DNA from: Sulfurovum sp.
GTDB lineage: Bacteria; Campylobacterota; Campylobacteria; Campylobacterales; Sulfurovaceae
NCBI GenBank assembly: GCA_027081115.1
Contig: JALWLD010000057.1
Coordinates: 298,497 to 362,496 of the forward strand
Direction: 5' to 3'
DNA: 64,000 nucleotides
The notes under the pieces were generated by a model, which was given only the letters and a program-made list of their open reading frames with translations, was not told where the DNA came from and did not search any database. Shown here one piece after another: positions 1 through 64,000 of the stretch. The position numbers and the translations under genes were made by a program. How positions within the stretch are numbered: position 1 is the stretch's first letter; every line of letters starts with the position of its first letter.

Positions 1-150
1 AGAGACTCTGTAGATAGTGTAGAAAAGCAGCTTGATGAGTTGGCGCATCTTAAAAAAGAAGCTACAAAGATTCATTTGAAATGTATCTCAGATACGACAT
101 CTATCCTCAATGATGATCAGGTTGCTTACCTTCTGCCAATGTGGCAGTAG
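1..150 (+). CDS. C-terminal fragment of a Spy/CpxP-like periplasmic protein (partial)
   Basis: An open frame enters from the left edge and stops with TAG at 148-150, giving 49 residues of a C-terminus. It contains a charged helix (EKQLDELAHLKKEATKIH) followed by ISDTTSILNDDQVAYLLPMW. An amphipathic helix ending in a 'T.IL..DQ...L' stretch resembles the end of Spy/CpxP (LTXXQ) periplasmic chaperones, but too little is present to be certain. It converges on the TRAP receptor gene, whose stop codon is only four bases away. The start and any signal peptide lie outside the window. Confidence 0.55.
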   Translation, partial: RDSVDSVEKQLDELAHLKKEATKIHLKCISDTTSILNDDQVAYLLPMWQ

Positions 151-153
151 CGA

Positions 154-1251
154 TCAGCTTCTGATCTCTAAGAAATTCTTTGTGCTGATGTCATCCCAGG
201 GTTTATTGAGCTTTTCAAAGGCTTGATAACTTGCCAATACTTTTTTAAAGTCAGCACTCTTTTCACTCTCATCACGAAGTACATCATGCAGTGCGGATTT
301 GGCTGCTTTCATCATCTCTTCAGGGAAAGTTTTTATCTGGACATTTTTAGGCAGGCTTGCCATAGCTTTTGCATTTTCATAGCGAAACTCTTGGAGCATA
401 TTGCCTGTCATCTCTGCTGCTGCTGCTGTGATGATGGCTCTATGTTCTTTAGAGAGCTTTTCCCAACGTGCTTTGTTGAAAGTGATTTCCAAAATTGAAC
501 CGGGCTCATGCCATCCTGTATAGTAGTAATCTGCTGCTTTTGCAAAACCCATCATAGAGTCAAGTGCCGGTCCAACCCATTCGGTAGCATCGATGGTACC
601 TCTTTCCAGGGCAGTATATATCTCTCCGGCAGGGAGTAGTACAGGGTTGACTCCCAAACGTTTCATAACCTCTCCACCAAGACCCGGAATACGCATTTTA
701 AGACCTTTCAGGTCTGCCAGAGAGTTGATCTCTTTTTTAAACCAACCACCCATTTGTGGGCCTGTAGTACCACCAATGAGAGGGTAGAGGTTAAATTTTC
801 CGTAGAGTTCACGCCAGAGTTCATATCCACCGCCAAATTTGAGCCAGGTTATCATCTCCTCAGAGGTTAGTCCCAGTGGCATACCACCAAAAATAGAAAA
901 AGAGGGGTTTTTACCTTTCCAGTAGTAGACACCGGAGTGAAATGCGTCAATTTGTGCAGCAGAGGTCGCATCAAAGACTTGCATTGCGGGTACGAGTATA
1001 TTCTTCGCAAAGACTTTGATCTCGAGTGTGCCATCACTAAGTTCACCACAGCGTTTTGCAAAAGTATCTACCCCTGTACCCATGATGGGGAAGTGTGCAG
1101 GCCAGGAAGTTGCGAGTTTCAGGGTTACTTTTTTAGCTTTAATGACATGAAGATCACCCTTTGATTTTTCTTCGGCTCTATGACAGGCATTGAGTGCCAA
1201 AGCAGATGCACCCAATGCAGCGCCGGTTATAAATTTCCTTCTTTTCATCAT
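154..1251 (-). CDS. TRAP transporter solute-binding protein (DctP/TakP-like), Tat-type lipoprotein signal
   Basis: A 365-residue extracytoplasmic receptor of the TRAP family, which captures organic acids and passes them to a DctQM permease. The N-terminus has a twin-arginine motif (KRRKFIT, Arg4-Arg5), a hydrophobic stretch, and a lipobox-like LNAC at Cys23, so a Tat-exported lipoprotein is plausible. The mature part shows the family pattern LKLATSWP, then LADLKGLKMRIPG, and TEWVGPALD near residue 220. The EWVGP signature is typical of the TakP branch, which binds 2-oxo acids such as pyruvate. No dctQ or dctM lies next to it here, so the permease must be elsewhere or the receptor is an orphan. 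The ligand is inferred from the family. Confidence 0.9.
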   Translation of the reverse strand: MMKRRKFITGAALGASALALNACHRAEEKSKGDLHVIKAKKVTLKLATSWPAHFPIMGTGVDTFAKRCGELSDGTLEIKVFAKNILVPAMQVFDATSAAQIDAFHSGVYYWKGKNPSFSIFGGMPLGLTSEEMITWLKFGGGYELWRELYGKFNLYPLIGGTTGPQMGGWFKKEINSLADLKGLKMRIPGLGGEVMKRLGVNPVLLPAGEIYTALERGTIDATEWVGPALDSMMGFAKAADYYYTGWHEPGSILEITFNKARWEKLSKEHRAIITAAAAEMTGNMLQEFRYENAKAMASLPKNVQIKTFPEEMMKAAKSALHDVLRDESEKSADFKKVLASYQAFEKLNKPWDDISTKNFLEIRS

Positions 1252-1326
1252 CAGATATCCTAATATTAATTAATAAAATAGTAACATAACTATGATGATA
1301 TTTAAGCCTAGAATGAAAGAGTTGTA

Positions 1327-1965
1327 ATGAGATGCCATATTTGTGATGAACCTACGTTAATGTTTATGGACCAGAAGCAGCAGATGCTCTATCATCATTG
1401 TCGTGACTGTGAGTACATTTTTAAACACCCTTCAGTCTATCAGGATTTGGCTGAACAGAAAGCACGTTATGATCTGCATGAGAATGAAGAAGAGAGTGAA
1501 GGGTATAGAGCGTACTTCCAGCGTTTTCTTGATTTTGTTCTGCCGTTGGTACAAAATCCGAAAAGTGCTTTGGATTTTGGTTGTGGTGAGAGTATTTTAC
1601 TTTCATGCATGTTGGAAGAGCAGGGTATAGCCTGTGATTACTATGATCCACTTTACCATCCGGAGGGCCTCAGTGATGATAAAAAGTATGATCTTATAGT
1701 AAGTACAGAAGTGTTTGAACACTTACATCAGCCAAGAGAGGTCTTTGAAAGCTTGATGAAGCGTTTGAATGTGGGTGGGTTTTTGGCCATACAGACTGAA
1801 TTCCATCCAAATGAGATGGGTGCTTTTATGCATTGGTATTATACGAAAGATCCCACACATATTGTATTTTTTACCGCAAAAACATTTGAAGTCCTGAGTG
1901 ATCTTTCCAAATGTCGCTTTGTAGATGACAATGGTAAAAATATGCTTGTTATAAAGAAAAAGTAG
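1327..1965 (+). CDS. Class I SAM-dependent methyltransferase with N-terminal zinc-finger-like CxxC pairs
   Basis: A 212-residue protein. Residues 1-28 hold two cysteine pairs (C3xxC6 and C25xxC28), likely a structural zinc site. A Rossmann methyltransferase domain follows, with motif I DFGCGE at about 83-88, an acidic strand at YDLIVSTEVFEHL (post-motif II/IV region), and a C-terminal half ending in KIK-type basic residues. The Cys-pair plus methyltransferase layout is common in uncharacterised enzymes acting on RNA, proteins or sugars; the substrate cannot be told from sequence. ATG follows an AAAGAG-like ribosome site. It is 11 bases upstream of the next gene and probably co-transcribed with it. 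Confidence 0.8.
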   Translation: MRCHICDEPTLMFMDQKQQMLYHHCRDCEYIFKHPSVYQDLAEQKARYDLHENEEESEGYRAYFQRFLDFVLPLVQNPKSALDFGCGESILLSCMLEEQGIACDYYDPLYHPEGLSDDKKYDLIVSTEVFEHLHQPREVFESLMKRLNVGGFLAIQTEFHPNEMGAFMHWYYTKDPTHIVFFTAKTFEVLSDLSKCRFVDDNGKNMLVIKKK

Positions 1966-1976
1966 GATGAGAAGAG

Positions 1977-2411
1977 ATGTTTAAAGCAATTAGAAATATG
2001 TTTAAAGGTAAAAAAGAAGAAGTTACTACAGATCCTCCGGGAAGAACATTTAAAAGAGTATTGACGGGAGATTATTTTTCCTGTGAAGCCAGTGAAGCTG
2101 ATGAAGCTATGATTGAAGAGTCAAAACATTCTAAAATAGAGCAGATCAAAAATTTGGGACTAGAGCCAAAATTTGTACGTTTTACATATAAAAATAATGA
2201 TATCGACACGGCATATGTTGCATTTCAAAAAGAGGTATTTGCAAAAAAGTGGAATATGATCCATGTCACAGAGATCTCTTTTACCATCAGGGCAAACAAT
2301 ATTGCTGAGTTTGAAAAAATGGCGGGTGTTTCACTAAAAGATGATTTTAATGATCTGACAGAAGTAACATATGATGGACAAGAACGCCGAAAAGAGGAGA
2401 GAAAGTCTTAA
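1977..2411 (+). CDS. Conserved hypothetical protein, 144 aa, soluble
   Basis: Not recognised as a named family. It has no signal peptide or membrane segment. It begins with a basic helix (MFKAIRNMFKGKKEE), has an acidic middle (EASEADEAMIEESKHSK), a predicted alpha/beta segment around FVRFTYKNNDIDTAYVAFQKEVF, and ends in a basic/acidic mixed tail (DGQERRKEERKS). The start codon lies 11 bases after the methyltransferase and the pair is probably one transcript. Its stop overlaps by four bases the stop of the convergent MurF-like gene. Confidence 0.7.
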   Translation: MFKAIRNMFKGKKEEVTTDPPGRTFKRVLTGDYFSCEASEADEAMIEESKHSKIEQIKNLGLEPKFVRFTYKNNDIDTAYVAFQKEVFAKKWNMIHVTEISFTIRANNIAEFEKMAGVSLKDDFNDLTEVTYDGQERRKEERKS

Positions 2412-3388
2412 AAAAGGCTGTACTCTTCTTTGATGGTATGTAAGATGCTTTTGTCTGCATTGTAGATGAATGCGTAGTTAAAGTGAACACTTTTGAGTAT
2501 TTCACGTACTTCTTCTTCGGTCTTGAACCAGTGTGGGTGGTCAATATTTGGTACTTTGGTCTTTGGTGGTGTCAGTACAATACTTTTTACCCACATATTA
2601 CTTCTCATGACATACTCTCTTGCCTTGGCTATATCGGGTAGATTGTCTGTAAAGATGGCAACTCTGTCTGAGTTACTTGGTCTTGTACTTTTGAGTTTCA
2701 TATCTATGAAAACAGGCTGGAAGTGTTTGGTGTATTTGATCTTGTCAATGTTATATGGTAACTCCTGTTCATCACAAAAATCAACGACACGAAGCAGGTA
2801 CTCCAAATGGAAAGGAATAAGTTCTTTTTCCTGATAGACAAAAGAACCTACTTTAAAAGTGGTTCTAAAGAGTGTATCGGAGACTGCATAGCCGTCTACT
2901 TCTTTGTTGAGTCTTTTTGCATCGGGTTTAATGAGCTGCATTAACTCTTTGTCCGTGCCGATAAAAAGAGAATCGTCGGCATTGAGTATCTGTTCAAAGG
3001 CTTTACGCCAGTCATTGGCAATGAAAGCAATGTTTGTCTTATGTGAAAGTATCATCTTTAAGAAAGTAACTTCATGCTCTGAGAGTAAGAAAAATGAAGA
3101 CTCTTTTTTAATGACCACATAACGGATGAGTTTAAAAGCAGCCAGTTGAATATCGGAGACTTTGATCCAGGCGATCTCTTCATCTTTACATATGATATTT
3201 TCATCATCATATACGATGGCATAGGCACCGTTTTCTATGGCTTTGTCTATCTCTTCCTGGTTGGAAGAGAAGAAGAGGTCACCATGGTCTACTTTGGAAG
3301 GGTAGACCGTTGCAGACTCAATGGCCTGTACTTTTGGAGTGTTGCTGAGTTTACCCTCTGTGAGGTTTAAAATATCTTCTATTTTCAT
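2408..3388 (-). CDS. MurF/Mur-ligase-like protein without the ATP-binding motif
   Basis: A 326-residue protein starting at MKIEDILNL; a longer frame to 3442 exists, but this start sits 2 bases after the metG stop and fits the family. Residues 1-75 resemble the UDP-MurNAc-binding N-domain of MurE/MurF ligases (SRKV-type segment 'ATVYPSKVDHGDLFFS' followed by AIENGAYAIVYDD). The central region lacks the GxxGKT/S P-loop that a working Mur ligase needs, while the tail (FIYNADKSILHTIKEEY) is again MurF-like. It is therefore probably a degenerate or repurposed Mur ligase paralogue, either catalytically dead or with a different role. Co-transcription with metG is likely. Confidence 0.65.
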   Translation of the reverse strand: MKIEDILNLTEGKLSNTPKVQAIESATVYPSKVDHGDLFFSSNQEEIDKAIENGAYAIVYDDENIICKDEEIAWIKVSDIQLAAFKLIRYVVIKKESSFFLLSEHEVTFLKMILSHKTNIAFIANDWRKAFEQILNADDSLFIGTDKELMQLIKPDAKRLNKEVDGYAVSDTLFRTTFKVGSFVYQEKELIPFHLEYLLRVVDFCDEQELPYNIDKIKYTKHFQPVFIDMKLKSTRPSNSDRVAIFTDNLPDIAKAREYVMRSNMWVKSIVLTPPKTKVPNIDHPHWFKTEEEVREILKSVHFNYAFIYNADKSILHTIKEEYSLF

Positions 3389-3390
3389 CT

Positions 3391-5352
3391 TTACCCTATA
3401 GGTGTTCCAGCCGTTTTTGGCTTTTCGGGACGGATCATACATAGACCGTTCTCATCTTTGGCAGCTAAAAGCATACCTTCACTTTTATAACCCATCAGTT
3501 TGGCCGGTTTGAGGTTGGCAACGACACAAACCTGCGTGTCCAGCATATCATCAGCTGAGTACCACTCTTTGATGCCTGCGACTACTTGTCTTGGTTCCTC
3601 TTCACCTACATCTACCTGAAGTAAAAGCAGTTTCTTACTTTTAGGTACCTCTTCGGCTTTTACTACAGTTCCTACTTTCAATGAAGTTTGGAAAAACTGG
3701 TCAATACCGATAAGTGCAATACCTTCGGTCTCTTTGGACTCAGACTTTTTTGCTTCTTTTTTTGTGTTTTCTGAGTTTTTTGAAGGGTTGTCTTTTGGTT
3801 GGGCCTGTTCTAACAGAGGCTCTTCTACACGGGGGAAAAGAGGTTCAATCTTTTCAAGGGTAAATGTCTCTAACAGCGCTGTACCTTTTACCATCGCATT
3901 CCAAGAGTTATTGTCTATTTTGAAGTTGAGTGCAGATGCGATCTTGGTACATACTTCAGGCATGACAGGGTAGAGCATAATACCTACTTTGGAGAGGATC
4001 GCAGCAATGAGACCGTTGAGTGCCATTGCTTCTTCTTCTTTTCCCTCTTTCATGAGTGTCCAAGGCTGATATTTGTCAATAGATTTATTGGCAACAGCCA
4101 ATGGTCTCCAAAGTTCTTCGAGGTAACGGTGCAGTTGCATATCGAAAAGCAGTGGCTCCAGTTTTTCAAGTGAGGCATGGACTTCATCCAACTCTGTCTG
4201 ATAATACTTCGCGACGTTAGAAGAGTCTACTTTGCCTTCAAAGTATTTACCTGACATACCAATCAGACGGTTTAAAAGGTTTCCAAGGTCATTACCAAGG
4301 TCAGAGTTGATTCTGTCAATGAGTGCTTTTTGAGAGAAGTCTCCGTCTCCGCCAAAAGGTACTTCTCTGAGCATAAAGTAACGGAAGTTGTCCAGGCCAT
4401 ATGCATCTGCTACTTCTTTTGGGTTTACTACATTTCCTTTTGATTTTGACATCTTTTCTCCATCACGTGTCCACCAACCGTGTGCTGCGATATGTTTGGG
4501 TAAAGGAAGCCCAAGAGACATGAGGAATGCAGGCCAGTAGATAGCATGAAAACGTAAAATATCTTTTCCTATCAGGTGTACACGTGCAGGCCAGAAATCC
4601 ATATCTGCCTCATCGGTGCCGTAACCAAGTGCTGTGACATAGTTCATAAGGGCATCGAGCCAGACATACATGACATGTTTAGGATCATTCAGGTCAGCAG
4701 GGAGTTTTACACCCCAGTCAAAAGATGTTCTGGTAATAGAGAGGTCATTGAGTCCACCTTCTACAAAACGGATCACTTCATTTCTTTTGCTCTTTGGTAA
4801 AATACAGTCCGGGTTGTCATTGTACCATGCAAGCAGTTTGTCCTGATAGGCTGAGAGTTTAAAGAAGTAACTCTCCTCTTCAACAATGGTTGTCGGTTTT
4901 CCACACTCCGGGCAGAATTCTCCATCTACGAGTTGTGTCTCAGGAAAGAAAGTTTCACAAGAGATACAGTAGTGACCTTTGTACTGGTCTTTATATATGT
5001 CTCCATTGTTGTGCATGACTGAAAAAGCTTTTTGTACTCCTTTCATATGATCTGCGTCAGTGGTTCTGATAAATTTATCGTATGAGATGTCAAAGTCATC
5101 CCAAAGATCTTTAAAGGTTGCAGAAATTTCGTCTGCATAGGCTTGGGTGCTTTTTCCTCTTGACTTTGCAGCCTCTTCGATCTTTTGACCGTGTTCATCG
5201 GTACCTGTAAGAAAGAAAGTATCCAGACCGGACATACGTGAGTAACGTGCAACGGTGTCTGCAATGATGGTTGTGTAGGCATGACCGATATGGGCAATGT
5301 CATTAACATAATAGATAGGGGTTGTGATATACGCTTTTTTGTGACAAGACAT
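3391..5352 (-). CDS. metG: Methionyl-tRNA synthetase
   Basis: Charges tRNA-Met with methionine in the cytoplasm. The chosen start (MSCHKKAYIT, 653 residues) follows an AAGGAA ribosome site; the longer frame to 5427 would begin upstream of the likely promoter. Class I signatures are intact: HIGH at 21-24 and KMSKSKGN near 305. A zinc-knuckle insert with CISC and CPEC pairs lies around residues 120-145. A Lys/Glu-rich linker (about 520-550) joins an OB-fold C-terminal tRNA-binding domain (LKVGTVV, PKSKKLLLLQVDVG, ANLKPAKLMG), the usual dimerising Arc1p-like module. The downstream MurF-like gene begins 2 bases after its stop. Confidence 0.97.
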   Translation of the reverse strand: MSCHKKAYITTPIYYVNDIAHIGHAYTTIIADTVARYSRMSGLDTFFLTGTDEHGQKIEEAAKSRGKSTQAYADEISATFKDLWDDFDISYDKFIRTTDADHMKGVQKAFSVMHNNGDIYKDQYKGHYCISCETFFPETQLVDGEFCPECGKPTTIVEEESYFFKLSAYQDKLLAWYNDNPDCILPKSKRNEVIRFVEGGLNDLSITRTSFDWGVKLPADLNDPKHVMYVWLDALMNYVTALGYGTDEADMDFWPARVHLIGKDILRFHAIYWPAFLMSLGLPLPKHIAAHGWWTRDGEKMSKSKGNVVNPKEVADAYGLDNFRYFMLREVPFGGDGDFSQKALIDRINSDLGNDLGNLLNRLIGMSGKYFEGKVDSSNVAKYYQTELDEVHASLEKLEPLLFDMQLHRYLEELWRPLAVANKSIDKYQPWTLMKEGKEEEAMALNGLIAAILSKVGIMLYPVMPEVCTKIASALNFKIDNNSWNAMVKGTALLETFTLEKIEPLFPRVEEPLLEQAQPKDNPSKNSENTKKEAKKSESKETEGIALIGIDQFFQTSLKVGTVVKAEEVPKSKKLLLLQVDVGEEEPRQVVAGIKEWYSADDMLDTQVCVVANLKPAKLMGYKSEGMLLAAKDENGLCMIRPEKPKTAGTPIG

Positions 5353-5404
5353 GTTTTGTATTTCCTTAAACAAATGAGTTTTTGGTTTTACATGGGAGTG
5401 TAAA

Positions 5405-5410
5405 ATTATA
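5405..5410 (-). promoter_or_regulatory. Likely -10 element for metG
   Basis: Reading the minus strand, TATAAT is present about 53 bases upstream of the metG start at 5352. No clear -35 is seen, which is normal for the housekeeping sigma factor of this group. Its position inside the longer metG frame supports the shorter start. Confidence 0.45.
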
Positions 5411-5472
5411 AAAGAGATTCTACCCAAAATGTGCTGTATTTGGGATGATTTTGTTATGATACATTTATGTGA

Positions 5473-5486
5473 TATAATTATATAAT
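5473..5486 (+). promoter_or_regulatory. Two overlapping-spaced TATAAT boxes upstream of the 166-aa gene
   Basis: Two TATAAT hexamers (5473-5478 and 5481-5486) lie 40-50 bases before the GTG at 5526, in an AT-rich divergent intergenic region. Either could serve as the -10 for the downstream gene. Confidence 0.5.
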
Positions 5487-5525
5487 AAAAACAGATTTAT
5501 AATTTGTGAAGGAAGGAACATAGAC

Positions 5526-6026
5526 GTGGAACTTAAAACAGCTCAGGAGCGGGAAGCCTTTTCTCAGAAGAATACCTACAGTGCTGATGAAAAAAAATAC
5601 ATCATGGAACGCTTAAATGCTGAACGTCGTGTGAAGCAAAAGAAAGAAGATATTGCACATAAGTATACAAACTTTACAGAAGAAGAGAAGAAGAATATTT
5701 TAAATGAGCTCAATGAAAAACGTCTTGAATTACAGATCTACGATGAGATCAAAAGACAGCGTACCTTTAAGAAAAAGATCTATATTTATGATTCGTATAA
5801 ATTTTACAAAATAGTAAATATGGAGAGAGAATATTTTATCCGTATAGAGGATGTAGAGTCCCTTACAGCACGACCGGTTATTTTGACATTGTGTTATCGT
5901 AGTTTTGGAGAGTTGAAAAAAAGAGACTTTCTTATGAAAGTGATGGTACACTCCAATAAAGTTTATATTTCAAATGATATGTTAAGGGTCTATTTCAAAG
6001 CCTATCAACTTGAAGATGAGAGGTAG
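5526..6026 (+). CDS. Conserved hypothetical protein, N-terminal coiled coil, 166 aa
   Basis: Family not recognised. The GTG start follows GAAGGAAGG. Residues 1-80 are strongly helical and charged with two similar segments (YSADEKKYIMERLNAERR and FTEEEKKNILNELNEKR), apparently an internal duplication of about 35 residues. Residues 80-166 look like a small beta-rich domain (KKKIYIYDSYKFYKIVN, FIRIEDVESL, VILTLCYRSF). No membrane segment. The next gene, a GIY-YIG protein, starts 9 bases later, so they probably share a transcript; no shared function is implied. Confidence 0.7.
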   Translation: MELKTAQEREAFSQKNTYSADEKKYIMERLNAERRVKQKKEDIAHKYTNFTEEEKKNILNELNEKRLELQIYDEIKRQRTFKKKIYIYDSYKFYKIVNMEREYFIRIEDVESLTARPVILTLCYRSFGELKKRDFLMKVMVHSNKVYISNDMLRVYFKAYQLEDER

Positions 6027-6035
6027 TTACTAGTC

Positions 6036-6281
6036 GTGTATTATGTGTATATCGTACGTTGTGCAGATGAAACCCTCTACACAGGGATCGCTACGGAGTT
6101 GGAACGTCGTATAGAAGAACACAACTCTTCTCAAAAAGGTGCTAAATATACACGAGTGAGACGACCTGTGAGTTTAGTGTACCAAGAAAAGTTCCCAGAC
6201 AGAAGCAGTGCCTCAAAAAGAGAATATGAGATCAAAAAGAAGATGAACAGGTCAGAAAAACTTAAACTTATTGCACGCTAA
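6036..6281 (+). CDS. GIY-YIG nuclease family protein (UPF0213/YhbQ-like)
   Basis: An 81-residue single-domain GIY-YIG protein. The motif is YYVYIVRCADETLYTGIA, with the family's YVY...TGI spacing, followed by conserved Arg (LERRIEEHN) and a Glu-containing region at REYEIKK. The length matches the YhbQ/UPF0213 group, which carries the nuclease fold without extra domains; E. coli YhbQ has reported activity on branched or damaged DNA, but most members are untested. GTG start, with no strong ribosome site, 9 bases after the preceding stop. Confidence 0.85.
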   Translation: MYYVYIVRCADETLYTGIATELERRIEEHNSSQKGAKYTRVRRPVSLVYQEKFPDRSSASKREYEIKKKMNRSEKLKLIAR

Positions 6282-6333
6282 ATACACACATTTACTCTAT
6301 ACTTTTCATACCTAAGTGTCTCAAGGAGACCGT

Positions 6334-8082
6334 ATGAAAAATAGTTTTACTCATTTTGGTGAATTGTATCATCTGTTAGAAAAGAGCTCGCCTAAAAAAA
6401 ACTTTATCCATGACCTTGAGACAAAGGAGTGGGTAGCACTTTCAAAAGAAGATTTTTTACAAAATATACGCTATTTGACACTTGCTTTTTTTGAAAATGA
6501 TTGGAGTGGCAAGCAGGTTGCCATTTCTATCTCCTCCTCTTCATCCTGGCTTATGCTTGATTATGCCCTGATGCTTTCAGGTGCAGTTTCAGTCCCGCTT
6601 TTTACCAATATCTCATCCAAAAACCTACGTTATCAGCTTTTAGATGCCAATATCCAGACTATTTTTATAGAAGACGAATCGCAGGAGTATGCAATACAAC
6701 AGGTAGATGAGAATTTAGAACTCATCTATATAGATCAAAATATAAGTGGCTATAGAACACTTGATATGTTTTTGGTTCAAGGTAAAGCTTTGGATGAGGG
6801 AAATCCTACTCTTTTTTCAGAACTGCTTGGACGTATTCAGGCAGATAACTTGTCAACGATTGTCTACACCTCAGGTACTTCGGGTAATCCAAAGGGAGTA
6901 GAATTGAGTCATCGTAACCTAATCTCCCAAATCAAAGCGACAGCAGAAAATTACTATTTTGAAAAAAATGAAGATATTGCTTTCTCTTTTTTACCTCTTG
7001 CACATATTTTTGAGCGTATGGTTATGCACTTTTATATTTCACAAGAAGTAAGCATCTACTTTGCAGATGATGTCAAAAATGTAGGACTCCTCTTAAAAGA
7101 GGTCAATCCTACCGTGATGACGGTTGTACCTAGACTGTTAGAAAAAGTGTATTTTAAGATGAAAACAAAAGCAATGGAAGGCAATGTGTTAAAAAAAGGG
7201 CTTGTTATGCTGGCTTTTTATCGTGCTGGGACAAAAGATCCTACAAAGAAAGTGAACGTTTTGGACCGCTTACTTGACAGGCTTGTTTATAAAAAACTCC
7301 GTTTGGCTTTCGGAGAGAGAATGCGTATGATGATCTCAGGAGGAGCAGCACTCTCCGATACTCTGTATCGTTTTTATCTCAATATCGGTGCTTGTGTCTA
7401 CCAGGGGTATGGTTTGACAGAATCTAGCCCAGTTATTGCTTCCAATACGCCTAAAGAGAATAAAGTAGGTACATGTGGTAAGCCTTTCCCCGGAGTAGAG
7501 GTCAAGTTGAGTCATACAGGGGAACTTTTAGCCAAAGGACCCAATATTATGTTGGGTTATCACAATAATGAAGATGCTACAGCCAAGGCCAAAGATGAAC
7601 AGGGGTGGCTACATACTGGAGACCTTGCCAAGATAGATGAAGAGGGGTATATCACTATTACGGGACGTGCTAAAGAGTTGCTCAAAACATCAACAGGCAA
7701 GTATGTCTCTTCTGTATATATCGAACAGGAGTTGAAAAAGAACGGATGGTTTGAACAGGCTATGGTTGTAGGTGATGCAAAACCCTATGTTGTTGCACTA
7801 CTTTTTATTGAGCATGAGTTCTTAGGCAGTTTGGCTAAAAAAATGAATACTACACCACTCAAAGCGTTGCAGTCAAAAAAGTTTAAAACTATGGTAGAAA
7901 AATATATTAAAAGTATCAATAAAAAACTGAACCATTGGGAAAAGATACGGGAACACAAAGTGTTGGCTGATGAATTGAATATAGAAGAGGGATTTTTGAC
8001 ACCGTCTATGAAGTTGGCAAAAGAAGCTTTACAAATGTACTACAGTGTGGAAATAGATGAGATGTATAAGGATCATGTATGA
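6334..8082 (+). CDS. fadD: Long-chain acyl-CoA synthetase / AMP-dependent ligase
   Basis: A 582-residue ANL-superfamily enzyme that adenylates a fatty acid and transfers it to CoA, the entry step of fatty-acid degradation. The start ATG at 6334 follows AAGGAG at 6323-6328; an in-frame codon at 6316 has no such site. Motifs: P-loop-like YTSGTSGNPKG near 175-186, YQGYGLTESSP near 357, HTGDLAKIDEEGY near 427, and the hinge/lysine region GRAKELLKTSTGKYVS. This last form (KTSTGKYVSP-like) is typical of long-chain FadD/ACSL types. It overlaps the thiolase start by four bases (ATGA), so it is the first gene of a translationally coupled operon. Confidence 0.92.
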   Translation: MKNSFTHFGELYHLLEKSSPKKNFIHDLETKEWVALSKEDFLQNIRYLTLAFFENDWSGKQVAISISSSSSWLMLDYALMLSGAVSVPLFTNISSKNLRYQLLDANIQTIFIEDESQEYAIQQVDENLELIYIDQNISGYRTLDMFLVQGKALDEGNPTLFSELLGRIQADNLSTIVYTSGTSGNPKGVELSHRNLISQIKATAENYYFEKNEDIAFSFLPLAHIFERMVMHFYISQEVSIYFADDVKNVGLLLKEVNPTVMTVVPRLLEKVYFKMKTKAMEGNVLKKGLVMLAFYRAGTKDPTKKVNVLDRLLDRLVYKKLRLAFGERMRMMISGGAALSDTLYRFYLNIGACVYQGYGLTESSPVIASNTPKENKVGTCGKPFPGVEVKLSHTGELLAKGPNIMLGYHNNEDATAKAKDEQGWLHTGDLAKIDEEGYITITGRAKELLKTSTGKYVSSVYIEQELKKNGWFEQAMVVGDAKPYVVALLFIEHEFLGSLAKKMNTTPLKALQSKKFKTMVEKYIKSINKKLNHWEKIREHKVLADELNIEEGFLTPSMKLAKEALQMYYSVEIDEMYKDHV

Positions 8083-9398
8083 AAAGCAAGAAAATGAGTA
8101 ATAGAAAAAACAAAGAACGTATTGCTATTGTGACAGCATTACGCACGCCTATGGCAAGAGCAGGTGGAAAATTCAAAGAGATGCAGGCAGATCAGCTGGG
8201 AGCCATACTCTTTCGTGAGTTGATGCTACGTTCCTCTATAGACTTTGATGAAGTAGATGAAGTGATCATAGGTAATGTGGCTCAACCTATCCATGCTGCC
8301 AACATTGCTCGAGTTATTGCGCTAAGGGCAGGATTTCCTGAATCTACCCCGGCACTAACGGTACATCGTAACTGTGCTTCAGGCATGGAGTCCATTACTA
8401 CTGCGGTTTCACGTATATATGCAGGAGAAGGCAAGGTGTATGTTTGTGGAGGTGTAGAATCCATGTCTAACATTCCTTTGGTCTATTCTGAGAAGATGAC
8501 CTCACTGTTTGGAAAACTTGCACGTTCAAAATCTGCTTTAGACAAAGTACGTACGCTTTTAGGTTTTAGACCGGCATTTTTAAAACCCATTGTAGGATTA
8601 ATGTCTGGTTTGACAGATCCTGTTTCCGGATTGCTCATGGGGAATACAGCTGAAGTATTGGCTCAGGATTTTGGTATAAGCAGAGAGGAACAGGATATGT
8701 TTGCTTTGCTGAGCCATCAAAAAGCAGCCAAGGCTAAAGAGAGTGGAAGATTTGCCAAAGAGAGTATGTCTGTGGTTTATGATACATACCTAGGAGAATA
8801 TCTGGACTATGATGATGGTATACGGGAAGGACAGACTTTAGAAAAATTAGCAAAACTCAGACCTTTTTTTGACAGAAAAAATGGTACGGTCACAGCAGGA
8901 AACTCCTCGCAGATCACAGATGCAGCGGCAGGTGTAGTTTTAATGTCTGAGAGCGAAGCAAAAAAAAGAGGTTTGGAGCCGTTGGGATATTTACGGGATT
9001 ATGCCTATGCGGGACTTGAACCTAAACGTATGGGCCTTGGACCTGTGTTTGCAACCCATACACTTTTTAAGCAGACAGGGCTGAGTATGGATGATATTGA
9101 GATCATAGAGATCAATGAAGCTTTTGCTGCGCAGGTCATTGCCTGTGAACGTGCCTTTGAGTCAGATACTTTTGCACAGAAACATTTAGGTAGAAAAAAA
9201 GCCTTAGGTAGGATAGACCCAGACATACTCAATGTAAACGGTGGTGCAGTAGCACTTGGCCACCCTGTAGGTATGACGGGAACACGACTGGTGCTTTCTG
9301 TACTGTATGAACTTCGGTTAAGAGGTCAACAGAGAGGTTTGGCAACCTTATGTATTGGTGGTGGGCAAGGTGCTGCACTGCTATTGGAGGTAGAGTGA
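8079..9398 (+). CDS. fadA: Acetyl-CoA C-acyltransferase (3-ketoacyl-CoA thiolase)
   Basis: A 439-residue thiolase that cleaves 3-ketoacyl-CoA with CoA to release acetyl-CoA. The nucleophilic Cys is in HRNCASGMES near residue 97; NEAFAAQ lies near 345, the catalytic His is in GHPVGMTGTR near 394, and the second Cys in CIGGGQG near 425, so all active-site residues are present. The length (about 50 residues over the minimal thiolase, with an insert RSKSALDKVRTLL to GLMSGLTDPVSG) resembles the FadI/trifunctional beta-subunit branch. ATGA overlap with fadD and a 1-base overlap with fadB indicate translational coupling. The fadI versus fadA name is not decided by sequence alone. Confidence 0.92.
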   Translation: MKSKKMSNRKNKERIAIVTALRTPMARAGGKFKEMQADQLGAILFRELMLRSSIDFDEVDEVIIGNVAQPIHAANIARVIALRAGFPESTPALTVHRNCASGMESITTAVSRIYAGEGKVYVCGGVESMSNIPLVYSEKMTSLFGKLARSKSALDKVRTLLGFRPAFLKPIVGLMSGLTDPVSGLLMGNTAEVLAQDFGISREEQDMFALLSHQKAAKAKESGRFAKESMSVVYDTYLGEYLDYDDGIREGQTLEKLAKLRPFFDRKNGTVTAGNSSQITDAAAGVVLMSESEAKKRGLEPLGYLRDYAYAGLEPKRMGLGPVFATHTLFKQTGLSMDDIEIIEINEAFAAQVIACERAFESDTFAQKHLGRKKALGRIDPDILNVNGGAVALGHPVGMTGTRLVLSVLYELRLRGQQRGLATLCIGGGQGAALLLEVE

Positions 9399-11512
9399 TG
9401 ATGTATTTTAACTTTGGTAAAGACGAAAGAGGTGTGGCAACACTTCTATTTGATACCCCTGAAAAACCTGTCAATGTACTCTGTTTTGATGCTTTGTATG
9501 AGCTGGAACAACAGATAAAAGAGATGCAAAATGACAGCAGTATCAACATGCTTTTTATAGAGAGTGCCAAAGAGACAGTGTTTATTGCCGGTGCGGATAT
9601 TAAAGAGATCAAAGCGTTTAAAGATGCTCATGAGACCATAGAAAAATTAAGCCACGGTCAAGAGATATTCAATAGCTTGGAAAAACTTCCTTTTCCTACG
9701 GTGGCTGTTATTGATGGTGCCTGTCTTGGTGGTGGTCTGGAGCTTGCTATGGCTTGTGACTACCGTTTGGCTACCAATGATGAGCATACACGTTTGGGGC
9801 TCGTTGAAGTAAGTCTGGGGATCATTCCTGGTTTAGGTGGGACACAACGATTGCCCAAGTTGGTAGGGTTTACCAAAGCCATTGAACTCATTACTGCTTC
9901 CAAACGTCTCAAAGCAGATAAAGCACTTAAGCTTGGTCTTGTAGATGCTTCTGTCCCTAGTGGCTACCTCGATTTTAAAAAAGAGGAGTTTACTAAAGAG
10001 ATACTTGCGGGGACATTGGAAAAGAGAGTTGCTAAAACACGACAAGGCATCAAGTGGTATGAAACCTTTGCACCTTTTAAAGTACTTATTGCCAATATGG
10101 CAAGAACACGAGTGAAGCAAAAAACAGCAGGACATTATCCTGCACCTTTACGTGCTATTGATGTGTTGGAAAAAACACTTTATATGCCACTTGAAGAGGG
10201 GCTGAAAGTAGAGATAGAAGTTTTTGAACCTCTTGCTACTTCCGCAATATCAAAAAATCTCATAGAACTCTTTTTTACTTCTGAAACGTTAAAGAAAGAG
10301 ACCTTTTCGAGAGCTAACCCGCGTGATATTGAATCTGCCACAGTAATGGGTGTAGGAACTATGGGTTCAGGTATTGCCTGGGCTTTGGCAAACAGAGATA
10401 TACCGGTAAGACTCGGTGCCAGAACGATGCAGAGTATTGCCAAGGCACTTTCAAAAATGATGAAAAGTTTTGGGCGTATTAAGAGAAGAGGACGCTTGAA
10501 TGAGAGAGAGATCGGTCTAAAGATGGACAGGGTGACCTATACGACTGATATGACAGGTTTGGGCTCTTCAGATATTGTGATAGAAGCAGTAAGTGAAGAC
10601 ACCAGCGTTAAAAATACAATTTATCGGATGCTAGAAGAGAGAGTTTCTGAAAATACGATTATCGCGACCAATACTTCTTCTCTTTCCATTACAAATCTTG
10701 TAAAAGGGACGGTACACCCTGAACGATTTATAGGCATGCACTTTTTTAACCCTGTTTCTCAGATGCCTCTGGTAGAAGTGATTGCAGGGGAAAAGACTTC
10801 AGCCAAGACCATAGCAACAGTAGTTGGTTTGGCAAAACGTTTAGGGAAAACACCTATAAAAGTGAGTGAGTGTGCAGGTTTCCTTGTGAACCGTACGCTT
10901 TTGCCGTATTTGAATGAAGCAGCCAAAATGTTTGAAGAGGGTGAGAGTATAGAACGTATAGATAAGGTACTGACAGGTTTTGGTATGCCGATGGGACCCT
11001 TCACTCTTGCTGATGAAGTAGGTATTGACATAGGAGTGAAAGTTTCTGACATCTTGTTTGAAGCTTATGGAGAACGTATGACTCCTGCATTGTTGCTTTC
11101 CGAAATGACAGAAAAAAACTGGTTGGGTAAAAAAACAGGGAGAGGGTTTTATGTGCATAAGGGAAGAGAAAAAAAAGTTCATGATGCGATGAAAAGATTG
11201 CAAAAACAAAGTACGCTACTTGATGAAAAGATCATTCTGGATAGAGCAATTCTGATCATGATCAATGAAGCAGCACGTTGTCTTGAGGAAAAGGTTATAG
11301 CCAATGCACGTTATTTGGATATGGCAATGGTTATGGGAACAGGATTTCCTGCATTCAGAGGTGGGTTGTTGCGGTATGCTGATAGTGAAGGGTTGTTATC
11401 GATAGTTAAAGGACTAAAGTCTCTTGAAAAAAACTATGGTTCCCGGTTTGCACCTGCTAAGCTACTGCTAGAGATGGTAGAAAAAAATAAAACGTTCTAT
11501 GGAGGTGTGTAA
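9398..11512 (+). CDS. fadB: Bifunctional enoyl-CoA hydratase / 3-hydroxyacyl-CoA dehydrogenase
   Basis: A 704-residue FadB/FadJ-type multienzyme. The N-terminal crotonase domain shows FIAGADIKEIKAF, DGACLGGGLELAMACDYRLA and LGLVEVSLGIIPGLGGTQR, including the two catalytic Glu positions. The dehydrogenase domain begins with an NAD-binding loop VMGVGTMGSGIAW near 317, then TNTSSLSIT, and the catalytic His in GMHFFNPVSQMPLVEVI; two C-terminal helical domains follow (ECAGFLVNR, GTGFPAFRGG). Start is ATG 9398 or 9401 after GGAGG; the longer frame from 9350 lies inside the thiolase. It ends in TAATG, overlapping fadE by one base. Confidence 0.93.
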   Translation: MMYFNFGKDERGVATLLFDTPEKPVNVLCFDALYELEQQIKEMQNDSSINMLFIESAKETVFIAGADIKEIKAFKDAHETIEKLSHGQEIFNSLEKLPFPTVAVIDGACLGGGLELAMACDYRLATNDEHTRLGLVEVSLGIIPGLGGTQRLPKLVGFTKAIELITASKRLKADKALKLGLVDASVPSGYLDFKKEEFTKEILAGTLEKRVAKTRQGIKWYETFAPFKVLIANMARTRVKQKTAGHYPAPLRAIDVLEKTLYMPLEEGLKVEIEVFEPLATSAISKNLIELFFTSETLKKETFSRANPRDIESATVMGVGTMGSGIAWALANRDIPVRLGARTMQSIAKALSKMMKSFGRIKRRGRLNEREIGLKMDRVTYTTDMTGLGSSDIVIEAVSEDTSVKNTIYRMLEERVSENTIIATNTSSLSITNLVKGTVHPERFIGMHFFNPVSQMPLVEVIAGEKTSAKTIATVVGLAKRLGKTPIKVSECAGFLVNRTLLPYLNEAAKMFEEGESIERIDKVLTGFGMPMGPFTLADEVGIDIGVKVSDILFEAYGERMTPALLLSEMTEKNWLGKKTGRGFYVHKGREKKVHDAMKRLQKQSTLLDEKIILDRAILIMINEAARCLEEKVIANARYLDMAMVMGTGFPAFRGGLLRYADSEGLLSIVKGLKSLEKNYGSRFAPAKLLLEMVEKNKTFYGGV

Positions 11513-13830
11513 TGCTATTTATTCTTTCTTTTCTGCTGGTTTTCTTAGTATTGGGCTATTTCTCAGTATCACTATGGGTATGGTTTGCCTCTTTTGCGGT
11601 TTTTCTTTTACTCTGCAAAGCTTCCTTTTTATGGTGGATCATTGTTATTGCCTTGGCTGTAATACTACTGTCTAAAGAGATACGTATCAAAGTAATCACA
11701 ACGCCTCTCTTTAGTTTTTTAAAGAAAAAAGGTTTGCTTCCTAAAATTTCTGAAACAGAAAAGACAGCACTTAGAGCAGGTGATGTATGGGTGGAGGGAG
11801 AGCTTTTTTCAGGAAAACCTGATTTTAAAAAGATCTTTGACAACCCCTATCCCAAATTGAGTTCACAGGAGCAGTCATTTATTGATAATGAAGTGAATAT
11901 TGTCTGTAGTATGACTTCTGACTGGGAAGTGTTTGAAACACGTGATCTGTCTCAAGAGGTATGGAAGTATTTAAAAGAGAAGAAATTTCTGGGGATGATT
12001 ATTCCCAAAGAGTATGGTGGACTGGGATTTTCAGCGTATGGACACTCCTGTGTCATAGAAAAACTGGCATCTCATTCTCAAGTACTTGCCATTACGGTAA
12101 TGGTACCTAACTCTTTGGGACCGGCTGAACTGCTTTTACATTATGGTTTAGAAGAACAGAAAAAATATTATCTACCAAGGTTGGCGGATGGTCTTGATAT
12201 CCCCTGTTTTGCTCTAACTGAATCTGAAGCGGGTTCTGATGCAGGTTCTATACAGTCTGAAGGTGTGATTTTTAAAGATGAGAATGGCGATACAAAGATA
12301 CGGTTGAACTTTGAAAAACGTTACATTACACTCTCTTCCATTGCTACGGTTATTGGTTTGGCTTTTGTCCTGAAAGATCCTGAAGGAATTCTTGGTCAAG
12401 AAAAAGAATTAGGTATTACCTGTGCTTTGGTCAAGGCAAAAAGCAAAGGTATTGATCAAAGTAAACGACATGATCCTATGAATGTACCTTTTGTAAATGC
12501 ACCTCTGCTTGGTAAAGATGTCATTATAGGCATAAATGATGTCATAGGTGGAGAAGATGGGTTAGGAAAAGGTTGGCAGATGTTGATGGAATCACTTGCT
12601 GTGGGACGAGGTATTTCACTTCCTTCTACTTCTACGGGTGGTTCAAAACTCGCAACCTATGTGGCTGTAACCTATGCTGTGGTACGTTACCAGTTTGGAC
12701 TCAGTATTGGAAAGTTTGAAGGTATTGCTGAAGTGTTGGGACGTTTGGGTGCAAGTACCTATATGCTTGATGCTGCAAAGACCTTTACTTTGGGTGCTAT
12801 TGATGCAGGTTCCAAACCGGCAGTTGCCAATGCCATTATGAAATATCAGAGTACAGAGATGTTTCGTAAAAATGTGATGGATGCAATGGATATACAAGGG
12901 GGAGCAGCTATCTCCCGAGGTCCAAGAAATCTGCTTGCTCATGCGTATTTTGGTGCACCTGTTGCCATTACTGTTGAGGGTGCCAATATTATGACACGTA
13001 CACTCATTATGTTCGGGCAGGGAATGATACGTTGCCATCCTTATGCCTATGCACAGATAGAGGCATTGGAACAAGGAGATATCAAATCTTTTGACAGACT
13101 TCTTTTTTCTCATATAGAACATGTGGTCCGTAATAAAGTACGTACTATAGTTCTTTCATTAACAAGAGGATATCTACATCCTTCCGTGAATCAAGGTAAG
13201 ACAAAACGTTATGAACAGAAACTTGCTTGGGCTTCTGCAAAGTTTGCATTTTTCTCTGATATTGCTTTAGCTTTGATGGGTGCTTCTTTAAAACGAAGAG
13301 AGTCTGTTTCAGGACGATTTGGAGATATCTTGGCACAGATGTATTTCATAACGGCGGCACTCAAACGTTTTGAAGTTGAAGGTTCTTTAGAGAGTGATGA
13401 GGTTCTTTTGCACGTTGCTGTAGAAGATGCTTTTGGAAAGATTGACCTTGCCTTTAGAGGTATGCTTGAAAATTTGGCACCGGGTATTTTAGGTGTACCG
13501 TTTAAATTTTTAGCCTATTGTTCCCGTCTAAATCCTATGGGAGAGACACTTAAAGACAGTGATCTGCATAAGATTGCTGTTTTACTGAGTGAAGAAGACA
13601 ATGTACGCGAACGGGTTTGTGCAAATATTTATATGGGAGAACGGCTAAAACAACTTTTTGAAGCTACCCATAAAATGCAACATATAAAAGAGATACTTGG
13701 TAGAGAAAAAAATGGAGAATCTTTAACAAAAGAAGAGCAAAGAGTACTTCAAGAGGCTAGAATTTTGCAGCGTGAGATCATTACAGTAGATTCATTTAGC
13801 CATGATATGTATATGCGTAGAAAGGGCTAG
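11512..13830 (+). CDS. fadE: Membrane-anchored acyl-CoA dehydrogenase
   Basis: A 772-residue enzyme that forms trans-2-enoyl-CoA from acyl-CoA with FAD. As in E. coli FadE (814 residues) the N-terminus carries two or three hydrophobic segments (about 1-55), then a dehydrogenase core: CFALTESEAGSDAGS (FAD-binding), GRGISLPSTSTGG, QGGAAISRGPRN, and the catalytic Glu in VEGANIMTRTLI. A C-terminal DUF1974-type extension follows to the end. The gene completes the four-step beta-oxidation cycle with its upstream neighbours. No etfA or etfB (electron-transfer flavoprotein) is in the window; they must lie elsewhere. Stop and next start are separated by 2 bases. Confidence 0.92.
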   Translation: MLFILSFLLVFLVLGYFSVSLWVWFASFAVFLLLCKASFLWWIIVIALAVILLSKEIRIKVITTPLFSFLKKKGLLPKISETEKTALRAGDVWVEGELFSGKPDFKKIFDNPYPKLSSQEQSFIDNEVNIVCSMTSDWEVFETRDLSQEVWKYLKEKKFLGMIIPKEYGGLGFSAYGHSCVIEKLASHSQVLAITVMVPNSLGPAELLLHYGLEEQKKYYLPRLADGLDIPCFALTESEAGSDAGSIQSEGVIFKDENGDTKIRLNFEKRYITLSSIATVIGLAFVLKDPEGILGQEKELGITCALVKAKSKGIDQSKRHDPMNVPFVNAPLLGKDVIIGINDVIGGEDGLGKGWQMLMESLAVGRGISLPSTSTGGSKLATYVAVTYAVVRYQFGLSIGKFEGIAEVLGRLGASTYMLDAAKTFTLGAIDAGSKPAVANAIMKYQSTEMFRKNVMDAMDIQGGAAISRGPRNLLAHAYFGAPVAITVEGANIMTRTLIMFGQGMIRCHPYAYAQIEALEQGDIKSFDRLLFSHIEHVVRNKVRTIVLSLTRGYLHPSVNQGKTKRYEQKLAWASAKFAFFSDIALALMGASLKRRESVSGRFGDILAQMYFITAALKRFEVEGSLESDEVLLHVAVEDAFGKIDLAFRGMLENLAPGILGVPFKFLAYCSRLNPMGETLKDSDLHKIAVLLSEEDNVRERVCANIYMGERLKQLFEATHKMQHIKEILGREKNGESLTKEEQRVLQEARILQREIITVDSFSHDMYMRRKG

Positions 13831-13832
13831 GG

Positions 13833-15959
13833 ATGGGTTTGATGTTTGGTCTCTCTTCTGTTTTGATTGGTTCTGTTACTAAAATCACAGGTGCCAATAT
13901 TAATATTACAGGAGAAGAGGTACCTGACTCTCCTGTACTTTTTGTTGCCAATCACTTTACACGTTTTGAAACCTTTTTACTCCCTTATATCCTCTATGAA
14001 AAGTATGGACGTACTTCTCGTTCTTTGGCAGATGATTCTGTATTTGTAGGAACATTGGGAAAATTTATGCGTCGACTGGGAACCATTTCCAATAAAAACA
14101 AAGCACGTGACTCTATTATCATTGAAGATCTTCTCAAGGGGATTTCTGATTGGGTTATTTACCCTGAAGGATATATGGTCAAGAATAAACGAATCACTTT
14201 TGACAATAATGAATTTTGTACACACTCCCCACTAAGAGAAGGTCCTATTCATACGGGGGCAGCTGTGATGGCTCTGAAGACCAGGCTGGCACAGTATCGA
14301 GCACAATACAACCATGTAGACCAACATAAACAGTTCTGTTCCTCTATGGGTGTTGATGCAAGTTGTATGAATCAAGGTTTGGAATTGAAGATAGTACCGG
14401 TGTCTATAACCTATTATCCTATCCGACCCGGTGAAAACAGACTCTTGACACTACTAGATAAAATTTTTCATTTGAGAAATACCCGGTTTTTTGAAGAATT
14501 GGAGATAGAGATCAATCTTTTGACGGACGCACAGATCAATATGCATTTTGGAGAAGCGATCACTCTGGATACGTATCTTAGTGAATTTATGCAGGATGAG
14601 CAAACACTCTATAATAAAGAGAAACTGAATGAAGCCATCGATAAGCAAAGAAAGGTATTGACCCGTGATGTCATGCGCCGGGTCTATTCTCAAATGCAGA
14701 TTCATTTCGATCATCTTTTTATCTTATCATTAATGACGATGCCCAGTTTGAAAGTCTGCCCTTCCTATTTGAGAACATTGATCTATAAAAATTCTCGTTC
14801 ATTGCGTATATTCTGTGAATACAATTTACATCCGGAACTTAAAAATGAGCTCTTTAAACTGATCCTGGATGAATCCTATGGACCATTTGTTTCGGCTATT
14901 GAACTGGCAATCAGACAAAAGATCCTCTTTGAAGACAGTGAGGGAGAGTATCTTTTTGACAGAACAAGACTGGAAAAAGAGTACCCGTTCCATACAGTAC
15001 GTGTCGAAAACACGCTACAGGTAATCTTAAATGAAATTCGCTGGCAGGAGCCTATTGTAAAGATGGCTGAAGAGAACAGTAAATTTAGTGAAGATCAATT
15101 GCGAGAAGACAACTTTGAACACTTGCGTAGAAAGTCATGGGAACACTTTGAAGAGGAGTATCAGACACACTTAGGACGCAAGCCCCATCAGGAGGATGTG
15201 GGTGCACCTATTATCCTTTATGACCCTTCTTTTGAATCGGGTGTGGTCTTTGCACATGGATATATGGCAGCTCCAAGAGAGATACAGACCCTTGCAGAGT
15301 ATCTGTTTAGAAAACATATCAATGTGTATGTCCCCAGGCTTAGAGGTCACGGGAGTAGCCCTGAAGCACTTTTAACTGTACAGACCAGTGATTGGGAGCT
15401 TGATTTTCAGAGGGCTTTTACGGCTATGAGACAGGTATGTAACAAAGTGTTTATCGGTGGTTTTTCAACGGGTGGTCTATTGGCACTTATCCATGCAGCA
15501 CAATACAGGGTCGATGGTGTAATAGCACTGAATTCTGCTTTAAAATTACATGACCTTCGTGTCTCCTATGTTGTACCGACACTGTACTTTTTTAATGAGA
15601 TGATTTCTCATCTCAAAGCAAAAGGTATTATGGAGTGGATAGACAATTCTCATACTGAACAGCCTGAAGTAAATTATCATAAACACCCCTTGTCATCTGT
15701 TTCGCAACTTGAAAAGATAATGTCTAAAACACAAAAGACACTAAAAAATGTAAAAGCACCTATACTTGTCATACAGGGAGACAATGATCCGACAGTAAAA
15801 CGAGAGAGTGCAAAACTTATCTATGATGGTGTAAATTCTAAAGATAAACAGTTGATGATACTACCGAGAACACGGCATAGCATCTTGGCTGATGAGGGTT
15901 GTGATGAGGTATTTTCAGCCATTTATCATTTTATTGACTCACATAGCAAGGAAGCATAA
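13833..15959 (+). CDS. Fusion: PlsC-like acyltransferase + alpha/beta hydrolase
   Basis: A 708-residue two-domain protein. Residues 1-130 resemble glycerolipid acyltransferases: the H-X4-D motif appears as NHFTRFE near residue 39, with Glu in place of Asp, and YPEGYM near 109-114 corresponds to the conserved P-E-G block. A helical middle (about 250-450) is unassigned. Residues 455-708 form an alpha/beta hydrolase: oxyanion HGYMAAP near 474, nucleophile elbow GGFSTGGLL near 543, acid residue in GDNDPTV near 649 and His in TRHSIL near 680. It could move acyl groups between lipids and CoA or free acids in support of the fad operon, an inference from position. It begins 2 bases after fadE. Confidence 0.82.
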   Translation: MGLMFGLSSVLIGSVTKITGANINITGEEVPDSPVLFVANHFTRFETFLLPYILYEKYGRTSRSLADDSVFVGTLGKFMRRLGTISNKNKARDSIIIEDLLKGISDWVIYPEGYMVKNKRITFDNNEFCTHSPLREGPIHTGAAVMALKTRLAQYRAQYNHVDQHKQFCSSMGVDASCMNQGLELKIVPVSITYYPIRPGENRLLTLLDKIFHLRNTRFFEELEIEINLLTDAQINMHFGEAITLDTYLSEFMQDEQTLYNKEKLNEAIDKQRKVLTRDVMRRVYSQMQIHFDHLFILSLMTMPSLKVCPSYLRTLIYKNSRSLRIFCEYNLHPELKNELFKLILDESYGPFVSAIELAIRQKILFEDSEGEYLFDRTRLEKEYPFHTVRVENTLQVILNEIRWQEPIVKMAEENSKFSEDQLREDNFEHLRRKSWEHFEEEYQTHLGRKPHQEDVGAPIILYDPSFESGVVFAHGYMAAPREIQTLAEYLFRKHINVYVPRLRGHGSSPEALLTVQTSDWELDFQRAFTAMRQVCNKVFIGGFSTGGLLALIHAAQYRVDGVIALNSALKLHDLRVSYVVPTLYFFNEMISHLKAKGIMEWIDNSHTEQPEVNYHKHPLSSVSQLEKIMSKTQKTLKNVKAPILVIQGDNDPTVKRESAKLIYDGVNSKDKQLMILPRTRHSILADEGCDEVFSAIYHFIDSHSKEA

Positions 15960-16004
15960 AATAGTTATGATATGATTGCAAAACTAGCTGAAGAAAGAGT
16001 AAAT

Positions 16005-16466
16005 ATGGATAGATGTTATTGTAAAAGTGGATTAAAATTTTCAGAGTGTTGTGAGCCTATCTTGCGAGTAGAGCAGATTGCACCTTCTGCTTTGGCGCTG
16101 ATGCGATCTCGTTATTGTGCCTATTGTCTGGGAGATGTAAATTACCTTCAGGCAACAACCCATGATCATACATGGACAGATGAAGAACTTAAGTTCATAC
16201 AAGACTGGGCTGACAACAGTTTTTGGCAACATCTTGAAATTGTAAATTCGGGTTATGATACGGTAGAGTTCAAGGCGTATTATATTTTTGAGAAAAAACA
16301 GCACGTCCATCATGAAAAATCACTGTTTAAAATAGTCAATGACATGTGGAAATATGTCGATGGCGAAGTGATGGAAGATAAAGTGACATTCTTGAGAAAT
16401 GAACCATGTATTTGTGGGTCTGGCTTAAAATACAAACGTTGCTGTTTTAAGAAGATAGAAAATTAA
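16005..16466 (+). CDS. YchJ family protein with two SEC-C zinc motifs
   Basis: A 153-residue protein starting at MDRCYCKSG, preceded by GAAGAAAGAG; the longer frame from 15972 is less like the family. It has an N-terminal SEC-C motif (CYCKSGLKFSECC), the YchJ hallmark LMRSRYCAYCLGDVNYL near 40-56, and a C-terminal SEC-C (CICGSGLKYKRCC). SEC-C modules bind one zinc through Cys/His and occur in SecA tails and many accessory proteins. YchJ itself has no firm biochemical role. It lies 45 bases downstream of the hydrolase fusion and overlaps the end of the convergent hydrolase gene by 20 bases. Confidence 0.88.
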   Translation: MDRCYCKSGLKFSECCEPILRVEQIAPSALALMRSRYCAYCLGDVNYLQATTHDHTWTDEELKFIQDWADNSFWQHLEIVNSGYDTVEFKAYYIFEKKQHVHHEKSLFKIVNDMWKYVDGEVMEDKVTFLRNEPCICGSGLKYKRCCFKKIEN

Positions 16467-17295
16467 GCAGATCTTTGACCACCTTTTTATCGTCAAGTAT
16501 ACTTCGATGACCTAATTCTTCTGTTGTTATTAGCTTTGCACAAGGCCACATTTTAAGAATCTGCCTAGAGTGTTCTATACCTATCTCTTTATCGTCTTTA
16601 TCATGAAACAGTAAGGTTGGCACGCAGAAATTACTTTGTACAATATTTTGCCAGTTTTTTCCATATTTTCCAAAATGCTTTTTGTTTGTTTGCCATGTGT
16701 AGTTTCGCATATTTTTTATAAGTTCTTTTTTTATGCCAAAATGTACAGCAAATTTATCGGCTACCGAAGATATATCATGAATAGGTGCTATAAAAACCAG
16801 TCTTTTAGTTTGCAGACCCAGTTTTGAAGCTACTGTGACTGCTGCTGCACCAAAAGAGTGTGCCACAATGCACTCAACTCTGCCAACTTCTTCCAAACTG
16901 GCTCTTACTGCATCGGCCCATGTTGCCAGGTCTGCAAATTTTTTTTGACTTTTCCCATGTCTTGGTGCATCATAGCTGATAACAGAGTAGCCCTGTTTTA
17001 ATAGACTGTGGATAATAAGGCTCATCGATCTTGAGGTGGTAGACCAGCCGTGTACCAAGAGTACTTGTGGGACTTCTTTTCTCCCCCAGCGATATCCTTG
17101 AAGTATCCAATCATCGTAGAGTGTGATGGTGAATTGTTCAGCTTTAGGCAGAGGTACTTCGTCTCTATTCTTACGTGTGGTATTGACAGGGTAGTGAAAA
17201 AGTTTGTGTGCTGAGTAGACAGCCAATTTGGGGAAAAGGATAGAAAGAAGGAAAAAATAAAAACGGATTAATTTAAGTTGCCATTGACTATGCAT
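16447..17295 (-). CDS. Alpha/beta hydrolase
   Basis: A 282-residue protein starting at MHSQWQLK after an AGAGGAG ribosome site; the longer frame to 17391 has no such site. An N-terminal hydrophobic helix (about 7-25) suggests membrane anchoring. The hydrolase core shows VLLVHGWSTTSRS (oxyanion region), the nucleophile elbow VAHSFGAAAVTVA, an acid residue at HDKDDKEIG, and His in EELGHRSIL. The substrate is unknown; such single-domain enzymes are commonly esterases or lipases. Its 3' end overlaps ychJ by 20 bases. It diverges from rlmH with about 50 bases between them. Confidence 0.82.
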   Translation of the reverse strand: MHSQWQLKLIRFYFFLLSILFPKLAVYSAHKLFHYPVNTTRKNRDEVPLPKAEQFTITLYDDWILQGYRWGRKEVPQVLLVHGWSTTSRSMSLIIHSLLKQGYSVISYDAPRHGKSQKKFADLATWADAVRASLEEVGRVECIVAHSFGAAAVTVASKLGLQTKRLVFIAPIHDISSVADKFAVHFGIKKELIKNMRNYTWQTNKKHFGKYGKNWQNIVQSNFCVPTLLFHDKDDKEIGIEHSRQILKMWPCAKLITTEELGHRSILDDKKVVKDLLNFLSS

Positions 17296-17313
17296 TATAT
17301 CTCCTCTACACTT

Positions 17314-17322
17314 TGCTATAAT
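17314..17322 (+). promoter_or_regulatory. Extended -10 (TGCTATAAT) upstream of rlmH
   Basis: TGCTATAAT lies 26 bases before the rlmH start with no evident -35, matching the extended -10 style of Campylobacterota housekeeping promoters. The same nine bases recur upstream of uvrA, the YqiA-like gene and the thioredoxin gene. Confidence 0.6.
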
Positions 17323-17347
17323 TCTACCATTCATTTGTGGAGTAAGT

Positions 17348-17809
17348 ATGAAAATTAACGTTATTATCATCGATAAAAAAGGCAAAGACAAACTCTATGC
17401 CGGTTTGATTGAACACTATATAAAAATTGCCAAACCGTTTGCAAAAGTGGAGGTCATTGAACTTTTTGATAAAGAGATCAGCAAGGCACAGGATATCTCT
17501 CCTCAGGCTGCACAAAAATCTTACACACAGGCATTTGAAAAATATTTGAATAATGGTGTAAATATTGCTTTAGACCCGGTATCAAAAGAGGTTGATAGTC
17601 ATGAATTTGCAAAAACGCTTAAGGATAGCATGACTGTAAATTTCTTTATTGGCGGTGCATACGGCTTTGAGAGGGATTTTTTAAGCAAATGTAATAAAGC
17701 CATATCATTTGGTAAAATAACGCTTTCACATAAACTGGTGAAAGTTGTTTTATTGGAGCAGATCTTTCGGGGACTGACCATTAACAATAATCATCCATAT
17801 CATAAATAG
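17348..17809 (+). CDS. rlmH: 23S rRNA (pseudouridine-1915-N3)-methyltransferase
   Basis: A 153-residue SPOUT-class methyltransferase that modifies pseudouridine 1915 in helix 69 of 23S rRNA. Recognisable parts are the N-terminal strand MKINVIIIDK, the middle region NIALDPVSKEVDSHEFA, the SAM-binding knot FFIGGAYGF near 98-106, and the C-terminal knot SFGKITLSHKLVKVVLLEQIFRG split over two strands with NNHPYHK at the end, which is the family tail. GGAG precedes the ATG. It heads a plus-strand series with a dksA-like gene 14 bases downstream. Confidence 0.95.
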   Translation: MKINVIIIDKKGKDKLYAGLIEHYIKIAKPFAKVEVIELFDKEISKAQDISPQAAQKSYTQAFEKYLNNGVNIALDPVSKEVDSHEFAKTLKDSMTVNFFIGGAYGFERDFLSKCNKAISFGKITLSHKLVKVVLLEQIFRGLTINNNHPYHK

Positions 17810-17823
17810 GAAGAGTACAAAGA

Positions 17824-18180
17824 ATGCTTACAAAAAAAGAGTTAGATGATTTCAACGAAAAATTGACAGCGAGAAAAATTCAAATAGAAAAAAACCTTAC
17901 AGGTACAGCACTTGAATTAGACGGTATGAGAGAGTTGGAGCTAAATGACGAAGGTGATTATGCTGCAACATCTGCAAAAACCATGGTCGACAGTGCTATT
18001 TTGGTACAACAGCGTAAAGAATTAAACGAAATTGAACTTGCTTTAGATAAAATAAAGTCAGGAACTTATGGTATCTGTGAGATGTGTGAAGAGCCTATAG
18101 GGCTACCGCGTTTGGAAGTGAAAAATTTTGCACGTTTCTGTATTGCATGCCGGGAGATCACTGAAAAAGAACAACAATAA
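17824..18180 (+). CDS. dksA: DksA/TraR-type zinc-finger protein
   Basis: A 118-residue RNA-polymerase-binding regulator. The N-terminal half is an alpha-helical coiled coil (LDDFNEKLTARKIQIEKNL ... QQRKELNEIELALDKI), and the C-terminal half carries a four-cysteine zinc finger in CEMCEEPIG and CIACREI. DksA inserts in the polymerase secondary channel and works with ppGpp in the stringent response. The coiled-coil tip keeps acidic residues (NDEGDYAATS), though the exact DksA 'DxxDxA' spacing is altered, so a TraR/DksA-like paralogue is possible. It follows rlmH by 14 bases and precedes a membrane protein gene by 10. Confidence 0.85.
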   Translation: MLTKKELDDFNEKLTARKIQIEKNLTGTALELDGMRELELNDEGDYAATSAKTMVDSAILVQQRKELNEIELALDKIKSGTYGICEMCEEPIGLPRLEVKNFARFCIACREITEKEQQ

Positions 18181-18190
18181 AGGATAGAAT

Positions 18191-19222
18191 ATGAGACTGG
18201 GGTTATATATCTTTGCTGCACTTACACTAATAGGGATTGTCGGTGCACTTACCTATACGGTAAATCCAAATAATTATCTGTTAGAGATCATGGGGATCAA
18301 CTTTAATTTTCCTGTGGCAGTATGGATCGTTTTACCTATGGTATTGCTGCTGATATTTACAGTAATACATATGATCTTCTACTCATTGAAGAGTTATTTT
18401 AAATTGAAAAAATGGCTCAGAGATGCAGACACTTTGGATGATGCCCTGTACTGGTCTATGGTCAATGAACCAAAAGAGCAAAAATATGCGATACCTGAGA
18501 TTGCAAGTTCAGCTCTTCTTTTAGGACAGTCTAAACTTGAAGTTGTTGACAGTGTTGAAGGGTTGAGCCCAAGACTTTCCAAAGTATGGAATATTATTAA
18601 TAAGATCAAAAATGGTGAATATGTTGATCTCAAAGAGAATAAAATGGCTAAAGTTTTCTCTGAGGGAAATCCGCTGCTTATTCAAAACAGATTGAACCGT
18701 TTACTTTCGGATGATAAATTTGTTGAAGATGTCATGAAATCTTCGACTTCATATTCTGACCCGGTTCGCGTGAAAGCATTAGAGATTTTTGCCGCTAAAG
18801 AGACTTTTTTTAAAGCACGTAAATATGCAAAGACTTTCGATGTAAAAAACCTGTTTGTGATGCTTGAAAGATTGAATAAAGAAGAAGATATGGAGTTGAC
18901 AACTGAAATCTTAGATGATTTTGTGGATGCTTTGAAACTCACATGTAATGACTATACGAAAATTGCACATATTACTAAAAAACAGTTCTCTCCAACTGAA
19001 AACCTGGCACTGTTTAAAAAGTACCAGAGTGAAAATGCAAAAGCGCAGCATGCCTACCTTTACCTTCTCTTCGAATATGAATTGATGGATGAAGTCGGTG
19101 CTTACCTTGAAGAGTGTGATGAGCATGAATTTATTAGAGCAAGAGCACTCTATGAGTTGAAAAAAAGTAATAAAAATTATAAAATTGACGACCTCGTAGA
19201 TATCAATAAGATCTGTCTCTAA
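18191..19222 (+). CDS. Conserved membrane protein, two N-terminal helices, 343 aa
   Basis: Family not recognised. The N-terminus has two hydrophobic helices (about 4-24 and 40-66), and the remaining 275 residues are soluble and alpha-helical, rich in Lys/Glu with repeated helical hairpins (for example VDVVDSVEGLSPRL-type and KARKYAKTFDVKNLFVMLE). Helical repeats of this kind suggest a TPR-like scaffold. It sits between dksA and dus and is probably in the same transcript. In related genomes such proteins occur beside dus, but that is family recollection, not visible here. Confidence 0.65.
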   Translation: MRLGLYIFAALTLIGIVGALTYTVNPNNYLLEIMGINFNFPVAVWIVLPMVLLLIFTVIHMIFYSLKSYFKLKKWLRDADTLDDALYWSMVNEPKEQKYAIPEIASSALLLGQSKLEVVDSVEGLSPRLSKVWNIINKIKNGEYVDLKENKMAKVFSEGNPLLIQNRLNRLLSDDKFVEDVMKSSTSYSDPVRVKALEIFAAKETFFKARKYAKTFDVKNLFVMLERLNKEEDMELTTEILDDFVDALKLTCNDYTKIAHITKKQFSPTENLALFKKYQSENAKAQHAYLYLLFEYELMDEVGAYLEECDEHEFIRARALYELKKSNKNYKIDDLVDINKICL

Positions 19223-19235
19223 TCAGACACATAAC

Positions 19236-20192
19236 ATGGCAACCATAGACTTTTCTACCCCATTGTATGTATTAGCCCCGCTTGCGGGCTTTACAGACCT
19301 TCCTTTCCGTTCTGTTGTTAAGAAATTTGGAGTAGATCTTACTGTCTCAGAAATGATCTCTTCGAATGCACTTATCCATAACTCTAAAAAAACATTTAAA
19401 ATGTTGGAAAAAGCCTCTTCTGAAGATCCGTACTCTATACAAATTGCCGGTTCTGATCAGGCTGTGATCCAAAGAGCAGTTGAAATACTCAATGAGCAAG
19501 AGGGTGTCAGTTGTATTGATCTGAACTGTGGCTGCCCTGCACCAAAGGTAGTCAATAATCTTCAAGGATCTTCACTGCTTACTGATCTGCCTAAAATGGC
19601 TGAGACGATCCGTACGATTAAAAAACACTCTACCAAAGAGTATACCTCCGTTAAAATGCGTTTGGGGTTCAATGAGAAGAACCATGTGGAACAGGCAAAA
19701 CTTTGTGAAGACAATGGTGCAGATTTTATCGCTGTGCATGGCAGAACCAGAGCAGGGCGTTATAAAGCAGCAGTAGATTATGATGCGATCAGAGAGATCA
19801 AAGAGGCTGTTTCTATTCCTGTCATTGCCAATGGTGATATAGATTCTCCCCAAAAAGCAAAATGGGTGCTGGAGTATACCGGAGCAGATGGTATTATGAT
19901 CGGCCGTGCAGCAGTAGGAAAGCCGTGGATATTTAAACAAATCAAAGAAGGTATAGATGAAGTGACACCAGAACTCATCAAAGAAGTGGTACTTGAACAT
20001 TATGATCAGATGATCTCCTATTATGACCAATATGGTGCTATCATGTTTAGAAAAAATCTACACTCCTACTCTAAAGCGGGGTATCAAGGGGCTTCTGCAT
20101 TTAGAAATGAGATCAACCGTATGACTGATGTTGCAGAGATGAGAGAAACAATAGAAGCATTTTTTTCCCAGTCCTTTGTGGGAATGGTTTGA
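19236..20192 (+). CDS. dus: tRNA-dihydrouridine synthase
   Basis: A 318-residue flavoprotein that reduces uridine to dihydrouridine in tRNA D-loops. FMN-binding TIM-barrel markers are present: LAPLAGFTDLPFR at the start, the catalytic Cys in LNCGCPAPKV near 95-104, VKMRLGF, AVHGRTRAGRYKA, IPVIANGDID, and GADGIMIGRAAVGKPWIF. Length and motif set fit DusB-like enzymes, but assignment among DusA/B/C needs phylogeny. ATG 13 bases after the upstream stop. Confidence 0.93.
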   Translation: MATIDFSTPLYVLAPLAGFTDLPFRSVVKKFGVDLTVSEMISSNALIHNSKKTFKMLEKASSEDPYSIQIAGSDQAVIQRAVEILNEQEGVSCIDLNCGCPAPKVVNNLQGSSLLTDLPKMAETIRTIKKHSTKEYTSVKMRLGFNEKNHVEQAKLCEDNGADFIAVHGRTRAGRYKAAVDYDAIREIKEAVSIPVIANGDIDSPQKAKWVLEYTGADGIMIGRAAVGKPWIFKQIKEGIDEVTPELIKEVVLEHYDQMISYYDQYGAIMFRKNLHSYSKAGYQGASAFRNEINRMTDVAEMRETIEAFFSQSFVGMV

Positions 20193-20223
20193 TATATATC
20201 AAAAGATTTGTTACAATTTATAC

Positions 20224-20229
20224 TATAAT
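20224..20229 (+). promoter_or_regulatory. TATAAT -10 upstream of the 138-aa membrane gene
   Basis: TATAAT sits 29 bases before the ATG at 20258 in the intergenic stretch after dus. No -35 at the right spacing is visible. Confidence 0.45.
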
Positions 20230-20257
20230 CCCATAAAAATTACAGAGTGAGGTCATT

Positions 20258-20674
20258 ATGTTTTTTGTATTGGTTAAAACCATCCATATTTTTGCAGCAT
20301 TTATTTATGGAGGATTTCTCATTACAGATAATCTCTTTTTAACCAAAATTAAAAAGTCCTATTCTGAAGAGGAACATAAAAAGATCCGTGAATCATTTAT
20401 GAAATATGTACGTAAAGTGGTACCTCCTTCACTCATCGTAGCTGTTGTAACCGGACTTTACCTTATCTCTCAGGTGTATGGTCCTGTTGGCCCAGACGGA
20501 TTAAGCCGTTTTCAGATACTTTTAGGACTCAAAGCATTCCTTGGTATCTGGCTTGGATTAAGAGGTGGACTGCAGGTTTATCTTGGTATACAGCCTTTTG
20601 TCTTTAAAAGTCATGTCCTGCCTTTTGCTTTTGTCTTGACTATTATCTTCCTCTCTCAGTTTATGTATATTTAA
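20258..20674 (+). CDS. Four-helix integral membrane protein (DUF2269/CopD-like)
   Basis: A 138-residue hydrophobic protein. Four membrane helices can be seen (about 5-25, 50-72, 85-108, 115-137). The first helix carries HIFAAFIYGG (His11 in the sequence MFFVLVKTIHIFAA), a pattern shared by DUF2269, CopD and related heme- or copper-associated four-helix proteins. No cofactor-binding set can be proven. Its own promoter (TATAAT at 20224) makes it a likely single unit with the downstream DUF302 gene. Function unknown. Confidence 0.6.
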   Translation: MFFVLVKTIHIFAAFIYGGFLITDNLFLTKIKKSYSEEEHKKIRESFMKYVRKVVPPSLIVAVVTGLYLISQVYGPVGPDGLSRFQILLGLKAFLGIWLGLRGGLQVYLGIQPFVFKSHVLPFAFVLTIIFLSQFMYI

Positions 20675-20739
20675 TCATACAATACAAACAATAAGTTTGT
20701 TGCAGTAAAATACATACAATTTAAATATGAAGGATAACA

Positions 20740-21681
20740 ATGAAAAAGTTTTCAAAAGTTTTCATGGGACTATTTTTAGTCGTAGGTATGGTACAGAGTT
20801 TTGCAAGTTCTGCAAACAATCAAGTATTTTCTGTTGACAATGCAAAAGGTGCGATCAATGCTAAAAGTATAGAGAAAGCTTTTAATGAAAATGGTATGCA
20901 GGTGGATGTCAACAATGACATGAATTCAATCTTTGAAAAAAGATATAAAAAAGTACACCATAAATCTTATAACCTTGCTATCTTCCGTAACAATGATTTT
21001 GTTACTAAATTGGCTAAAAAATATCCAAGTATCGGGTTGATCACACCACTCTCTATGTCAATCTATTCAGATGATGAGAAAAATACGATCAATGTTTCTA
21101 CGCTCTCTTTGGAAGGTATGGCGAGAATTACAAAAATACCTGCAACCGATCCTGATTTGATTGCCTATGCACAACAATTGGATATAGCACTCCATAAGGC
21201 ACTGCCAAATGGTAAATATTTGCCAAAGGGAAAGAGTACAAAAGATTCGGATAAAAAACTGACAACTGATTTTACAACAGAGTTTGAACTTGAAGACGGT
21301 ATGACAATTGTTGAAGCAAAAGAATCATTTGAAGAAGAATTTGCAGGAGAGATCGGACCGGTAGGTTTCTTGGTACCAAAATTGTACAAACTTCAGGATG
21401 ATGTATTTAAAGAGAATGGAGATTATGATTTTTATGATACATACTCTATCATTCGTTTTAATGTGATCTTCCCAGTCTCAAAAGATCATCCCGATGCAGG
21501 ATCTTACGCACCTTTCTCCTTGGCTGTGTATAAAAAGAAGGGTGATGATACTGTACACATCACTTATCCCTCTATCGATAACTGGATCGCTGATCTTGGT
21601 ATCACTGATGAAAAGGTTATCGCTGAAGTGAAAAAGACACAAGAGATGATGTCCGGTATACTTTCTGAGTTAACCGAATAG
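20740..21681 (+). CDS. Secreted protein with two DUF302-like domains
   Basis: A 313-residue protein with a cleavable signal (MKKFSKVFMGLFLVVGMVQSFASS). Residues 28-160 and 180-310 look like two diverged DUF302 domains; each has a 'hhhhhP..msIy' core, seen as GLITPLSMSIYSDDEK and GSYAPFSLAVYKKKGDDT, followed by 'I..ps..' (INVSTLSLEGMAR, HITYPSIDNW). DUF302 proteins in sulfur bacteria are periplasmic or cytoplasmic, sometimes encoded near Dsr/Sox genes; their activity is not well established. No membrane helix after the signal peptide. It starts 65 bases after the DUF2269-like gene. Confidence 0.65.
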   Translation: MKKFSKVFMGLFLVVGMVQSFASSANNQVFSVDNAKGAINAKSIEKAFNENGMQVDVNNDMNSIFEKRYKKVHHKSYNLAIFRNNDFVTKLAKKYPSIGLITPLSMSIYSDDEKNTINVSTLSLEGMARITKIPATDPDLIAYAQQLDIALHKALPNGKYLPKGKSTKDSDKKLTTDFTTEFELEDGMTIVEAKESFEEEFAGEIGPVGFLVPKLYKLQDDVFKENGDYDFYDTYSIIRFNVIFPVSKDHPDAGSYAPFSLAVYKKKGDDTVHITYPSIDNWIADLGITDEKVIAEVKKTQEMMSGILSELTE

Positions 21682-21707
21682 CCCGTTTGTAGTTTAGGCG
21701 TACAGTT

Positions 21708-22451
21708 TTGTTTATAGAACTTATACTTGTTGGTATCTTTATAGGAACCATGGCAGGTTTTTTTGGTATCGGTGGAGGAATGATCCTTGTACCTGTACTA
21801 CTTGCCTTGGGTTTTGAGATCAAAGATGCTATTGGTATTTCGATTATACAGATGGTATTCTCTTCGGTCTTTGGTTCTTACCTGAACCATAAAAAGGGAA
21901 CTCTCATCATAGGTGAGGGGATCTTTGTTGGTATCGGTGGGTTTGTTGGTGGTTTCATTGGTGGAAAAGTGACCCACCTTGTTTCTGATGCTGTCTTACA
22001 ATTCCTCTTCCTTGGACTGCTTCTTTTTGCAATGTTCAGACTTTTTTTCTCTAAAACACATACGGATGATGCTGCAACCAAAACACTCAATAAAGGCCTG
22101 CTCTTTTTCATAGGTCTGGTTATTGGTATCTTCTCTATTACCCTTGGTGTCGGTGGGTCTATTATCCTTACCCCTATCTTGGTAGGTATTTTGCATTACC
22201 CGATTAAAAAAGCGGTTTCAGCAGGTCTTTTCTTTGTTGTATTTTCTTCTGTTGCGGGAATGATCAGTCGACTAAGTATAGGTACTATCGACTTCCATAA
22301 TGGCTTAATAGTTGCCATTGCCTCACTTGTAGGCGTCACTTTGGGAATTTGGATGAAAGAACATGTGAAAGATACCCATCATAAAACAGCACTGGTTTTA
22401 CTGTATGTGTTTGCAACGGTAATGCTTATGAAAAAAATGTGGTTTTCATAA
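21708..22451 (+). CDS. TauE/SafE-family membrane exporter
   Basis: A 247-residue polytopic membrane protein with the two halves typical of the sulfite/organosulfonate exporter family: N-terminal GTMAGFFGIGGGMILVP and its echo in the second half GIFSITLGVGGSIILTP, the hallmark 'GxxxGxxGxGGG.i..P' motif. About eight membrane helices are evident. Family members export sulfite, sulfoacetate or related anions, so a role in sulfur metabolism is possible. The start codon is TTG, with no strong ribosome site. It is 26 bases after the DUF302 gene. Confidence 0.85.
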   Translation: MFIELILVGIFIGTMAGFFGIGGGMILVPVLLALGFEIKDAIGISIIQMVFSSVFGSYLNHKKGTLIIGEGIFVGIGGFVGGFIGGKVTHLVSDAVLQFLFLGLLLFAMFRLFFSKTHTDDAATKTLNKGLLFFIGLVIGIFSITLGVGGSIILTPILVGILHYPIKKAVSAGLFFVVFSSVAGMISRLSIGTIDFHNGLIVAIASLVGVTLGIWMKEHVKDTHHKTALVLLYVFATVMLMKKMWFS

Positions 22452-22575
22452 AACCCATCGCCAAATCTTGATTTTCTTGTAAGTGCTGAGATAGCAAAAA
22501 TATTTATTTATTTTAACGCGTAGTTATATATGAAATATTTTTACGATATCCACCCCTTTAGATGAGGTCTAACTA

Positions 22576-22584
22576 TGCTATAAT
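22576..22584 (+). promoter_or_regulatory. Extended -10 (TGCTATAAT) upstream of uvrA
   Basis: TGCTATAAT lies 37 bases before the uvrA ATG in the 169-base gap after the exporter gene. No LexA/SOS box was recognised. Confidence 0.6.
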
Positions 22585-22620
22585 ATCCGATTAATTTTTC
22601 AAGCAAGGCAAAAAGAATAT

Positions 22621-25443
22621 ATGGCAAAAAAACAAGATATGATACACGTCTATGGGGCAAAAGAGAATAACTTAAAAAATATTGATATCTCTATTCCTAA
22701 AAATAAGTTGGTAGTCATTACCGGTATTTCAGGTTCGGGTAAATCTACACTGGCATTCTCAACACTTTATGCGGAAGGACAGAGACGTTACATAGAGTCT
22801 CTCTCTTCTTATGCACGACAGTTTTTAGGTCGTGTGGGTAAACCCGATGTCGATAAAATCGAAGGTTTGACTCCTGCCATTGCTATTGATCAAAAAACCA
22901 CTTCTAAAAATCCACGTTCAACGGTAGGAACAATTACTGAGATCTATGATTATCTGAGACTTCTTTTTGCCCGGGTAGGAGAGCAGCATTGTCATGAGTG
23001 TGGCAAACCGATCTCTGAAATGTCAGCTTCAGATATTATTGAAGAGGTTTTACGTCTCCCTGATGGTGCAAAGCTTGTTATTATGGCACCACTGGTGAAA
23101 GAGAAGAAAGGTAGCTTTGCAGATATGTTGGAGTCTCTTCGGCATAAAGGCTATATACGTGCCATGATAGATGGTGTGATGGTACGTTTGGATGATGAGA
23201 TAGAGCTTTCTAAAACAAAAAAACATACAATTAAAGTAGTTATTGACCGTGTAGTGGTAAAAGAGGAGAGCCGTGACCGTATCGGTCAGGATGTGGAGAA
23301 GGCACTGAAAGAGTCATATGGTGAATTGGAAATAGAAGTACTGAATTACGAAGAGGTTAATTTTGAACGTCAGCATATGCACTATTCTGAACACTTGGCA
23401 TGTTTTGACTGTAAACTCTCTTTTGAACCACTTGAACCTGTAAGCTTCTCTTTTAACTCTCCCAAGGGTGCTTGCCCCACCTGTGATGGTTTGGGTATAC
23501 GTTATGCTATTGATTTGAAAAAAGTGATAGACCGGGAACTTTGCATCGACAAAGGTGCTGTGAAGATCATGTATGGATTTAATAAAAGTTATTACACCAA
23601 GTTTCTCAATGCTTTTTGTGAACAGAATGATATTGATATTAAAAAACCTTACGGAGAGTTGGAGACCCATCATCAAAAAGCCATACTCTATGGTAATGGT
23701 GGTACGGTAAACTTTACATGGAAACGCCATAAGCTGACACGTGAATGGCCGGGTGTTGTGAAATTTGCACATGATATGTTCAAAGATGAAAAAGATCTCT
23801 CAGAATATATGACAGAAAAGATCTGTGACAAGTGTGATGGTCATAGATTGAGACCGCGCTCTTTGGCTGTAAAGATAGAAGGGAAAAATATTGCAGATAT
23901 TATCTCTATGCCTATTGAAAAATCTTATGCCTATTTTTCTGACTCCCAAAGTTTTTCACATTTGAGTGAGCAGCAGAAGATGATCGCCGAGTCTATCTTG
24001 AAAGAGCTGTATGAACGACTCTTTTTCTTGCATGATGTGGGATTGGGCTATATCACACTCAATAGGGATGCACGTTCTATTTCTGGTGGAGAAGCACAGC
24101 GTATACGTATTGCCTCACAGATAGGTTCAGGGCTTACCGGCGTAATGTATGTACTTGATGAACCAAGTATAGGGTTACATGAAAGAGATACCATGAAGCT
24201 TATCCGTACACTTAATTCTCTTAAAGAGAAAGGAAACTCTGTGATTGTGGTAGAGCATGATAAAGAGACTATCATGGCAGCAGACTATATTGTTGATATT
24301 GGTCCTGGTGCAGGGGATTTTGGTGGAAAGATCGTCTTCTCTGGAGATGCAAAGAAATTGGAAAAAGCTAAGACATTGACTGCTGACTATCTTTATGGTC
24401 GAAAAGATATTACCTATTCTCATGATAATCTTCAAGAAGAGTGGATAGAGATCAAAAATGTAACCATTAATAACATTGAAGCGTTGAATGCAAAGATACC
24501 GTTACGAAACTTTGTTTGTATTACGGGTGTGAGTGGATCAGGAAAATCTTCATTGATACTTCAGACATTGTTACCTGTAGCAAGAGAACTACTTAACCGT
24601 GCAAAGAAAGTGAATAAAGTTGATGGTGTAGAGATCACAGGGCTTGATAAACTCGATAAAGTAATCTATCTTGATCAAAGTCCTATTGGTCGAACACCAC
24701 GTTCAAATCCTGCTACCTATACAGGTATTATGGACGAGATACGTAAGCTTTTTGCACAGACCAAAGAGGCAGAACTCAGAGGCTATAAAATAGGAAGATT
24801 TTCCTTTAACGTCAAAGGTGGACGTTGTGAGAAGTGTCAGGGAGATGGTCAGATCAAGATAGAGATGCACTTTTTACCGGATGTTTTGGTAAGCTGTGAT
24901 GCCTGTGACGGCACACGCTACAATGCTCAGACCAGAGAGGTATTGTACAAAGGTAAATCTATCGCAGATGTATTGGCTATGTCAGTAGGAGAAGCGTTGG
25001 AGTTCTTTAAAGCGATTCCTGCCATTGCAGTGAAATTAAAAACTTTAACTGATGTGGGACTGGACTACATCACTCTAGGGCAAAATGCTACCACCCTTTC
25101 AGGTGGAGAAGCACAACGTATTAAACTTTCTAAAGAGTTAAGCCGTAAAGATACAGGTCAAACACTCTACATTTTAGATGAGCCTACTACAGGACTTCAC
25201 TTTGCAGATGTAGACAGATTGACAGGTGTGTTACATCATTTGGTAGAACTTGGAAATTCTGTGGTGGTCATAGAACATAATCTTGATATGGTCAAAAATG
25301 CTGACTACATCATTGATATGGGACCTGAAGGTGGGAATAAAGGTGGATTGATCATTGCTACGGGATCTCCGGAAAAACTGGCTGCTGAGTATAAAGAGAG
25401 TGGTTCTTATACGGGAGAGTATTTGGCTAAAGAGCTAGCCTAG
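22621..25443 (+). CDS. uvrA: Excinuclease ABC subunit A
   Basis: A 940-residue nucleotide-excision repair protein that recognises bulky DNA damage with UvrB. Both ABC ATPase halves are intact: Walker A GISGSGKST near 34-42 and GVSGSGKSSL near 638, ABC signatures SISGGEAQRIRIA and LSGGEAQRIKLS, and Walker B-type VLDEPSIGL and ILDEPTTGL. Zinc modules show CHECGKP, CDKCDGHR and the C-terminal CEKCQGDG ... CDACDGTR. Length is the normal one for UvrA. An ATG start after AAGGCAAAAAGAATAT is consistent with a weak ribosome site. It is transcribed alone; the minus-strand gene after it is convergent. Confidence 0.97.
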   Translation: MAKKQDMIHVYGAKENNLKNIDISIPKNKLVVITGISGSGKSTLAFSTLYAEGQRRYIESLSSYARQFLGRVGKPDVDKIEGLTPAIAIDQKTTSKNPRSTVGTITEIYDYLRLLFARVGEQHCHECGKPISEMSASDIIEEVLRLPDGAKLVIMAPLVKEKKGSFADMLESLRHKGYIRAMIDGVMVRLDDEIELSKTKKHTIKVVIDRVVVKEESRDRIGQDVEKALKESYGELEIEVLNYEEVNFERQHMHYSEHLACFDCKLSFEPLEPVSFSFNSPKGACPTCDGLGIRYAIDLKKVIDRELCIDKGAVKIMYGFNKSYYTKFLNAFCEQNDIDIKKPYGELETHHQKAILYGNGGTVNFTWKRHKLTREWPGVVKFAHDMFKDEKDLSEYMTEKICDKCDGHRLRPRSLAVKIEGKNIADIISMPIEKSYAYFSDSQSFSHLSEQQKMIAESILKELYERLFFLHDVGLGYITLNRDARSISGGEAQRIRIASQIGSGLTGVMYVLDEPSIGLHERDTMKLIRTLNSLKEKGNSVIVVEHDKETIMAADYIVDIGPGAGDFGGKIVFSGDAKKLEKAKTLTADYLYGRKDITYSHDNLQEEWIEIKNVTINNIEALNAKIPLRNFVCITGVSGSGKSSLILQTLLPVARELLNRAKKVNKVDGVEITGLDKLDKVIYLDQSPIGRTPRSNPATYTGIMDEIRKLFAQTKEAELRGYKIGRFSFNVKGGRCEKCQGDGQIKIEMHFLPDVLVSCDACDGTRYNAQTREVLYKGKSIADVLAMSVGEALEFFKAIPAIAVKLKTLTDVGLDYITLGQNATTLSGGEAQRIKLSKELSRKDTGQTLYILDEPTTGLHFADVDRLTGVLHHLVELGNSVVVIEHNLDMVKNADYIIDMGPEGGNKGGLIIATGSPEKLAAEYKESGSYTGEYLAKELA

Positions 25444-25457
25444 GATAATTTTTTGTT

Positions 25458-25489
25458 ATACACACTTTAAGGTCTTTTAAAATGTGTAT
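25458..25489. terminator. Hairpin between uvrA and the convergent membrane gene
   Basis: Inverted repeat ATACACA...TGTGTAT continued by TTTAA/TTTTAA with one mismatch, loop of six bases. It lies 14 bases after the uvrA stop and contains the stop codon of the minus-strand gene, so it may act for both. Confidence 0.5.
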
Positions 25490-25814
25490 TTCTTCCTTTC
25501 TTACTATTTTCAATAGAAAATGAAATAGCACTTTTAACAATGGCTAAAAGTGTCAGTGTAGCAAGTATCTCATACCCAATAGCCCATGTTAAAATAAACG
25601 AAGATTGATCATTGAGTGATAAAAAGAGTTCTACTTTCCCCCCTGCCACATAAAAAAAGAGGAAAAGAAGCCCTGCAATGTAAGGTAAAAGAATAAAGTA
25701 AAGTGCTAAGAATATTTTTTCAAAACCTTGTGGGAAAAACAGGGGTGTTTCTGTTAAATCAACTTCTTGTTTTCCAAAACTATTTGCTTTTTTGATAGCA
25801 TATCCTTTAATCAA
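25467..25814 (-). CDS. Small membrane protein, 115 aa, unknown
   Basis: Two hydrophobic helices (about 38-57 and 75-97) separated by a charged loop, with a soluble N-terminus rich in Lys/Glu (FGKQEVDLTETPLFFPQGFEK). No family recognised. The start as drawn is TTG at the end of a long AT tract without a visible ribosome site, so the real start could be further in; the coding frame itself is uninterrupted. It converges with uvrA and lies between uvrA and polA. Confidence 0.5.
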   Translation of the reverse strand: MIKGYAIKKANSFGKQEVDLTETPLFFPQGFEKIFLALYFILLPYIAGLLFLFFYVAGGKVELFLSLNDQSSFILTWAIGYEILATLTLLAIVKSAISFSIENSKKGRNTHFKRP

Positions 25815-25962
25815 TCAATATAATATATAGTTTATTATAGCCGAACTTAATATTAAATGAAAAGTTATATATAAAAGGGTTGTTATAGGTATGGAGTGTG
25901 TAGGGTAAGCTATAACAGAGAATTGGTTAAAATGGTATAAAAATAAAAATACAGGTCTTTCA

Positions 25963-28659
25963 TTGAAAACTATAACAGTCATAGATACATTCGGTTTTTT
26001 CTTTCGCTCTTACTTTGCTTTGCCTCCTTTACGGAATTCTGAGGGCTTTCCTACGGGATTACTTACGGGGTTTATTAACCTTGTCGACTCTTTGCACCGT
26101 GACCATGCTACAGATTATCTGGTCTTTGCGCTAGATAGTAAGGGAAAAACATTTCGTAACGATCTCTACCCGGAATACAAAGCAAACAGGGATGCACCCC
26201 CTGAAGACTTGACAAAACAGTTGCCTATTGCCATAGAATGGGTAGAGAAGATGGGTTTTGCCAATCTTGCCAAAGATGGATTTGAAGCAGATGATATTAT
26301 TACTACCGTAACTAGGATCGCTAAGAATCAGGGGATGAAAGTCAAGATCATTTCTCATGACAAAGATCTCTATCAGCTTATTGATAATGGTACAGTAGTA
26401 ATGTATGACTCTGTAAAACGAAAAGAGATCGATGAGGAAGCATGTATTGAAAAATTTGGTGTGAATCCTAAAGATTTCATTGATTTCCAGGCGATAGTGG
26501 GTGACAGTTCCGACAATGTGCCAGGCGTTAAAGGTATAGGTGTCAAAGGAGCAGCCAAGCTTATTAATGTCTATCATACACTTGAAGCAATTTATGATGA
26601 TATTGAAAATTGCGGTACACCTCGCATTCAAAAACTCCTTTTGGAAAGTAAAGAACTGGCATTCCTCTCTAGAGAACTGGTAACTATGCGGACAGACGTG
26701 TATGAAACACTGGATCTGGAAAGTTTTGTATTTGAAAATAAGAACTATCTCTCCTGTTTGTTAGATGAGTTTGAAAAATATGAAATGAAACGTGCAGTAG
26801 CAAAAGCAAAAGTATTTAAAGGTGAAGCAGGATGTGATGAGATCGCCCCTCCTGAGCCTAAAAAACCAACACTTGAATTTGATGCGATTGTGTTAGACAG
26901 CAAAGAGAAACTCGATGCCGTCATCGCTTCTATAGAAAAAGATACTATTGTCGCACTTGACACTGAAACCACAGGATTAGACACCAAAACAGATAAAATG
27001 GTTGGTTTCTCTTTTTGTACCTCAAGTGACAAAGCCTATTATGTGCCAATTGGACATAGTTATCTGGGAGTAGAAGATCAAGTAGGTATGGAAGATGCGA
27101 TAGAGGCGTTAAAAAGACTTTTAAAACAGCCGATCGTGGGACAGAATCTAAAATTTGATCTCTCTTTACTTTACAGTCAGTATGGTTTTAACGAAGTAGA
27201 TGTTTTTGCCGATACTATGATCATGGCATGGCTCTCAGACCCGGGTTCCAAAGTGGGCCTGGATGCTTTGGCAAAGAAGTTTTTCAAATATGATATGAAA
27301 CCTTTTAAAGAGATGGTCAAAAAAGGAGAGAACTTTTCTAATGTGGCGATCTCAGATGCTACTTTTTATGCTGCCGAAGATGCATGGATGACTTTTATGC
27401 TTTATGGTGCGATCAAGAAAAAAATGGAACTCTCTTCTTTGACACATTTGTTGAAAGAAGCAAAAAATGTCGAGTATCCATTTATCAATGTACTTATTCG
27501 TATGGAACGTCTGGGTATTAAGATAGATCAGGACAAACTGCTTATGCTACAAAAAACACTCAGTAGAGATTTGAAAGCATTAACAGAAGATATTTATGAA
27601 CTGACAGGTTCAGAGTTCAACATTAAATCTACCCAACAGCTCGGAGTGGTACTGTTCCAACAGTTAGGGCTTAAAGGTGGTAAAAAAACCAAAACAGGGT
27701 ATAGTACCAATGAAGCCGTACTTCAGTCTCTCAAAGGAGAACATCCTGTCATAAAGAAGATTCTCTCGTACCGTGAATATCAAAAGATTCTCTCTACGTA
27801 TGTAGATCCTTTATTGAAACTGGCAAAAAAAGATGAAAACAGCCGTATCTATACCTCATTTGTACAGACAGGTACAGCTACAGGTCGTTTAAGTTCCCGT
27901 GATCCAAACTTGCAAAATATCCCAGTACGCTCTGCTTTAGGCCGTTCGGTAAGAGAAGCGTTTATAGCCAAAGAAGGATATAAACTGGTAAGTATTGACT
28001 ACTCACAAATAGAACTCCGCCTCTTGGCACACTTCTCAAAAGATACAGCACTTTTAAAAGCATTTAATGAGGGGGTTGATATTCACTTGGCAACATCAAC
28101 CATACTTTTTGGAGAAGAAGAGGCAAAAGAGAAGCGAAACTTTGCAAAGTCTGTAAACTTTGGTCTGCTTTACGGTATGGGACCAAAAAAGCTTTCTGAT
28201 GAATTGGGTATTACATCTGCTGAAGCCAAAGAAATTATCACGAACTACTTTGCTTCCTTCCCGACAGTAAAATCTTTTCTTGAAGGTATACAGGAGAGAG
28301 TGAAGATCGATGGTTATGTAGAGACTATACTGAAAAGAAGACGTATCTTTGACTATGAAGCCGCCAATGGTATGCAAAAAGCCGCTTATATGCGTGAGTC
28401 GGTCAATACAGTCTTTCAAGGCTCAGCAGCTGACCTTATAAAGCTCTCTATGAACCAAATAGACTCTATGATACGAGAAGAAGAGTTAGATGCTTTTATG
28501 CTTCTGCAGATCCACGATGAACTCATCTTTGAAGTAAAAGAGGAGAAAGTAGAAGAAACAGCAAAACGTTTTGTACATATCATGGAGAATGTTCTTAAGC
28601 TTGAAGTACCGTTGGAGTGTTCTGTCTCTGTGGGGGATAGCTGGGGAGAATTGAAGTAA
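25963..28659 (+). CDS. polA: DNA polymerase I, with intact proofreading exonuclease
   Basis: An 898-residue enzyme for gap filling and Okazaki-fragment maturation. Residues 1-290 are the 5'-3' flap nuclease (TFGFFFRSYFA, FALDSKGKTFRN, ADDIITT, GDSSDNVPGVKGIG). Residues 300-480 hold a 3'-5' exonuclease with all three motifs: ALDTETTGLD (DxE), GQNLKFDLSLL and YAAEDAWMTF. The polymerase part shows TGTATGRLSSRDPNLQNIP, SIDYSQIELRLLAHF and QIHDELIFEV. Proofreading motifs are lost in some bacterial PolA proteins, so their retention is notable. Start TTG at 25963 with a weak ribosome site. Confidence 0.96.
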   Translation: MKTITVIDTFGFFFRSYFALPPLRNSEGFPTGLLTGFINLVDSLHRDHATDYLVFALDSKGKTFRNDLYPEYKANRDAPPEDLTKQLPIAIEWVEKMGFANLAKDGFEADDIITTVTRIAKNQGMKVKIISHDKDLYQLIDNGTVVMYDSVKRKEIDEEACIEKFGVNPKDFIDFQAIVGDSSDNVPGVKGIGVKGAAKLINVYHTLEAIYDDIENCGTPRIQKLLLESKELAFLSRELVTMRTDVYETLDLESFVFENKNYLSCLLDEFEKYEMKRAVAKAKVFKGEAGCDEIAPPEPKKPTLEFDAIVLDSKEKLDAVIASIEKDTIVALDTETTGLDTKTDKMVGFSFCTSSDKAYYVPIGHSYLGVEDQVGMEDAIEALKRLLKQPIVGQNLKFDLSLLYSQYGFNEVDVFADTMIMAWLSDPGSKVGLDALAKKFFKYDMKPFKEMVKKGENFSNVAISDATFYAAEDAWMTFMLYGAIKKKMELSSLTHLLKEAKNVEYPFINVLIRMERLGIKIDQDKLLMLQKTLSRDLKALTEDIYELTGSEFNIKSTQQLGVVLFQQLGLKGGKKTKTGYSTNEAVLQSLKGEHPVIKKILSYREYQKILSTYVDPLLKLAKKDENSRIYTSFVQTGTATGRLSSRDPNLQNIPVRSALGRSVREAFIAKEGYKLVSIDYSQIELRLLAHFSKDTALLKAFNEGVDIHLATSTILFGEEEAKEKRNFAKSVNFGLLYGMGPKKLSDELGITSAEAKEIITNYFASFPTVKSFLEGIQERVKIDGYVETILKRRRIFDYEAANGMQKAAYMRESVNTVFQGSAADLIKLSMNQIDSMIREEELDAFMLLQIHDELIFEVKEEKVEETAKRFVHIMENVLKLEVPLECSVSVGDSWGELK

Positions 28660-28709
28660 TATTTAGAGCTAAAAAAGTAAAATTAACAGTACGTTAACAA
28701 ATCATCCGA

Positions 28710-28715
28710 TATAAT
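28710..28715 (+). promoter_or_regulatory. TATAAT -10 upstream of ccsBA
   Basis: TATAAT lies 33 bases before the ATG at 28748, giving a plausible short leader with AAGGGG at 28734-28739 as ribosome site. Confidence 0.5.
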
Positions 28716-28747
28716 CATTTTTTATTAGAAAATAAGGGGTTTTGACG

Positions 28748-31700
28748 ATGTTAAAACGAATTTTATCCATGAAAATGGCTGTACTTATGCTGTTTCTTTT
28801 TGGTGTACTTGTAGGCGCTGCAACATTCATAGAGAATGATTATGGTACACAAACAGCACGTGCGCTGATATATAAAGCAAAGTGGTTTGAAGTCTTTCTT
28901 GCCTATTTTGTAGCGATATTGGTCTACCAGATTATGAAATATAAAAGTTATAAAAACAAACTTCCTGTTTTTCTTTTTCACTTTTCCTTTCTCATTATTG
29001 CAATCGGTGCGCTTGTAACACGTTATATCGGTTATGAGGGGATCATGCATATTCGTGAAGGTCAAGAGACCAATAAAATGGTCTCTGATGTAAAGACCTT
29101 ACAGATTATTGCCATCAATGAAGACAAAAATGCTTCTTTAGAGCGTCCACTCTATTTCTCTACAATGACAAAAAATAGCCTCTCTGAAAGCTTAAGTGTA
29201 GGCGATAAAACGGTCAATGTTGAATTGGTCAAATATCTCCCTACCTTTTCACAGGAAGTAGTAGCTGATCCTAACGGTTCAAAAATACTTGAAATGAAGA
29301 TATCAGCTAACGGTAAAGGTGAAATTCATTACTTTAAACAGGGTAAGATTAAGGATTTCGGTACTTTCTATGTGGCATACAATGCCAAGAAAACATTGGC
29401 AGACAAACCTACTTTTGGTATTACGGATAATAATGGAGAACTACGTGTGAAGTTCCCTTATATTCTTAAGACACTTGATATGGGGACAAAAGAGTCAGGA
29501 GAGTTGAAATCTGGGGATAATATTTTCCATAGAAGAATGCTCTATCGTTTTGGACCTAATGCAATTGTTTTAAAGAGTATCCATGAAAAGGGTATTTTAA
29601 AAACAGTTTCCCATGATATTAAAACCAAGTCTGGTAAACCAGAACTTGTAAAACTAAAAGTCAGTGTAGGTGACAAGAATAAGATAGAGACTTTTAAAGT
29701 CTTTAAAGGACAAACCGGTGAGCTAAAAACATTTACTTTGGATGGTGTACAGATACAAATGCGTATTGGTGCCAAGATCATAGAATTACCATTTGCCATC
29801 AAGCTGGAAAAATTCAAACTTGAACGATACCCAGGTTCTATGACACCTTCTTCGTATGCTTCAGATGTTGTACTTATAGATAAAGAGCAAAATATTACCA
29901 TGCCGTATGAAATTTATATGAATCATATTTTAGACCATAGAAATTACCGTTTCTTTCAGTCTTCATATGATCAGGATGAAAAAGGAACAATATTGTCAGT
30001 TAATCACGATCCTGGAACCTGGCCAACATATATTGGGTATATACTTTTAACACTGGGTATGATTTGGAGTCTTTTCATCCCAAATGGTAGATTCCAAAAA
30101 CTACTTAAAGGTGCTAGAAAATTGCAAGGCAGTGCAGCAGCAGCTCTTATAGCACTCTTCTTGGCTTTTTCGCCTCAACAGGCAGACGCGGCTACTCCAA
30201 CACTTGATGCTTCCATACAAAAGCAGATACAGGCCTACGAGAAAGAGCATACCAAAAAGTTTGGTATGCTTGCTGTGCAAGACCATATGGGGCGTATGAA
30301 ACCTATGGATACCATTGCGCATGATGTCATCTCTAAAATCACAGGAAAATCTTCTATATTTGGTCTTGAACCAAATCAAATGCTCTTGGGTATGATCATG
30401 CAGCCGGAGATCTATCAAGATATTCCTATGATCAAAATAGGGCATAAGAAGATCGCGCTTGATCTAGGGCTTCCTGAAGATACAAAATATGCAAAATTCT
30501 CAGACTTTTTTAATAAAAAAGACAGTGGATATAAACTTTTTAACCAAGTCACTGCATCAAGTAGAAAGAAACCTCTAGAGAAGTCTCAATATGACAAAGA
30601 ACTGATCAAGATCGATGAACGTGTCAATGTATCCTACATGGCATATCAGGGTACTTTGATGCGTATATTTCCTAAACCAAATGACCCAAATAACAAGTGG
30701 TATGCACCTATGGAGGCTCTCAAGACTTTTGATAAAGAAAATGCAGAAAAAGTGAAGATGAGTATCTCGGCTTACTTTATGATGGTGGGACAGGCACTTA
30801 AAGATGGTAAGTGGGAGAATGCAGATTTGGCTCTGCGTGGTATCCAAAAGTTTCAAAAGACTTATGGTGCTGCCGTACTGCCTTCGGCAAAACATATAGA
30901 AATGGAGATATGGTACAACAAACTGGGTCTTTTTGGAAAACTGGTACCCCTATACCTGTTACTGGGACTTGTCTTGTTGGTGTTGGCATTTATTAATGTT
31001 GTTAAACCTAGTTTCTCTATGAAGTGGATCATGCGTGTTTCATGGGGTATTCTCTTATTTGGATTTACCTTACATGTTATTGGTATGGGGATCCGCTGGT
31101 ATATTGCCGGGCATGCTCCTTGGTCCAATGCTTATGAATCTATTGTATTCATTGCCGGCTCTACAGTATTAGCCGGGATTATTTTGGCAAGACAGTCACC
31201 ATTTGCTTTGGCGGGAACAGCCATCCTTGCAGGGGTTACCATGGGTGTCGCACATATGAACTTCATTAACCCGGAGATTACCAATTTGGTTCCGGTACTA
31301 AAGTCTTACTGGTTGATGATACATGTGGCAACGATCATCTCTGGAGATGGTTTCCTTGGTTTGGGTTCCATTCTTTCATTGATGGTACTTATCTTGTTTA
31401 TTATCAGAGGTAAAAATGGCAATGAAAATATTGACAGATCTATTAAAGAACTGACAAATCTCTCTGAAATGGGATTGATTATTGGTCTTATGCTCTTGAC
31501 AGTAGGTAACTTTCTTGGAGGTGTCTGGGCGAATGAATCTTGGGGACGTTATTGGGGTTGGGATTCAAAAGAGACTTGGGCAGCGGTAACTATTCTTATC
31601 TATGCTTCTGTATTGCATATGAGATTTATCCCATCACTCAAGTCTACGTTTACTTATAACGTAGCAGCAGCATGGTCATATTCAACAGTACTTATGACAT

Positions 31701-31843
31701 ATTTTGGAGTGAACTATTACCTTTCGGGTCTTCACTCGTATGCCGCAGGAGATCCTGTACCGATTCCTATGTGGGTTTATTATGGTATTGCAGGATTGTT
31801 TATATTGACTGTGGCTGCAGCAAGAAACCGGCATTTAAAATAA
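28748..31843 (+). CDS. ccsBA: Fused cytochrome c synthase CcsBA (system II)
   Basis: A 1031-residue integral membrane protein that carries heme across the inner membrane and attaches it to apocytochromes. The ATG at 28748 follows AAGGGG by 8 bases; a TTG at 28742 is a poorer start. The N-terminal ResB/CcsB part has membrane helices at about 1-25, 40-58 and 75-97 and a large periplasmic domain; the C-terminal CcsA part has the tryptophan-rich heme-handling motif WGRYWGWDSKETWAAV near residue 935 and conserved His (HVIGMGIRW, HMRF). Single-chain CcsBA is characteristic of Helicobacter/Campylobacter-type bacteria. It would serve the several c-type cytochromes encoded near 60 kb. Confidence 0.93.
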   Translation: MLKRILSMKMAVLMLFLFGVLVGAATFIENDYGTQTARALIYKAKWFEVFLAYFVAILVYQIMKYKSYKNKLPVFLFHFSFLIIAIGALVTRYIGYEGIMHIREGQETNKMVSDVKTLQIIAINEDKNASLERPLYFSTMTKNSLSESLSVGDKTVNVELVKYLPTFSQEVVADPNGSKILEMKISANGKGEIHYFKQGKIKDFGTFYVAYNAKKTLADKPTFGITDNNGELRVKFPYILKTLDMGTKESGELKSGDNIFHRRMLYRFGPNAIVLKSIHEKGILKTVSHDIKTKSGKPELVKLKVSVGDKNKIETFKVFKGQTGELKTFTLDGVQIQMRIGAKIIELPFAIKLEKFKLERYPGSMTPSSYASDVVLIDKEQNITMPYEIYMNHILDHRNYRFFQSSYDQDEKGTILSVNHDPGTWPTYIGYILLTLGMIWSLFIPNGRFQKLLKGARKLQGSAAAALIALFLAFSPQQADAATPTLDASIQKQIQAYEKEHTKKFGMLAVQDHMGRMKPMDTIAHDVISKITGKSSIFGLEPNQMLLGMIMQPEIYQDIPMIKIGHKKIALDLGLPEDTKYAKFSDFFNKKDSGYKLFNQVTASSRKKPLEKSQYDKELIKIDERVNVSYMAYQGTLMRIFPKPNDPNNKWYAPMEALKTFDKENAEKVKMSISAYFMMVGQALKDGKWENADLALRGIQKFQKTYGAAVLPSAKHIEMEIWYNKLGLFGKLVPLYLLLGLVLLVLAFINVVKPSFSMKWIMRVSWGILLFGFTLHVIGMGIRWYIAGHAPWSNAYESIVFIAGSTVLAGIILARQSPFALAGTAILAGVTMGVAHMNFINPEITNLVPVLKSYWLMIHVATIISGDGFLGLGSILSLMVLILFIIRGKNGNENIDRSIKELTNLSEMGLIIGLMLLTVGNFLGGVWANESWGRYWGWDSKETWAAVTILIYASVLHMRFIPSLKSTFTYNVAAAWSYSTVLMTYFGVNYYLSGLHSYAAGDPVPIPMWVYYGIAGLFILTVAAARNRHLK

Positions 31844-31859
31844 TTTTATTTTAAATGCC
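31830..31859. terminator. Perfect 14-bp hairpin overlapping the ccsBA stop
   Basis: Perfect inverted repeat with a 2-base centre (GGCATTTAAAATAA / TTATTTTAAATGCC) that includes the TAA at 31841-31843. The stem's AT-rich centre and flank resemble an intrinsic terminator, although no long T-run follows. Confidence 0.55.
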
Positions 31860-31968
31860 TCTTTAGAGACTTTATTAAAAAGAACTATTTTTCTAAGCTT
31901 TATTATATTCTATTTTATTATAATTTATTATCTTAGGTTTATACACAAAATGATTAAAAGGAAAAAAG

Positions 31969-32400
31969 ATGTTAGAAGAATTTAAAAAGTTTCTTATTGC
32001 CGGTAATATGGTAGATATGGCAGTAGGTTTTATTTTTGGTGGTGCTTTTGCTACCGTCATTAAGTCAATGGTTGCCAATGTGATTATGCCTCCTGTTGGT
32101 ATGCTTATGGGGAAAGTTGATTTTTCTCAACTTTTTATTGCTTTAGATGGTAAAGAATATGCATCAATGGAAGCACTTGACAAAGCAGCTGCACCGGCTA
32201 TAAAATATGGAATATTCATTAATGATATTATTTCATTTGTGATTTTAGGGTTTGTTGTGTTTATGTTTATTAAGGGATATAATAAATTAAAAGAGCCCGA
32301 AGCAGAAGCGGAACCTACGACAAAAGTATGTTCAGAATGTGCAATGGAGATTCCAATAGAAGCAAAAAAATGTGGGCATTGTGGGAATACAAACGTATAA
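31969..32400 (+). CDS. mscL: Large-conductance mechanosensitive channel with C-terminal zinc ribbon
   Basis: A 143-residue MscL, the emergency valve opened by membrane tension under hypo-osmotic shock. N-terminal helix and TM1 are canonical (EFKKFLIAGNMVDMAVGFIFGGAF), followed by the periplasmic loop and TM2 (INDIISFVILGFVVFMFIKGYN). Where E. coli MscL ends in a charged helix, this protein continues with a zinc-ribbon-like tail: CSECAMEIPIEAKKCGHCG, with two CxxC pairs. This tail is additional to the usual channel and may bind metal or another protein. RBS AAAAGGAAAA precedes the ATG. Confidence 0.92.
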   Translation: MLEEFKKFLIAGNMVDMAVGFIFGGAFATVIKSMVANVIMPPVGMLMGKVDFSQLFIALDGKEYASMEALDKAAAPAIKYGIFINDIISFVILGFVVFMFIKGYNKLKEPEAEAEPTTKVCSECAMEIPIEAKKCGHCGNTNV

Positions 32401-32408
32401 AAACAGTA

Positions 32409-32432
32409 TATGGTATGCGATTGCATGCCATA
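32409..32432. terminator. Hairpin after mscL
   Basis: TATGGTATGC / GCATGCCATA with one G-T wobble and a 4-base loop, eight bases after the mscL stop. No long T-run follows, so terminator strength is uncertain. Confidence 0.5.
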
Positions 32433-32548
32433 CTATGATCAAATAATCTTCTCTACTATATCTTCAAGAACAAATGGCTGACCCCAAAGCGCCTATGATA
32501 TTCATAAAAGACCCTTTATTATTGTAAGTAAAACAGGAGAGTGAAAAA

Positions 32549-33160
32549 CTATCGTATTCTCTCTTCTTCTGGAGCATTCTTGGGAACCAGCCCATATTGT
32601 GAAAGGTCAATGAGAATCTCTTTACGTTTATCTTTGAGCATCTTTTGTACGACAGGGTTTCTATCCATTTTATACTCTTCAGTTCGAATGACTTTTCCTT
32701 CTTTGTTGAAGTATTTCTTCATCCCAACCTTGTAGTTGTTCTTGTAATAGACCTCTGAGGTTTTATAACCTTCCTTATCCCACTCTGTCATGACACCTTC
32801 TCGTCTTCCATTGATATATTTAACTTCAGATCCTACCGCACCATTGTCATAAAAGATCTTTTGTAATCCATCTTTTTGTCCATACTTATAATTGACCATC
32901 AGACGTTTTTCTCCATTGTCATAGTAGGAGATATAGGGACCTTCTTCTTTACCCTGAACATAGTTGACTTCAGATTTTATTTTGCCATCATCTCTATACC
33001 ACCAGGTTATGCCATGTCGTTGACAATTCTCATAACTTGCTTTTTGTGTTTTGTCTTCTTCTATATGTTTAGAAGGATTGCTGCAAAGAGGTTTCTCTTG
33101 CTTTGCTGTAAGTATAAGTGGTAGAGAAAATATCAGGGTTGAAATAAGTATATGTTTCAT
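32549..33160 (-). CDS. Secreted MORN-repeat protein (YwqK-like)
   Basis: A 203-residue protein with a signal peptide (MKHILISTLIFSLPLILTA). The mature part carries a series of MORN-like units of about 23 residues with the core 'YY.nGe....v.y..G...G': GPYISYYDNGEKRLMVNY, GLQKIFYDNGAVGSEVKY, GVMTEWDKEGYKTSEVYY, preceded by a cysteine segment (LCSNPSKHIEEDKTQKASYENC). Annotation pipelines call this arrangement the YwqK antitoxin family, but no toxin is adjacent; a cell-surface role is equally possible. It starts 9 bases downstream of tcdA on the same strand and is likely co-transcribed. Confidence 0.75.
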   Translation of the reverse strand: MKHILISTLIFSLPLILTAKQEKPLCSNPSKHIEEDKTQKASYENCQRHGITWWYRDDGKIKSEVNYVQGKEEGPYISYYDNGEKRLMVNYKYGQKDGLQKIFYDNGAVGSEVKYINGRREGVMTEWDKEGYKTSEVYYKNNYKVGMKKYFNKEGKVIRTEEYKMDRNPVVQKMLKDKRKEILIDLSQYGLVPKNAPEEERIR

Positions 33161-33169
33161 AGTCTATTC

Positions 33170-33811
33170 CTAGTTATTTTTAATGATTCTTTTAATGGCT
33201 TCAGAGCAAACAGTCAGACCTACTGCACCTGTTACTGCAACACAGGAACCTTTCTCTTTACACTTGTCTTCTTCCGGGGAGAAGACAACGGTAAAGTTTC
33301 TGTCAAACTTTGCTTTTTTAAGTTCATTACGGATCTTACGTGCCAAAGCATCTCCATGGGTTTTCCAAATGGAAGCTACTTCAATTTTGTTGGCATCAAA
33401 GCGCTTGGCAGAACCCAGAGCCATAATGAGCTTTTTAAAACATTTTTTTGCCACCGCAATTTTAACTTTGGTTGTGTCTGCTGCATCAATGACAATGTCA
33501 TAAGGTTCAAAATCAAAGGCTGCTACCCATGCCATATCCATTTGCTGGTTAATAGTTGTAACACCGGGATAGAGTTTTTCTAAAGCATCCACTTTAACTT
33601 CACCCACAGCATCTGAGCCTATCTGTCTGTTTTGGTTACTCTCATCAAAGACATCATAGTCTAAGATCGTAATGTCACTTACACCTGAACGGTAGAGGCA
33701 GTCTAAGGCATACGAACCTACACCACCTACACCCAGTATGAGTATTTTAGTATTTTGGATCTTTAAAAAATCTACTTCACCAAATAGCATACGACATCGT
33801 TCAAAACGCAT
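33170..33811 (-). CDS. tcdA: tRNA threonylcarbamoyladenosine dehydratase (ThiF/E1-like)
   Basis: A 213-residue ThiF/HesA-superfamily enzyme starting at MRFERCRMLFG; the TcdA branch cyclises ct6A in tRNA using ATP. Visible motifs: the nucleotide-binding GVGGVGSYALDCLYRSGV, acidic residue in TILDYDVFDESNQNRQ (the R finger/Asp region), YDIVIDAADTTKVK and the Cys-containing CVAVTGAVG near 195-210. No CxxC zinc pairs of ThiF/MoeB are seen, which fits TcdA better than an adenylyltransferase. Gene order surE-tcdA-ywqK with only 1-10 base gaps suggests one transcript. Confidence 0.82.
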   Translation of the reverse strand: MRFERCRMLFGEVDFLKIQNTKILILGVGGVGSYALDCLYRSGVSDITILDYDVFDESNQNRQIGSDAVGEVKVDALEKLYPGVTTINQQMDMAWVAAFDFEPYDIVIDAADTTKVKIAVAKKCFKKLIMALGSAKRFDANKIEVASIWKTHGDALARKIRNELKKAKFDRNFTVVFSPEEDKCKEKGSCVAVTGAVGLTVCSEAIKRIIKNN

Positions 33812-33812
33812 C

Positions 33813-34592
33813 TTAGATCCAACCTTCCAATGTGTTGATGTCATCATACGAAGTCATATCGAGATGTATAGGTGTAATAGAGATATAGCCTTCACTTACG
33901 GCTTCAAAATCAGTGATGTGACCTTTGGTATTGAGCCACTCTAGTTTAGGCAGGCCTATCCAGTAGTATTCTAAACCTCTGGGATTATAGTGTATTTCTG
34001 CATGAAAACCATACTGTTTGTTTCCTGCACGTGTGATCTTAAATCCTTTACACGCTTCTGGAGCAATGGGAGGGATATTTACATTTAAGAATTTACGTTC
34101 AGGAAGTGGAAAATCCTCTTCGAAGATCTTTTTGACCAAATCTACAATACTTTGTTGTGCCAGTTTGTATCCATGAGCTTCGATACTTGCTTTGTTATTG
34201 CTGTAGACTTGTGAGATAGCAATAGCAGGGATACCCTGTAGTACAGCTTCCATTGCACCTGCTGCTGTACCAGAATAGGTAATATCTTCTCCCATATTTG
34301 CACCAATATTAATACCTGAGATGACAATATCCGGTTTATTCTTTTCATCAAAGAGCTTATTGAGAGCCAAGAATACACAGTCTGTTGGTGTACCGTCATC
34401 AAGTTTATAAAAATCTTCTGTAAGTTCAACAAAGTGTAAAGGTCTTGTCAGTGTCAGAGAGTGGCTGCAGGCGGATTTTTCTGTAGTAGGTGCAACAATG
34501 GTTACATGTCCAAGTGTTCGAAGTGCTTCGGCAAGTGCATGGAGTGCTTTTGACTCGAAGCCATCGTCATTAGTGATGAGTATCTGTTTCAT
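33813..34592 (-). CDS. surE: 5'/3'-nucleotidase SurE
   Basis: A 259-residue metal-dependent phosphatase that removes phosphate from nucleoside 5'/3'-monophosphates under stationary or stress conditions. Family motifs are at the N-terminus: MKQILITNDDGFESKALHAL (with the metal-binding DD), GTPTDCVFLALN, VISGINIGANMG and YSGTAAGAMEAVLQG. Length is normal. It is the first gene of the minus-strand group with tcdA (1-base gap) and ywqK. Confidence 0.95.
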   Translation of the reverse strand: MKQILITNDDGFESKALHALAEALRTLGHVTIVAPTTEKSACSHSLTLTRPLHFVELTEDFYKLDDGTPTDCVFLALNKLFDEKNKPDIVISGINIGANMGEDITYSGTAAGAMEAVLQGIPAIAISQVYSNNKASIEAHGYKLAQQSIVDLVKKIFEEDFPLPERKFLNVNIPPIAPEACKGFKITRAGNKQYGFHAEIHYNPRGLEYYWIGLPKLEWLNTKGHITDFEAVSEGYISITPIHLDMTSYDDINTLEGWI

Positions 34593-34637
34593 AGAATGTA
34601 TACTTTATAAATTATTTTAATGCTATTATAACCTTTT

Positions 34638-34646
34638 TGGTATAAT
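34638..34646 (+). promoter_or_regulatory. Extended -10 (TGGTATAAT) upstream of greA
   Basis: TGGTATAAT ends 42 bases before the greA GTG. It fits the extended -10 pattern and lies in the divergent gap between surE and greA. Confidence 0.55.
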
Positions 34647-34687
34647 ACTTGAAATTAAAACAGAATATATTATTTTAAAGGATAATC

Positions 34688-35185
34688 GTGCAAAAAGAGC
34701 CGATGTTGAGAATCACATATACAAAACTTTCAGAAGAGTTAGAACAGTTAAAAACCCATGAGCGTGGAATTATTGCAAAGGTTATTGATGAGGCAAGAGA
34801 GTTGGGTGACTTAAAAGAAAATGCAGAGTACCATGCAGCAAAAGACAAGCAGGGACTTATGGAAGCACGTATTGCTGAATTGACAGATGTAGTGGGAAGA
34901 GCACAGGTGGTTGACCCTTCTACTTTGGCACATGAGCGTATCTCTTTTGGTTCCACAGTTGTTTTAATAGACCAGGAGTCAGATGAAGAGATAAAATATA
35001 CTATTGTAGGAGGAAAAGAGTCCAACCCTCACAAAGGACTTATCTCCATGCAGTCGCCTATGGCAAGAGCACTGTTGGGAAAAGAAGAGGGGGATGAAGT
35101 AGAACTTGTCCTTCCTACGGGTAAAAAGATATATGATATAGAAGAAGTACTTTACGAAGAGATCAATGTAGATCATCTCATGTAG
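34688..35185 (+). CDS. greA: Transcription elongation factor GreA
   Basis: A 165-residue factor that rescues backtracked RNA polymerase by stimulating transcript cleavage. The GTG start gives MQKEPM, the N-terminus commonly seen in Campylobacterota GreA. An N-terminal antiparallel coiled coil (to about 75) holds the acidic tip ELGDLKENAEYHAAKDKQ, with the Asp/Glu pair needed for cleavage. The C-terminal FKBP-like domain shows ISFGSTVVL, KYTIVGGKES and ALLGKEEGDEVEL. The downstream neighbour argC begins about 100 bases later. Confidence 0.95.
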   Translation: MQKEPMLRITYTKLSEELEQLKTHERGIIAKVIDEARELGDLKENAEYHAAKDKQGLMEARIAELTDVVGRAQVVDPSTLAHERISFGSTVVLIDQESDEEIKYTIVGGKESNPHKGLISMQSPMARALLGKEEGDEVELVLPTGKKIYDIEEVLYEEINVDHLM

Positions 35186-35284
35186 AGTTTTGCAGGCTCA
35201 CTAAACAGTGTAGTCAGTTTGAATAGATAGAAATCTGTTCCCTGAGTTTATAAAAGGGGAAGAGGGTAAAAAAAAGGAAAAATT

Positions 35285-36295
35285 ATGCTAAATGTAGGTG
35301 TCGTAGGGGCAAGTGGGTATACAGGACTTGAACTGGTAAAAATGTTGGTTACACATCCTAGATTTACTTTGACCTATCTTGCAACAACACAGGGTGATAC
35401 AACAATAGACCAGTTGCATCCCTCATTGCAAAATGTGATCTCTTTGAACGTAGATAAGGCAGATGCTTCTGTTGTTGCAGGAAAATGTGATCTTGTATTT
35501 CTTGCTTTACCACACAAAGCTTCTATGGGCTTTGCCAAAGAGCTACTTGCCAAAGGTGTGAAAGTCGTAGATCTCTCTGCTGATTACCGTTTAGAACTTG
35601 ATACGTATGAAGCACATTATTGTGAACATGAAGATAAAGCACATTTAGATGAAGCGGTCTATGGACTGATAGAATACTATAGAGAAGCGTTAAAAAATAC
35701 TAATCTTGCGGCAGGGCCGGGATGCTACCCAACAGCCACGCTACTTGGTATCTTGCCGTTCATTCCTTATATCGATACCTCTGCACCTCTTTTTGTAGAT
35801 GCAAAATCCGGTGTGAGCGGTGCAGGTAAAAAACTCTCAGAGAGTACACACTTTGTGACCGTAAATGATAATATTTTTGCCTACAATCCGTTGAAACACC
35901 GTCATGCACCAGAAATTTCCGAAAAGATAGAAAAAGTGCATGGTATAAAAATGAATGTCAATTTTGTGCCCCATCTTATTCCTGCAACACGTGGTGAGCT
36001 GGTATCTGTATATGCAACATTAAAAGATCTCGATATTGATCCTTTGGAGATCTTAAAAGAACATTACAAAAATGATCCGTTCATCCGTATAAGTGAAACA
36101 CCGGTAAATATTAAAAGTACGGCAGGTACACACTTTTGTGATATTTATGCAGCCAAAAATGAGAATGGACTTTTTGTCTCTTCTGCGATTGATAACCTTT
36201 TGCGTGGCGCAAGTTCACAAGCTTTGGCATGTGCAAATTTAATGTGTGGATTTGAAGAGGGCTTAGGGCTTCCCGTTATCTCTTATATGCCATAA
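35285..36295 (+). CDS. argC: N-acetyl-gamma-glutamyl-phosphate reductase
   Basis: A 336-residue enzyme of arginine biosynthesis that reduces N-acetylglutamyl-phosphate to the semialdehyde with NADPH. NAD(P)-binding start VGVVGASGYTGLELVKML, catalytic Cys in GPGCYPTATLLG near residue 148, KSGVSGAGKKLSE, and the C-terminal TRGELVSVYAT and IDNLLRGASSQA. Length fits the ArgC group. The next ORF, an LpxH-like phosphoesterase, starts 12 bases later, so they may be co-transcribed. Confidence 0.95.
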   Translation: MLNVGVVGASGYTGLELVKMLVTHPRFTLTYLATTQGDTTIDQLHPSLQNVISLNVDKADASVVAGKCDLVFLALPHKASMGFAKELLAKGVKVVDLSADYRLELDTYEAHYCEHEDKAHLDEAVYGLIEYYREALKNTNLAAGPGCYPTATLLGILPFIPYIDTSAPLFVDAKSGVSGAGKKLSESTHFVTVNDNIFAYNPLKHRHAPEISEKIEKVHGIKMNVNFVPHLIPATRGELVSVYATLKDLDIDPLEILKEHYKNDPFIRISETPVNIKSTAGTHFCDIYAAKNENGLFVSSAIDNLLRGASSQALACANLMCGFEEGLGLPVISYMP

Positions 36296-36307
36296 AGAAT
36301 GTCATGA

Positions 36308-36991
36308 ATGATTGAAATACAAGAGCAAGCTTTATTTATAGCCGATTCCCACTATCCTCATCATGGAAAAACATTCCTCAGGCTCTTGAAACAGTTGCAG
36401 AAGGGTGAAATACAAACCTCTCAATTGTTTCTTATGGGAGATAACTTTGATCTTCTCTTCGGATATAACGATTACATTAAAACATTTGCAAATGAGGCTA
36501 TAGGGCTTCTTCAAACACTTTCAAGGCAGATGGAGATCTATTATTTTGAAGGTAACCATGACTTTTGTCTTCAAAGACTTTTTCCAGATATAAAGGTATA
36601 TAGTAGGGAAGAACAACCTGTCACATTTAGATTAGATGAAAAAAAAGTGGCTATCTCTCACGGAGACAAGTATGCTACAGGTTTTGGCTATGATCTTTAC
36701 TGTAAGCTGCTGCGTAATAGATTCACACTTAGACTTTTAAAGCCATGTGAAAAAGCAATTATAGATCACCGTATGCGAAAACTTTCAGAAAAAAATATCT
36801 GTCATACCTTTCAAGGTTTTGAGACAAAAGTGGAAGCCATATTGGGCCACTATGATTCTGTTGATCTTGTGATAGAAGGGCATTACCATCAATCGCAAAA
36901 AATAGGCAAATATATCTCTTTACCCTCTTTGGCATGTCAAGGCAAGGTTGCCCTTGTAAAAGAGGGAAATATAGTGTTTACAACGCTTTAA
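36308..36991 (+). CDS. Metallophosphoesterase, LpxH-like (UDP-2,3-diacylglucosamine hydrolase)
   Basis: A 227-residue calcineurin-type phosphoesterase. The metal-binding blocks are ADSHYPHHG (D-x-H), LMGDNFDLLFG (GD..D), FEGNHDFCLQ (GNHD), AISHGDKYAT and EGHYHQSQK (GHxH), in the order of LpxH, the lipid A pathway enzyme that cleaves UDP-2,3-diacylglucosamine. The GDNFD form is characteristic of that branch rather than LpxG. Because lipid A genes are not visible alongside, a different phosphoester substrate remains possible. It is joined to yqaA-like by adjacent stop and start codons. Confidence 0.82.
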   Translation: MIEIQEQALFIADSHYPHHGKTFLRLLKQLQKGEIQTSQLFLMGDNFDLLFGYNDYIKTFANEAIGLLQTLSRQMEIYYFEGNHDFCLQRLFPDIKVYSREEQPVTFRLDEKKVAISHGDKYATGFGYDLYCKLLRNRFTLRLLKPCEKAIIDHRMRKLSEKNICHTFQGFETKVEAILGHYDSVDLVIEGHYHQSQKIGKYISLPSLACQGKVALVKEGNIVFTTL

Positions 36992-37414
36992 ATGGTTTAT
37001 CTTACACTTTTTACAGTTGCATTCCTCTCCGCAACACTTTTACCTCTAGGTTCAGAAGCACTGCTTCTTTATGATATTTCTCAAGAGCAGACAGTTTTAC
37101 TACTTTGGATTGTCGCAACCATAGGCAATACCTTAGGAGCTATGTTAAATTATTGGCTAGGGCTTAAAGGGGAGGTTTATCTTGAACGTAAAGGCTATCT
37201 GTCTGTAGAAAAGATGGAGAGGGCAAGGGGTACATTTGCTAAGTATGGAGGATGGACACTGCTTTTGTCCTGGGTCCCTGTTATTGGAGACCCTTTGACA
37301 TTTATTGCAGGGGTATTGCGTTATGACTTTAAAATGTTTGGCATCATCGTGTTTTTTGCCAAAGGTCTGCGTTATGCAGTCATCATTTTTCTAGCTAACA
37401 GTTTGTCTGTATAG
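36992..37414 (+). CDS. YqaA-like DedA-family membrane protein
   Basis: A 140-residue SNARE-associated/DedA-type membrane protein. Family features: a re-entrant glycine-rich region GNTLGAMLNYWLG near 47-59, the R-rich turn ERARGTFAKYGGWTLLLSWVP with 'GDPLTFIAGVLR', and a final helix FFAKGLRYAVIIFLAN. DedA proteins take part in membrane lipid handling and proton-linked undecaprenyl-phosphate recycling in other bacteria; the YqaA branch is smaller and less studied. Start codon directly abuts the previous stop. Its last 43 bases overlap the convergent DUF3817 gene. Confidence 0.85.
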   Translation: MVYLTLFTVAFLSATLLPLGSEALLLYDISQEQTVLLLWIVATIGNTLGAMLNYWLGLKGEVYLERKGYLSVEKMERARGTFAKYGGWTLLLSWVPVIGDPLTFIAGVLRYDFKMFGIIVFFAKGLRYAVIIFLANSLSV

Positions 37415-37665
37415 AACGAACCAAAAGGAATGAGTGACATTAGCGTGTAAAAACCTGTCTCTTTAAGTGTAAAACCAGCTTCCTTTTTTGCCTCATAGAT
37501 CTGATATAAGAAGGCAAAAACAAGTATACCGTGGATCATACCAACAATTTTAGTAGCGATGGGGTATCCAAAGCTGTATTTGAGTGGCATAGCTATGAAG
37601 ATCAATATAATAAAAGATATCCCTTCTATTTTATTGATAAGACGGAATTTTTGTAATTCGGACAT
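37372..37665 (-). CDS. DUF3817 membrane protein
   Basis: A 97-residue protein with three membrane helices. The family signature is visible in FRLINKIEGISFIILIFIAMPLKY split as FRLINKIEGIS and AMPLKY, then GMIHGILVFAFLYQ and LIPFGSFYTDKLL. DUF3817 members are small integral membrane proteins of unknown role. It overlaps the 3' end of the plus-strand yqaA-like gene by 43 bases (tail-to-tail). An AGGAGT ribosome site lies 5 bases upstream of its ATG. It is downstream of metF on the same strand and may share its transcript. Confidence 0.85.
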   Translation of the reverse strand: MSELQKFRLINKIEGISFIILIFIAMPLKYSFGYPIATKIVGMIHGILVFAFLYQIYEAKKEAGFTLKETGFYTLMSLIPFGSFYTDKLLARKMMTA

Positions 37666-37716
37666 GAATACTCCTAATAAGTTTTTTGGGAGTATAGCAG
37701 AGTAACTTTAATCAAC

Positions 37717-38634
37717 CTAACCAATGAGCTCGGAACATAGGTCAAACCGGTTATGTGTCATGAGATGTACCTTACCATGTACGTCCATCATCTTATCAAA
37801 AATACGTTTTGAAAGTGCAAAACCAACTTCCTGCTCTTTGGTTTCACCATCCATGGATGCCAGATTCATTTCATCAATGATTGCTTTAGGTACAGAAATA
37901 CCTGGTACTTTATCATCTATAAAGTTTGCTGTTCTGGCACGGACAATGGGGAATTGTCCCAGTACTAGGTGTGCCTCTTTTGCAGTGTCTCTTATGCTGA
38001 TCTCTTTAGCCTCTTCAAAAAGAGCCAACAGTTCTTTGGCATTTTCCAAATCATAGACAGGTTGGGTAATGATGGCTCTGGCACCATAGTTTAACTTTTT
38101 TACCATACGTTTTTGAAGACTTTTCATATCTTTGGCTGTAGCATTACTCACTGCAAAAGGGTAGATAGGTTTTGGTGCAGGTTTGAGTGCTTTATTTGAG
38201 TAGTCCACACCTTTATTTAAGTGGTGGATAATACTTAGAAGAAGGGTAGAGTCTCGCTCTAGAACCCCCTTGACATCGGGCTGGTCTGAAAACTTGGCAG
38301 GATCACCTGTGAGTGCCAGGATACAACGCAAGTCAAAGTCATTGGCACCAAGCAGGGTAGACTGTAGTGAGAGTTTGTTTTTATCTCTCATACTCATCGT
38401 GGCTATAACCGGTTTATTAAATGTTTGTTGTATCTTAATAGCAGAGAGTACACCAGACATTTTAAGTTTTGCCAGAGGGTTGTCTGTACATGAAAAACCT
38501 GTTACCTTCTCATCTAGTTTATGTTTTTTTATGTCTGCAATAATTGCATCAACTGATGCTCCATGAGGAGGGTTTATTTCTACAGTTATAAATTTTTTTT
38601 CAAGGCACAGCACATCACAAAATTTTTCAAACAT
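37717..38634 (-). CDS. metF: Methylenetetrahydrofolate reductase
   Basis: A 305-residue flavin enzyme that reduces 5,10-methylene-THF to 5-methyl-THF for methionine synthesis. Visible parts: FITVEINPPHGASVDAI (the catalytic Glu is in VEIN, replacing the E. coli EFFPP form), LRCILALTGDPAK, GARAIITQPVYDLENAK and HLMTHNRFDL. The start MFEKFC has a modest ribosome site (AAAGAG). It is the first of a likely two-gene minus-strand unit with DUF3817 and diverges from serB. The protein is a little longer than minimal MetF and belongs to the bacterial MetF-like group rather than the eukaryotic MTHFR. Confidence 0.88.
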   Translation of the reverse strand: MFEKFCDVLCLEKKFITVEINPPHGASVDAIIADIKKHKLDEKVTGFSCTDNPLAKLKMSGVLSAIKIQQTFNKPVIATMSMRDKNKLSLQSTLLGANDFDLRCILALTGDPAKFSDQPDVKGVLERDSTLLLSIIHHLNKGVDYSNKALKPAPKPIYPFAVSNATAKDMKSLQKRMVKKLNYGARAIITQPVYDLENAKELLALFEEAKEISIRDTAKEAHLVLGQFPIVRARTANFIDDKVPGISVPKAIIDEMNLASMDGETKEQEVGFALSKRIFDKMMDVHGKVHLMTHNRFDLCSELIG

Positions 38635-38662
38635 ATTAACTACTCTTTTTTAATTTATTAGT

Positions 38663-38668
38663 TATAAT
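38663..38668 (+). promoter_or_regulatory. TATAAT -10 upstream of serB
   Basis: TATAAT lies 27 bases before the ATG at 38695 in the divergent metF-serB gap. Confidence 0.5.
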
Positions 38669-38694
38669 TCTATCCAAATAATACATAGAGGTAT

Positions 38695-39321
38695 ATGATG
38701 TCTAAACTTGCAGTCTTTGATTTTGACTCAACACTTATGGATGGTGAGACCATCGATTTTTTTGCAGAGGTCCTGGGCTTTAAAGATGAAGTCGTAGCTA
38801 TCACTGAACGTGCCATGGCAGGAGAGCTAGACTTTTATGCTTCCCTCATAGAACGTGTAGCACTACTCAAAGGCTTACCACACTCAAAAGTAGAAGAGAT
38901 ATGTAAAACCCTTCCTATGATGCCAGGAGCCTATGAAGTGGTTGCAGGACTTAAAGAGCGTGGCTATACGGTAGTCTGTTTCTCTGGTGGCTTTAGAGAT
39001 GCGACTAAACCAGCATGTGAAAAACTTGGTATAGATGCAGACTTCTCCAACTTCCTACACGCAGAAGAAGGTATACTCACCGGTGCAGTAGGTGGAGAGA
39101 TGATGTACTCTAATGCTAAAGGGGACATGATAACCCGTCTTCAGGCGTTACTTGGCATAGATCGTAAAGATACATTGGTTGTTGGTGATGGTGCCAATGA
39201 TCTTTCTATGTTTGCACATGCAGATACACGTGTGGCATTTTGCGGGAAGCCTGTGTTGCGAGAAGCAGCTACACACTGTGTGGATGTCAAAGACTTAAGA
39301 GAGATATTGAAGATAGTTTAA
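38695..39321 (+). CDS. serB: Phosphoserine phosphatase
   Basis: A 208-residue HAD-superfamily phosphatase that makes serine from phosphoserine. Motif I is VFDFDSTLMDGET (nucleophile Asp and acid Asp), motif II is CFSGGFRDATK with Ser, and motifs III/IV are NAKGDMIT and VVGDGANDLSMF. The length and the 'ETIDFFAEVLG' cap match SerB. Start is ATG 38695 or 38698 (MM). It lies between the divergent metF gene and the ABC exporter. Confidence 0.92.
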   Translation: MMSKLAVFDFDSTLMDGETIDFFAEVLGFKDEVVAITERAMAGELDFYASLIERVALLKGLPHSKVEEICKTLPMMPGAYEVVAGLKERGYTVVCFSGGFRDATKPACEKLGIDADFSNFLHAEEGILTGAVGGEMMYSNAKGDMITRLQALLGIDRKDTLVVGDGANDLSMFAHADTRVAFCGKPVLREAATHCVDVKDLREILKIV

Positions 39322-39416
39322 TTGTACCAGTGGTCACTTTATAAGTCATATGGGTATACTTTAAATGACATACAATACAAGAGTTCTCCCTCTCCCCAAT
39401 TAAGTATGATACGGGA

Positions 39417-39455
39417 ATGAGGGAAAAAATGGCAACAATGGAAATATATGAATAA
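39417..39455 (+). other. Possible 12-codon leader ORF overlapping the ABC transporter start
   Basis: ATG at 39417 opens a 12-codon frame (MREKMATMEIYE) that stops with TAA at 39453-39455, seven bases inside the transporter gene, and out of frame with it. A hairpin with CCCTC/GAGGG arms (about 39390-39423) covers its start. This could be a translational-coupling leader or chance. Confidence 0.25.
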
Positions 39456-41211
39456 CAGATGCAGTATCAAAAGTATAGTACAACAACTTGTATCACATAA
39501 AAGAGAGTTAATATTAGGTAATATGATAGCGATACTGGCTACGCTTCTGGTGGTGGTCATACCTCTGTTTATTCCCGTAATTGTGGATGAACTTCTTTTG
39601 GGTAAAGACCATGGGTTTATTACTTTTATTTCTACCTATATATTTACCTCTGATACTAAAGGGTATGTACTTTTTATTTTGGTCATTATTTTGGTACTTC
39701 GTGTATTAAGCTCGATTCTCTCGATACTTCAGACAAAGATATTTGTTTCCATATCAAAAAATATTACATATGAAATGCGTGTAGCTTTGCTACGTCATTT
39801 GAAACATGTTTCTCTTAAAGAGTATGAGATGATGAGGGTAGGTGCAGTGACATCTAAGCTTGTGACCGATGTCGAGACGATTGACAGTTTTGTATCTACA
39901 ACGATCTCAAAACTTATTGTCGCCGTGCTTATTCTTATTTTTTCAGCAGTAGTACTGATTGCTATTCACTGGCAGTTGGCACTTTTTATTTTGATTACCA
40001 ATCCTATTGTAGTACTTTTTACAGTGAAACTCTCGCGTAATATCGGTAAGCTTAAAAAAGAAGAAAATAAAGCAATTGAACTCTTTCAGTCAGCCTTGAC
40101 AGAGACTCTTGAACTCTTTCATCAGATACGTGCAGCCAATAAAGAGGAGTATTTTTTCAGTCAGAGTGAAGAGAAGGCAAAAGAGTTAAAAGAGCATTCT
40201 GTCAATTATGGCTATAAAAGTGATGCAGCCATTAAGCTCTCTTACCTTGTTTTTCTTTCGGGGTATGAGATCTTTAGAGCAGTGAGTATTTTGGCTGTAG
40301 CATATTCCGATCTCTCTGTGGGATTGATGTTGGCGATCTTCTCGTATCTTTGGGTTATGGTCTCTCCTACACAGGATATCATTAATTTTCAGTATGTTTT
40401 GGCAACAGCTAAGGCAGCGTGTAAACGTATCAACTCTGTGTTTGAAATGGAGCAGGAACCTTTTATAGATGAAAAGACTAACCCCTTTAAAGATAAAAAA
40501 AGTATAGATATAGAAGTCAAAGAGCTCTCTTTTGAATATCTGAAAGATAAATCAATATTAGAAAATATTAATATGCATATTGTGCAAGGGTGCAAAGTTG
40601 CTATTGTTGGTGCCAGCGGTTCTGGAAAGACAACACTTGCCAACATACTTGTAGGGTTTTACCCTCTGGATAAGGGGGAAATACATTATGGTGGTATCTC
40701 AAACAAAGTATTGAAACTTTCGACAATAAGAGAAAATATTCATCTTATCTTGCAACATCCTAAACTCTTTAATGATACAATGTTATTTAACCTGACGCTT
40801 GGTAACGAGTATAGTAAATCAGAGGTGCAAAATGCACTGCATATCGCACAACTCGATGAAGTTATAGCGCGTCTGGATAATGGGCTTGATACCCTTGTGG
40901 GAAAAGATGGTATCAAGTTGAGTGGGGGACAGCGACAGCGTGTTGCTATTGCCAGAATGGTATTAAGTGATCCTAAAGTAGTCATTTTTGATGAGTCTAC
41001 TTCAGCACTTGATGTCCATACCGAGGCAAAACTCTTTGAAGCATTGTACAGTTTTTTAGAAGAGAAGACAGTGATTACCATTGCACATAGGTTAAGCACT
41101 ATTAAGAGTGCAGAGTTCATCTACGTATTGGAAGATGGAAATGTTGTTGACAGTGGTACGCCACAAGAGCTGTTGACCAAAGATGAGAGCTATTTCAGTT
41201 CTATGATTTAA
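39448..41211 (+). CDS. ABC transporter, fused permease and ATPase (exporter type)
   Basis: A 587-residue half-transporter with six membrane helices in residues 20-310 and a C-terminal ABC ATPase. ATPase motifs: Walker A VGASGSGKTT near 391, Q-loop LILQHPKLF, signature LSGGQRQRVAIARM, Walker B VVIFDESTSALD and H-loop IAHRLST. This is the MsbA/multidrug/peptide export layout and works as a dimer; the substrate cannot be told from sequence. The start MNNRCS follows a weak ribosome site and overlaps a short upstream frame. uppP begins 9 bases after its stop, so it may belong to cell-envelope functions. Confidence 0.9.
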   Translation: MNNRCSIKSIVQQLVSHKRELILGNMIAILATLLVVVIPLFIPVIVDELLLGKDHGFITFISTYIFTSDTKGYVLFILVIILVLRVLSSILSILQTKIFVSISKNITYEMRVALLRHLKHVSLKEYEMMRVGAVTSKLVTDVETIDSFVSTTISKLIVAVLILIFSAVVLIAIHWQLALFILITNPIVVLFTVKLSRNIGKLKKEENKAIELFQSALTETLELFHQIRAANKEEYFFSQSEEKAKELKEHSVNYGYKSDAAIKLSYLVFLSGYEIFRAVSILAVAYSDLSVGLMLAIFSYLWVMVSPTQDIINFQYVLATAKAACKRINSVFEMEQEPFIDEKTNPFKDKKSIDIEVKELSFEYLKDKSILENINMHIVQGCKVAIVGASGSGKTTLANILVGFYPLDKGEIHYGGISNKVLKLSTIRENIHLILQHPKLFNDTMLFNLTLGNEYSKSEVQNALHIAQLDEVIARLDNGLDTLVGKDGIKLSGGQRQRVAIARMVLSDPKVVIFDESTSALDVHTEAKLFEALYSFLEEKTVITIAHRLSTIKSAEFIYVLEDGNVVDSGTPQELLTKDESYFSSMI

Positions 41212-41220
41212 GGAATCAAT

Positions 41221-41985
41221 TTGGATATTATTCAAGCGATAATCATTGGTATTATCGAAGGATTTACAGAGTTTTTGCCTATCTCTTCAACAGGGCATAT
41301 GATCGTCGCGAGTAAATTTTTGGGTATTGAAGAGTCTGCACTCATGAAAGCCTATGAAGTGATTATCCAATTTGCAGCTATCTTGGCTGTAATGCTCATC
41401 TATCGTGAGAAAATCACATTTAAAAAAATAGATCTTTGGATGAAACTCCTGGTCGCTTTTCTTCCTCTTGCTGTTGTTGGTTTCATTTTCAAAGATGTCA
41501 TTAAATCACTTTTTAATGTACAAACTGTTGCCTGGATGTTCATCATCGGAGGTGTTGTTTTTCTTATTGTGGAATATTATTATAAAGAGAGTGAGAGCCA
41601 TGTTAACGATGTAGAAGACGTGACCTATAAGCAGGCATGGTGGGTTGGTTTTGCACAAATATTCTCTTTGGTACCCGGTACAAGCAGGGCAGGGGCAACT
41701 ATTGTTGGTGGCTTGCTCACAGGGCTTGATAGAAAAACATCTTCAGAATTCTCTTTTTTATTGGCAATTCCGGTCATGGGTGCAGTAAGCGGGTATGACC
41801 TCTTGAAACATTATCAGGATTTTGCACATGTAAACTGGGGTGCTTTTGTGGTTGGTTTTGTGGTCGCTTTTGTGGTCGCTTACGTTACGGTAAAGCTTTT
41901 TCTTGTATTTATCCAGCGTTTTACTTTTGTACCATTTGGTATATATCGTATTCTATTTGGGATTATCTTATTGATGATCATTTAG
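41221..41985 (+). CDS. uppP: Undecaprenyl-diphosphatase
   Basis: A 254-residue membrane enzyme (UppP/BacA) that recycles undecaprenyl pyrophosphate to the monophosphate for wall and LPS synthesis. Both family motifs are present: GIIEGFTEFLPISSTGHMI near 11-29 and SLVPGTSRAGATIVGG near 157-172, with about eight membrane helices. The start codon is TTG, 9 bases after the ABC transporter stop, suggesting an operon. A small run of the 12-base unit TTTGTGGTCGCT occurs twice near 41865-41880, encoding part of a hydrophobic helix. Confidence 0.95.
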   Translation: MDIIQAIIIGIIEGFTEFLPISSTGHMIVASKFLGIEESALMKAYEVIIQFAAILAVMLIYREKITFKKIDLWMKLLVAFLPLAVVGFIFKDVIKSLFNVQTVAWMFIIGGVVFLIVEYYYKESESHVNDVEDVTYKQAWWVGFAQIFSLVPGTSRAGATIVGGLLTGLDRKTSSEFSFLLAIPVMGAVSGYDLLKHYQDFAHVNWGAFVVGFVVAFVVAYVTVKLFLVFIQRFTFVPFGIYRILFGIILLMII

Positions 41986-42006
41986 CTTTGCAGAGGCTTG
42001 GATTTA

Positions 42007-42030
42007 TAGAATCTCCTATGGGAGGTTCTA
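42007..42030. terminator. Hairpin after uppP
   Basis: TAGAATCTCC / GGAGGTTCTA with one G-T pair and a TATG loop, 22 bases after uppP. It could end the ABC-uppP transcript or be in the leader of the helicase gene downstream; no T-run follows. Confidence 0.5.
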
Positions 42031-42077
42031 TTAAGTTCAAAAACATTTTTTTGGACATCTATTTATGAAGGTAAACT

Positions 42078-43460
42078 ATGAAATTTAGTGAATTTGATTT
42101 TCACCGTGATCTCGCCAAAGGTGTAAAGATAGCAGGCTTTAAAGAGCCAAGTCCTATCCAGGAGATGGCGATACCGATCATTGCGAACGGCAGTGATATG
42201 GTAGGACAGGCACACACAGGAACAGGAAAGACAGCAGCATTTGGACTTCCAATGATGGACAAACTTGCCAAAGGTGAGATAGAAAGAGCATTGGTCATTA
42301 CACCAACCAGGGAGTTGGCCACACAGGTAGCAGATGAACTCTACCATTTGGGACGTTTCGCAGGTATCAGAACATTGACTGTATATGGTGGTGTAGGGTA
42401 TGGTCGTCAGATCGCACTTATACACAAAGGTGTACAGATCGTAGTGGCAACACCGGGAAGATTAAAAGATCTTTATAAAAAAGGGAAGATTGATGTTTTC
42501 AACCCTGAGATCGTTATTTTGGATGAAGCTGATGAGATGCTCGATATGGGTTTCTTGGAGGAGATCAAAGAGATCTTTGAATATATTCCTCAAAACAGAC
42601 AGACATTGCTTTTTTCTGCAACTATGCCAGAGCCTATTAAAGAGCTTGCTTCAGATATATTGTATGAACCTGAGTTTATTTCCGTTATTGGTGATGAAGA
42701 GACGACCAACAACGTCATTGAACAGCGTTACTATGTGATCAATGAATCTCAACGAGATGAAGCAGTAGTGAAACTTCTTGAAACAGAAAATACCAACAAA
42801 TGTATTATTTTCTGCCGAATGAAAAGAGAAGTAGACAGACTTACAGAGCATCTACAGGCATTGGGCTTCAACGCTGCAGGCTTACATGGTGACCTCGAGC
42901 AGCAAGACAGAGAAGTGGTCATTAAAGGGTACAAACGGGGGCAGACGAAGATCATGGTAGCCACTGATGTGGCAGCACGTGGTTTGGATGTGAAAGATGT
43001 GACCCATGTCTTTAACTACCATATTCCTTTTGACCCACAGTCTTATGTACACCGTATTGGTCGTACAGGACGCGCAGGAAAGAGTGGTCAGGCAATTACT
43101 CTGGTTACAACAGAAGAGTTTAGAGAGTTGCAACGTATACAAAAAGAGGTAGGTGCAGAGATGCGTCTGGCAACCATCCAGGGTGGTGATGATCTTGATG
43201 AGACAGGTCTTGAATACCTGGCAGACAAGGTGAGAGATATGCAGGTACATAAGCATGCAGAAAGCCTCATCAACTACATGGGAGATATAGACAAAAATGT
43301 ACTGATTGAGAAGCTAGTATCTTGTTTTATTGAGAAAGAAGATCAGAATATAGGTTCACAAATAGGCTTTGATCAAAATACGGTTGATAGTATGATGCAG
43401 AGTTATGTAGGTGAACAAAAAGCTACCCGAAATAACAATCGCAGAAAAAAGCGAAGATAA
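42078..43460 (+). CDS. DEAD-box RNA helicase
   Basis: A 460-residue ATP-dependent RNA helicase. Motifs in order: Q-motif GFKEPSPIQEMAIP, I AHTGTGKTAAF, Ia PTRELATQVAD, II VILDEADEMLDMGF, III SATMPEPI, IV/V VATDVAARGLDVKDV and VI HRIGRTGRAGKSG. The C-terminal tail adds about 90 residues and ends in NNNRRKKRR, an RNA-binding tail seen in CshA/DeaD-type proteins. It probably acts in ribosome assembly or mRNA decay, especially at low temperature; the exact branch needs phylogeny. A weak hairpin follows the stop (43461-43478). Confidence 0.93.
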   Translation: MKFSEFDFHRDLAKGVKIAGFKEPSPIQEMAIPIIANGSDMVGQAHTGTGKTAAFGLPMMDKLAKGEIERALVITPTRELATQVADELYHLGRFAGIRTLTVYGGVGYGRQIALIHKGVQIVVATPGRLKDLYKKGKIDVFNPEIVILDEADEMLDMGFLEEIKEIFEYIPQNRQTLLFSATMPEPIKELASDILYEPEFISVIGDEETTNNVIEQRYYVINESQRDEAVVKLLETENTNKCIIFCRMKREVDRLTEHLQALGFNAAGLHGDLEQQDREVVIKGYKRGQTKIMVATDVAARGLDVKDVTHVFNYHIPFDPQSYVHRIGRTGRAGKSGQAITLVTTEEFRELQRIQKEVGAEMRLATIQGGDDLDETGLEYLADKVRDMQVHKHAESLINYMGDIDKNVLIEKLVSCFIEKEDQNIGSQIGFDQNTVDSMMQSYVGEQKATRNNNRRKKRR

Positions 43461-43478
43461 TTTGCTCTTTTTAGCAAA
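43461..43478. terminator. Weak hairpin after the helicase gene
   Basis: TTTGCT / AGCAAA with a CTTTTT loop directly after the stop codon. The stem is only six pairs. Confidence 0.35.
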
Positions 43479-43529
43479 CAGAAAGAAAAACTGTTTTAAA
43501 ATTTGTAAACTTAATGATAAGGTGTTCAA

Positions 43530-43778
43530 ATGGAATATAGTTTAGTAGGCGAAAGCTTTAAATTCATGATTTTGGGGATGTTGATCGTCTTCGTCTTCTT
43601 GGCTGTGCTTGTTCAGGTAATGAAGCTTCAAGCTAAAATTATCGGTAAATATTTCAAGGAAGAGGCACCTGTAACTGCTACTCCTCCTGCAAATGCAAAT
43701 GCAGACAGTGAAGAAGAGTCTCGACGTGTTGCAGCGATCATCGCAGCAGTAACAGACTTTCGTAACAATAAATCGTGA
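43530..43778 (+). CDS. oadG: Oxaloacetate decarboxylase gamma-type subunit (OadG)
   Basis: An 82-residue protein with a single N-terminal membrane helix (FKFMILGMLIVFVFLAVLVQVMK) and a short charged cytoplasmic tail with an Ala/Pro linker (PVTATPPANANA) and a final amphipathic segment (VAAIIAAVTDFRN). That matches the small gamma subunit that holds the alpha and beta subunits of Na+-translocating decarboxylases together. It begins the three-gene oad block (28 bases before oadA). Confidence 0.85.
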   Translation: MEYSLVGESFKFMILGMLIVFVFLAVLVQVMKLQAKIIGKYFKEEAPVTATPPANANADSEEESRRVAAIIAAVTDFRNNKS

Positions 43779-43806
43779 ATAACAATCGTAAATAAGGGTA
43801 TTTTAA

Positions 43807-45606
43807 ATGGCTAAAAAGTATATTGATGTAATGGACACAACTTTTAGAGACGGGTTTCAATCTGTTTTTGGAGGTCGTGTACTTATGGATGATTTTTTCC
43901 CTGCAGTTGAAGCAGCGAAAAATGCAGGTATAACACACTTCGAATTTGGTGGCGGAGCAAGATTCCAGTCACTCTACTTCTATCTTCAAGAAGATGCATT
44001 TAAGATGATGGACGGTTTCAGAGAGATCGTTGGTCCAGATGCAAACCTTCAAGTACTTTCACGTGGTATTAACACAGTAATGCTTGATACCGGGTCTCGT
44101 GAAATGATCGATCTTTTTGCAAAAATGTTTAAAAAACATGGTACATCTACTGTACGTAACTTTGATGCCCTGAATGATGTGAATAACCTTGCATTCTCTG
44201 CAGAGATGATTAAAAAACATGGTTTGAACCATGAAGTTGTAGTTACTATGATGGATCTTCCTCCAGGATGTAAAGGTGCACATGATGTAGCATTTTATGA
44301 AAAAACATTGAGAAATATTTTGGATTCTGGTATCGAATACGATTCAGTATGTTTCAAAGATGCTTCCGGAACGGCCAATCCTCATAAAGTTTATGAGACC
44401 ATCGCTATGGCAAGAAAACTTCTTGGTGATTCTGTACATTTAAGACTGCATACACATGAGACGGCAGGTGTTTCAGTTGCTTCTTACCTCGCAGCGCTTG
44501 AAGCGGGTGCAAATGGTATCGATATGGCAGCATCCCCTGTAAGTGGAGGTACATCACAACCGGATATTTTGACTATGCTTCATGCAACCAAAGGTACCAA
44601 CTATAACCTCGGTGATCTTAAACTTGATAAAATCCTTAAATATGAAGAGAGACTCAAAGAGTGTCTTGCTGAATATATGATCCCACCTGAAGCAACACAG
44701 GTGTCTCCTCTTATTCCTTTCTCTCCTATGCCTGGTGGCGCATTGACAGCCAATACACAGATGATGAGAGATTCTGGAGATCTTGGCAAGTTTGATGAAG
44801 TGATAGCAGCGATGAAAGAGGTTGTTGAACGTGGTGGTTACGGTACGTCTGTAACACCTGTTTCTCAATTCTACTGGCAGCAGGCATATGCAAACGTTAT
44901 GTTCGGACCATGGAAACAGATTGCTCCTGGTTATGGACGTATGGTACTTGGTTACTTTGGTAAAACACCAGTTGAAGCAGATCCGGAAATCATTAAATTG
45001 GCAGGAGAAAAGTTAAAGCTTGAGCCAACAACAGAAAATCCTCTTGATATTGCTGACAGAGATGAAAATAAATCAATTGCGCACTGGACTAAAGTACTTG
45101 AAGATGAAGGTCTTGAAGCAAGTGATGAAAATATTTTCATTGCAGGTGCATGTGATCAAAAAGGTATTGCGTTCTTGAAGGGTGAAGGCCCTCTCATGGT
45201 AAGAAAAGGTAAACAAAATAATAATAACAGTGGAGAAGCAGAAATGGCAGGAAATTATACAGTAGTAGTAGATGGTAAACAGTACAGTGTTCAAGTAGCA
45301 GAGGGTGAGGGTGATATCCAGGTAGCACCGGTGGCAGCATCGGCAGCTCCGGCAACAGCAGATATCCCAGCTCCTGTAACTGGTGGTACAGGTTCTGAAG
45401 AGATCCTTTCTCAAACTCCAGGTAACGTTTGGAAAATTCTTAAGAATCCGGGAGATACAGTGGCTGAGGGTGATATTATTATGATCCTTGAAGCGATGAA
45501 AATGGAGATCGATATTGCTGCACCTAAAGCAGGTAAAATCGTCTCTATCAATGTCAATGTCAATGATTCGGTTGCGGATGCACAACTACTAGCTACAATG
45601 GAGTAA
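43807..45606 (+). CDS. oadA: Oxaloacetate decarboxylase alpha / pyruvate carboxyltransferase subunit with biotin domain
   Basis: A 599-residue protein. Residues 1-300 are the carboxyltransferase TIM barrel: [35 protein letters not shown] with the carbamylated/metal-binding Lys, [11 protein letters not shown] and [14 protein letters not shown] conserved lid ([24 protein letters not shown]) follows. Residues about 480-530 form an Ala/Pro linker and the last 80 the biotinyl domain with EAMKMEID at the biotin Lys. The same chain is known as PycB of two-subunit pyruvate carboxylases; the oadG/oadB neighbours favour the sodium-pump reading. ATG start; 2 bases before oadB. Confidence 0.92.
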
Positions 45607-45608
45607 TC

Positions 45609-46958
45609 ATGAAGATCAAACATCTTTTACTCTCTCTGCTGTTCGCATTTGCCTTTTTGTCAAATACAGCAACAGCGAGTGAACATGGCGCAGCATCTGC
45701 CGCACCAATGACTCAGGAAGAGTTGATTGCCGCAGAAAAGGCAAATTACCATCCTAAATCTGTAACAGAACTGATCGTCTCTTTCTTTCATACTACAGGA
45801 ATGGATGCGATTATTAACCCTGTTGAGGGTATGAAAAATGCACATGGTCAAGAGATCTCTACTTTTGCACAGAGTTGGGGACGTGTGATCATGTTCATTA
45901 TTATCTTTATACTTTTCTATCTTGCTATTGGGAAAGGGTTTGAACCACTTCTCCTTTTACCTATTGCTTTTGGTGGACTCCTTGCCAATATTCCTATTGC
46001 TGATATGGCAGCACCGGGACATATGCTGGGTATCATTTATAGTATGGGTATTCAGAATGAATTCTTCCCTCTGCTTATTTTTATGGGTGTCGGTGCGATG
46101 ACAGACTTTGGTCCATTGCTCTCGAATCCTAAAACTGCACTTTTGGGTGGTGCAGCACAGTTTGGTATTTTTGGTTCTCTGGTAGGAGCAGCAGCACTTT
46201 CACAGTACACAGGTATGGTTGACTTTACCTTGCAACAGTCAGCAGCGATCTCGATCATTGGTGGGGCTGATGGTCCAACTTCCATCTTTATTGCATCCGC
46301 ATTGGCACCTGAACTTCTTGGGGCGATTGCTGTTGCCGCGTACTCATATATGGCGTTGGTACCAGTTATTCAGCCACCAATAATGAAAGCATTGACAACA
46401 CTTGAAGAACGTCAGATCGTAATGAAAACTACAAGAAAAGTACACAGAATGGAAAAGCTTATTTTTCCTCTAGTTGTTATTATGATGATTGCACTTATCT
46501 TGCCTGATGCTGCACCGCTTATGGGTTCATTCGCATTTGGTAACTTTGCAAAAGAGTCCGGTGTAGTTGACAGATTGTCAAATGAGATGCAGAACTCTCT
46601 CATTAACATTGTTACAATTTTCTTGGGTTTTGGTGTAGGTATGACACTTCAGGCAGACAAATTCCTTGTTGCTGAAACACTGGGAATCATGGTGATTGGT
46701 CTTCTTGCATTCTCAGCAGGTACAGCAGCAGGTGTATTGATGGCTAAATTGATGAATAAAATGTCAAAAGAACCTATCAATCCGCTTATTGGTGCGGCAG
46801 GTGTTTCTGCTGTCCCAATGGCAGCCAGAGTTGCCTCAAAGGTCGGTTCTGAAGCAAAACCTGGTAATATTCTACTCATGCATGCTATGGGGCCAAATGT
46901 TGCGGGTGTTATTGGTTCAGCAGTTGCAGCAGGTGTCTTGCTGTCGATCTTTAAATAA
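45609..46958 (+). CDS. oadB: Sodium-pumping oxaloacetate decarboxylase beta subunit with N-terminal extension
   Basis: A 449-residue integral membrane carboxylbiotin decarboxylase that exports Na+ while releasing CO2. The conserved body begins near residue 105 ([24 protein letters not shown]), with [44 protein letters not shown] and [16 protein letters not shown], including the Asp/Ser/Asn residues of the Na+ path. Unlike the usual OadB, an extra stretch of about 80 residues precedes it with a signal-peptide-like start ([24 protein letters not shown]) and a periplasm-type segment. The tandem hairpins after it (46966-47016) mark the end of the operon. Confidence 0.92.
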
Positions 46959-46965
46959 GATCGCT

Positions 46966-47016
46966 ACTTCCCTTTAAGGGAAGTATAAATGAGAAAACAT
47001 CTGTTTTTTCATTTAT
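46966..47016. terminator. Tandem hairpins after oadB
   Basis: First a near-perfect palindrome (ACTTCCCTT/AAGGGAAGT at 46966-46984), then a 14-pair stem (ATAAATGAGAAAAC with GTTTTTTCATTTAT, one G-T) at 46985-47016. The second arm carries its own T-run. Together they separate the oad block from pckA. Confidence 0.7.
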
Positions 47017-47056
47017 GCTTTAGCATTGATAAATTAACTGTACAAAAGAGGATACA

Positions 47057-48646
47057 ATGAGTACCAAAACGCCTAACGGACTTGACAAACTGGGATTAAA
47101 AGATATTAAAGATGTCTATTATAATTTAAGTTATGACGAGTTGCAAGCGCATGAAGTAAAAGCTGGAGAGTGTAAAATCTCTACAACAGGCACAGCAATG
47201 TGTGACACAGGTATCTTCACAGGACGTAGTCCAAAAGATAAATATTTCGTTGATCAACCACCTTCAAACCAACATATTGCTTGGGGTGATGTCAATAAAA
47301 AAATGGATAAAAAAATTTATGAAGAGTTATTGGATTTAACGCTTACACAGCTCTCCGGTAAAAATATTTATGTCACAGATGTTTATGCAGGAGCAAGTGC
47401 TGCAAGTAAACGTTCGGTTAGATTTATTACGGAAGTGGCTTGGCAGGCGCACTTTGTTAAAAATATGTTCATTAGACCAACAGAAGAAGAGCTTGAAACA
47501 TTTGAGCCTGATTTTACAGTCTATAATGCATGTAAGACTGTGGATGAAAAATACAAAGAACATGGTATGAATTCAGATGTTTATGTTGTCTTTAACATCG
47601 AAGAAAATGTCTCTATTATTGGTGGTACCTGGTATGGTGGTGAAATGAAGAAGGGTATCTTCTCTATGATGAACTATTGGTTGCCACTAGAGGGTAAACT
47701 TTCCATGCACTGTTCTGCAAATGTAGGTAAAGATGATGATGTATGTCTTTTCTTTGGTCTCTCAGGTACAGGGAAAACAACACTCTCTACAGACCCTCAC
47801 AGAGCACTTATCGGAGATGATGAACATGGTTGGGATGATGAAGGTGTTTTTAACTTTGAAGGTGGATGTTACGCAAAAGTGATCAATCTTGATGCAAATT
47901 CGGAACCAGAGATATTTGGTGCTATTGTTAAAGATGCATTGCTTGAAAATGTTGTATGTGATAAAGATGGTTTGGTAGATTATACAGATGGTTCAAAAAC
48001 AGAAAATACACGTGTCTCTTACCCTATAGAACACATTGAAAATCATAAAGAAGATCTTCAGGCAGGACATCCAAATAACATTATCTTCCTGACAGCAGAT
48101 GCTTTTGGTGTTTTGCCTCCGGTATCTAAGTTGACCAAAGAGCAGGCAATGTATTACTTCCTTTCAGGGTATACAGCAAAAGTGGCTGGTACGGAAAGAG
48201 GGATCACTGAACCCGTAGCTACATTCTCTGCTTGTTTTGGAGAAGCATTCCTGCCTCTACATCCAACTGACTATGCAAAATTGCTTGGTGAGAAGATTGA
48301 TAAACATGGTGTAAATGTCTACTTGGTAAATACAGGTTGGACCGGTGGAGCGTATGGTGTAGGTAAACGTATGAGTATTAAAGATACACGAGCATGTATT
48401 AATGCAATTCTTGATGGCAGTATCAATGATTCAGAATTTGATATTACAAGAACTTTCCGTTTACAAGTTCCTAAAACGTTAGGAGATATTAATCCTTCTC
48501 TTTTAAATCCACGCAATGCATGGCCAGATAAAGAAGAATTTGATGCACAACGTGACAAACTTGCAGTAATGTTCATAGAAAACTTTGCTCGCTATGAAGG
48601 TCATGGTGGAGAGTTTGATTGTGCTTCGGCAGGTCCACAACTTTAA
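47057..48646 (+). CDS. pckA: Phosphoenolpyruvate carboxykinase (ATP)
   Basis: A 529-residue enzyme interconverting oxaloacetate and PEP. Motifs: RSPKDKYFV near 58, [11 protein letters not shown] (substrate/kinase 1a region), P-loop [11 protein letters not shown] near 237, metal-binding [10 protein letters not shown] near 255, and GGCYAK. The C-terminal RISIKDTRA and PRNAW blocks are complete. As an ATP-type carboxykinase it fits gluconeogenesis or replenishment of C4 acids, next to the oad genes acting on the same oxaloacetate pool. RBS AGAGGA precedes ATG. A strong hairpin follows the gene. Confidence 0.96.
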
Positions 48647-48652
48647 TTTATT

Positions 48653-48682
48653 TTTTCAGCCTTACCTTGGAAAGGCTGAAAA
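48653..48682. terminator. Terminator hairpin after pckA
   Basis: TTTTCAGCCTT / AAGGCTGAAAA, an 11-pair perfect stem with an 8-base loop, seven bases after the pckA stop. It is flanked by T-rich sequence on both sides and could act in both directions. Confidence 0.75.
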
Positions 48683-48713
48683 CTCCTTCTCTTTTACAAT
48701 TATTCATTAAAGC

Positions 48714-48719
48714 TATAAT
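48714..48719 (+). promoter_or_regulatory. TATAAT -10 upstream of the small DUF2892-like gene
   Basis: TATAAT in AGCTATAATT, 48 bases before the ATG at 48767, between the pckA terminator and the gene. Confidence 0.45.
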
Positions 48720-48766
48720 TAATATCAAATATAGTATGGTTGCACAATTATTTTAAAGGAAACAGT

Positions 48767-48958
48767 ATGGATGTTAATAAAATTAGAAAAATATGTAGAC
48801 CTATTAGAATTGTGATTGGACTTGCTCTTATCGCTACGGGATTCATCACAGGAATTAAGTGGTTTTACCTTGGTGTAGTACCACTTATCGCAGGGTTGGC
48901 TGATTTTTGTCCACTTTGCCTTATCACAAAACAGTGTGATATCCCTCAAAACAAATAA
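48767..48958 (+). CDS. Small inner-membrane protein (DUF2892/YgaP-like)
   Basis: A 63-residue protein starting at MDVNKIRKICRP after AAAGGA; the longer frame begins earlier without support. It has two hydrophobic helices (about 14-32 and 35-52) and four Cys including CPLCL (C51xxC54-type) near the C-terminus. The 'R.....GL.L...G' start resembles DUF2892 proteins found alone or attached to rhodanese domains in YgaP, linked with sulfur transfer. The flanking hairpins give it its own short transcript. Confidence 0.7.
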   Translation: MDVNKIRKICRPIRIVIGLALIATGFITGIKWFYLGVVPLIAGLADFCPLCLITKQCDIPQNK

Positions 48959-48979
48959 ACAAGTATTTAGATTTACTTT

Positions 48980-49003
48980 GTAAAAGGAGTTCTCTCCTTT
49001 TAC
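48980..49003. terminator. Terminator hairpin after the small membrane gene
   Basis: Perfect 10-pair inverted repeat GTAAAAGGAG / CTCCTTTTAC with a TTCT loop, 21 bases after the stop codon. Confidence 0.65.
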
Positions 49004-49065
49004 CGCTTACCTTTTACTCCTGTATTTTAATGTCTTTTCTATTTCCATTATTCAATAAATTCAAG

Positions 49066-49071
49066 TATAAT
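49066..49071 (+). promoter_or_regulatory. TATAAT -10 upstream of mgtE
   Basis: TATAAT ends 32 bases before the ATG at 49104, with AAAGGGG as the ribosome site. Confidence 0.5.
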
Positions 49072-49103
49072 GCCACTCTATTACGAAGAAAAAGGGGAAT
49101 TTC

Positions 49104-50432
49104 ATGAATAAATTAAAAGCGTATCTTGACACACAGCATCATGATGAACTGCACCCCTCCGAGATAGCCAATCTTCTTAAAGATCTCAATGAAAAAAGTT
49201 TTGAAGAAGCGGTACAATCCATTCCTAAAGAGCTTATTGCAGATGTAGCCCTGGAGTTACCAGACAGATATTTTGAAGATGTGGTTGAGTCCTTTACTGC
49301 GCAAGAGATTGCAGAGTCTGTTTCAGAACTTGAGTCAGATGACCAAACAGACTTTATACAAGAGCTTGAAGAGGTTGACCATGAGATAGCGCAAGAGGTC
49401 TTTGAACAACTTGATAAAGATGACCAGGCAGATATCTTACATCTTAAACAGTATGATGAAGATGAAGCCGGTGCCTACATGCAGACTGAGGTTTATACGG
49501 CCAAGCTGCAGCATACGGTAAAGGATGTCATCAAAGAATTTGCCAAACTTCGAAAACAGGATGAATTGGAGAATGTCAATTATCTTTTTGTAGTAGATGA
49601 AAAGAATATACTACGTTACGGTGTGGGGCTTGACAATCTTCTGGTCTTTGATTTTGACAAGACCTTGCAGGAGAATATTGAAGAGAATCCCGAAAAATAC
49701 AAACCTGTCGTTGGATACAATCATGAAAAGATAGATGATATTGTGCAGAAGTTTCAGGAATATGATCTCTCTTCCATGCCGATTGTTGATTACAATGGTG
49801 TGTTGCTTGGACGAATTACTTCAGATGATATTTATGATATTATCAATGAACAGGCCACAGATCAGATGTATAATCTCGCGGGGGTAAATGATGATGCCGA
49901 AGAGGATGATGATATTATCAAAGCAGGTAAATCTAGAGCTGTTTGGTTGAGTGTGAATCTTGTGACTGCAATTGTCGCTTCACTGGTCATTGGGATGTTT
50001 GAAGAAACTTTGCAAAGTATCGTTGCTTTGGCGATCTTGATGCCTATTGTCGCTTCTATGGGTGGCAATGCAGGAACACAGAGTTTGACCGTTGTTGTTC
50101 GTCAGCTTGCACTGGGAGATATTGCCAAACATGATGCTTATAGAACCATTAAAAAAGAGGTGCTTCTCTCTCTTGCAAATGGTCTATTTTTCGCTATAAT
50201 CATGGGTATAATAGCCGCTATCTGGTTTGACAAGGGATTGTTGGGTGTAGTTATCGGTCTTTCGATGATCATTAACCTTTTAAGTGCAGGTTTTTTTGGC
50301 TCTATGGTACCACTGTTGCTAAAAAGACTGGACATAGACCCTGCCATTGGAAGTACGGTTATTTTAACTACAGTAACCGATGTAGTCGGTTTCATGAGTT
50401 TTTTAGGGCTTGCGACCCTTATATTATTATAA
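49104..50432 (+). CDS. mgtE: Magnesium transporter MgtE
   Basis: A 442-residue Mg2+ channel of the inner membrane, gated by cytosolic Mg2+. Order: N-terminal superhelical domain with HPSEIANLLKDLNE (about 1-130), a CBS pair (130-255) and five membrane helices. The pore segment shows MPIVASMGGNAGTQSLTVVVRQ, which includes the conserved NAGTQ filter of this family. Length is typical. The next gene, encoding a CBS-containing CNNM-type protein, begins 34 bases later, so the pair may be a Mg2+/ion homeostasis unit. Confidence 0.94.
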   Translation: MNKLKAYLDTQHHDELHPSEIANLLKDLNEKSFEEAVQSIPKELIADVALELPDRYFEDVVESFTAQEIAESVSELESDDQTDFIQELEEVDHEIAQEVFEQLDKDDQADILHLKQYDEDEAGAYMQTEVYTAKLQHTVKDVIKEFAKLRKQDELENVNYLFVVDEKNILRYGVGLDNLLVFDFDKTLQENIEENPEKYKPVVGYNHEKIDDIVQKFQEYDLSSMPIVDYNGVLLGRITSDDIYDIINEQATDQMYNLAGVNDDAEEDDDIIKAGKSRAVWLSVNLVTAIVASLVIGMFEETLQSIVALAILMPIVASMGGNAGTQSLTVVVRQLALGDIAKHDAYRTIKKEVLLSLANGLFFAIIMGIIAAIWFDKGLLGVVIGLSMIINLLSAGFFGSMVPLLLKRLDIDPAIGSTVILTTVTDVVGFMSFLGLATLILL

Positions 50433-50466
50433 ACCCTTTAAAGGGTACAAAGGATTTTTCACTTAA

Positions 50467-51525
50467 ATGGACTTGTTAATTACCTATTTTTTAGCTGCTG
50501 TTCTTATCTCATTTATCTGTTCTGTATTGGAATCAGTATTACTTTCAGTCAATATGCCGTATGTCTCTATATTGGAAAAAGAGAAACCAAAAGCAGGAAA
50601 GCTACTTAAATCACATAAGATAAATATCAATAAATCAATTGCATCTATACTTATTTTAAATACAATTGCCAATACGCTTGGTGCTGCAGCAGTAGGTGCA
50701 CAGGCTGAAAGTATCTATGGTACAGGAGCAGTATTTTATGTCTCTATTATATTAACTTTTGCCATTTTGTTTTTCTCTGAGATCATTCCCAAGACCATTG
50801 GGGCAGTTTATTGGAAATCTTTGGCTCCTGTAGCTGCTTATGTTATTCACTTTTTTATTTTTATTACCTATCCTATTATTCTCTTAACACTTTTTGTCAC
50901 CAATAAAATAAAGAAAAATGATGATGGGATGTCATTGACCAAAGAAGAGCTCATTGAGTCTACATTAATGAGTGAAGATGAAGGTGTATTGGATGAAAAA
51001 GAGTCTGATGTGATTGAAAATATCTTACTTTTGGATAAAATTAAAATTCATGAGATCCTCACACCAAGAACAGTGGTTTTTGGGCTTGACGGCAATCGAA
51101 ATATTAAAGATATTATTGAAAATGAGCCGGCTATTTTTAAATTTTCAAGGGTACCTGTTTTTGATGAAAATATAGAAAATATTACCGGTATGATCATGAC
51201 AAAGAAGATCTTTAAGCAGGCACTACTTGATGATACAGTTCCTTTGAAAACGATACAAAAAGATATTTATAAAATTAATGAAAATATTCCTGTTTCTATG
51301 GCACTTGACCTCTTTATTAAGAAGAAAGAGCACATGTTCCTGGTTCTTGATTCTTATGATCAAACGGAAGGTATTGTAACACTGGAAGATTGTGTAGAGA
51401 CTATTTTGGGTGTGGAAATCGTAGATGAATCGGATTCTGATGCCGATATGAGAGAAGTGGCCAAACATAAAATGCGTATGAAGCGACGTTCGGCAAACAC
51501 TCATAACGATAATGAAGCGATCTAA
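50467..51525 (+). CDS. CNNM/HlyC-CorC family protein (DUF21 + CBS pair)
   Basis: A 352-residue membrane protein. Residues 1-150 hold the DUF21 membrane domain (three or four helices, conserved FAILFFSEIIPKTIGA with the SEIIPKT motif), then a linker and two CBS motifs (HEILTPRTVVFGLD and HMFLVLDSYDQTEGIVTLEDCVETILG). Members are implicated in Mg2+/Co2+ efflux or heme/cation homeostasis. The usual C-terminal CorC/HlyC domain is replaced by a short basic tail (KHKMRMKRRS). It follows mgtE by 34 bases, and its stop overlaps the helicase start (TAATG). Confidence 0.88.
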   Translation: MDLLITYFLAAVLISFICSVLESVLLSVNMPYVSILEKEKPKAGKLLKSHKININKSIASILILNTIANTLGAAAVGAQAESIYGTGAVFYVSIILTFAILFFSEIIPKTIGAVYWKSLAPVAAYVIHFFIFITYPIILLTLFVTNKIKKNDDGMSLTKEELIESTLMSEDEGVLDEKESDVIENILLLDKIKIHEILTPRTVVFGLDGNRNIKDIIENEPAIFKFSRVPVFDENIENITGMIMTKKIFKQALLDDTVPLKTIQKDIYKINENIPVSMALDLFIKKKEHMFLVLDSYDQTEGIVTLEDCVETILGVEIVDESDSDADMREVAKHKMRMKRRSANTHNDNEAI

Positions 51526-52862
51526 TGTCCTTAGCCACACTTGGACTCTCTGCGCCTATTCTTAAAGCCTTAAAAGAGAAAGGGTATGAGTCTGCCACAC
51601 CTATACAAAAGGCATTGATTCCTGAGATGTTCAGTAGACGTGACATTATGGCAGGTGCGCAGACGGGTACAGGAAAAACGGCAGGGTTTGCACTGCCTAT
51701 ACTGCAAGAGTTGTCAAAAACATTTATTGAGGGAAATCATTATCCTAAAGCTGTAATTTTAGTACCTACAAGAGAGTTGGCACGGCAGGTACATGCTTCA
51801 TTTGAAGTATACGGTAAGTTTCTTCCTTTAAAAAGTACAGTTTTATATGGTGGCTCAAACTTGACATCTCAGGCAAATAGACTTAAACGTGGTGCCGATA
51901 TTATTGTTGCTACTTCAGGAAGACTACTGGAGCATATCCATCAGAAAAACATTAATTTGGAATCCGTTGATTATCTTGTATTGGATGAAGCAGATACTAT
52001 TTTAGACATGGGTTTTGTGCATGAAGTCAGTAAGATTCTTCAACACTTGCCAACAAGACGACAAAATGTATTGATCTCTGCAACGCTGTCGGGCTCTGTT
52101 AAAAGATTGGCAGAACAGATACTCACCAAACCAAAGCTTATAGAAGTAGATAGTATGGGTACTTCTGCAGACAATGTAGAACAGATCGTTTATCCTGTTG
52201 ACAAAGAGAAGAAGGCCGAATTACTCTCATATCTGATAGGTTCACGTAACTACAAGCAGGTACTGGTATTTGTCCGTAAAAAAGAGTTGGCAGACGAAGT
52301 AGCTACAGAGCTCAACCTCTCTGGTTTAAAAACAGCCGTGATTCATGGTGCCAAAAGTTCAGGGGAGCGGGCAAGAGCACTGGAAGGTTTTAAAGAGGGG
52401 AAGCTACGTGTTCTAGTGGCTACCGATATTGCAGCACGAGGTTTGGATATACCGGCACTATCTGTCGTGATGAATTATGATATCCCACATGTTACGGGAG
52501 ACTATATACACCGTATAGGGCGCACCGGAAGGGCAGGAGCCAAAGGTTTGGCAATAACACTCATCTCTCCTACAGAGATGGTGGCACTCAAAGATGTGGA
52601 GCGTCTTATGGGGAAAGCTTTGCCCAAAGAGAGACTTGAAGGGTATGCACCCAAGGTACTCACAGAACAAAAAGGTGCACGTAAAAAAACAAATGAACAT
52701 AAGAAAACTGATGGGGCTTTTGGTAAAAAGAAGAAGTCAGCAGGCGTAGTACCTAAAAGTAAAAAACGTAAAACAACAAAGCGTGATGCATTTAAAGCTT
52801 ATGATGCAGCAAAACCAAAAGCAGACAAAAAAGATAAAAAACGTGGACGTGGCAGAAGATAG
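51525..52862 (+). CDS. DEAD-box RNA helicase, RhlE-like
   Basis: A 445-residue helicase with the complete motif series: Q-motif GYESATPIQKALIP, AQTGTGKTAGFALP, PTRELARQV, LVLDEADTILDMGF, SATLSGSV, ATDIAARGLDIP and HRIGRTGRAGAKG. The last 70 residues are very Lys/Arg-rich (KKKKSAG ... KKRGRGRR), a disordered RNA-binding tail as in RhlE. Its ATG overlaps the upstream stop by one base, implying translational coupling to the CNNM-type gene. A paralogous helicase lies at 42078, so the organism has at least two in this region. Confidence 0.93.
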   Translation: MSLATLGLSAPILKALKEKGYESATPIQKALIPEMFSRRDIMAGAQTGTGKTAGFALPILQELSKTFIEGNHYPKAVILVPTRELARQVHASFEVYGKFLPLKSTVLYGGSNLTSQANRLKRGADIIVATSGRLLEHIHQKNINLESVDYLVLDEADTILDMGFVHEVSKILQHLPTRRQNVLISATLSGSVKRLAEQILTKPKLIEVDSMGTSADNVEQIVYPVDKEKKAELLSYLIGSRNYKQVLVFVRKKELADEVATELNLSGLKTAVIHGAKSSGERARALEGFKEGKLRVLVATDIAARGLDIPALSVVMNYDIPHVTGDYIHRIGRTGRAGAKGLAITLISPTEMVALKDVERLMGKALPKERLEGYAPKVLTEQKGARKKTNEHKKTDGAFGKKKKSAGVVPKSKKRKTTKRDAFKAYDAAKPKADKKDKKRGRGRR

Positions 52863-52892
52863 TGCTACACAGATTAAATTAAAGGATAAAGC

Positions 52893-53054
52893 ATGGCAGC
52901 AGTTGCAGAAGATATTGGGTGTTCAAACGAAAATTGTAAAGAGTCAGATAATTGTCAACGTACCGTTATATGGCAAAATGGTACAGCAAGAGAAGTAAAA
53001 AGTTTTGGTGGTACACCCGAAAAGGGATGTGGAAAGTTTTTACCTAAGAAGTAA
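52893..53054 (+). CDS. Small cysteine-containing protein, 53 aa
   Basis: A short gene: ATG at 52893 preceded by AAAGGA at 52881, stop TAA at 53052-53054. The sequence opens MAAVAEDIGCSNENCKESDN and holds four Cys (residues 10, 15, 21, 46) in a CX4CX5C ... C arrangement, with EKGCGKFLPKK at the end. The pattern suggests a small metal- or disulfide-binding protein, function unknown. It comes 30 bases after the RhlE-like helicase in the same direction and may be read with it. Confidence 0.6.
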   Translation: MAAVAEDIGCSNENCKESDNCQRTVIWQNGTAREVKSFGGTPEKGCGKFLPKK

Positions 53055-53136
53055 TTATGATACTGGATAAATGAAACACAAAAAAGTCAAATCTCTGAGC
53101 TTCACAAGGGACTTTAAATCAAAGTCATCTCTCTAC

Positions 53137-54228
53137 TCAATGCGTTTTAAGTGAAAACTTTCCTATCTCTTCTAAAAATGTAGTAGCATATGAACCTTTT
53201 GGAAGAGAGAACTCAAGGGTCAGTCTCTTATGCTCTTTCTCATAAACCGTTTCTACCTCTTTTGGCCAGATCCAGGCAAAACGTCTATCTCCTTTTAGTG
53301 CAGAGAGTTCTGTATCGTCAAAAGGCTCTTCCAAATAATAGGCATCAGATTTGGCACGTTCAGTTTTTGCACCACAAAGCAGACCTGTTGGTGAGATTTT
53401 CTTTTGTTCAAAAGCTTGTGCAGATTGTGTCATATCTTTTAGAAAAATGAGTTTACCATAAGGATAAGCCATCATCACATCACCTATAAAGAGTTTGAAA
53501 AATTGAGGTTGTTTGGCTAACACTTTGACAAGCTCTATAGGATATTGCAATTTTTTTGCTGCAAATTTTGTATCATCTTTAGCGATAATAGTAGAGAGTT
53601 TGACCCTTTGACCCAGCCACTTGTTAAAGAGATGACTCTGGTAGGCGGAAACTAAAAGTTTCTCTTTGCTTCCTTTGAGTTTTTTCCCTGAATGTGCTAT
53701 CTCTTTTCCTTGCAGATAGGAACGACTGTCTTCTCCAAAGCGTTGATACCCATAATAGTTGGGTATGCCTTTACTTTGCATCATTTTAGCGGTGGTGTTA
53801 AAAAACTTTGCATCGCTCTCACTGATCTTGTGGAGTATGATGGAGAAGCGGTTGCCTTTGAGAGCACCTATCTTGATAGCGGCTTTGTTATAGGTACGTT
53901 CCAGTATCTCTATCTTTTCAGTCGTAAGATTTTTGTTGAGTTCTCTTTCGGCTTGTTTTGGCAGAGAAATATACTGGATAGTTGTGGCATTTTTGTCTTT
54001 AAGTCCGGCATATCCGATGTCACGTTCTTGTAAGCCTGTAGCCTTTGCCAGGACAGTAATGAGTTTCCATGTACTCATATCTGTTTTTTTAATTTTGAGT
54101 ATGAGGAAGTTTCCTGTACCTGTAAAGCTGTAGAGGGGGATCTCTTCAACAAAAAAGCGTTCAATAGTTTGTTGAAAGTCAAACTTTAGTGGGGTATGGT
54201 CGTAGGCGTAGTTCTTAATATGATTCAT
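53137..54228 (-). CDS. truD: tRNA pseudouridine synthase D
   Basis: A 363-residue enzyme starting at MNHIKNYA that converts U13 of tRNA-Glu to pseudouridine. The signature with the catalytic Asp is DIGYAGLKDKNATTIQ near residues 75-90, and N-terminal FFVEEIPLYSFTG is typical. The NRF motif appears as GNRFSIILHKIS near 133, followed by the TRUD insertion domain (YQRFGE, SAYQSHLFNKWL) and a C-terminal LTLEFSLPKGSYATTFL. Divergent from the YqiA-like gene, whose promoter lies in the 59-base gap. Confidence 0.92.
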   Translation of the reverse strand: MNHIKNYAYDHTPLKFDFQQTIERFFVEEIPLYSFTGTGNFLILKIKKTDMSTWKLITVLAKATGLQERDIGYAGLKDKNATTIQYISLPKQAERELNKNLTTEKIEILERTYNKAAIKIGALKGNRFSIILHKISESDAKFFNTTAKMMQSKGIPNYYGYQRFGEDSRSYLQGKEIAHSGKKLKGSKEKLLVSAYQSHLFNKWLGQRVKLSTIIAKDDTKFAAKKLQYPIELVKVLAKQPQFFKLFIGDVMMAYPYGKLIFLKDMTQSAQAFEQKKISPTGLLCGAKTERAKSDAYYLEEPFDDTELSALKGDRRFAWIWPKEVETVYEKEHKRLTLEFSLPKGSYATTFLEEIGKFSLKTH

Positions 54229-54251
54229 ATGCGAATTATAGCCAAATAGTT

Positions 54252-54260
54252 TGCTATAAT
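54252..54260 (+). promoter_or_regulatory. Extended -10 (TGCTATAAT) upstream of the YqiA-like gene
   Basis: TGCTATAAT ends 28 bases before the ATG at 54288 in the truD-yqiA divergent gap, with AGAGGA just before the start. Confidence 0.6.
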
Positions 54261-54287
54261 AAATGTTATTGTACAAGAGGAAAATAT

Positions 54288-54836
54288 ATGATCATTTATA
54301 TACACGGTTTCAGTTCTCATGGTTACGGAGGTAAAGCCAAAATGCTTAGAGCATATTTTTCAGACAAAAAGGAAAGTTTTATAGCCCCGTCACTCTCCTA
54401 CGTTCCAGAACTTGCCATACAGACATTAGAAGAACTCGTTACGACTTGTGATGATATTAAGCTTATAGGGTCATCTTTAGGTGGTTACTATGCTATGTAT
54501 TTGGCTGAGAAATATGATTTGAAGGCTGTACTTATCAATCCTGCAATGCATTCAGCTAAAACACTCAGTAGAATGTTGGGACAAGCACCCAACTTTTATG
54601 ATGGAAGTCTTTTTGAATGGAAAACATCACATTTGGAGATGTTGAAAAAATATGAAACTGAGGTATCAGATCAGTCAAAAATCATGTTGATGGTACAAAA
54701 GGGAGATGATGTGTTAGATTACCGTGAGGCGGTTGAAAAACTAGCTGATGCAAAACAGATCGTGGAGGAGGGTGGAGACCATGGTTTTGTGGGAGCGGAC
54801 AGGTATTTTGATGAAATCAAGTCATTCTTGAAGTAA
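54288..54836 (+). CDS. YqiA/YcfP-like alpha/beta hydrolase (esterase)
   Basis: A 182-residue single-domain protein of the UPF0227/YqiA family. MIIYIHGFSSHGYGGKAKML opens the oxyanion-loop region, LIGSSLGGYYAMYLAE has the nucleophile Ser in GSSLGG near residue 66, the acid is likely in QKGDDVLDYRE, and the His in GGDHGFVGAD. E. coli YqiA has weak esterase activity on short-chain substrates; the natural role is unknown. ATG after AGAGGA. Its stop is 2 bases from the stop of the convergent SafE-type gene. Confidence 0.85.
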   Translation: MIIYIHGFSSHGYGGKAKMLRAYFSDKKESFIAPSLSYVPELAIQTLEELVTTCDDIKLIGSSLGGYYAMYLAEKYDLKAVLINPAMHSAKTLSRMLGQAPNFYDGSLFEWKTSHLEMLKKYETEVSDQSKIMLMVQKGDDVLDYREAVEKLADAKQIVEEGGDHGFVGADRYFDEIKSFLK

Positions 54837-54838
54837 GA

Positions 54839-55612
54839 TCACCCACATTTTCCCGGGGCACACTTCATGCCACCACATTTTCCATCCTTAGGGCTGCTTT
54901 TCATACTGTCGATCATCTCTTGCATTTCATTGGGATGTGCGACGAACTTATAGCCTTTGTACATAGTAAAGAGGCCGTAGAAAACTACAAGCATGGCTGC
55001 TAGCTTCATCATAGTGCCACGTAGAGAACCTTTTTGCAGGAACTTGGTAATACTTCCTAAAAAGAAAAGGGCAGGAATCGTTGCCAATCCAAAGGTAGCC
55101 ATGACGATGGCACCCCAGAGTGGGCTTGCTGTACTGGCCGCAATAATAGCAAAAGAGTAGACCAGACCACAAGGAATAATACCGTTTAGCATACCTAGTA
55201 GGTAAAAACTTGGGAGAGACTTGGAGCTTATGAGTTTTCTAAAGGCATTTTGATACCAGGCATTTTTTGAAACAGACCATTCTGCTGAGTTGAGGAACTT
55301 AAGGTTTCCCAGTAAAGAGAGTCCTGCAAGAATCATCAGAACACCTGTAAGTAAAAAAAGTACACCTTTGGTAGTGGGGGTAAAAGCAATAGCTTTACCC
55401 AAAAGTCCAAAAACAGCTCCTAAAATGGCATAAGTGGTCACACGACCAAAATTATAAGAGAGATGTGAAGCCGTCTGCTTTATCCAAGAGTCATTCTGGT
55501 CTACTTTAGTTGAAGAGTAGGCTACGACTATGCCACCACACATACCGATACAGTGTCCTACAGAACCTAAAAATGCTGTACTGAGTATGATGACTAGGTC
55601 AATGTTGTTCAT
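54839..55612 (-). CDS. SafE-type membrane protein with cysteine-rich GKCG tail
   Basis: A 257-residue six-helix membrane protein of the 'sulfite exporter TauE/SafE' group typified by COG2836, often found with copper/cbb3-oxidase assembly genes. The start has the hallmark FLGSVGHCIGMCGGIVVAYS with an HC...CG pair, and the repeated PxGxxY helix is seen at GIIPCGLVYSFA. The last 15 residues are cysteine-rich (DGKCGGMKCAPGKCG), a metal-binding type tail also present in the lipoprotein at 61119. Likely role: passing copper or heme-related components across the membrane. Opposite to the YqiA-like gene; starts about 100 bases from the next plus-strand gene. Confidence 0.82.
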   Translation of the reverse strand: MNNIDLVIILSTAFLGSVGHCIGMCGGIVVAYSSTKVDQNDSWIKQTASHLSYNFGRVTTYAILGAVFGLLGKAIAFTPTTKGVLFLLTGVLMILAGLSLLGNLKFLNSAEWSVSKNAWYQNAFRKLISSKSLPSFYLLGMLNGIIPCGLVYSFAIIAASTASPLWGAIVMATFGLATIPALFFLGSITKFLQKGSLRGTMMKLAAMLVVFYGLFTMYKGYKFVAHPNEMQEMIDSMKSSPKDGKCGGMKCAPGKCG

Positions 55613-55715
55613 AGGTAACTCCCCAAAAGTGAAAAAAGTTTCTAACTATAGTAAAATTTTGTTAAAATGGTGTTAATTTTATCAAGGCATTCTAAAATAG
55701 CCTGTAAGGAATCCA

Positions 55716-56162
55716 ATGTTTAAAGCATTGAAACGTAATGTAATGAAAATGTTTCGTGAATTTTTGGTCTATCATAATAGTTCGTTAGAGTTTCGTGCCA
55801 AACTTTTGACACTGATGGTCTCATCCAATGGTGAAATATCTGATTGTGAAAAGCAGAAGCTCAAAGAGATCGCATATAAAATCTACGTGGAAGATGATGA
55901 AAGAGCAGAACTGCTTATAGAGACCGTTAAAGAGTACCATGACAAGATTATTACCAATAATGGTCTTGACTTTGAACACCTTATACAGCTGGTAGTAAAA
56001 GAGGTACGTGAAGTAAAACGCTTTCATCAAAAAATTGATATTGGACTTCTCATGGAATTGCATGATTGTGTATGTGAAGATGACGAGGAGGATAGACTTT
56101 TCCAAATACGTATTATTGAATTTTTACAAAACTTGAAAGAAGAGTATGGTGAGGCTGTATAA
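55716..56162 (+). CDS. TerB-like helical protein, 148 aa
   Basis: A soluble all-helical protein. The segment FRAKLLTLMVSSNGEISDCEKQKLKEIA near 27-55 resembles the first helices of TerB-like domains, in which a conserved acidic residue pattern (A..DG.i...E...i) sits in the turn after helix 1; here it reads SSNGEISDCE. The rest (VKEVREVKRFHQKIDIGLLMELHDCVCEDDEEDR) is consistent with a helical bundle. TerB domains are tied to tellurite/metal or stress responses, but function is unclear. Its stop overlaps the acylphosphatase start (TAATG). Confidence 0.6.
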   Translation: MFKALKRNVMKMFREFLVYHNSSLEFRAKLLTLMVSSNGEISDCEKQKLKEIAYKIYVEDDERAELLIETVKEYHDKIITNNGLDFEHLIQLVVKEVREVKRFHQKIDIGLLMELHDCVCEDDEEDRLFQIRIIEFLQNLKEEYGEAV

Positions 56163-56437
56163 TGGAGTGGTATAGATTTATTGTATCAGGAAAAGTACAG
56201 GGTGTCTTTTATAGAAAATCTGTTGCTCAAGCTTTAATGAAAAAACAGTTTAAAGGCTACATTCAAAATCTTTCCGATGGAACGGTTGAAGTGGTAGCAG
56301 AGATATTTGATGATGATTTTGATACATTTATAGATATACTCAAAGAAGGCTCTCTTTTGAGTAGGGTTAATGATGTAAAGTATGAGATCATTGATGATGC
56401 AGAGTTCAATACAGATGGTTTTGAAATAAGGTATTAA
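56162..56437 (+). CDS. acyP: Acylphosphatase
   Basis: A 91-residue alpha/beta-sandwich enzyme that hydrolyses carboxyl-phosphate bonds. The active-site signature is intact: RFIVSGKVQGVFYRKS with catalytic Arg near 18-20 and GYIQNLSDGTVEVVAE with the catalytic Asn near 37-40. Length matches the family. Overlaps the TerB-like gene by one base and is 10 bases upstream of a small Cys/His-rich protein. Confidence 0.93.
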   Translation: MEWYRFIVSGKVQGVFYRKSVAQALMKKQFKGYIQNLSDGTVEVVAEIFDDDFDTFIDILKEGSLLSRVNDVKYEIIDDAEFNTDGFEIRY

Positions 56438-56447
56438 AGGAAAAAAG

Positions 56448-56645
56448 ATGTCAAGTGGTTGGGGATGTCAGTTTATGGGAACAAAGGGGGATGACAGAGA
56501 GTGGTGTCTGAAACTTCATCATCATTGTGAGCCTGGATGTAAAGGGTGTATTATTGCCGGTCAGGTAGAGTTCTCTCAGCCTAATATTTCTGAAGAACAG
56601 GAGAGGAAAGTCAAAAAACGTTCAGATAATCCTCTTAAAAGATAG
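56448..56645 (+). CDS. Small Cys/His-rich protein, 65 aa
   Basis: Family not recognised. The N-terminal part is rich in Cys and His: CQFMG near residue 7, then CLKLHHHCEPGCKGC in which four Cys and three His are packed into 15 residues, a likely metal site. The C-terminal part is charged and probably disordered (SEEQERKVKKRSDNPLKR). It follows acyP by 10 bases. Its stop codon lies inside the terminator hairpin that also contains the stop of msrA. Confidence 0.6.
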   Translation: MSSGWGCQFMGTKGDDREWCLKLHHHCEPGCKGCIIAGQVEFSQPNISEEQERKVKKRSDNPLKR

Positions 56646-56658
56646 CCTTAGGCTATCT
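56640..56658. terminator. Bidirectional terminator between the 65-aa gene and msrA
   Basis: AGATAGCC TTA GGCTATCT, a perfect 8-pair stem with a 3-base loop. Its left arm includes the TAG stop of the plus-strand gene and its loop is the TTA that is the TAA stop of msrA on the minus strand. CTTTGG and A-rich flanks fit two-way termination. Confidence 0.75.
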
Positions 56659-57175
56659 CTTTGGAAAATTTTGCCTGTAGTTTTTTGATCTTTGGTGGAA
56701 TGACGGCCATACAGTAGCCCTGCATTGGGTTTTGTCTATAGTAGTCTTGATGATATGCTTCAGCGGAGTAGTAGATATCTAAAGGTTCTATGGTGGTTAC
56801 AATAGGGTCACTGTAGTCCTCTTGTGCTGCTTCAAGAGAAGCCTCCGCTGCCTCTTTGGTCTCTTCATCTGTATAGAGGATGGTGGAGCGGTATTGCGTA
56901 CCCCTGTCTGCACCTTGCTGGTTTAGTGTGGTTGGATTGTGTGTTGCAAAGAAGATGTCAAGTAGTGTATCGACAGTGATAACAGAATCATCATATGTGA
57001 TCTTGATAACTTCAGCATGTCCTGTCTCTCCGGTACAGATGTCTCTGTATGTTGGGTTGAGTGTCTGCCCATTGGCATAACCGCTCTCTACATCACTTAC
57101 ACCTCTAAGCAGCTCAAATACAGCTTCTGTACACCAGAAACATCCGCCACCTACAATTAATTCTTTTTTAGCCAT
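56648..57175 (-). CDS. msrA: Peptide methionine sulfoxide reductase MsrA
   Basis: A 175-residue repair enzyme that reduces methionine-S-sulfoxide in oxidised proteins. Active-site motif GGGCFWCTEAVFE near 9-21 with the essential Cys, then GYANGQTLNPTYRDICTG, GHAEVIKITYDD, FFATHNPTTLNQQGADRGTQYRS and a C-terminal YHQDYYRQNPMQGYC with a possible resolving Cys near 163. RBS AAAGGA precedes the start. It points away from the thioredoxin gene, which probably supplies reductant. Confidence 0.95.
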   Translation of the reverse strand: MAKKELIVGGGCFWCTEAVFELLRGVSDVESGYANGQTLNPTYRDICTGETGHAEVIKITYDDSVITVDTLLDIFFATHNPTTLNQQGADRGTQYRSTILYTDEETKEAAEASLEAAQEDYSDPIVTTIEPLDIYYSAEAYHQDYYRQNPMQGYCMAVIPPKIKKLQAKFSKEIA

Positions 57176-57225
57176 GAATATCCTTTATAAATGTTACTTT
57201 AGTTCAATTTAATTTTCTTACGATG

Positions 57226-57234
57226 TGCTATAAT
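57226..57234 (+). promoter_or_regulatory. Extended -10 (TGCTATAAT) upstream of the thioredoxin gene
   Basis: TGCTATAATATCC lies 43 bases before the ATG at 57277 and nearly repeats the uvrA promoter text. It probably drives the thioredoxin-regulator-kinase-cytochrome unit. Confidence 0.6.
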
Positions 57235-57276
57235 ATCCAAGAAAATAAAAAAGTACATAATTTCTGGAGGTTTTTT

Positions 57277-57705
57277 ATGAATGTTAATGTTGTATGTCCA
57301 CATTGTCTCAAAGTAAATCGAATTCCAAAGAAAGAGTCTTATGCAAAAGCTAACTGTGGTTCTTGTAAACAGTCACTTTTAGATGCAAAGCCTGTACCGG
57401 TAAATGCCGATAAACTTGCAACGTTCCTAGCTAATTCAGAGATCCCTGTAGTAGTGGATTTCTGGGCACCTTGGTGCGGTCCATGCTTGCAGATGGCTCC
57501 GGCTTTTGAAGAAGCAGCACTCTCTATGCCTCTACAGGCACAGTTTTTGAAAGTGAACACAGAAGAGGAACAGACGCTGGGTGCGCAGTATGGTATTCGC
57601 AGTATCCCGACACTGATCGTCTTTAAGAATGGAAAGCAGGTAGATCAGCTCTCCGGTGCATTGAGTGCAGGACGTTTACAGTCATGGGTAAAACAGTTTG
57701 TCTAA
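57277..57705 (+). CDS. trxC: TrxC-type thioredoxin with N-terminal zinc ribbon
   Basis: A 142-residue thioredoxin starting at MNVNVVCPH; GGAGG precedes it and the longer frame has no such site. Residues 7-30 hold two CxxC pairs (CPHC and CGSC), the zinc ribbon of TrxC. The thioredoxin core follows with VVVDFWAPWCGPCLQMAP (active site WCGPC near 72) and IRSIPTLIVFKNG (cis-Pro). TrxC-type proteins respond to oxidative stress. The response-regulator gene starts inside its last codons (8-base overlap). Confidence 0.92.
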   Translation: MNVNVVCPHCLKVNRIPKKESYAKANCGSCKQSLLDAKPVPVNADKLATFLANSEIPVVVDFWAPWCGPCLQMAPAFEEAALSMPLQAQFLKVNTEEEQTLGAQYGIRSIPTLIVFKNGKQVDQLSGALSAGRLQSWVKQFV

Positions 57706-58369
57706 AATACTTTTACTTGAAGATGATGCCAATCTGAATGATACCGTTACAGAGTTCTTAGAAGATCAGGGGTACGATGTTGTCTCCGTCTATGATGGCG
57801 ATGAAGCGCAGGAAAAACTCTATGAGAGCAGGTATGATTTGTTGCTGCTTGATATTAATGTACCAGGTATAGATGGATTGAAACTTTTAAAAGAGAGTAG
57901 AGAGGGTGGTGTAGTTGCTCCTGCCATTTTTATTACTTCTATGGATACCGTGGATGACCTTGAGAAAGGTTTCAACTCCGGATGTGATGACTATATACGT
58001 AAACCCTTTGCTCTTAAAGAGTTGCATATACGTATTGAGACACTGCTCAAACGTGATTTTTTTCATAACTCTAAAGAGTTGATGCAGATCGCTGAGGGTA
58101 TCTCTTATGATATCAAAAGTAATGAACTGCTAATTAACGGAGAAGATATCTCCTTGGGAAACAAAGAGTCCAGACTGTTAAAACTTTTTCTTAAACATGA
58201 GGGAGAAGTGATTGCACATGAACGTATCTATGAGAACTTGTGGGACTATGATGAAGAGCCAAGCGATACAGCGCTTCGCACCTACATTAAGAATCTTCGT
58301 AAAATTATAGGGAAAGAGCGTATTGTTAGTATCAAGAAACAAGGCTACAAATTCAGTACTCAAAAGTGA
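57698..58369 (+). CDS. OmpR-type response regulator
   Basis: A 223-residue two-component regulator. The receiver domain has ILLLEDDANL (acid pair near 8-9), the phospho-acceptor Asp in LLLLDINVPGIDG near 51, and the conserved Lys in YIRKPFALKEL near 101. The C-terminal winged helix (about 125-222) shows LLKLFLKHEGEVIAHERIYENLW and DTALRTYIKNLRKIIG. The start is TTG at 57698, overlapping the thioredoxin by 8 bases. The kinase frame begins inside this gene, so all three are translationally coupled. The trigger is unknown. Confidence 0.92.
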   Translation: MSKILLLEDDANLNDTVTEFLEDQGYDVVSVYDGDEAQEKLYESRYDLLLLDINVPGIDGLKLLKESREGGVVAPAIFITSMDTVDDLEKGFNSGCDDYIRKPFALKELHIRIETLLKRDFFHNSKELMQIAEGISYDIKSNELLINGEDISLGNKESRLLKLFLKHEGEVIAHERIYENLWDYDEEPSDTALRTYIKNLRKIIGKERIVSIKKQGYKFSTQK

Positions 58370-59510
58370 AAAAACATCTCTACTGAGATTTTTTTCACTC
58401 TATGTTACGATGATCATGCTATTGATCACGCTCTCTTCACTCTTTTACTACCAAACACAAGAGAAACTCTTTTTAGCACAACAACGTGCAACCCTCACAA
58501 AATATGCTTACATACAAACCAAAAGACTAAAAGTTTTGCATCACTACTTTTATGAGAGAAAAACTTATCCCAGAGATGAACGTTTTAAATCGGCCATTTA
58601 CGATATTGACCTCAAAAAGATTTTTTCTTTACTGGAAAATACAAATATTAGATTTGATGAGGATATCTATATAGATAATAACTATATACATTTTGTCAAG
58701 AGTTTGGATGTCTATTTTTTAGGTGCCAAGTATCTGGTACTTGAGATAAAAGATGACGGGCTTTGGCGCGATACTATTTGGAAAACAATCTTGGGGTATG
58801 GGACACTTGCATTTATACTCTTTATGTTGTTTGGACTCTATTTGGCAAAGCTTTTTCTTAAACCCATGCGTGACTCTATCATGTTATTGGACAGGTTTAT
58901 TAAAGATACAACACATGAGCTCAATACCCCACTTTCTGCTATTTTGGCAAATATTGAAATGATGGATACCCATGTGATGGTTGAGAAAAACAGAAAAAAA
59001 CTGACACGTATTAATATCGCAGCTAAAACAGTTTCTACTCTCTATAAAGATCTGACTTATCTGACTTTGGAACAGGAGAAAGAGAACAACGATGAGAAGT
59101 TGAATATCAAACATATTATTCTAGACAGGGTAGAGTACTTTGATATTTTGGCAAAGTCTAAAAATATCAGTTTTAAATTAAATCTTGACAACTCTACTAT
59201 TGTGATGGACAGACGAAAATTTGTCAGGGTGGTAGACAACTTTCTTTCTAATGCTATTAAATACAATATACGTGGTGGTAAGATAGATATTCTTCTTATA
59301 GATAACGTACTGAGTTTTAAAGATACCGGTATAGGGATTTCTGAAGAGAAAATACCATTTATGTTTGATCGGTATATGCGTTTTAACCAAAGTGAGGGTG
59401 GTTTTGGTATTGGTTTGAGTATAGTAAAAAAGATACTGGATGAATATCATATAAATATAGAAGTACAATCTAAAATAGGAGTAGGTACCAAAATGGTGAT
59501 ATCATGGTAA
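58323..59510 (+). CDS. Membrane sensor histidine kinase
   Basis: A 395-residue kinase, the likely partner of the upstream regulator. Two membrane helices (about 25-45 and 155-177) bracket a sensor domain of roughly 110 residues. Then HisKA: phosphoryl His in FIKDTTHELNTPLSAI near 203; N-box VDNFLSNAIKYN; G1 FKDTGIGISEEKI; G2 GGFGIGLSIVKKI. The drawn TTG start overlaps the regulator by 47 bases; no better in-frame start exists before the first helix, so the exact start is uncertain. The downstream cytochrome starts inside its stop region (overlap 7 bases). Confidence 0.9.
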   Translation: MLVSRNKATNSVLKSEKTSLLRFFSLYVTMIMLLITLSSLFYYQTQEKLFLAQQRATLTKYAYIQTKRLKVLHHYFYERKTYPRDERFKSAIYDIDLKKIFSLLENTNIRFDEDIYIDNNYIHFVKSLDVYFLGAKYLVLEIKDDGLWRDTIWKTILGYGTLAFILFMLFGLYLAKLFLKPMRDSIMLLDRFIKDTTHELNTPLSAILANIEMMDTHVMVEKNRKKLTRINIAAKTVSTLYKDLTYLTLEQEKENNDEKLNIKHIILDRVEYFDILAKSKNISFKLNLDNSTIVMDRRKFVRVVDNFLSNAIKYNIRGGKIDILLIDNVLSFKDTGIGISEEKIPFMFDRYMRFNQSEGGFGIGLSIVKKILDEYHINIEVQSKIGVGTKMVISW

Positions 59511-59836
59511 AGTCGGCAATCGTTTTCATATTTTTAACACTTTTTGTGCAGGCACAAGATATTTATACACGTAACTGCATTCCTTGTCATAAAAATCTAC
59601 CAACCTCTTTGCAGCAAATGTTTATGTCTTACCTGGCCGCTTACAGTGGAGAGACAAATGTAAAAGCTGTTTTACGGTTTTATTTGACCAAACCTACAAA
59701 AAGTATCTCTGTGATGTCAGATCTGTTTATAGATAACTATGGCATAAAAGAGCCGACAACATTGAGTAAAGAAGAACTTAACGAAGCTATCGATATCTAT
59801 TGGGAAAAGTTTAAGGTTTTTGATAAGTTGAAGTAG
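59504..59836 (+). CDS. Monoheme c-type cytochrome coupled to the two-component genes
   Basis: A 110-residue protein with a short signal peptide (about 1-17, ending VQAQ) and one heme-binding CIPCH motif at 24-28 (NCIPCHKN). The distal Met is probable near MSD in ISVMSDLFIDN. The C-terminal helix is charged. Because its ATG overlaps the kinase stop by 7 bases, it belongs to the same operon, suggesting a redox partner or heme-based sensor accessory. No close match is claimed. Confidence 0.8.
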   Translation: MVKSAIVFIFLTLFVQAQDIYTRNCIPCHKNLPTSLQQMFMSYLAAYSGETNVKAVLRFYLTKPTKSISVMSDLFIDNYGIKEPTTLSKEELNEAIDIYWEKFKVFDKLK

Positions 59837-59837
59837 C

Positions 59838-59843
59838 TATAAT
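59838..59843 (+). promoter_or_regulatory. TATAAT -10 upstream of the first CGFSG gene
   Basis: AGCTATAATAT, 37 bases before the ATG at 59880, in the short gap after the cytochrome. Confidence 0.5.
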
Positions 59844-59879
59844 ATTTTCATATATTAAAAAATAATAAAAAGGCTTTAT

Positions 59880-60203
59880 ATGAAAAGACTATTCACCGTA
59901 TTGGCATTGGCATTTTTTGTTCTTGCAAGTACACCATCTATTGTATCTGCAGCAAGTGCAAAAAAAGGGCAAAAACTGTTCAAAAAGAAGTTCCGTAAGA
60001 AATGTGGTTTCTCAGGTGTGCGTTTTGCAAGAAATCATACACAGGCTGAATGGGAAAATATTTATGAAAAAGGCAAGTTTCCAAGTGAAGCAAAAAAGAT
60101 CTGTCCACGTTTAGATACAAAGAAGATTAAGAAAAAATGGTGGAAAGATGTTTATAAATTCACTAAAAAATATGCAAGCGACGGTGTTGTTCCTAAATGT
60201 TAA
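59880..60203 (+). CDS. Secreted basic CGFSG protein A, cytochrome-like without CXXCH
   Basis: A 107-residue protein with a signal peptide (MKRLFTVLALAFFVLASTPSIVSA). The mature part begins SAKKGQKLFKKKFRKKCGFSG, where a class I cytochrome c would have the CxxCH heme motif after such a helix, but only one Cys is present. Further conserved elements are FARNHTQAEW, GKFPSEAKKICP and a C-terminal VPKC, giving three Cys shared with its neighbour. It is unusually Lys-rich. Function unknown; it could carry a metal, heme by other ligands, or a disulfide. A classic terminator follows (60236). Confidence 0.8.
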   Translation: MKRLFTVLALAFFVLASTPSIVSAASAKKGQKLFKKKFRKKCGFSGVRFARNHTQAEWENIYEKGKFPSEAKKICPRLDTKKIKKKWWKDVYKFTKKYASDGVVPKC

Positions 60204-60235
60204 ACCATTTGTACTTTTGCAAATGTAACTTCTTG

Positions 60236-60265
60236 AAGCAGTAATTTTCTTACTGCTTTTTTTTT
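60236..60265 (+). terminator. Intrinsic terminator after CGFSG gene A
   Basis: AAGCAGTAA TTTTC TTACTGCTT followed by a nine-T run, the most textbook terminator in the window. It separates the paralogous genes, so the second has its own promoter. Confidence 0.88.
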
Positions 60266-60335
60266 CACTTTTCCTCACAATCTTTTCACAATTACATGTT
60301 ATCATCCTTCTGTACTAAAAATTAAAAGGATAAAC

Positions 60336-60650
60336 ATGACTAAAATGACTAAAATTGCACTAGCTGCATTACTTGGACTAGCGGTACTTTCAACAACTGC
60401 ATCTGCAGACTCAAACAAAGGTAAAAAGATCTATATGAAGAAAATGAAATCTTCTTGTGGTTTCTCAGGTGCTAAGTTTGCTACAAAACACACACAGGGT
60501 GAGTGGGAAAAGATCAAAGGTGCTGGTAAATTTGCTACTGAAGCTGCAAAAATCTGCCCAGGTCTTAAGTTGAAAGACAAGTATGTAAACGATGTTTATG
60601 ATTTTGCTTATGAGTATGCATCTGATTCAGGTAACGTACCTTCTTGCTAA
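60336..60650 (+). CDS. Secreted CGFSG protein B, paralogue of the preceding gene
   Basis: A 104-residue protein with signal peptide (about 1-23, ending TTASA). The mature part reads NKGKKIYMKKMKSSCGFSGA, KFATKHTQGEWEKI, GAGKFATEAAKICPGL and ends NVPSC. It aligns end to end with protein A: the CGFSG box, HTQxEW, GKF..EA.KIC and the terminal Cys are shared, while it is far less basic. Both look like cytochrome c folds that lost CXXCH. RBS AAAAGGA. Possible start at the second Met (60345). Confidence 0.8.
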   Translation: MTKMTKIALAALLGLAVLSTTASADSNKGKKIYMKKMKSSCGFSGAKFATKHTQGEWEKIKGAGKFATEAAKICPGLKLKDKYVNDVYDFAYEYASDSGNVPSC

Positions 60651-60656
60651 TTTGGC

Positions 60657-60680
60657 TTATGCATAATTTTTTATGCATAA
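60657..60680. terminator. Hairpin after CGFSG gene B
   Basis: TTATGCATA / TATGCATAA with an ATTTTT loop, six bases after the stop codon. Confidence 0.6.
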
Positions 60681-60759
60681 AGTTATAAAAAGTATAATCA
60701 TAACTTTTAAAGTTACTATGTTATACTTCACACTGTAAACAAAATATAAAGGATAGAAT

Positions 60760-61056
60760 ATGAAAAAAATCGCAATCGCAATGTTATTCGCTGGATCTAC
60801 ACTACTTATGGCTGACGGAGCTGCTGCATATGCTAAATGTGCTGGTTGTCACGGAGCTAATGGTGAAAAAGCTGCACTTGGTAAATCTGCAATCATTACA
60901 GGTCAAGATGCTGCTAAAACTCTAGAGCAACTTAAAGGTTACAAAGCTGGAACTCTTAACCAACACGGTATGGGTGCAGTTATGAAAGGTCAAGTAGCTT
61001 CTATGGATGATGCTGCTCTTCAAGCTGTATCTGATCATATTGCTGCAATGAAGTAA
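60760..61056 (+). CDS. Class I c-type cytochrome (c553-like)
   Basis: A 98-residue periplasmic monoheme cytochrome. Signal peptide MKKIAIAMLFAGSTLLMA, then AYAKCAGCHGANGEKAALG with the CAGCH heme site at about 27-31, and an axial Met in GMGAVMKGQVASMDD; the C-terminal helix is DAALQAVSDHIAAMK. The small size and layout match the cytochrome c553 electron carriers of Campylobacterota. RBS AAAGGA precedes the ATG, with a TATACT-like -10 upstream. A terminator hairpin follows. Confidence 0.92.
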   Translation: MKKIAIAMLFAGSTLLMADGAAAYAKCAGCHGANGEKAALGKSAIITGQDAAKTLEQLKGYKAGTLNQHGMGAVMKGQVASMDDAALQAVSDHIAAMK

Positions 61057-61063
61057 TCCTTCT

Positions 61064-61088
61064 TTTCAAAAGCCTTTGGCTTTTGAAA
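61064..61088. terminator. Terminator between the cytochrome and the GKC lipoprotein gene
   Basis: TTTCAAAAGCC / GGCTTTTGAAA, an 11-pair stem with a TTT loop, followed by a T-rich run. It lies between two converging genes and could serve both. Confidence 0.75.
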
Positions 61089-61118
61089 GCCTCTTTCTCT
61101 TTTTACACTTTCTTTATA

Positions 61119-61514
61119 TCAACCGTTAGAACATTTTCCTGTAGCACATTTCATTTTATTTTTCTCTTCTTTTTTTGGTATTTTTTTCTCTACAGCTTTA
61201 AATGTATGACTTTTTTTCTCAATGCTTAACCTACCTGTCTCTGGGTCACGTACACAGTTGTATAGGGCTTTGGTTGTTCTAGCTTTGAGTACACAGTCTC
61301 TACGTTTATCCTTTTTACTGAGTTGATCAACAATATTCATCTTTTTTTTCACAAGTACAGCAGAACCATCTACCATACTTGAGCCACATTTTCCGACACC
61401 ACATTTCATGCCACCCTCTGTGAGAGACTTTTTTTCCTCTTTTTCAGTACATCCTGAGAGGAGGAGACTCATTACAAACAGTGAGAGTAAAATGAACCTT
61501 ATATGGGTTTTCAT
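61119..61514 (-). CDS. Lipoprotein with two MKCxxGKC metal-binding-like motifs
   Basis: A 131-residue protein with a lipoprotein signal (MKTHIRFILLSLFVMSLLLSGC, lipobox LLSGC at Cys22). Two copies of a cysteine motif flank it: MKCGVGKCGSSM near residues 36-47 and MKCATGKCSNG at the C-terminus. A third near-match (KCGGMKCAPGKCG) sits at the end of the SafE-type protein. Such Cys pairs suggest binding of copper or another soft metal, or heme delivery. It is 1 base downstream of the CusA-type gene and has a strong AAGGAG ribosome site, so it is part of that efflux unit. Confidence 0.75.
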   Translation of the reverse strand: MKTHIRFILLSLFVMSLLLSGCTEKEEKKSLTEGGMKCGVGKCGSSMVDGSAVLVKKKMNIVDQLSKKDKRRDCVLKARTTKALYNCVRDPETGRLSIEKKSHTFKAVEKKIPKKEEKNKMKCATGKCSNG

Positions 61515-61515
61515 A

Positions 61516-64000
61516 TTATTTCTCCTTCTTTTTTAATAGGTGTTTCTCATACATATCGTAAAAGATAGGTATCAAGAGTAGGCTTAAAACAGCAGAGCTT
61601 ACTACCCCACCTATCATAGGTGCCGCAATACGCTGCATGACTTCTGAACCAACTCCATGTGTATACATGATAGGTAATAATCCTGCCAAGATGGCAAAAA
61701 CGGTCATAAGCTTTGGTCTTACTCTTTGTACTGCACCTTCATAAATGGCATTATCTAAATGTTGGACATTAAAGGTATCTCCATACTTGTATTGTGCTTC
61801 TTCTATAGACTCTTTGAGATATACGATCATGACTATTGCAGTCTCTGCAGCCACCCCAAGCAGGGCCATAAACCCAACGATGATGGCGATACTCATATTA
61901 AATCCAAGTATATCTACATAGAAGAATCCGCCTAAGAGTGCAAATGGCAGTGTAAAGAAGACGATCAAAGTGGGTATGAGTTCTCCAAGTGCAAAGTATA
62001 TGAGTACAAGAATAACCAATAAGACAGTAGGAATGATCCATATAATCTTTGCCATAGCGGACTCAAGGTATTCAGATTGTCCTGCCCACTCTATGTAGTA
62101 GCCTGCTGGAAGTTTGATCTTCTCCAGGGCTTTAATAGCCTTTTCTTTATAAGTCACTACAGACATACCCAGTTGTGGAGTAATATAGATGAAAGTTACC
62201 GGTGTTGCCATTTCAGACTTGATGACTGAGGCAGATTGTCTGTATTGTATTTTAGTAAAAGTAGAGAGCGGCACAAAACCAAGTGGAGTTTTGACCTGTA
62301 TATTTCTGATCTCATTCAGGTTTCTACGCTCCTCCTCTTCAAAACGCAGGGCAATAGGGTAACGCTCCAAGCCTTTGTACATCGTTGTAACCTTTTTACC
62401 ACCAATGGCAGCAGAGGTATACTCCAATATAAGTGACTTGGAAATGTTGTAACGCTTTAACGCTTCTGTATCGATATTGATATCTATGAAGAAACCTGCA
62501 GATGCCTGATCGGAGATGACAGATTGTGTACTTTTTAAGTCACGCAGTGTACTCTCTATTTTTTGTGCCACTTCCTGTAAACCTTTGGCATCTTTACCAT
62601 AAAGCTTGATCCCCAGAGGTGTTCTGATACCTGAAAGGAGCATATCGATACGTCCACGAATAGGGTAGGTCCATGAATTGACAAGTCCTGGTACCTGTAG
62701 AGCTTTATCCATCTCTGCCATAAGCTTTTCGGTGGTCATTCCTTTACGCCATTGATCTCTTGGTTTAAAAGTGATGATTGTTTCTATCATCCCCAGTGGT
62801 GCAGGATCAGTGGCTGAGTTTGCACGTCCTCCTTTACCAAAGACAGTTGCGACTTCAGGAAAGCTTTTGAGTATTTTGTCTGTCTTTTGTGTTAAAGCTT
62901 TACTCTGATCAATAGATATCCCATAAGGAGTTACAGGCATGTACATTACCGTCTGTTCATCCAGCATTGGCATAAACTCCCAGTTGAGCTTTTGATAGAG
63001 TGGCACAGCCAGTAGCAGTAGTCCTACTGCAAAGGCTATGACAATGTATTTGAGTTTTAAACTGTAGACCAAAATGGGGTGATAGAGCCAGATAAAGAAT
63101 CTGTTTAAAGGATTCTTTGATTCGGGGATGATCTTTCCTTTGACAAAGTAGATCATCAACACAGGAACAAGGGTAACGGCCAAGATCGCCCCTGCGGTCA
63201 TAGCAAAGGTTTTGGTAAATGCCAGAGGAGAAAAGAGTAGTCCTTCTTGACCAGAAAGTGCAAAGATCGGTAAGAAAGAGACCACAACCAGTGCCAAGGC
63301 AAAGAATATGGGACGTCCTACTACTTGGGAAGATTTCACTATGGCAACTATACGCTCATTATCTTCAAGGGAGCGTTTGAGTTTCCCCTCTTCTTTATGC
63401 AAAGCTTTATGGGCATTTTCTATCATGACAATGGAGGCATCTACCATAGCACCAATGGCAATGGCAATTCCTCCTAGAGACATAATGTTTGAACCAATAC
63501 CAAATAATTTCATAAGTAAAAAGGTTAAGCCAATAGTAAGTGGTAGGACAATGAGTACAATCAGTGATGAACGAAAATGCATTAAGAAGAGCCCAATGAT
63601 GATGACTACAATAATACTCTCTTCAATAAGGGTTCCTTTGAGTGTATCTACGGCTTTCCCAATAAGTTCAGAACGGTCATAGGTAGTGATAACATCGACA
63701 CCTTCTACATTTAGCTCTTTCATCTTACTTTTTATACGTTTTAGTGCGGAGTAGACATCTTCTCCATAACGCAGCATTACAATACCACCAACTACTTCAC
63801 CTTCACCATTTAGATCAGCCATACCACGTCTTGCTGCAGGAGTTTTTTCTACACGGCCGATGTCTCCTAATGTGAGAGGGATACCTCCTTTGGTGGTAAT
63901 GACAAGATTTCGCATTTCATTGAGATCTTTAATGTATCCTTTTGCCTGTACCATCCACTCATAACCATTCTGAATGACAATCCGTCCACCGGTATCATTG
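61516..64000 (-). CDS. cusA: CusA/CzcA-type heavy-metal RND efflux pump (5' end outside window)
   Basis: A minus-strand gene running off the right edge; 827 residues are present against about 1040 for the family, so the N-terminus (first roughly 210 residues) is missing. The visible start of the fragment shows GGRIVIQNGYEWMV, then GDIGRVEKTPAARRG and membrane helices. The proton-relay helix is GGIAIAIGAMVDASIVMIENAHK (D-E-N signature of HME-RND pumps) near the first third; GFFIDINIDTEAL and the porter loops follow, with AETAIVMIVYLKE near the end of the second half. Likely exports Cu+/Ag+ or a divalent metal. The lipoprotein with GKC motifs is directly downstream. Confidence 0.9.
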   Translation of the reverse strand, partial: NDTGGRIVIQNGYEWMVQAKGYIKDLNEMRNLVITTKGGIPLTLGDIGRVEKTPAARRGMADLNGEGEVVGGIVMLRYGEDVYSALKRIKSKMKELNVEGVDVITTYDRSELIGKAVDTLKGTLIEESIIVVIIIGLFLMHFRSSLIVLIVLPLTIGLTFLLMKLFGIGSNIMSLGGIAIAIGAMVDASIVMIENAHKALHKEEGKLKRSLEDNERIVAIVKSSQVVGRPIFFALALVVVSFLPIFALSGQEGLLFSPLAFTKTFAMTAGAILAVTLVPVLMIYFVKGKIIPESKNPLNRFFIWLYHPILVYSLKLKYIVIAFAVGLLLLAVPLYQKLNWEFMPMLDEQTVMYMPVTPYGISIDQSKALTQKTDKILKSFPEVATVFGKGGRANSATDPAPLGMIETIITFKPRDQWRKGMTTEKLMAEMDKALQVPGLVNSWTYPIRGRIDMLLSGIRTPLGIKLYGKDAKGLQEVAQKIESTLRDLKSTQSVISDQASAGFFIDINIDTEALKRYNISKSLILEYTSAAIGGKKVTTMYKGLERYPIALRFEEEERRNLNEIRNIQVKTPLGFVPLSTFTKIQYRQSASVIKSEMATPVTFIYITPQLGMSVVTYKEKAIKALEKIKLPAGYYIEWAGQSEYLESAMAKIIWIIPTVLLVILVLIYFALGELIPTLIVFFTLPFALLGGFFYVDILGFNMSIAIIVGFMALLGVAAETAIVMIVYLKESIEEAQYKYGDTFNVQHLDNAIYEGAVQRVRPKLMTVFAILAGLLPIMYTHGVGSEVMQRIAAPMIGGVVSSAVLSLLLIPIFYDMYEKHLLKKKEK

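Follow-up and report, generated by a model that had tools for sequence, protein, structure and literature searches.

Two neighbouring plus-strand genes in the 64,000-nucleotide stretch of DNA analysed here (the window) raise the question of whether a chain inherited from cytochrome c, a protein defined by its heme, can be kept without that heme, and what such a protein would then do. The original prediction had described their products as twin secreted proteins with common motifs, and both open reading frames were indeed found: protein A (59880-60203, 107 amino acids) and protein B (60336-60650, 104 amino acids), each beginning with a stretch that by eye resembles a signal peptide (59880-59951 in A and 60336-60404 in B). 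CGFSG, HTQxEW, ICP and a terminal VP(K/S)C are common to both, and three cysteines fall within these motifs, namely C1 in CGFSG (60003-60005 in A, 60456-60458 in B), C2 in ICP (60102-60104 and 60555-60557) and C3 as the final residue of VPKC in A (60198-60200) and of VPSC in B (60645-60647). Given that A and B are 51% identical (E 1.5e-24), their common motifs reflect homology, and chance sharing is ruled out by this identity together with more than 200 distinct homologues. They are the sole family members found in the window's genome.

No significant Pfam or NCBIfam match was obtained for A, B or 60 relatives, and single-sequence searches likewise found nothing significant in Pfam, NCBIfam or the PDB. 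The claim that no described family accounts for the pair thus holds, and no profile match of A or B to a characterised Pfam or NCBIfam family speaks against it. Relatives of A are present in 191 of the 299 Campylobacterales genomes sampled, and 29 GTDB contigs, the majority with a Sulfurovum label, carry close relatives of B. A family profile search across a phylum-wide sample, which had been proposed as a check, placed every match within one order, Campylobacterales. One contig (L021, DQTL01000212.1) is labelled Lutibacter (Bacteroidota) and is probably mis-binned because it carries a complete Sulfurovum-type locus. The viral contigs and plasmids searched contained no relatives, and a phage or plasmid origin was rejected on that basis; Foldseek found no match among viral proteins.

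A profile built from 60 members of the close heme-less group (A1) reached two further groups, a heme group (A2) and a second heme-less group (A3), resulting in 225 distinct members (163 A1, 50 A2 and 12 A3). CXXCH occurs in 50/50 A2 proteins and in 0/163 A1 and 0/12 A3 proteins. The A2 proteins combine a true CXXCH with the EW helix and, in most cases, a DSGNVP-C tail, while the heme site of A3 proteins is devoid of both Cys and His. Some variants were seen along the way. An extra Sulfurovum-type paralogue (L017:5805-6140, L021:3628-3954, L022:6023-6385 and L023:2865-3221) reads FKQxEW, without the His of HTQxEW, and retains the three cysteines and the tail. In addition, the heme-less domain forms the C-terminal end of lipoprotein-like proteins of 420-550 amino acids with long alanine-rich repeats of the AKSVASVEIAKA type (L062:1893-3473, L063:3204-4865, L064:1573-3159, L065:1375-2922 and L066:2372-3634), as if the domain were tethered to the membrane through a coiled spacer.

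Four of the six A2 proteins tested score above the cut-off of a Pfam cytochrome model (Cytochrome_CBB3 or Cytochrom_C), and the Pfam cytochrome models gave no match to A and B at the curated cut-off. Profile-profile comparison with hhalign connected A1 with A2 (E 4.4e-25), A1 with A3 (2.3e-31) and A2 with A3 (8.2e-30), and these connections persisted without the conserved tail (2.4e-15, 1.9e-22 and 1.4e-19, respectively). When 13,101 open reading frames were searched with the tail-less A1 model at E below 1e-3, 40 of the 56 A2 entries were recovered and no unrelated frame was matched. The tail-less profiles therefore rule out that the cytochrome likeness is due solely to the DSGNVPSC tail. Among PDB sequences, the superfamily profile scored best against cytochrome c-552 Ks_3358 (PDB 5mxy, chain residues 4-71; E 6.2e-5), a protein that has CXXCH, whereas the A1 profile alone reached it at an E of only 1.1. 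One member scored 13.6 bits against the cytochrome-like domain DUF1924 (PF09086), far under the cut-off of 22.5, and is not counted as a member of it. The proposed link to class I cytochromes c is thus borne out by the CXXCH homologues, the tail-less profiles and the c-552 match.

AF2 models of B were all-helical with five helices, at a mean pLDDT of 83 with A1 relatives only and of 90 with all groups; only the first model is independent, because the alignment behind the second included heme relatives. In the comparison of a predicted structure with known ones, another of the checks suggested, the best Foldseek matches in the PDB were cytochrome c6 (top 3) and various cytochrome c domains (top 6), at E above 1 and a TM of about 0.4, which is not significant alone. 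The modelled fold by itself is suggestive, and the claim of descent is carried by the chain of sequence comparisons. An unrelated helical fold that merely resembles cytochrome c would account for these Foldseek scores and for the lack of a Pfam cytochrome match by A and B; we regard this as scarcely tenable in view of profile connections with CXXCH proteins that greatly exceed chance, with or without the tail, and of the superfamily profile reaching a PDB cytochrome.

To place the heme change, a tree was built without the heme-site columns (86 columns and 132 rows, with many inner forks unresolved), in which a single branch separated heme from heme-less proteins (support 100/96). One change of the heme character suffices on this tree, making repeated independent loss unneeded. 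The change is read as a loss because A2 belongs with the cytochromes c, its direction coming from that membership and none being given by the tree itself. It is well supported by these sequence comparisons that A and B represent a cytochrome c lineage that lost its heme. They are cytochromes c by descent, yet they are without the defining feature of cytochromes c. With the class I proteins (PF00034 Cytochrom_C and PF13442 Cytochrome_CBB3) they share homology through the CXXCH sister group A2, a similar N-terminal helix, a similar length, secretion and an all-helical model; unlike them, they have no CXXCH, axial His or distal His, carry a Cys at the axial position and end in an extra Cys.

An ungapped, alignment-free count from the invariant Gly of KGQK indicates what now occupies the heme site. 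Position Gly+12 holds the axial His in 50/50 A2 proteins and a Cys, the C1 of CGFSG, in 162/163 A1 proteins, and the first heme Cys of A2 is located at Gly+8. In the tail-less hhalign alignment C1 falls against the second Cys of CXXCH, which differs by one residue from its place in the MAFFT alignment, and the Gly+12 count favours the His position. In A1 the heme-Cys columns are now mainly L/F/M and A/P/K/V. The original prediction was right that CXXCH is missing, and its remark that the second Cys and the His of the motif are absent can be made more precise: both heme-binding cysteines have disappeared, and the remaining Cys stands where the axial His would be. A second conserved His of A2, likely its distal ligand, falls in a column that holds I/A/V/M/L in A1, and C2 lies near this lost position in sequence. 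Conservation of three cysteines, as had been proposed, was confirmed, while the single His said to accompany them, that of HTQxEW, is not universal: 156/163 close homologues have it, and the others carry Phe, Tyr or Asn.

A Cys at the axial-His position in 162/163 proteins could mean that heme is still bound non-covalently, with the Cys thiolate as axial ligand after a His-to-Cys swap, in a b-type protein that perhaps senses gas or redox state together with the neighbouring kinase. A cytochrome c552 without its heme-binding cysteines still binds heme and retains its structure (PMC4451467), and a two-component system does adjoin the genes. We consider this quite improbable, however. A3 proteins have Thr or Ala at the axial position and no other obvious ligand, yet they retain the tail and the SQR and rhodanese neighbours; A1 proteins are several residues shorter than the heme members; and C1 is tied to C2, as expected of a disulfide, both being present in 162 proteins, both absent from 12 and split in one.

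By contrast with that b-type reading, the pattern can be explained by a heme-free cytochrome c subfamily in which C1 and C2 form a disulfide clamp and C3 is the carrier thiol for sulfane sulfur in the periplasm. This is our best explanation overall, to which we assign a probability of roughly one half. The sequences show that the heme-binding cysteines gave way to ordinary residues, that C1 occupies the axial His position and that the likely distal His is gone. The C1-C2 disulfide would pin, across the old heme site, a fold formerly held by heme, leaving C3 on a flexible tail as the working, swinging thiol. C3 is the most persistent of the cysteines: it is retained in 223/225 members (161/163 A1, 50/50 A2 and 12/12 A3), mostly as the C-terminal residue itself in A1 and A3 and, in A2, at a distance of one or two residues from the end, so that the feature common to all groups is a thiol ending a loose tail and not a heme. 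The tail of B that carries C3 was modelled at low confidence (pLDDT 53) and is probably flexible. Counting against the carrier reading, the terminal Cys is also found in the heme members, which have no sulfur neighbours.

In the sulfur carriers SoxY (of SoxYZ) and DsrC, too, a flexible C-terminal arm ends in a Cys, on folds that differ from those of A and B. The analogy would cover the position of the Cys for A and B and, in general, a sulfur-metabolism setting; no sequence similarity was found, and neither A nor B was hit by a Pfam or NCBIfam model of such carriers. Sud of Wolinella succinogenes, a periplasmic polysulfide sulfurtransferase of the rhodanese type, resembles A and B in the role proposed for them, passing polysulfide sulfur to a reductase, and comes from the same bacterial order; no rhodanese model matches A or B.

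As the neighbours of the relatives make, use or move sulfane sulfur, we favour a carrier of persulfide or polysulfide in the periplasm. Genes for Phs, NrfD, SQR or rhodanese lie within 4 kb of 33/70 heme-less genes and of 0/25 heme genes (Fisher 3.6e-6), a comparison in which the two sets come from overlapping, not identical, genomes and loci within a genus are not independent; counted by genus, the figures are 14/32 and 0/14 (p 0.004). Genomes with the family also have NrfD (26/32 versus 8/24) and SQR-III (28/32 versus 6/24) more often than those without it, a difference confounded by phylogeny. In f20 genomes the order is PhsA-like, PsrB-like, NrfD, a triple-rhodanese lipoprotein and B (L191-L194); in f16 genomes B often has a type III sulfide:quinone reductase nearby, together with a DUF3373 protein (L182-L184, L186 and L188-L190); and in f10 genomes, which we take to be Campylobacter-like, A3 is found beside a type III sulfide:quinone reductase and a rhodanese (L217 and L218). 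In such a setting, C3 would carry persulfide or polysulfide in the periplasm among SQR, rhodanese lipoproteins and the Phs/Psr molybdenum reductase, so that these proteins would transport sulfur where cytochromes transport electrons.

Two further neighbours were noted. The DUF3373 protein, which is outer-membrane-like and may be a sulfur-related porin, occurs near heme-less genes in 18/32 genera and near heme genes in 0/14 (examples include L128:3467-4906, L182, L183 and L206-L210). Some CXXCH relatives with the terminal Cys directly adjoin thioredoxin-like proteins (L169:2384-3213, L172:2797-3246, L175:1767-2586 and L181:2978-3837), one of which has weak DsbH similarity, and this hints at thiol chemistry for heme members too.

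The same sulfur-gene context would also fit a heme-free docking or assembly partner, in which the old cytochrome surface binds Phs/Psr, SQR, an outer-membrane protein or neighbouring cytochromes and the terminal Cys provides a disulfide link or a redox switch. Such a role is in keeping with the two cytochromes that flank A and B in the window, with the domain ending an alanine-rich lipoprotein in the loci of five genomes, as if tethered, and with the DsbH-like thioredoxin proteins beside heme relatives, which make thiol redox plausible. We nevertheless think it unlikely as a full account, because docking alone leaves unexplained both the greater persistence of the terminal Cys than of any other feature and the recurrence of sulfur genes alongside differing partners.

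A wider version of the carrier reading is that a bacterial order turned cytochrome c into a heme-free sulfur carrier through one heme loss, a disulfide clamp and a pre-existing terminal Cys that became the cargo site for polysulfide reductases, SQRs and rhodaneses; we put this forward tentatively, at somewhat less than even odds. Should the carrier role be proven, the family would form a new class of sulfur carrier. We know of no widespread described family that keeps the cytochrome c chain without heme, and a literature search of incomplete coverage found none, while this one occurs in about two thirds of the sampled Campylobacterales genomes, sulfur bacteria such as Sulfurovum included, and has no model in Pfam or NCBIfam. 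The activation and use of cyclooctasulfur by these bacteria has been stated to be not clearly understood (PMC10045233). A small thiol protein encoded near Phs/Psr, SQR and rhodanese genes is a concrete candidate for a part in S8 use.

For the window copies themselves the sulfur reading is transferred from relatives, as the direct neighbours of A and B are a two-component system and cytochromes, with no sulfur enzymes. In Sulfurovum and several other families the gene order is response regulator, histidine kinase, CxPCHK cytochrome, A and/or B, and c553. In the window, all on the plus strand, these correspond to a response regulator (57698-58369) paired with the conserved upstream sensor histidine kinase (58323-59510, whose true start may lie inside), a small CxPCHK monoheme cytochrome (59504-59836; conserved upstream in 78 loci, with a just marginal Pfam match), and, downstream of B, a c553-like cytochrome (60760-61056; conserved in 82 loci, Pfam Cytochrom_C 33.8 bits against a cut-off of 21.3). 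The two flanking cytochromes are those that the original prediction had named. Because of these neighbours, the role in the window could be regulatory or redox, and in Sulfurovum the locus may sense or control sulfur flow. A and B are probably not on one simple transcript, being separated by a plus-strand terminator-like hairpin with a T run (60235-60259), one of three such hairpins found in the region against 0.8 expected.

That one copy is basic and the other not was correct for A, whose mature form has a net charge of +19, and not for B, which is basic as well (+6); the idea that the two pair by charge is weak for this reason. Over 26 Sulfurovum-type pairs the charge ranges from +2 to +19 in A and from -2 to +8 in B. 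The Sulfurovum-type A copies form a single clade (support 95/95), and B is the copy kept across Campylobacterales. Being so basic, A may have a preference for anionic polysulfide or for acidic partners.

Three cysteines and a His could alternatively make A and B periplasmic copper- or zinc-binding proteins, and the Sulfurovum genes are indeed followed downstream by a CusA-like efflux gene and one for a Cys-rich lipoprotein. Both are on the opposite strand, however, other families have sulfur genes in their place, A3 has neither C1 nor the ICP Cys, and some close homologues lack the His, which makes metal binding very improbable. A role in copper handling was rejected likewise, its CusA-like neighbour being an opposite-strand gene of Sulfurovum-type loci.

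Finally, a repeated MKC(A/G)xGKC motif (GGMKCAPGKCG, GGMKCGVGKCG and KMKCATGKCSNG) was observed in two unrelated window proteins encoded on the minus strand (54839-55612 and 61119-61514), where it is perhaps a metal-binding tag.
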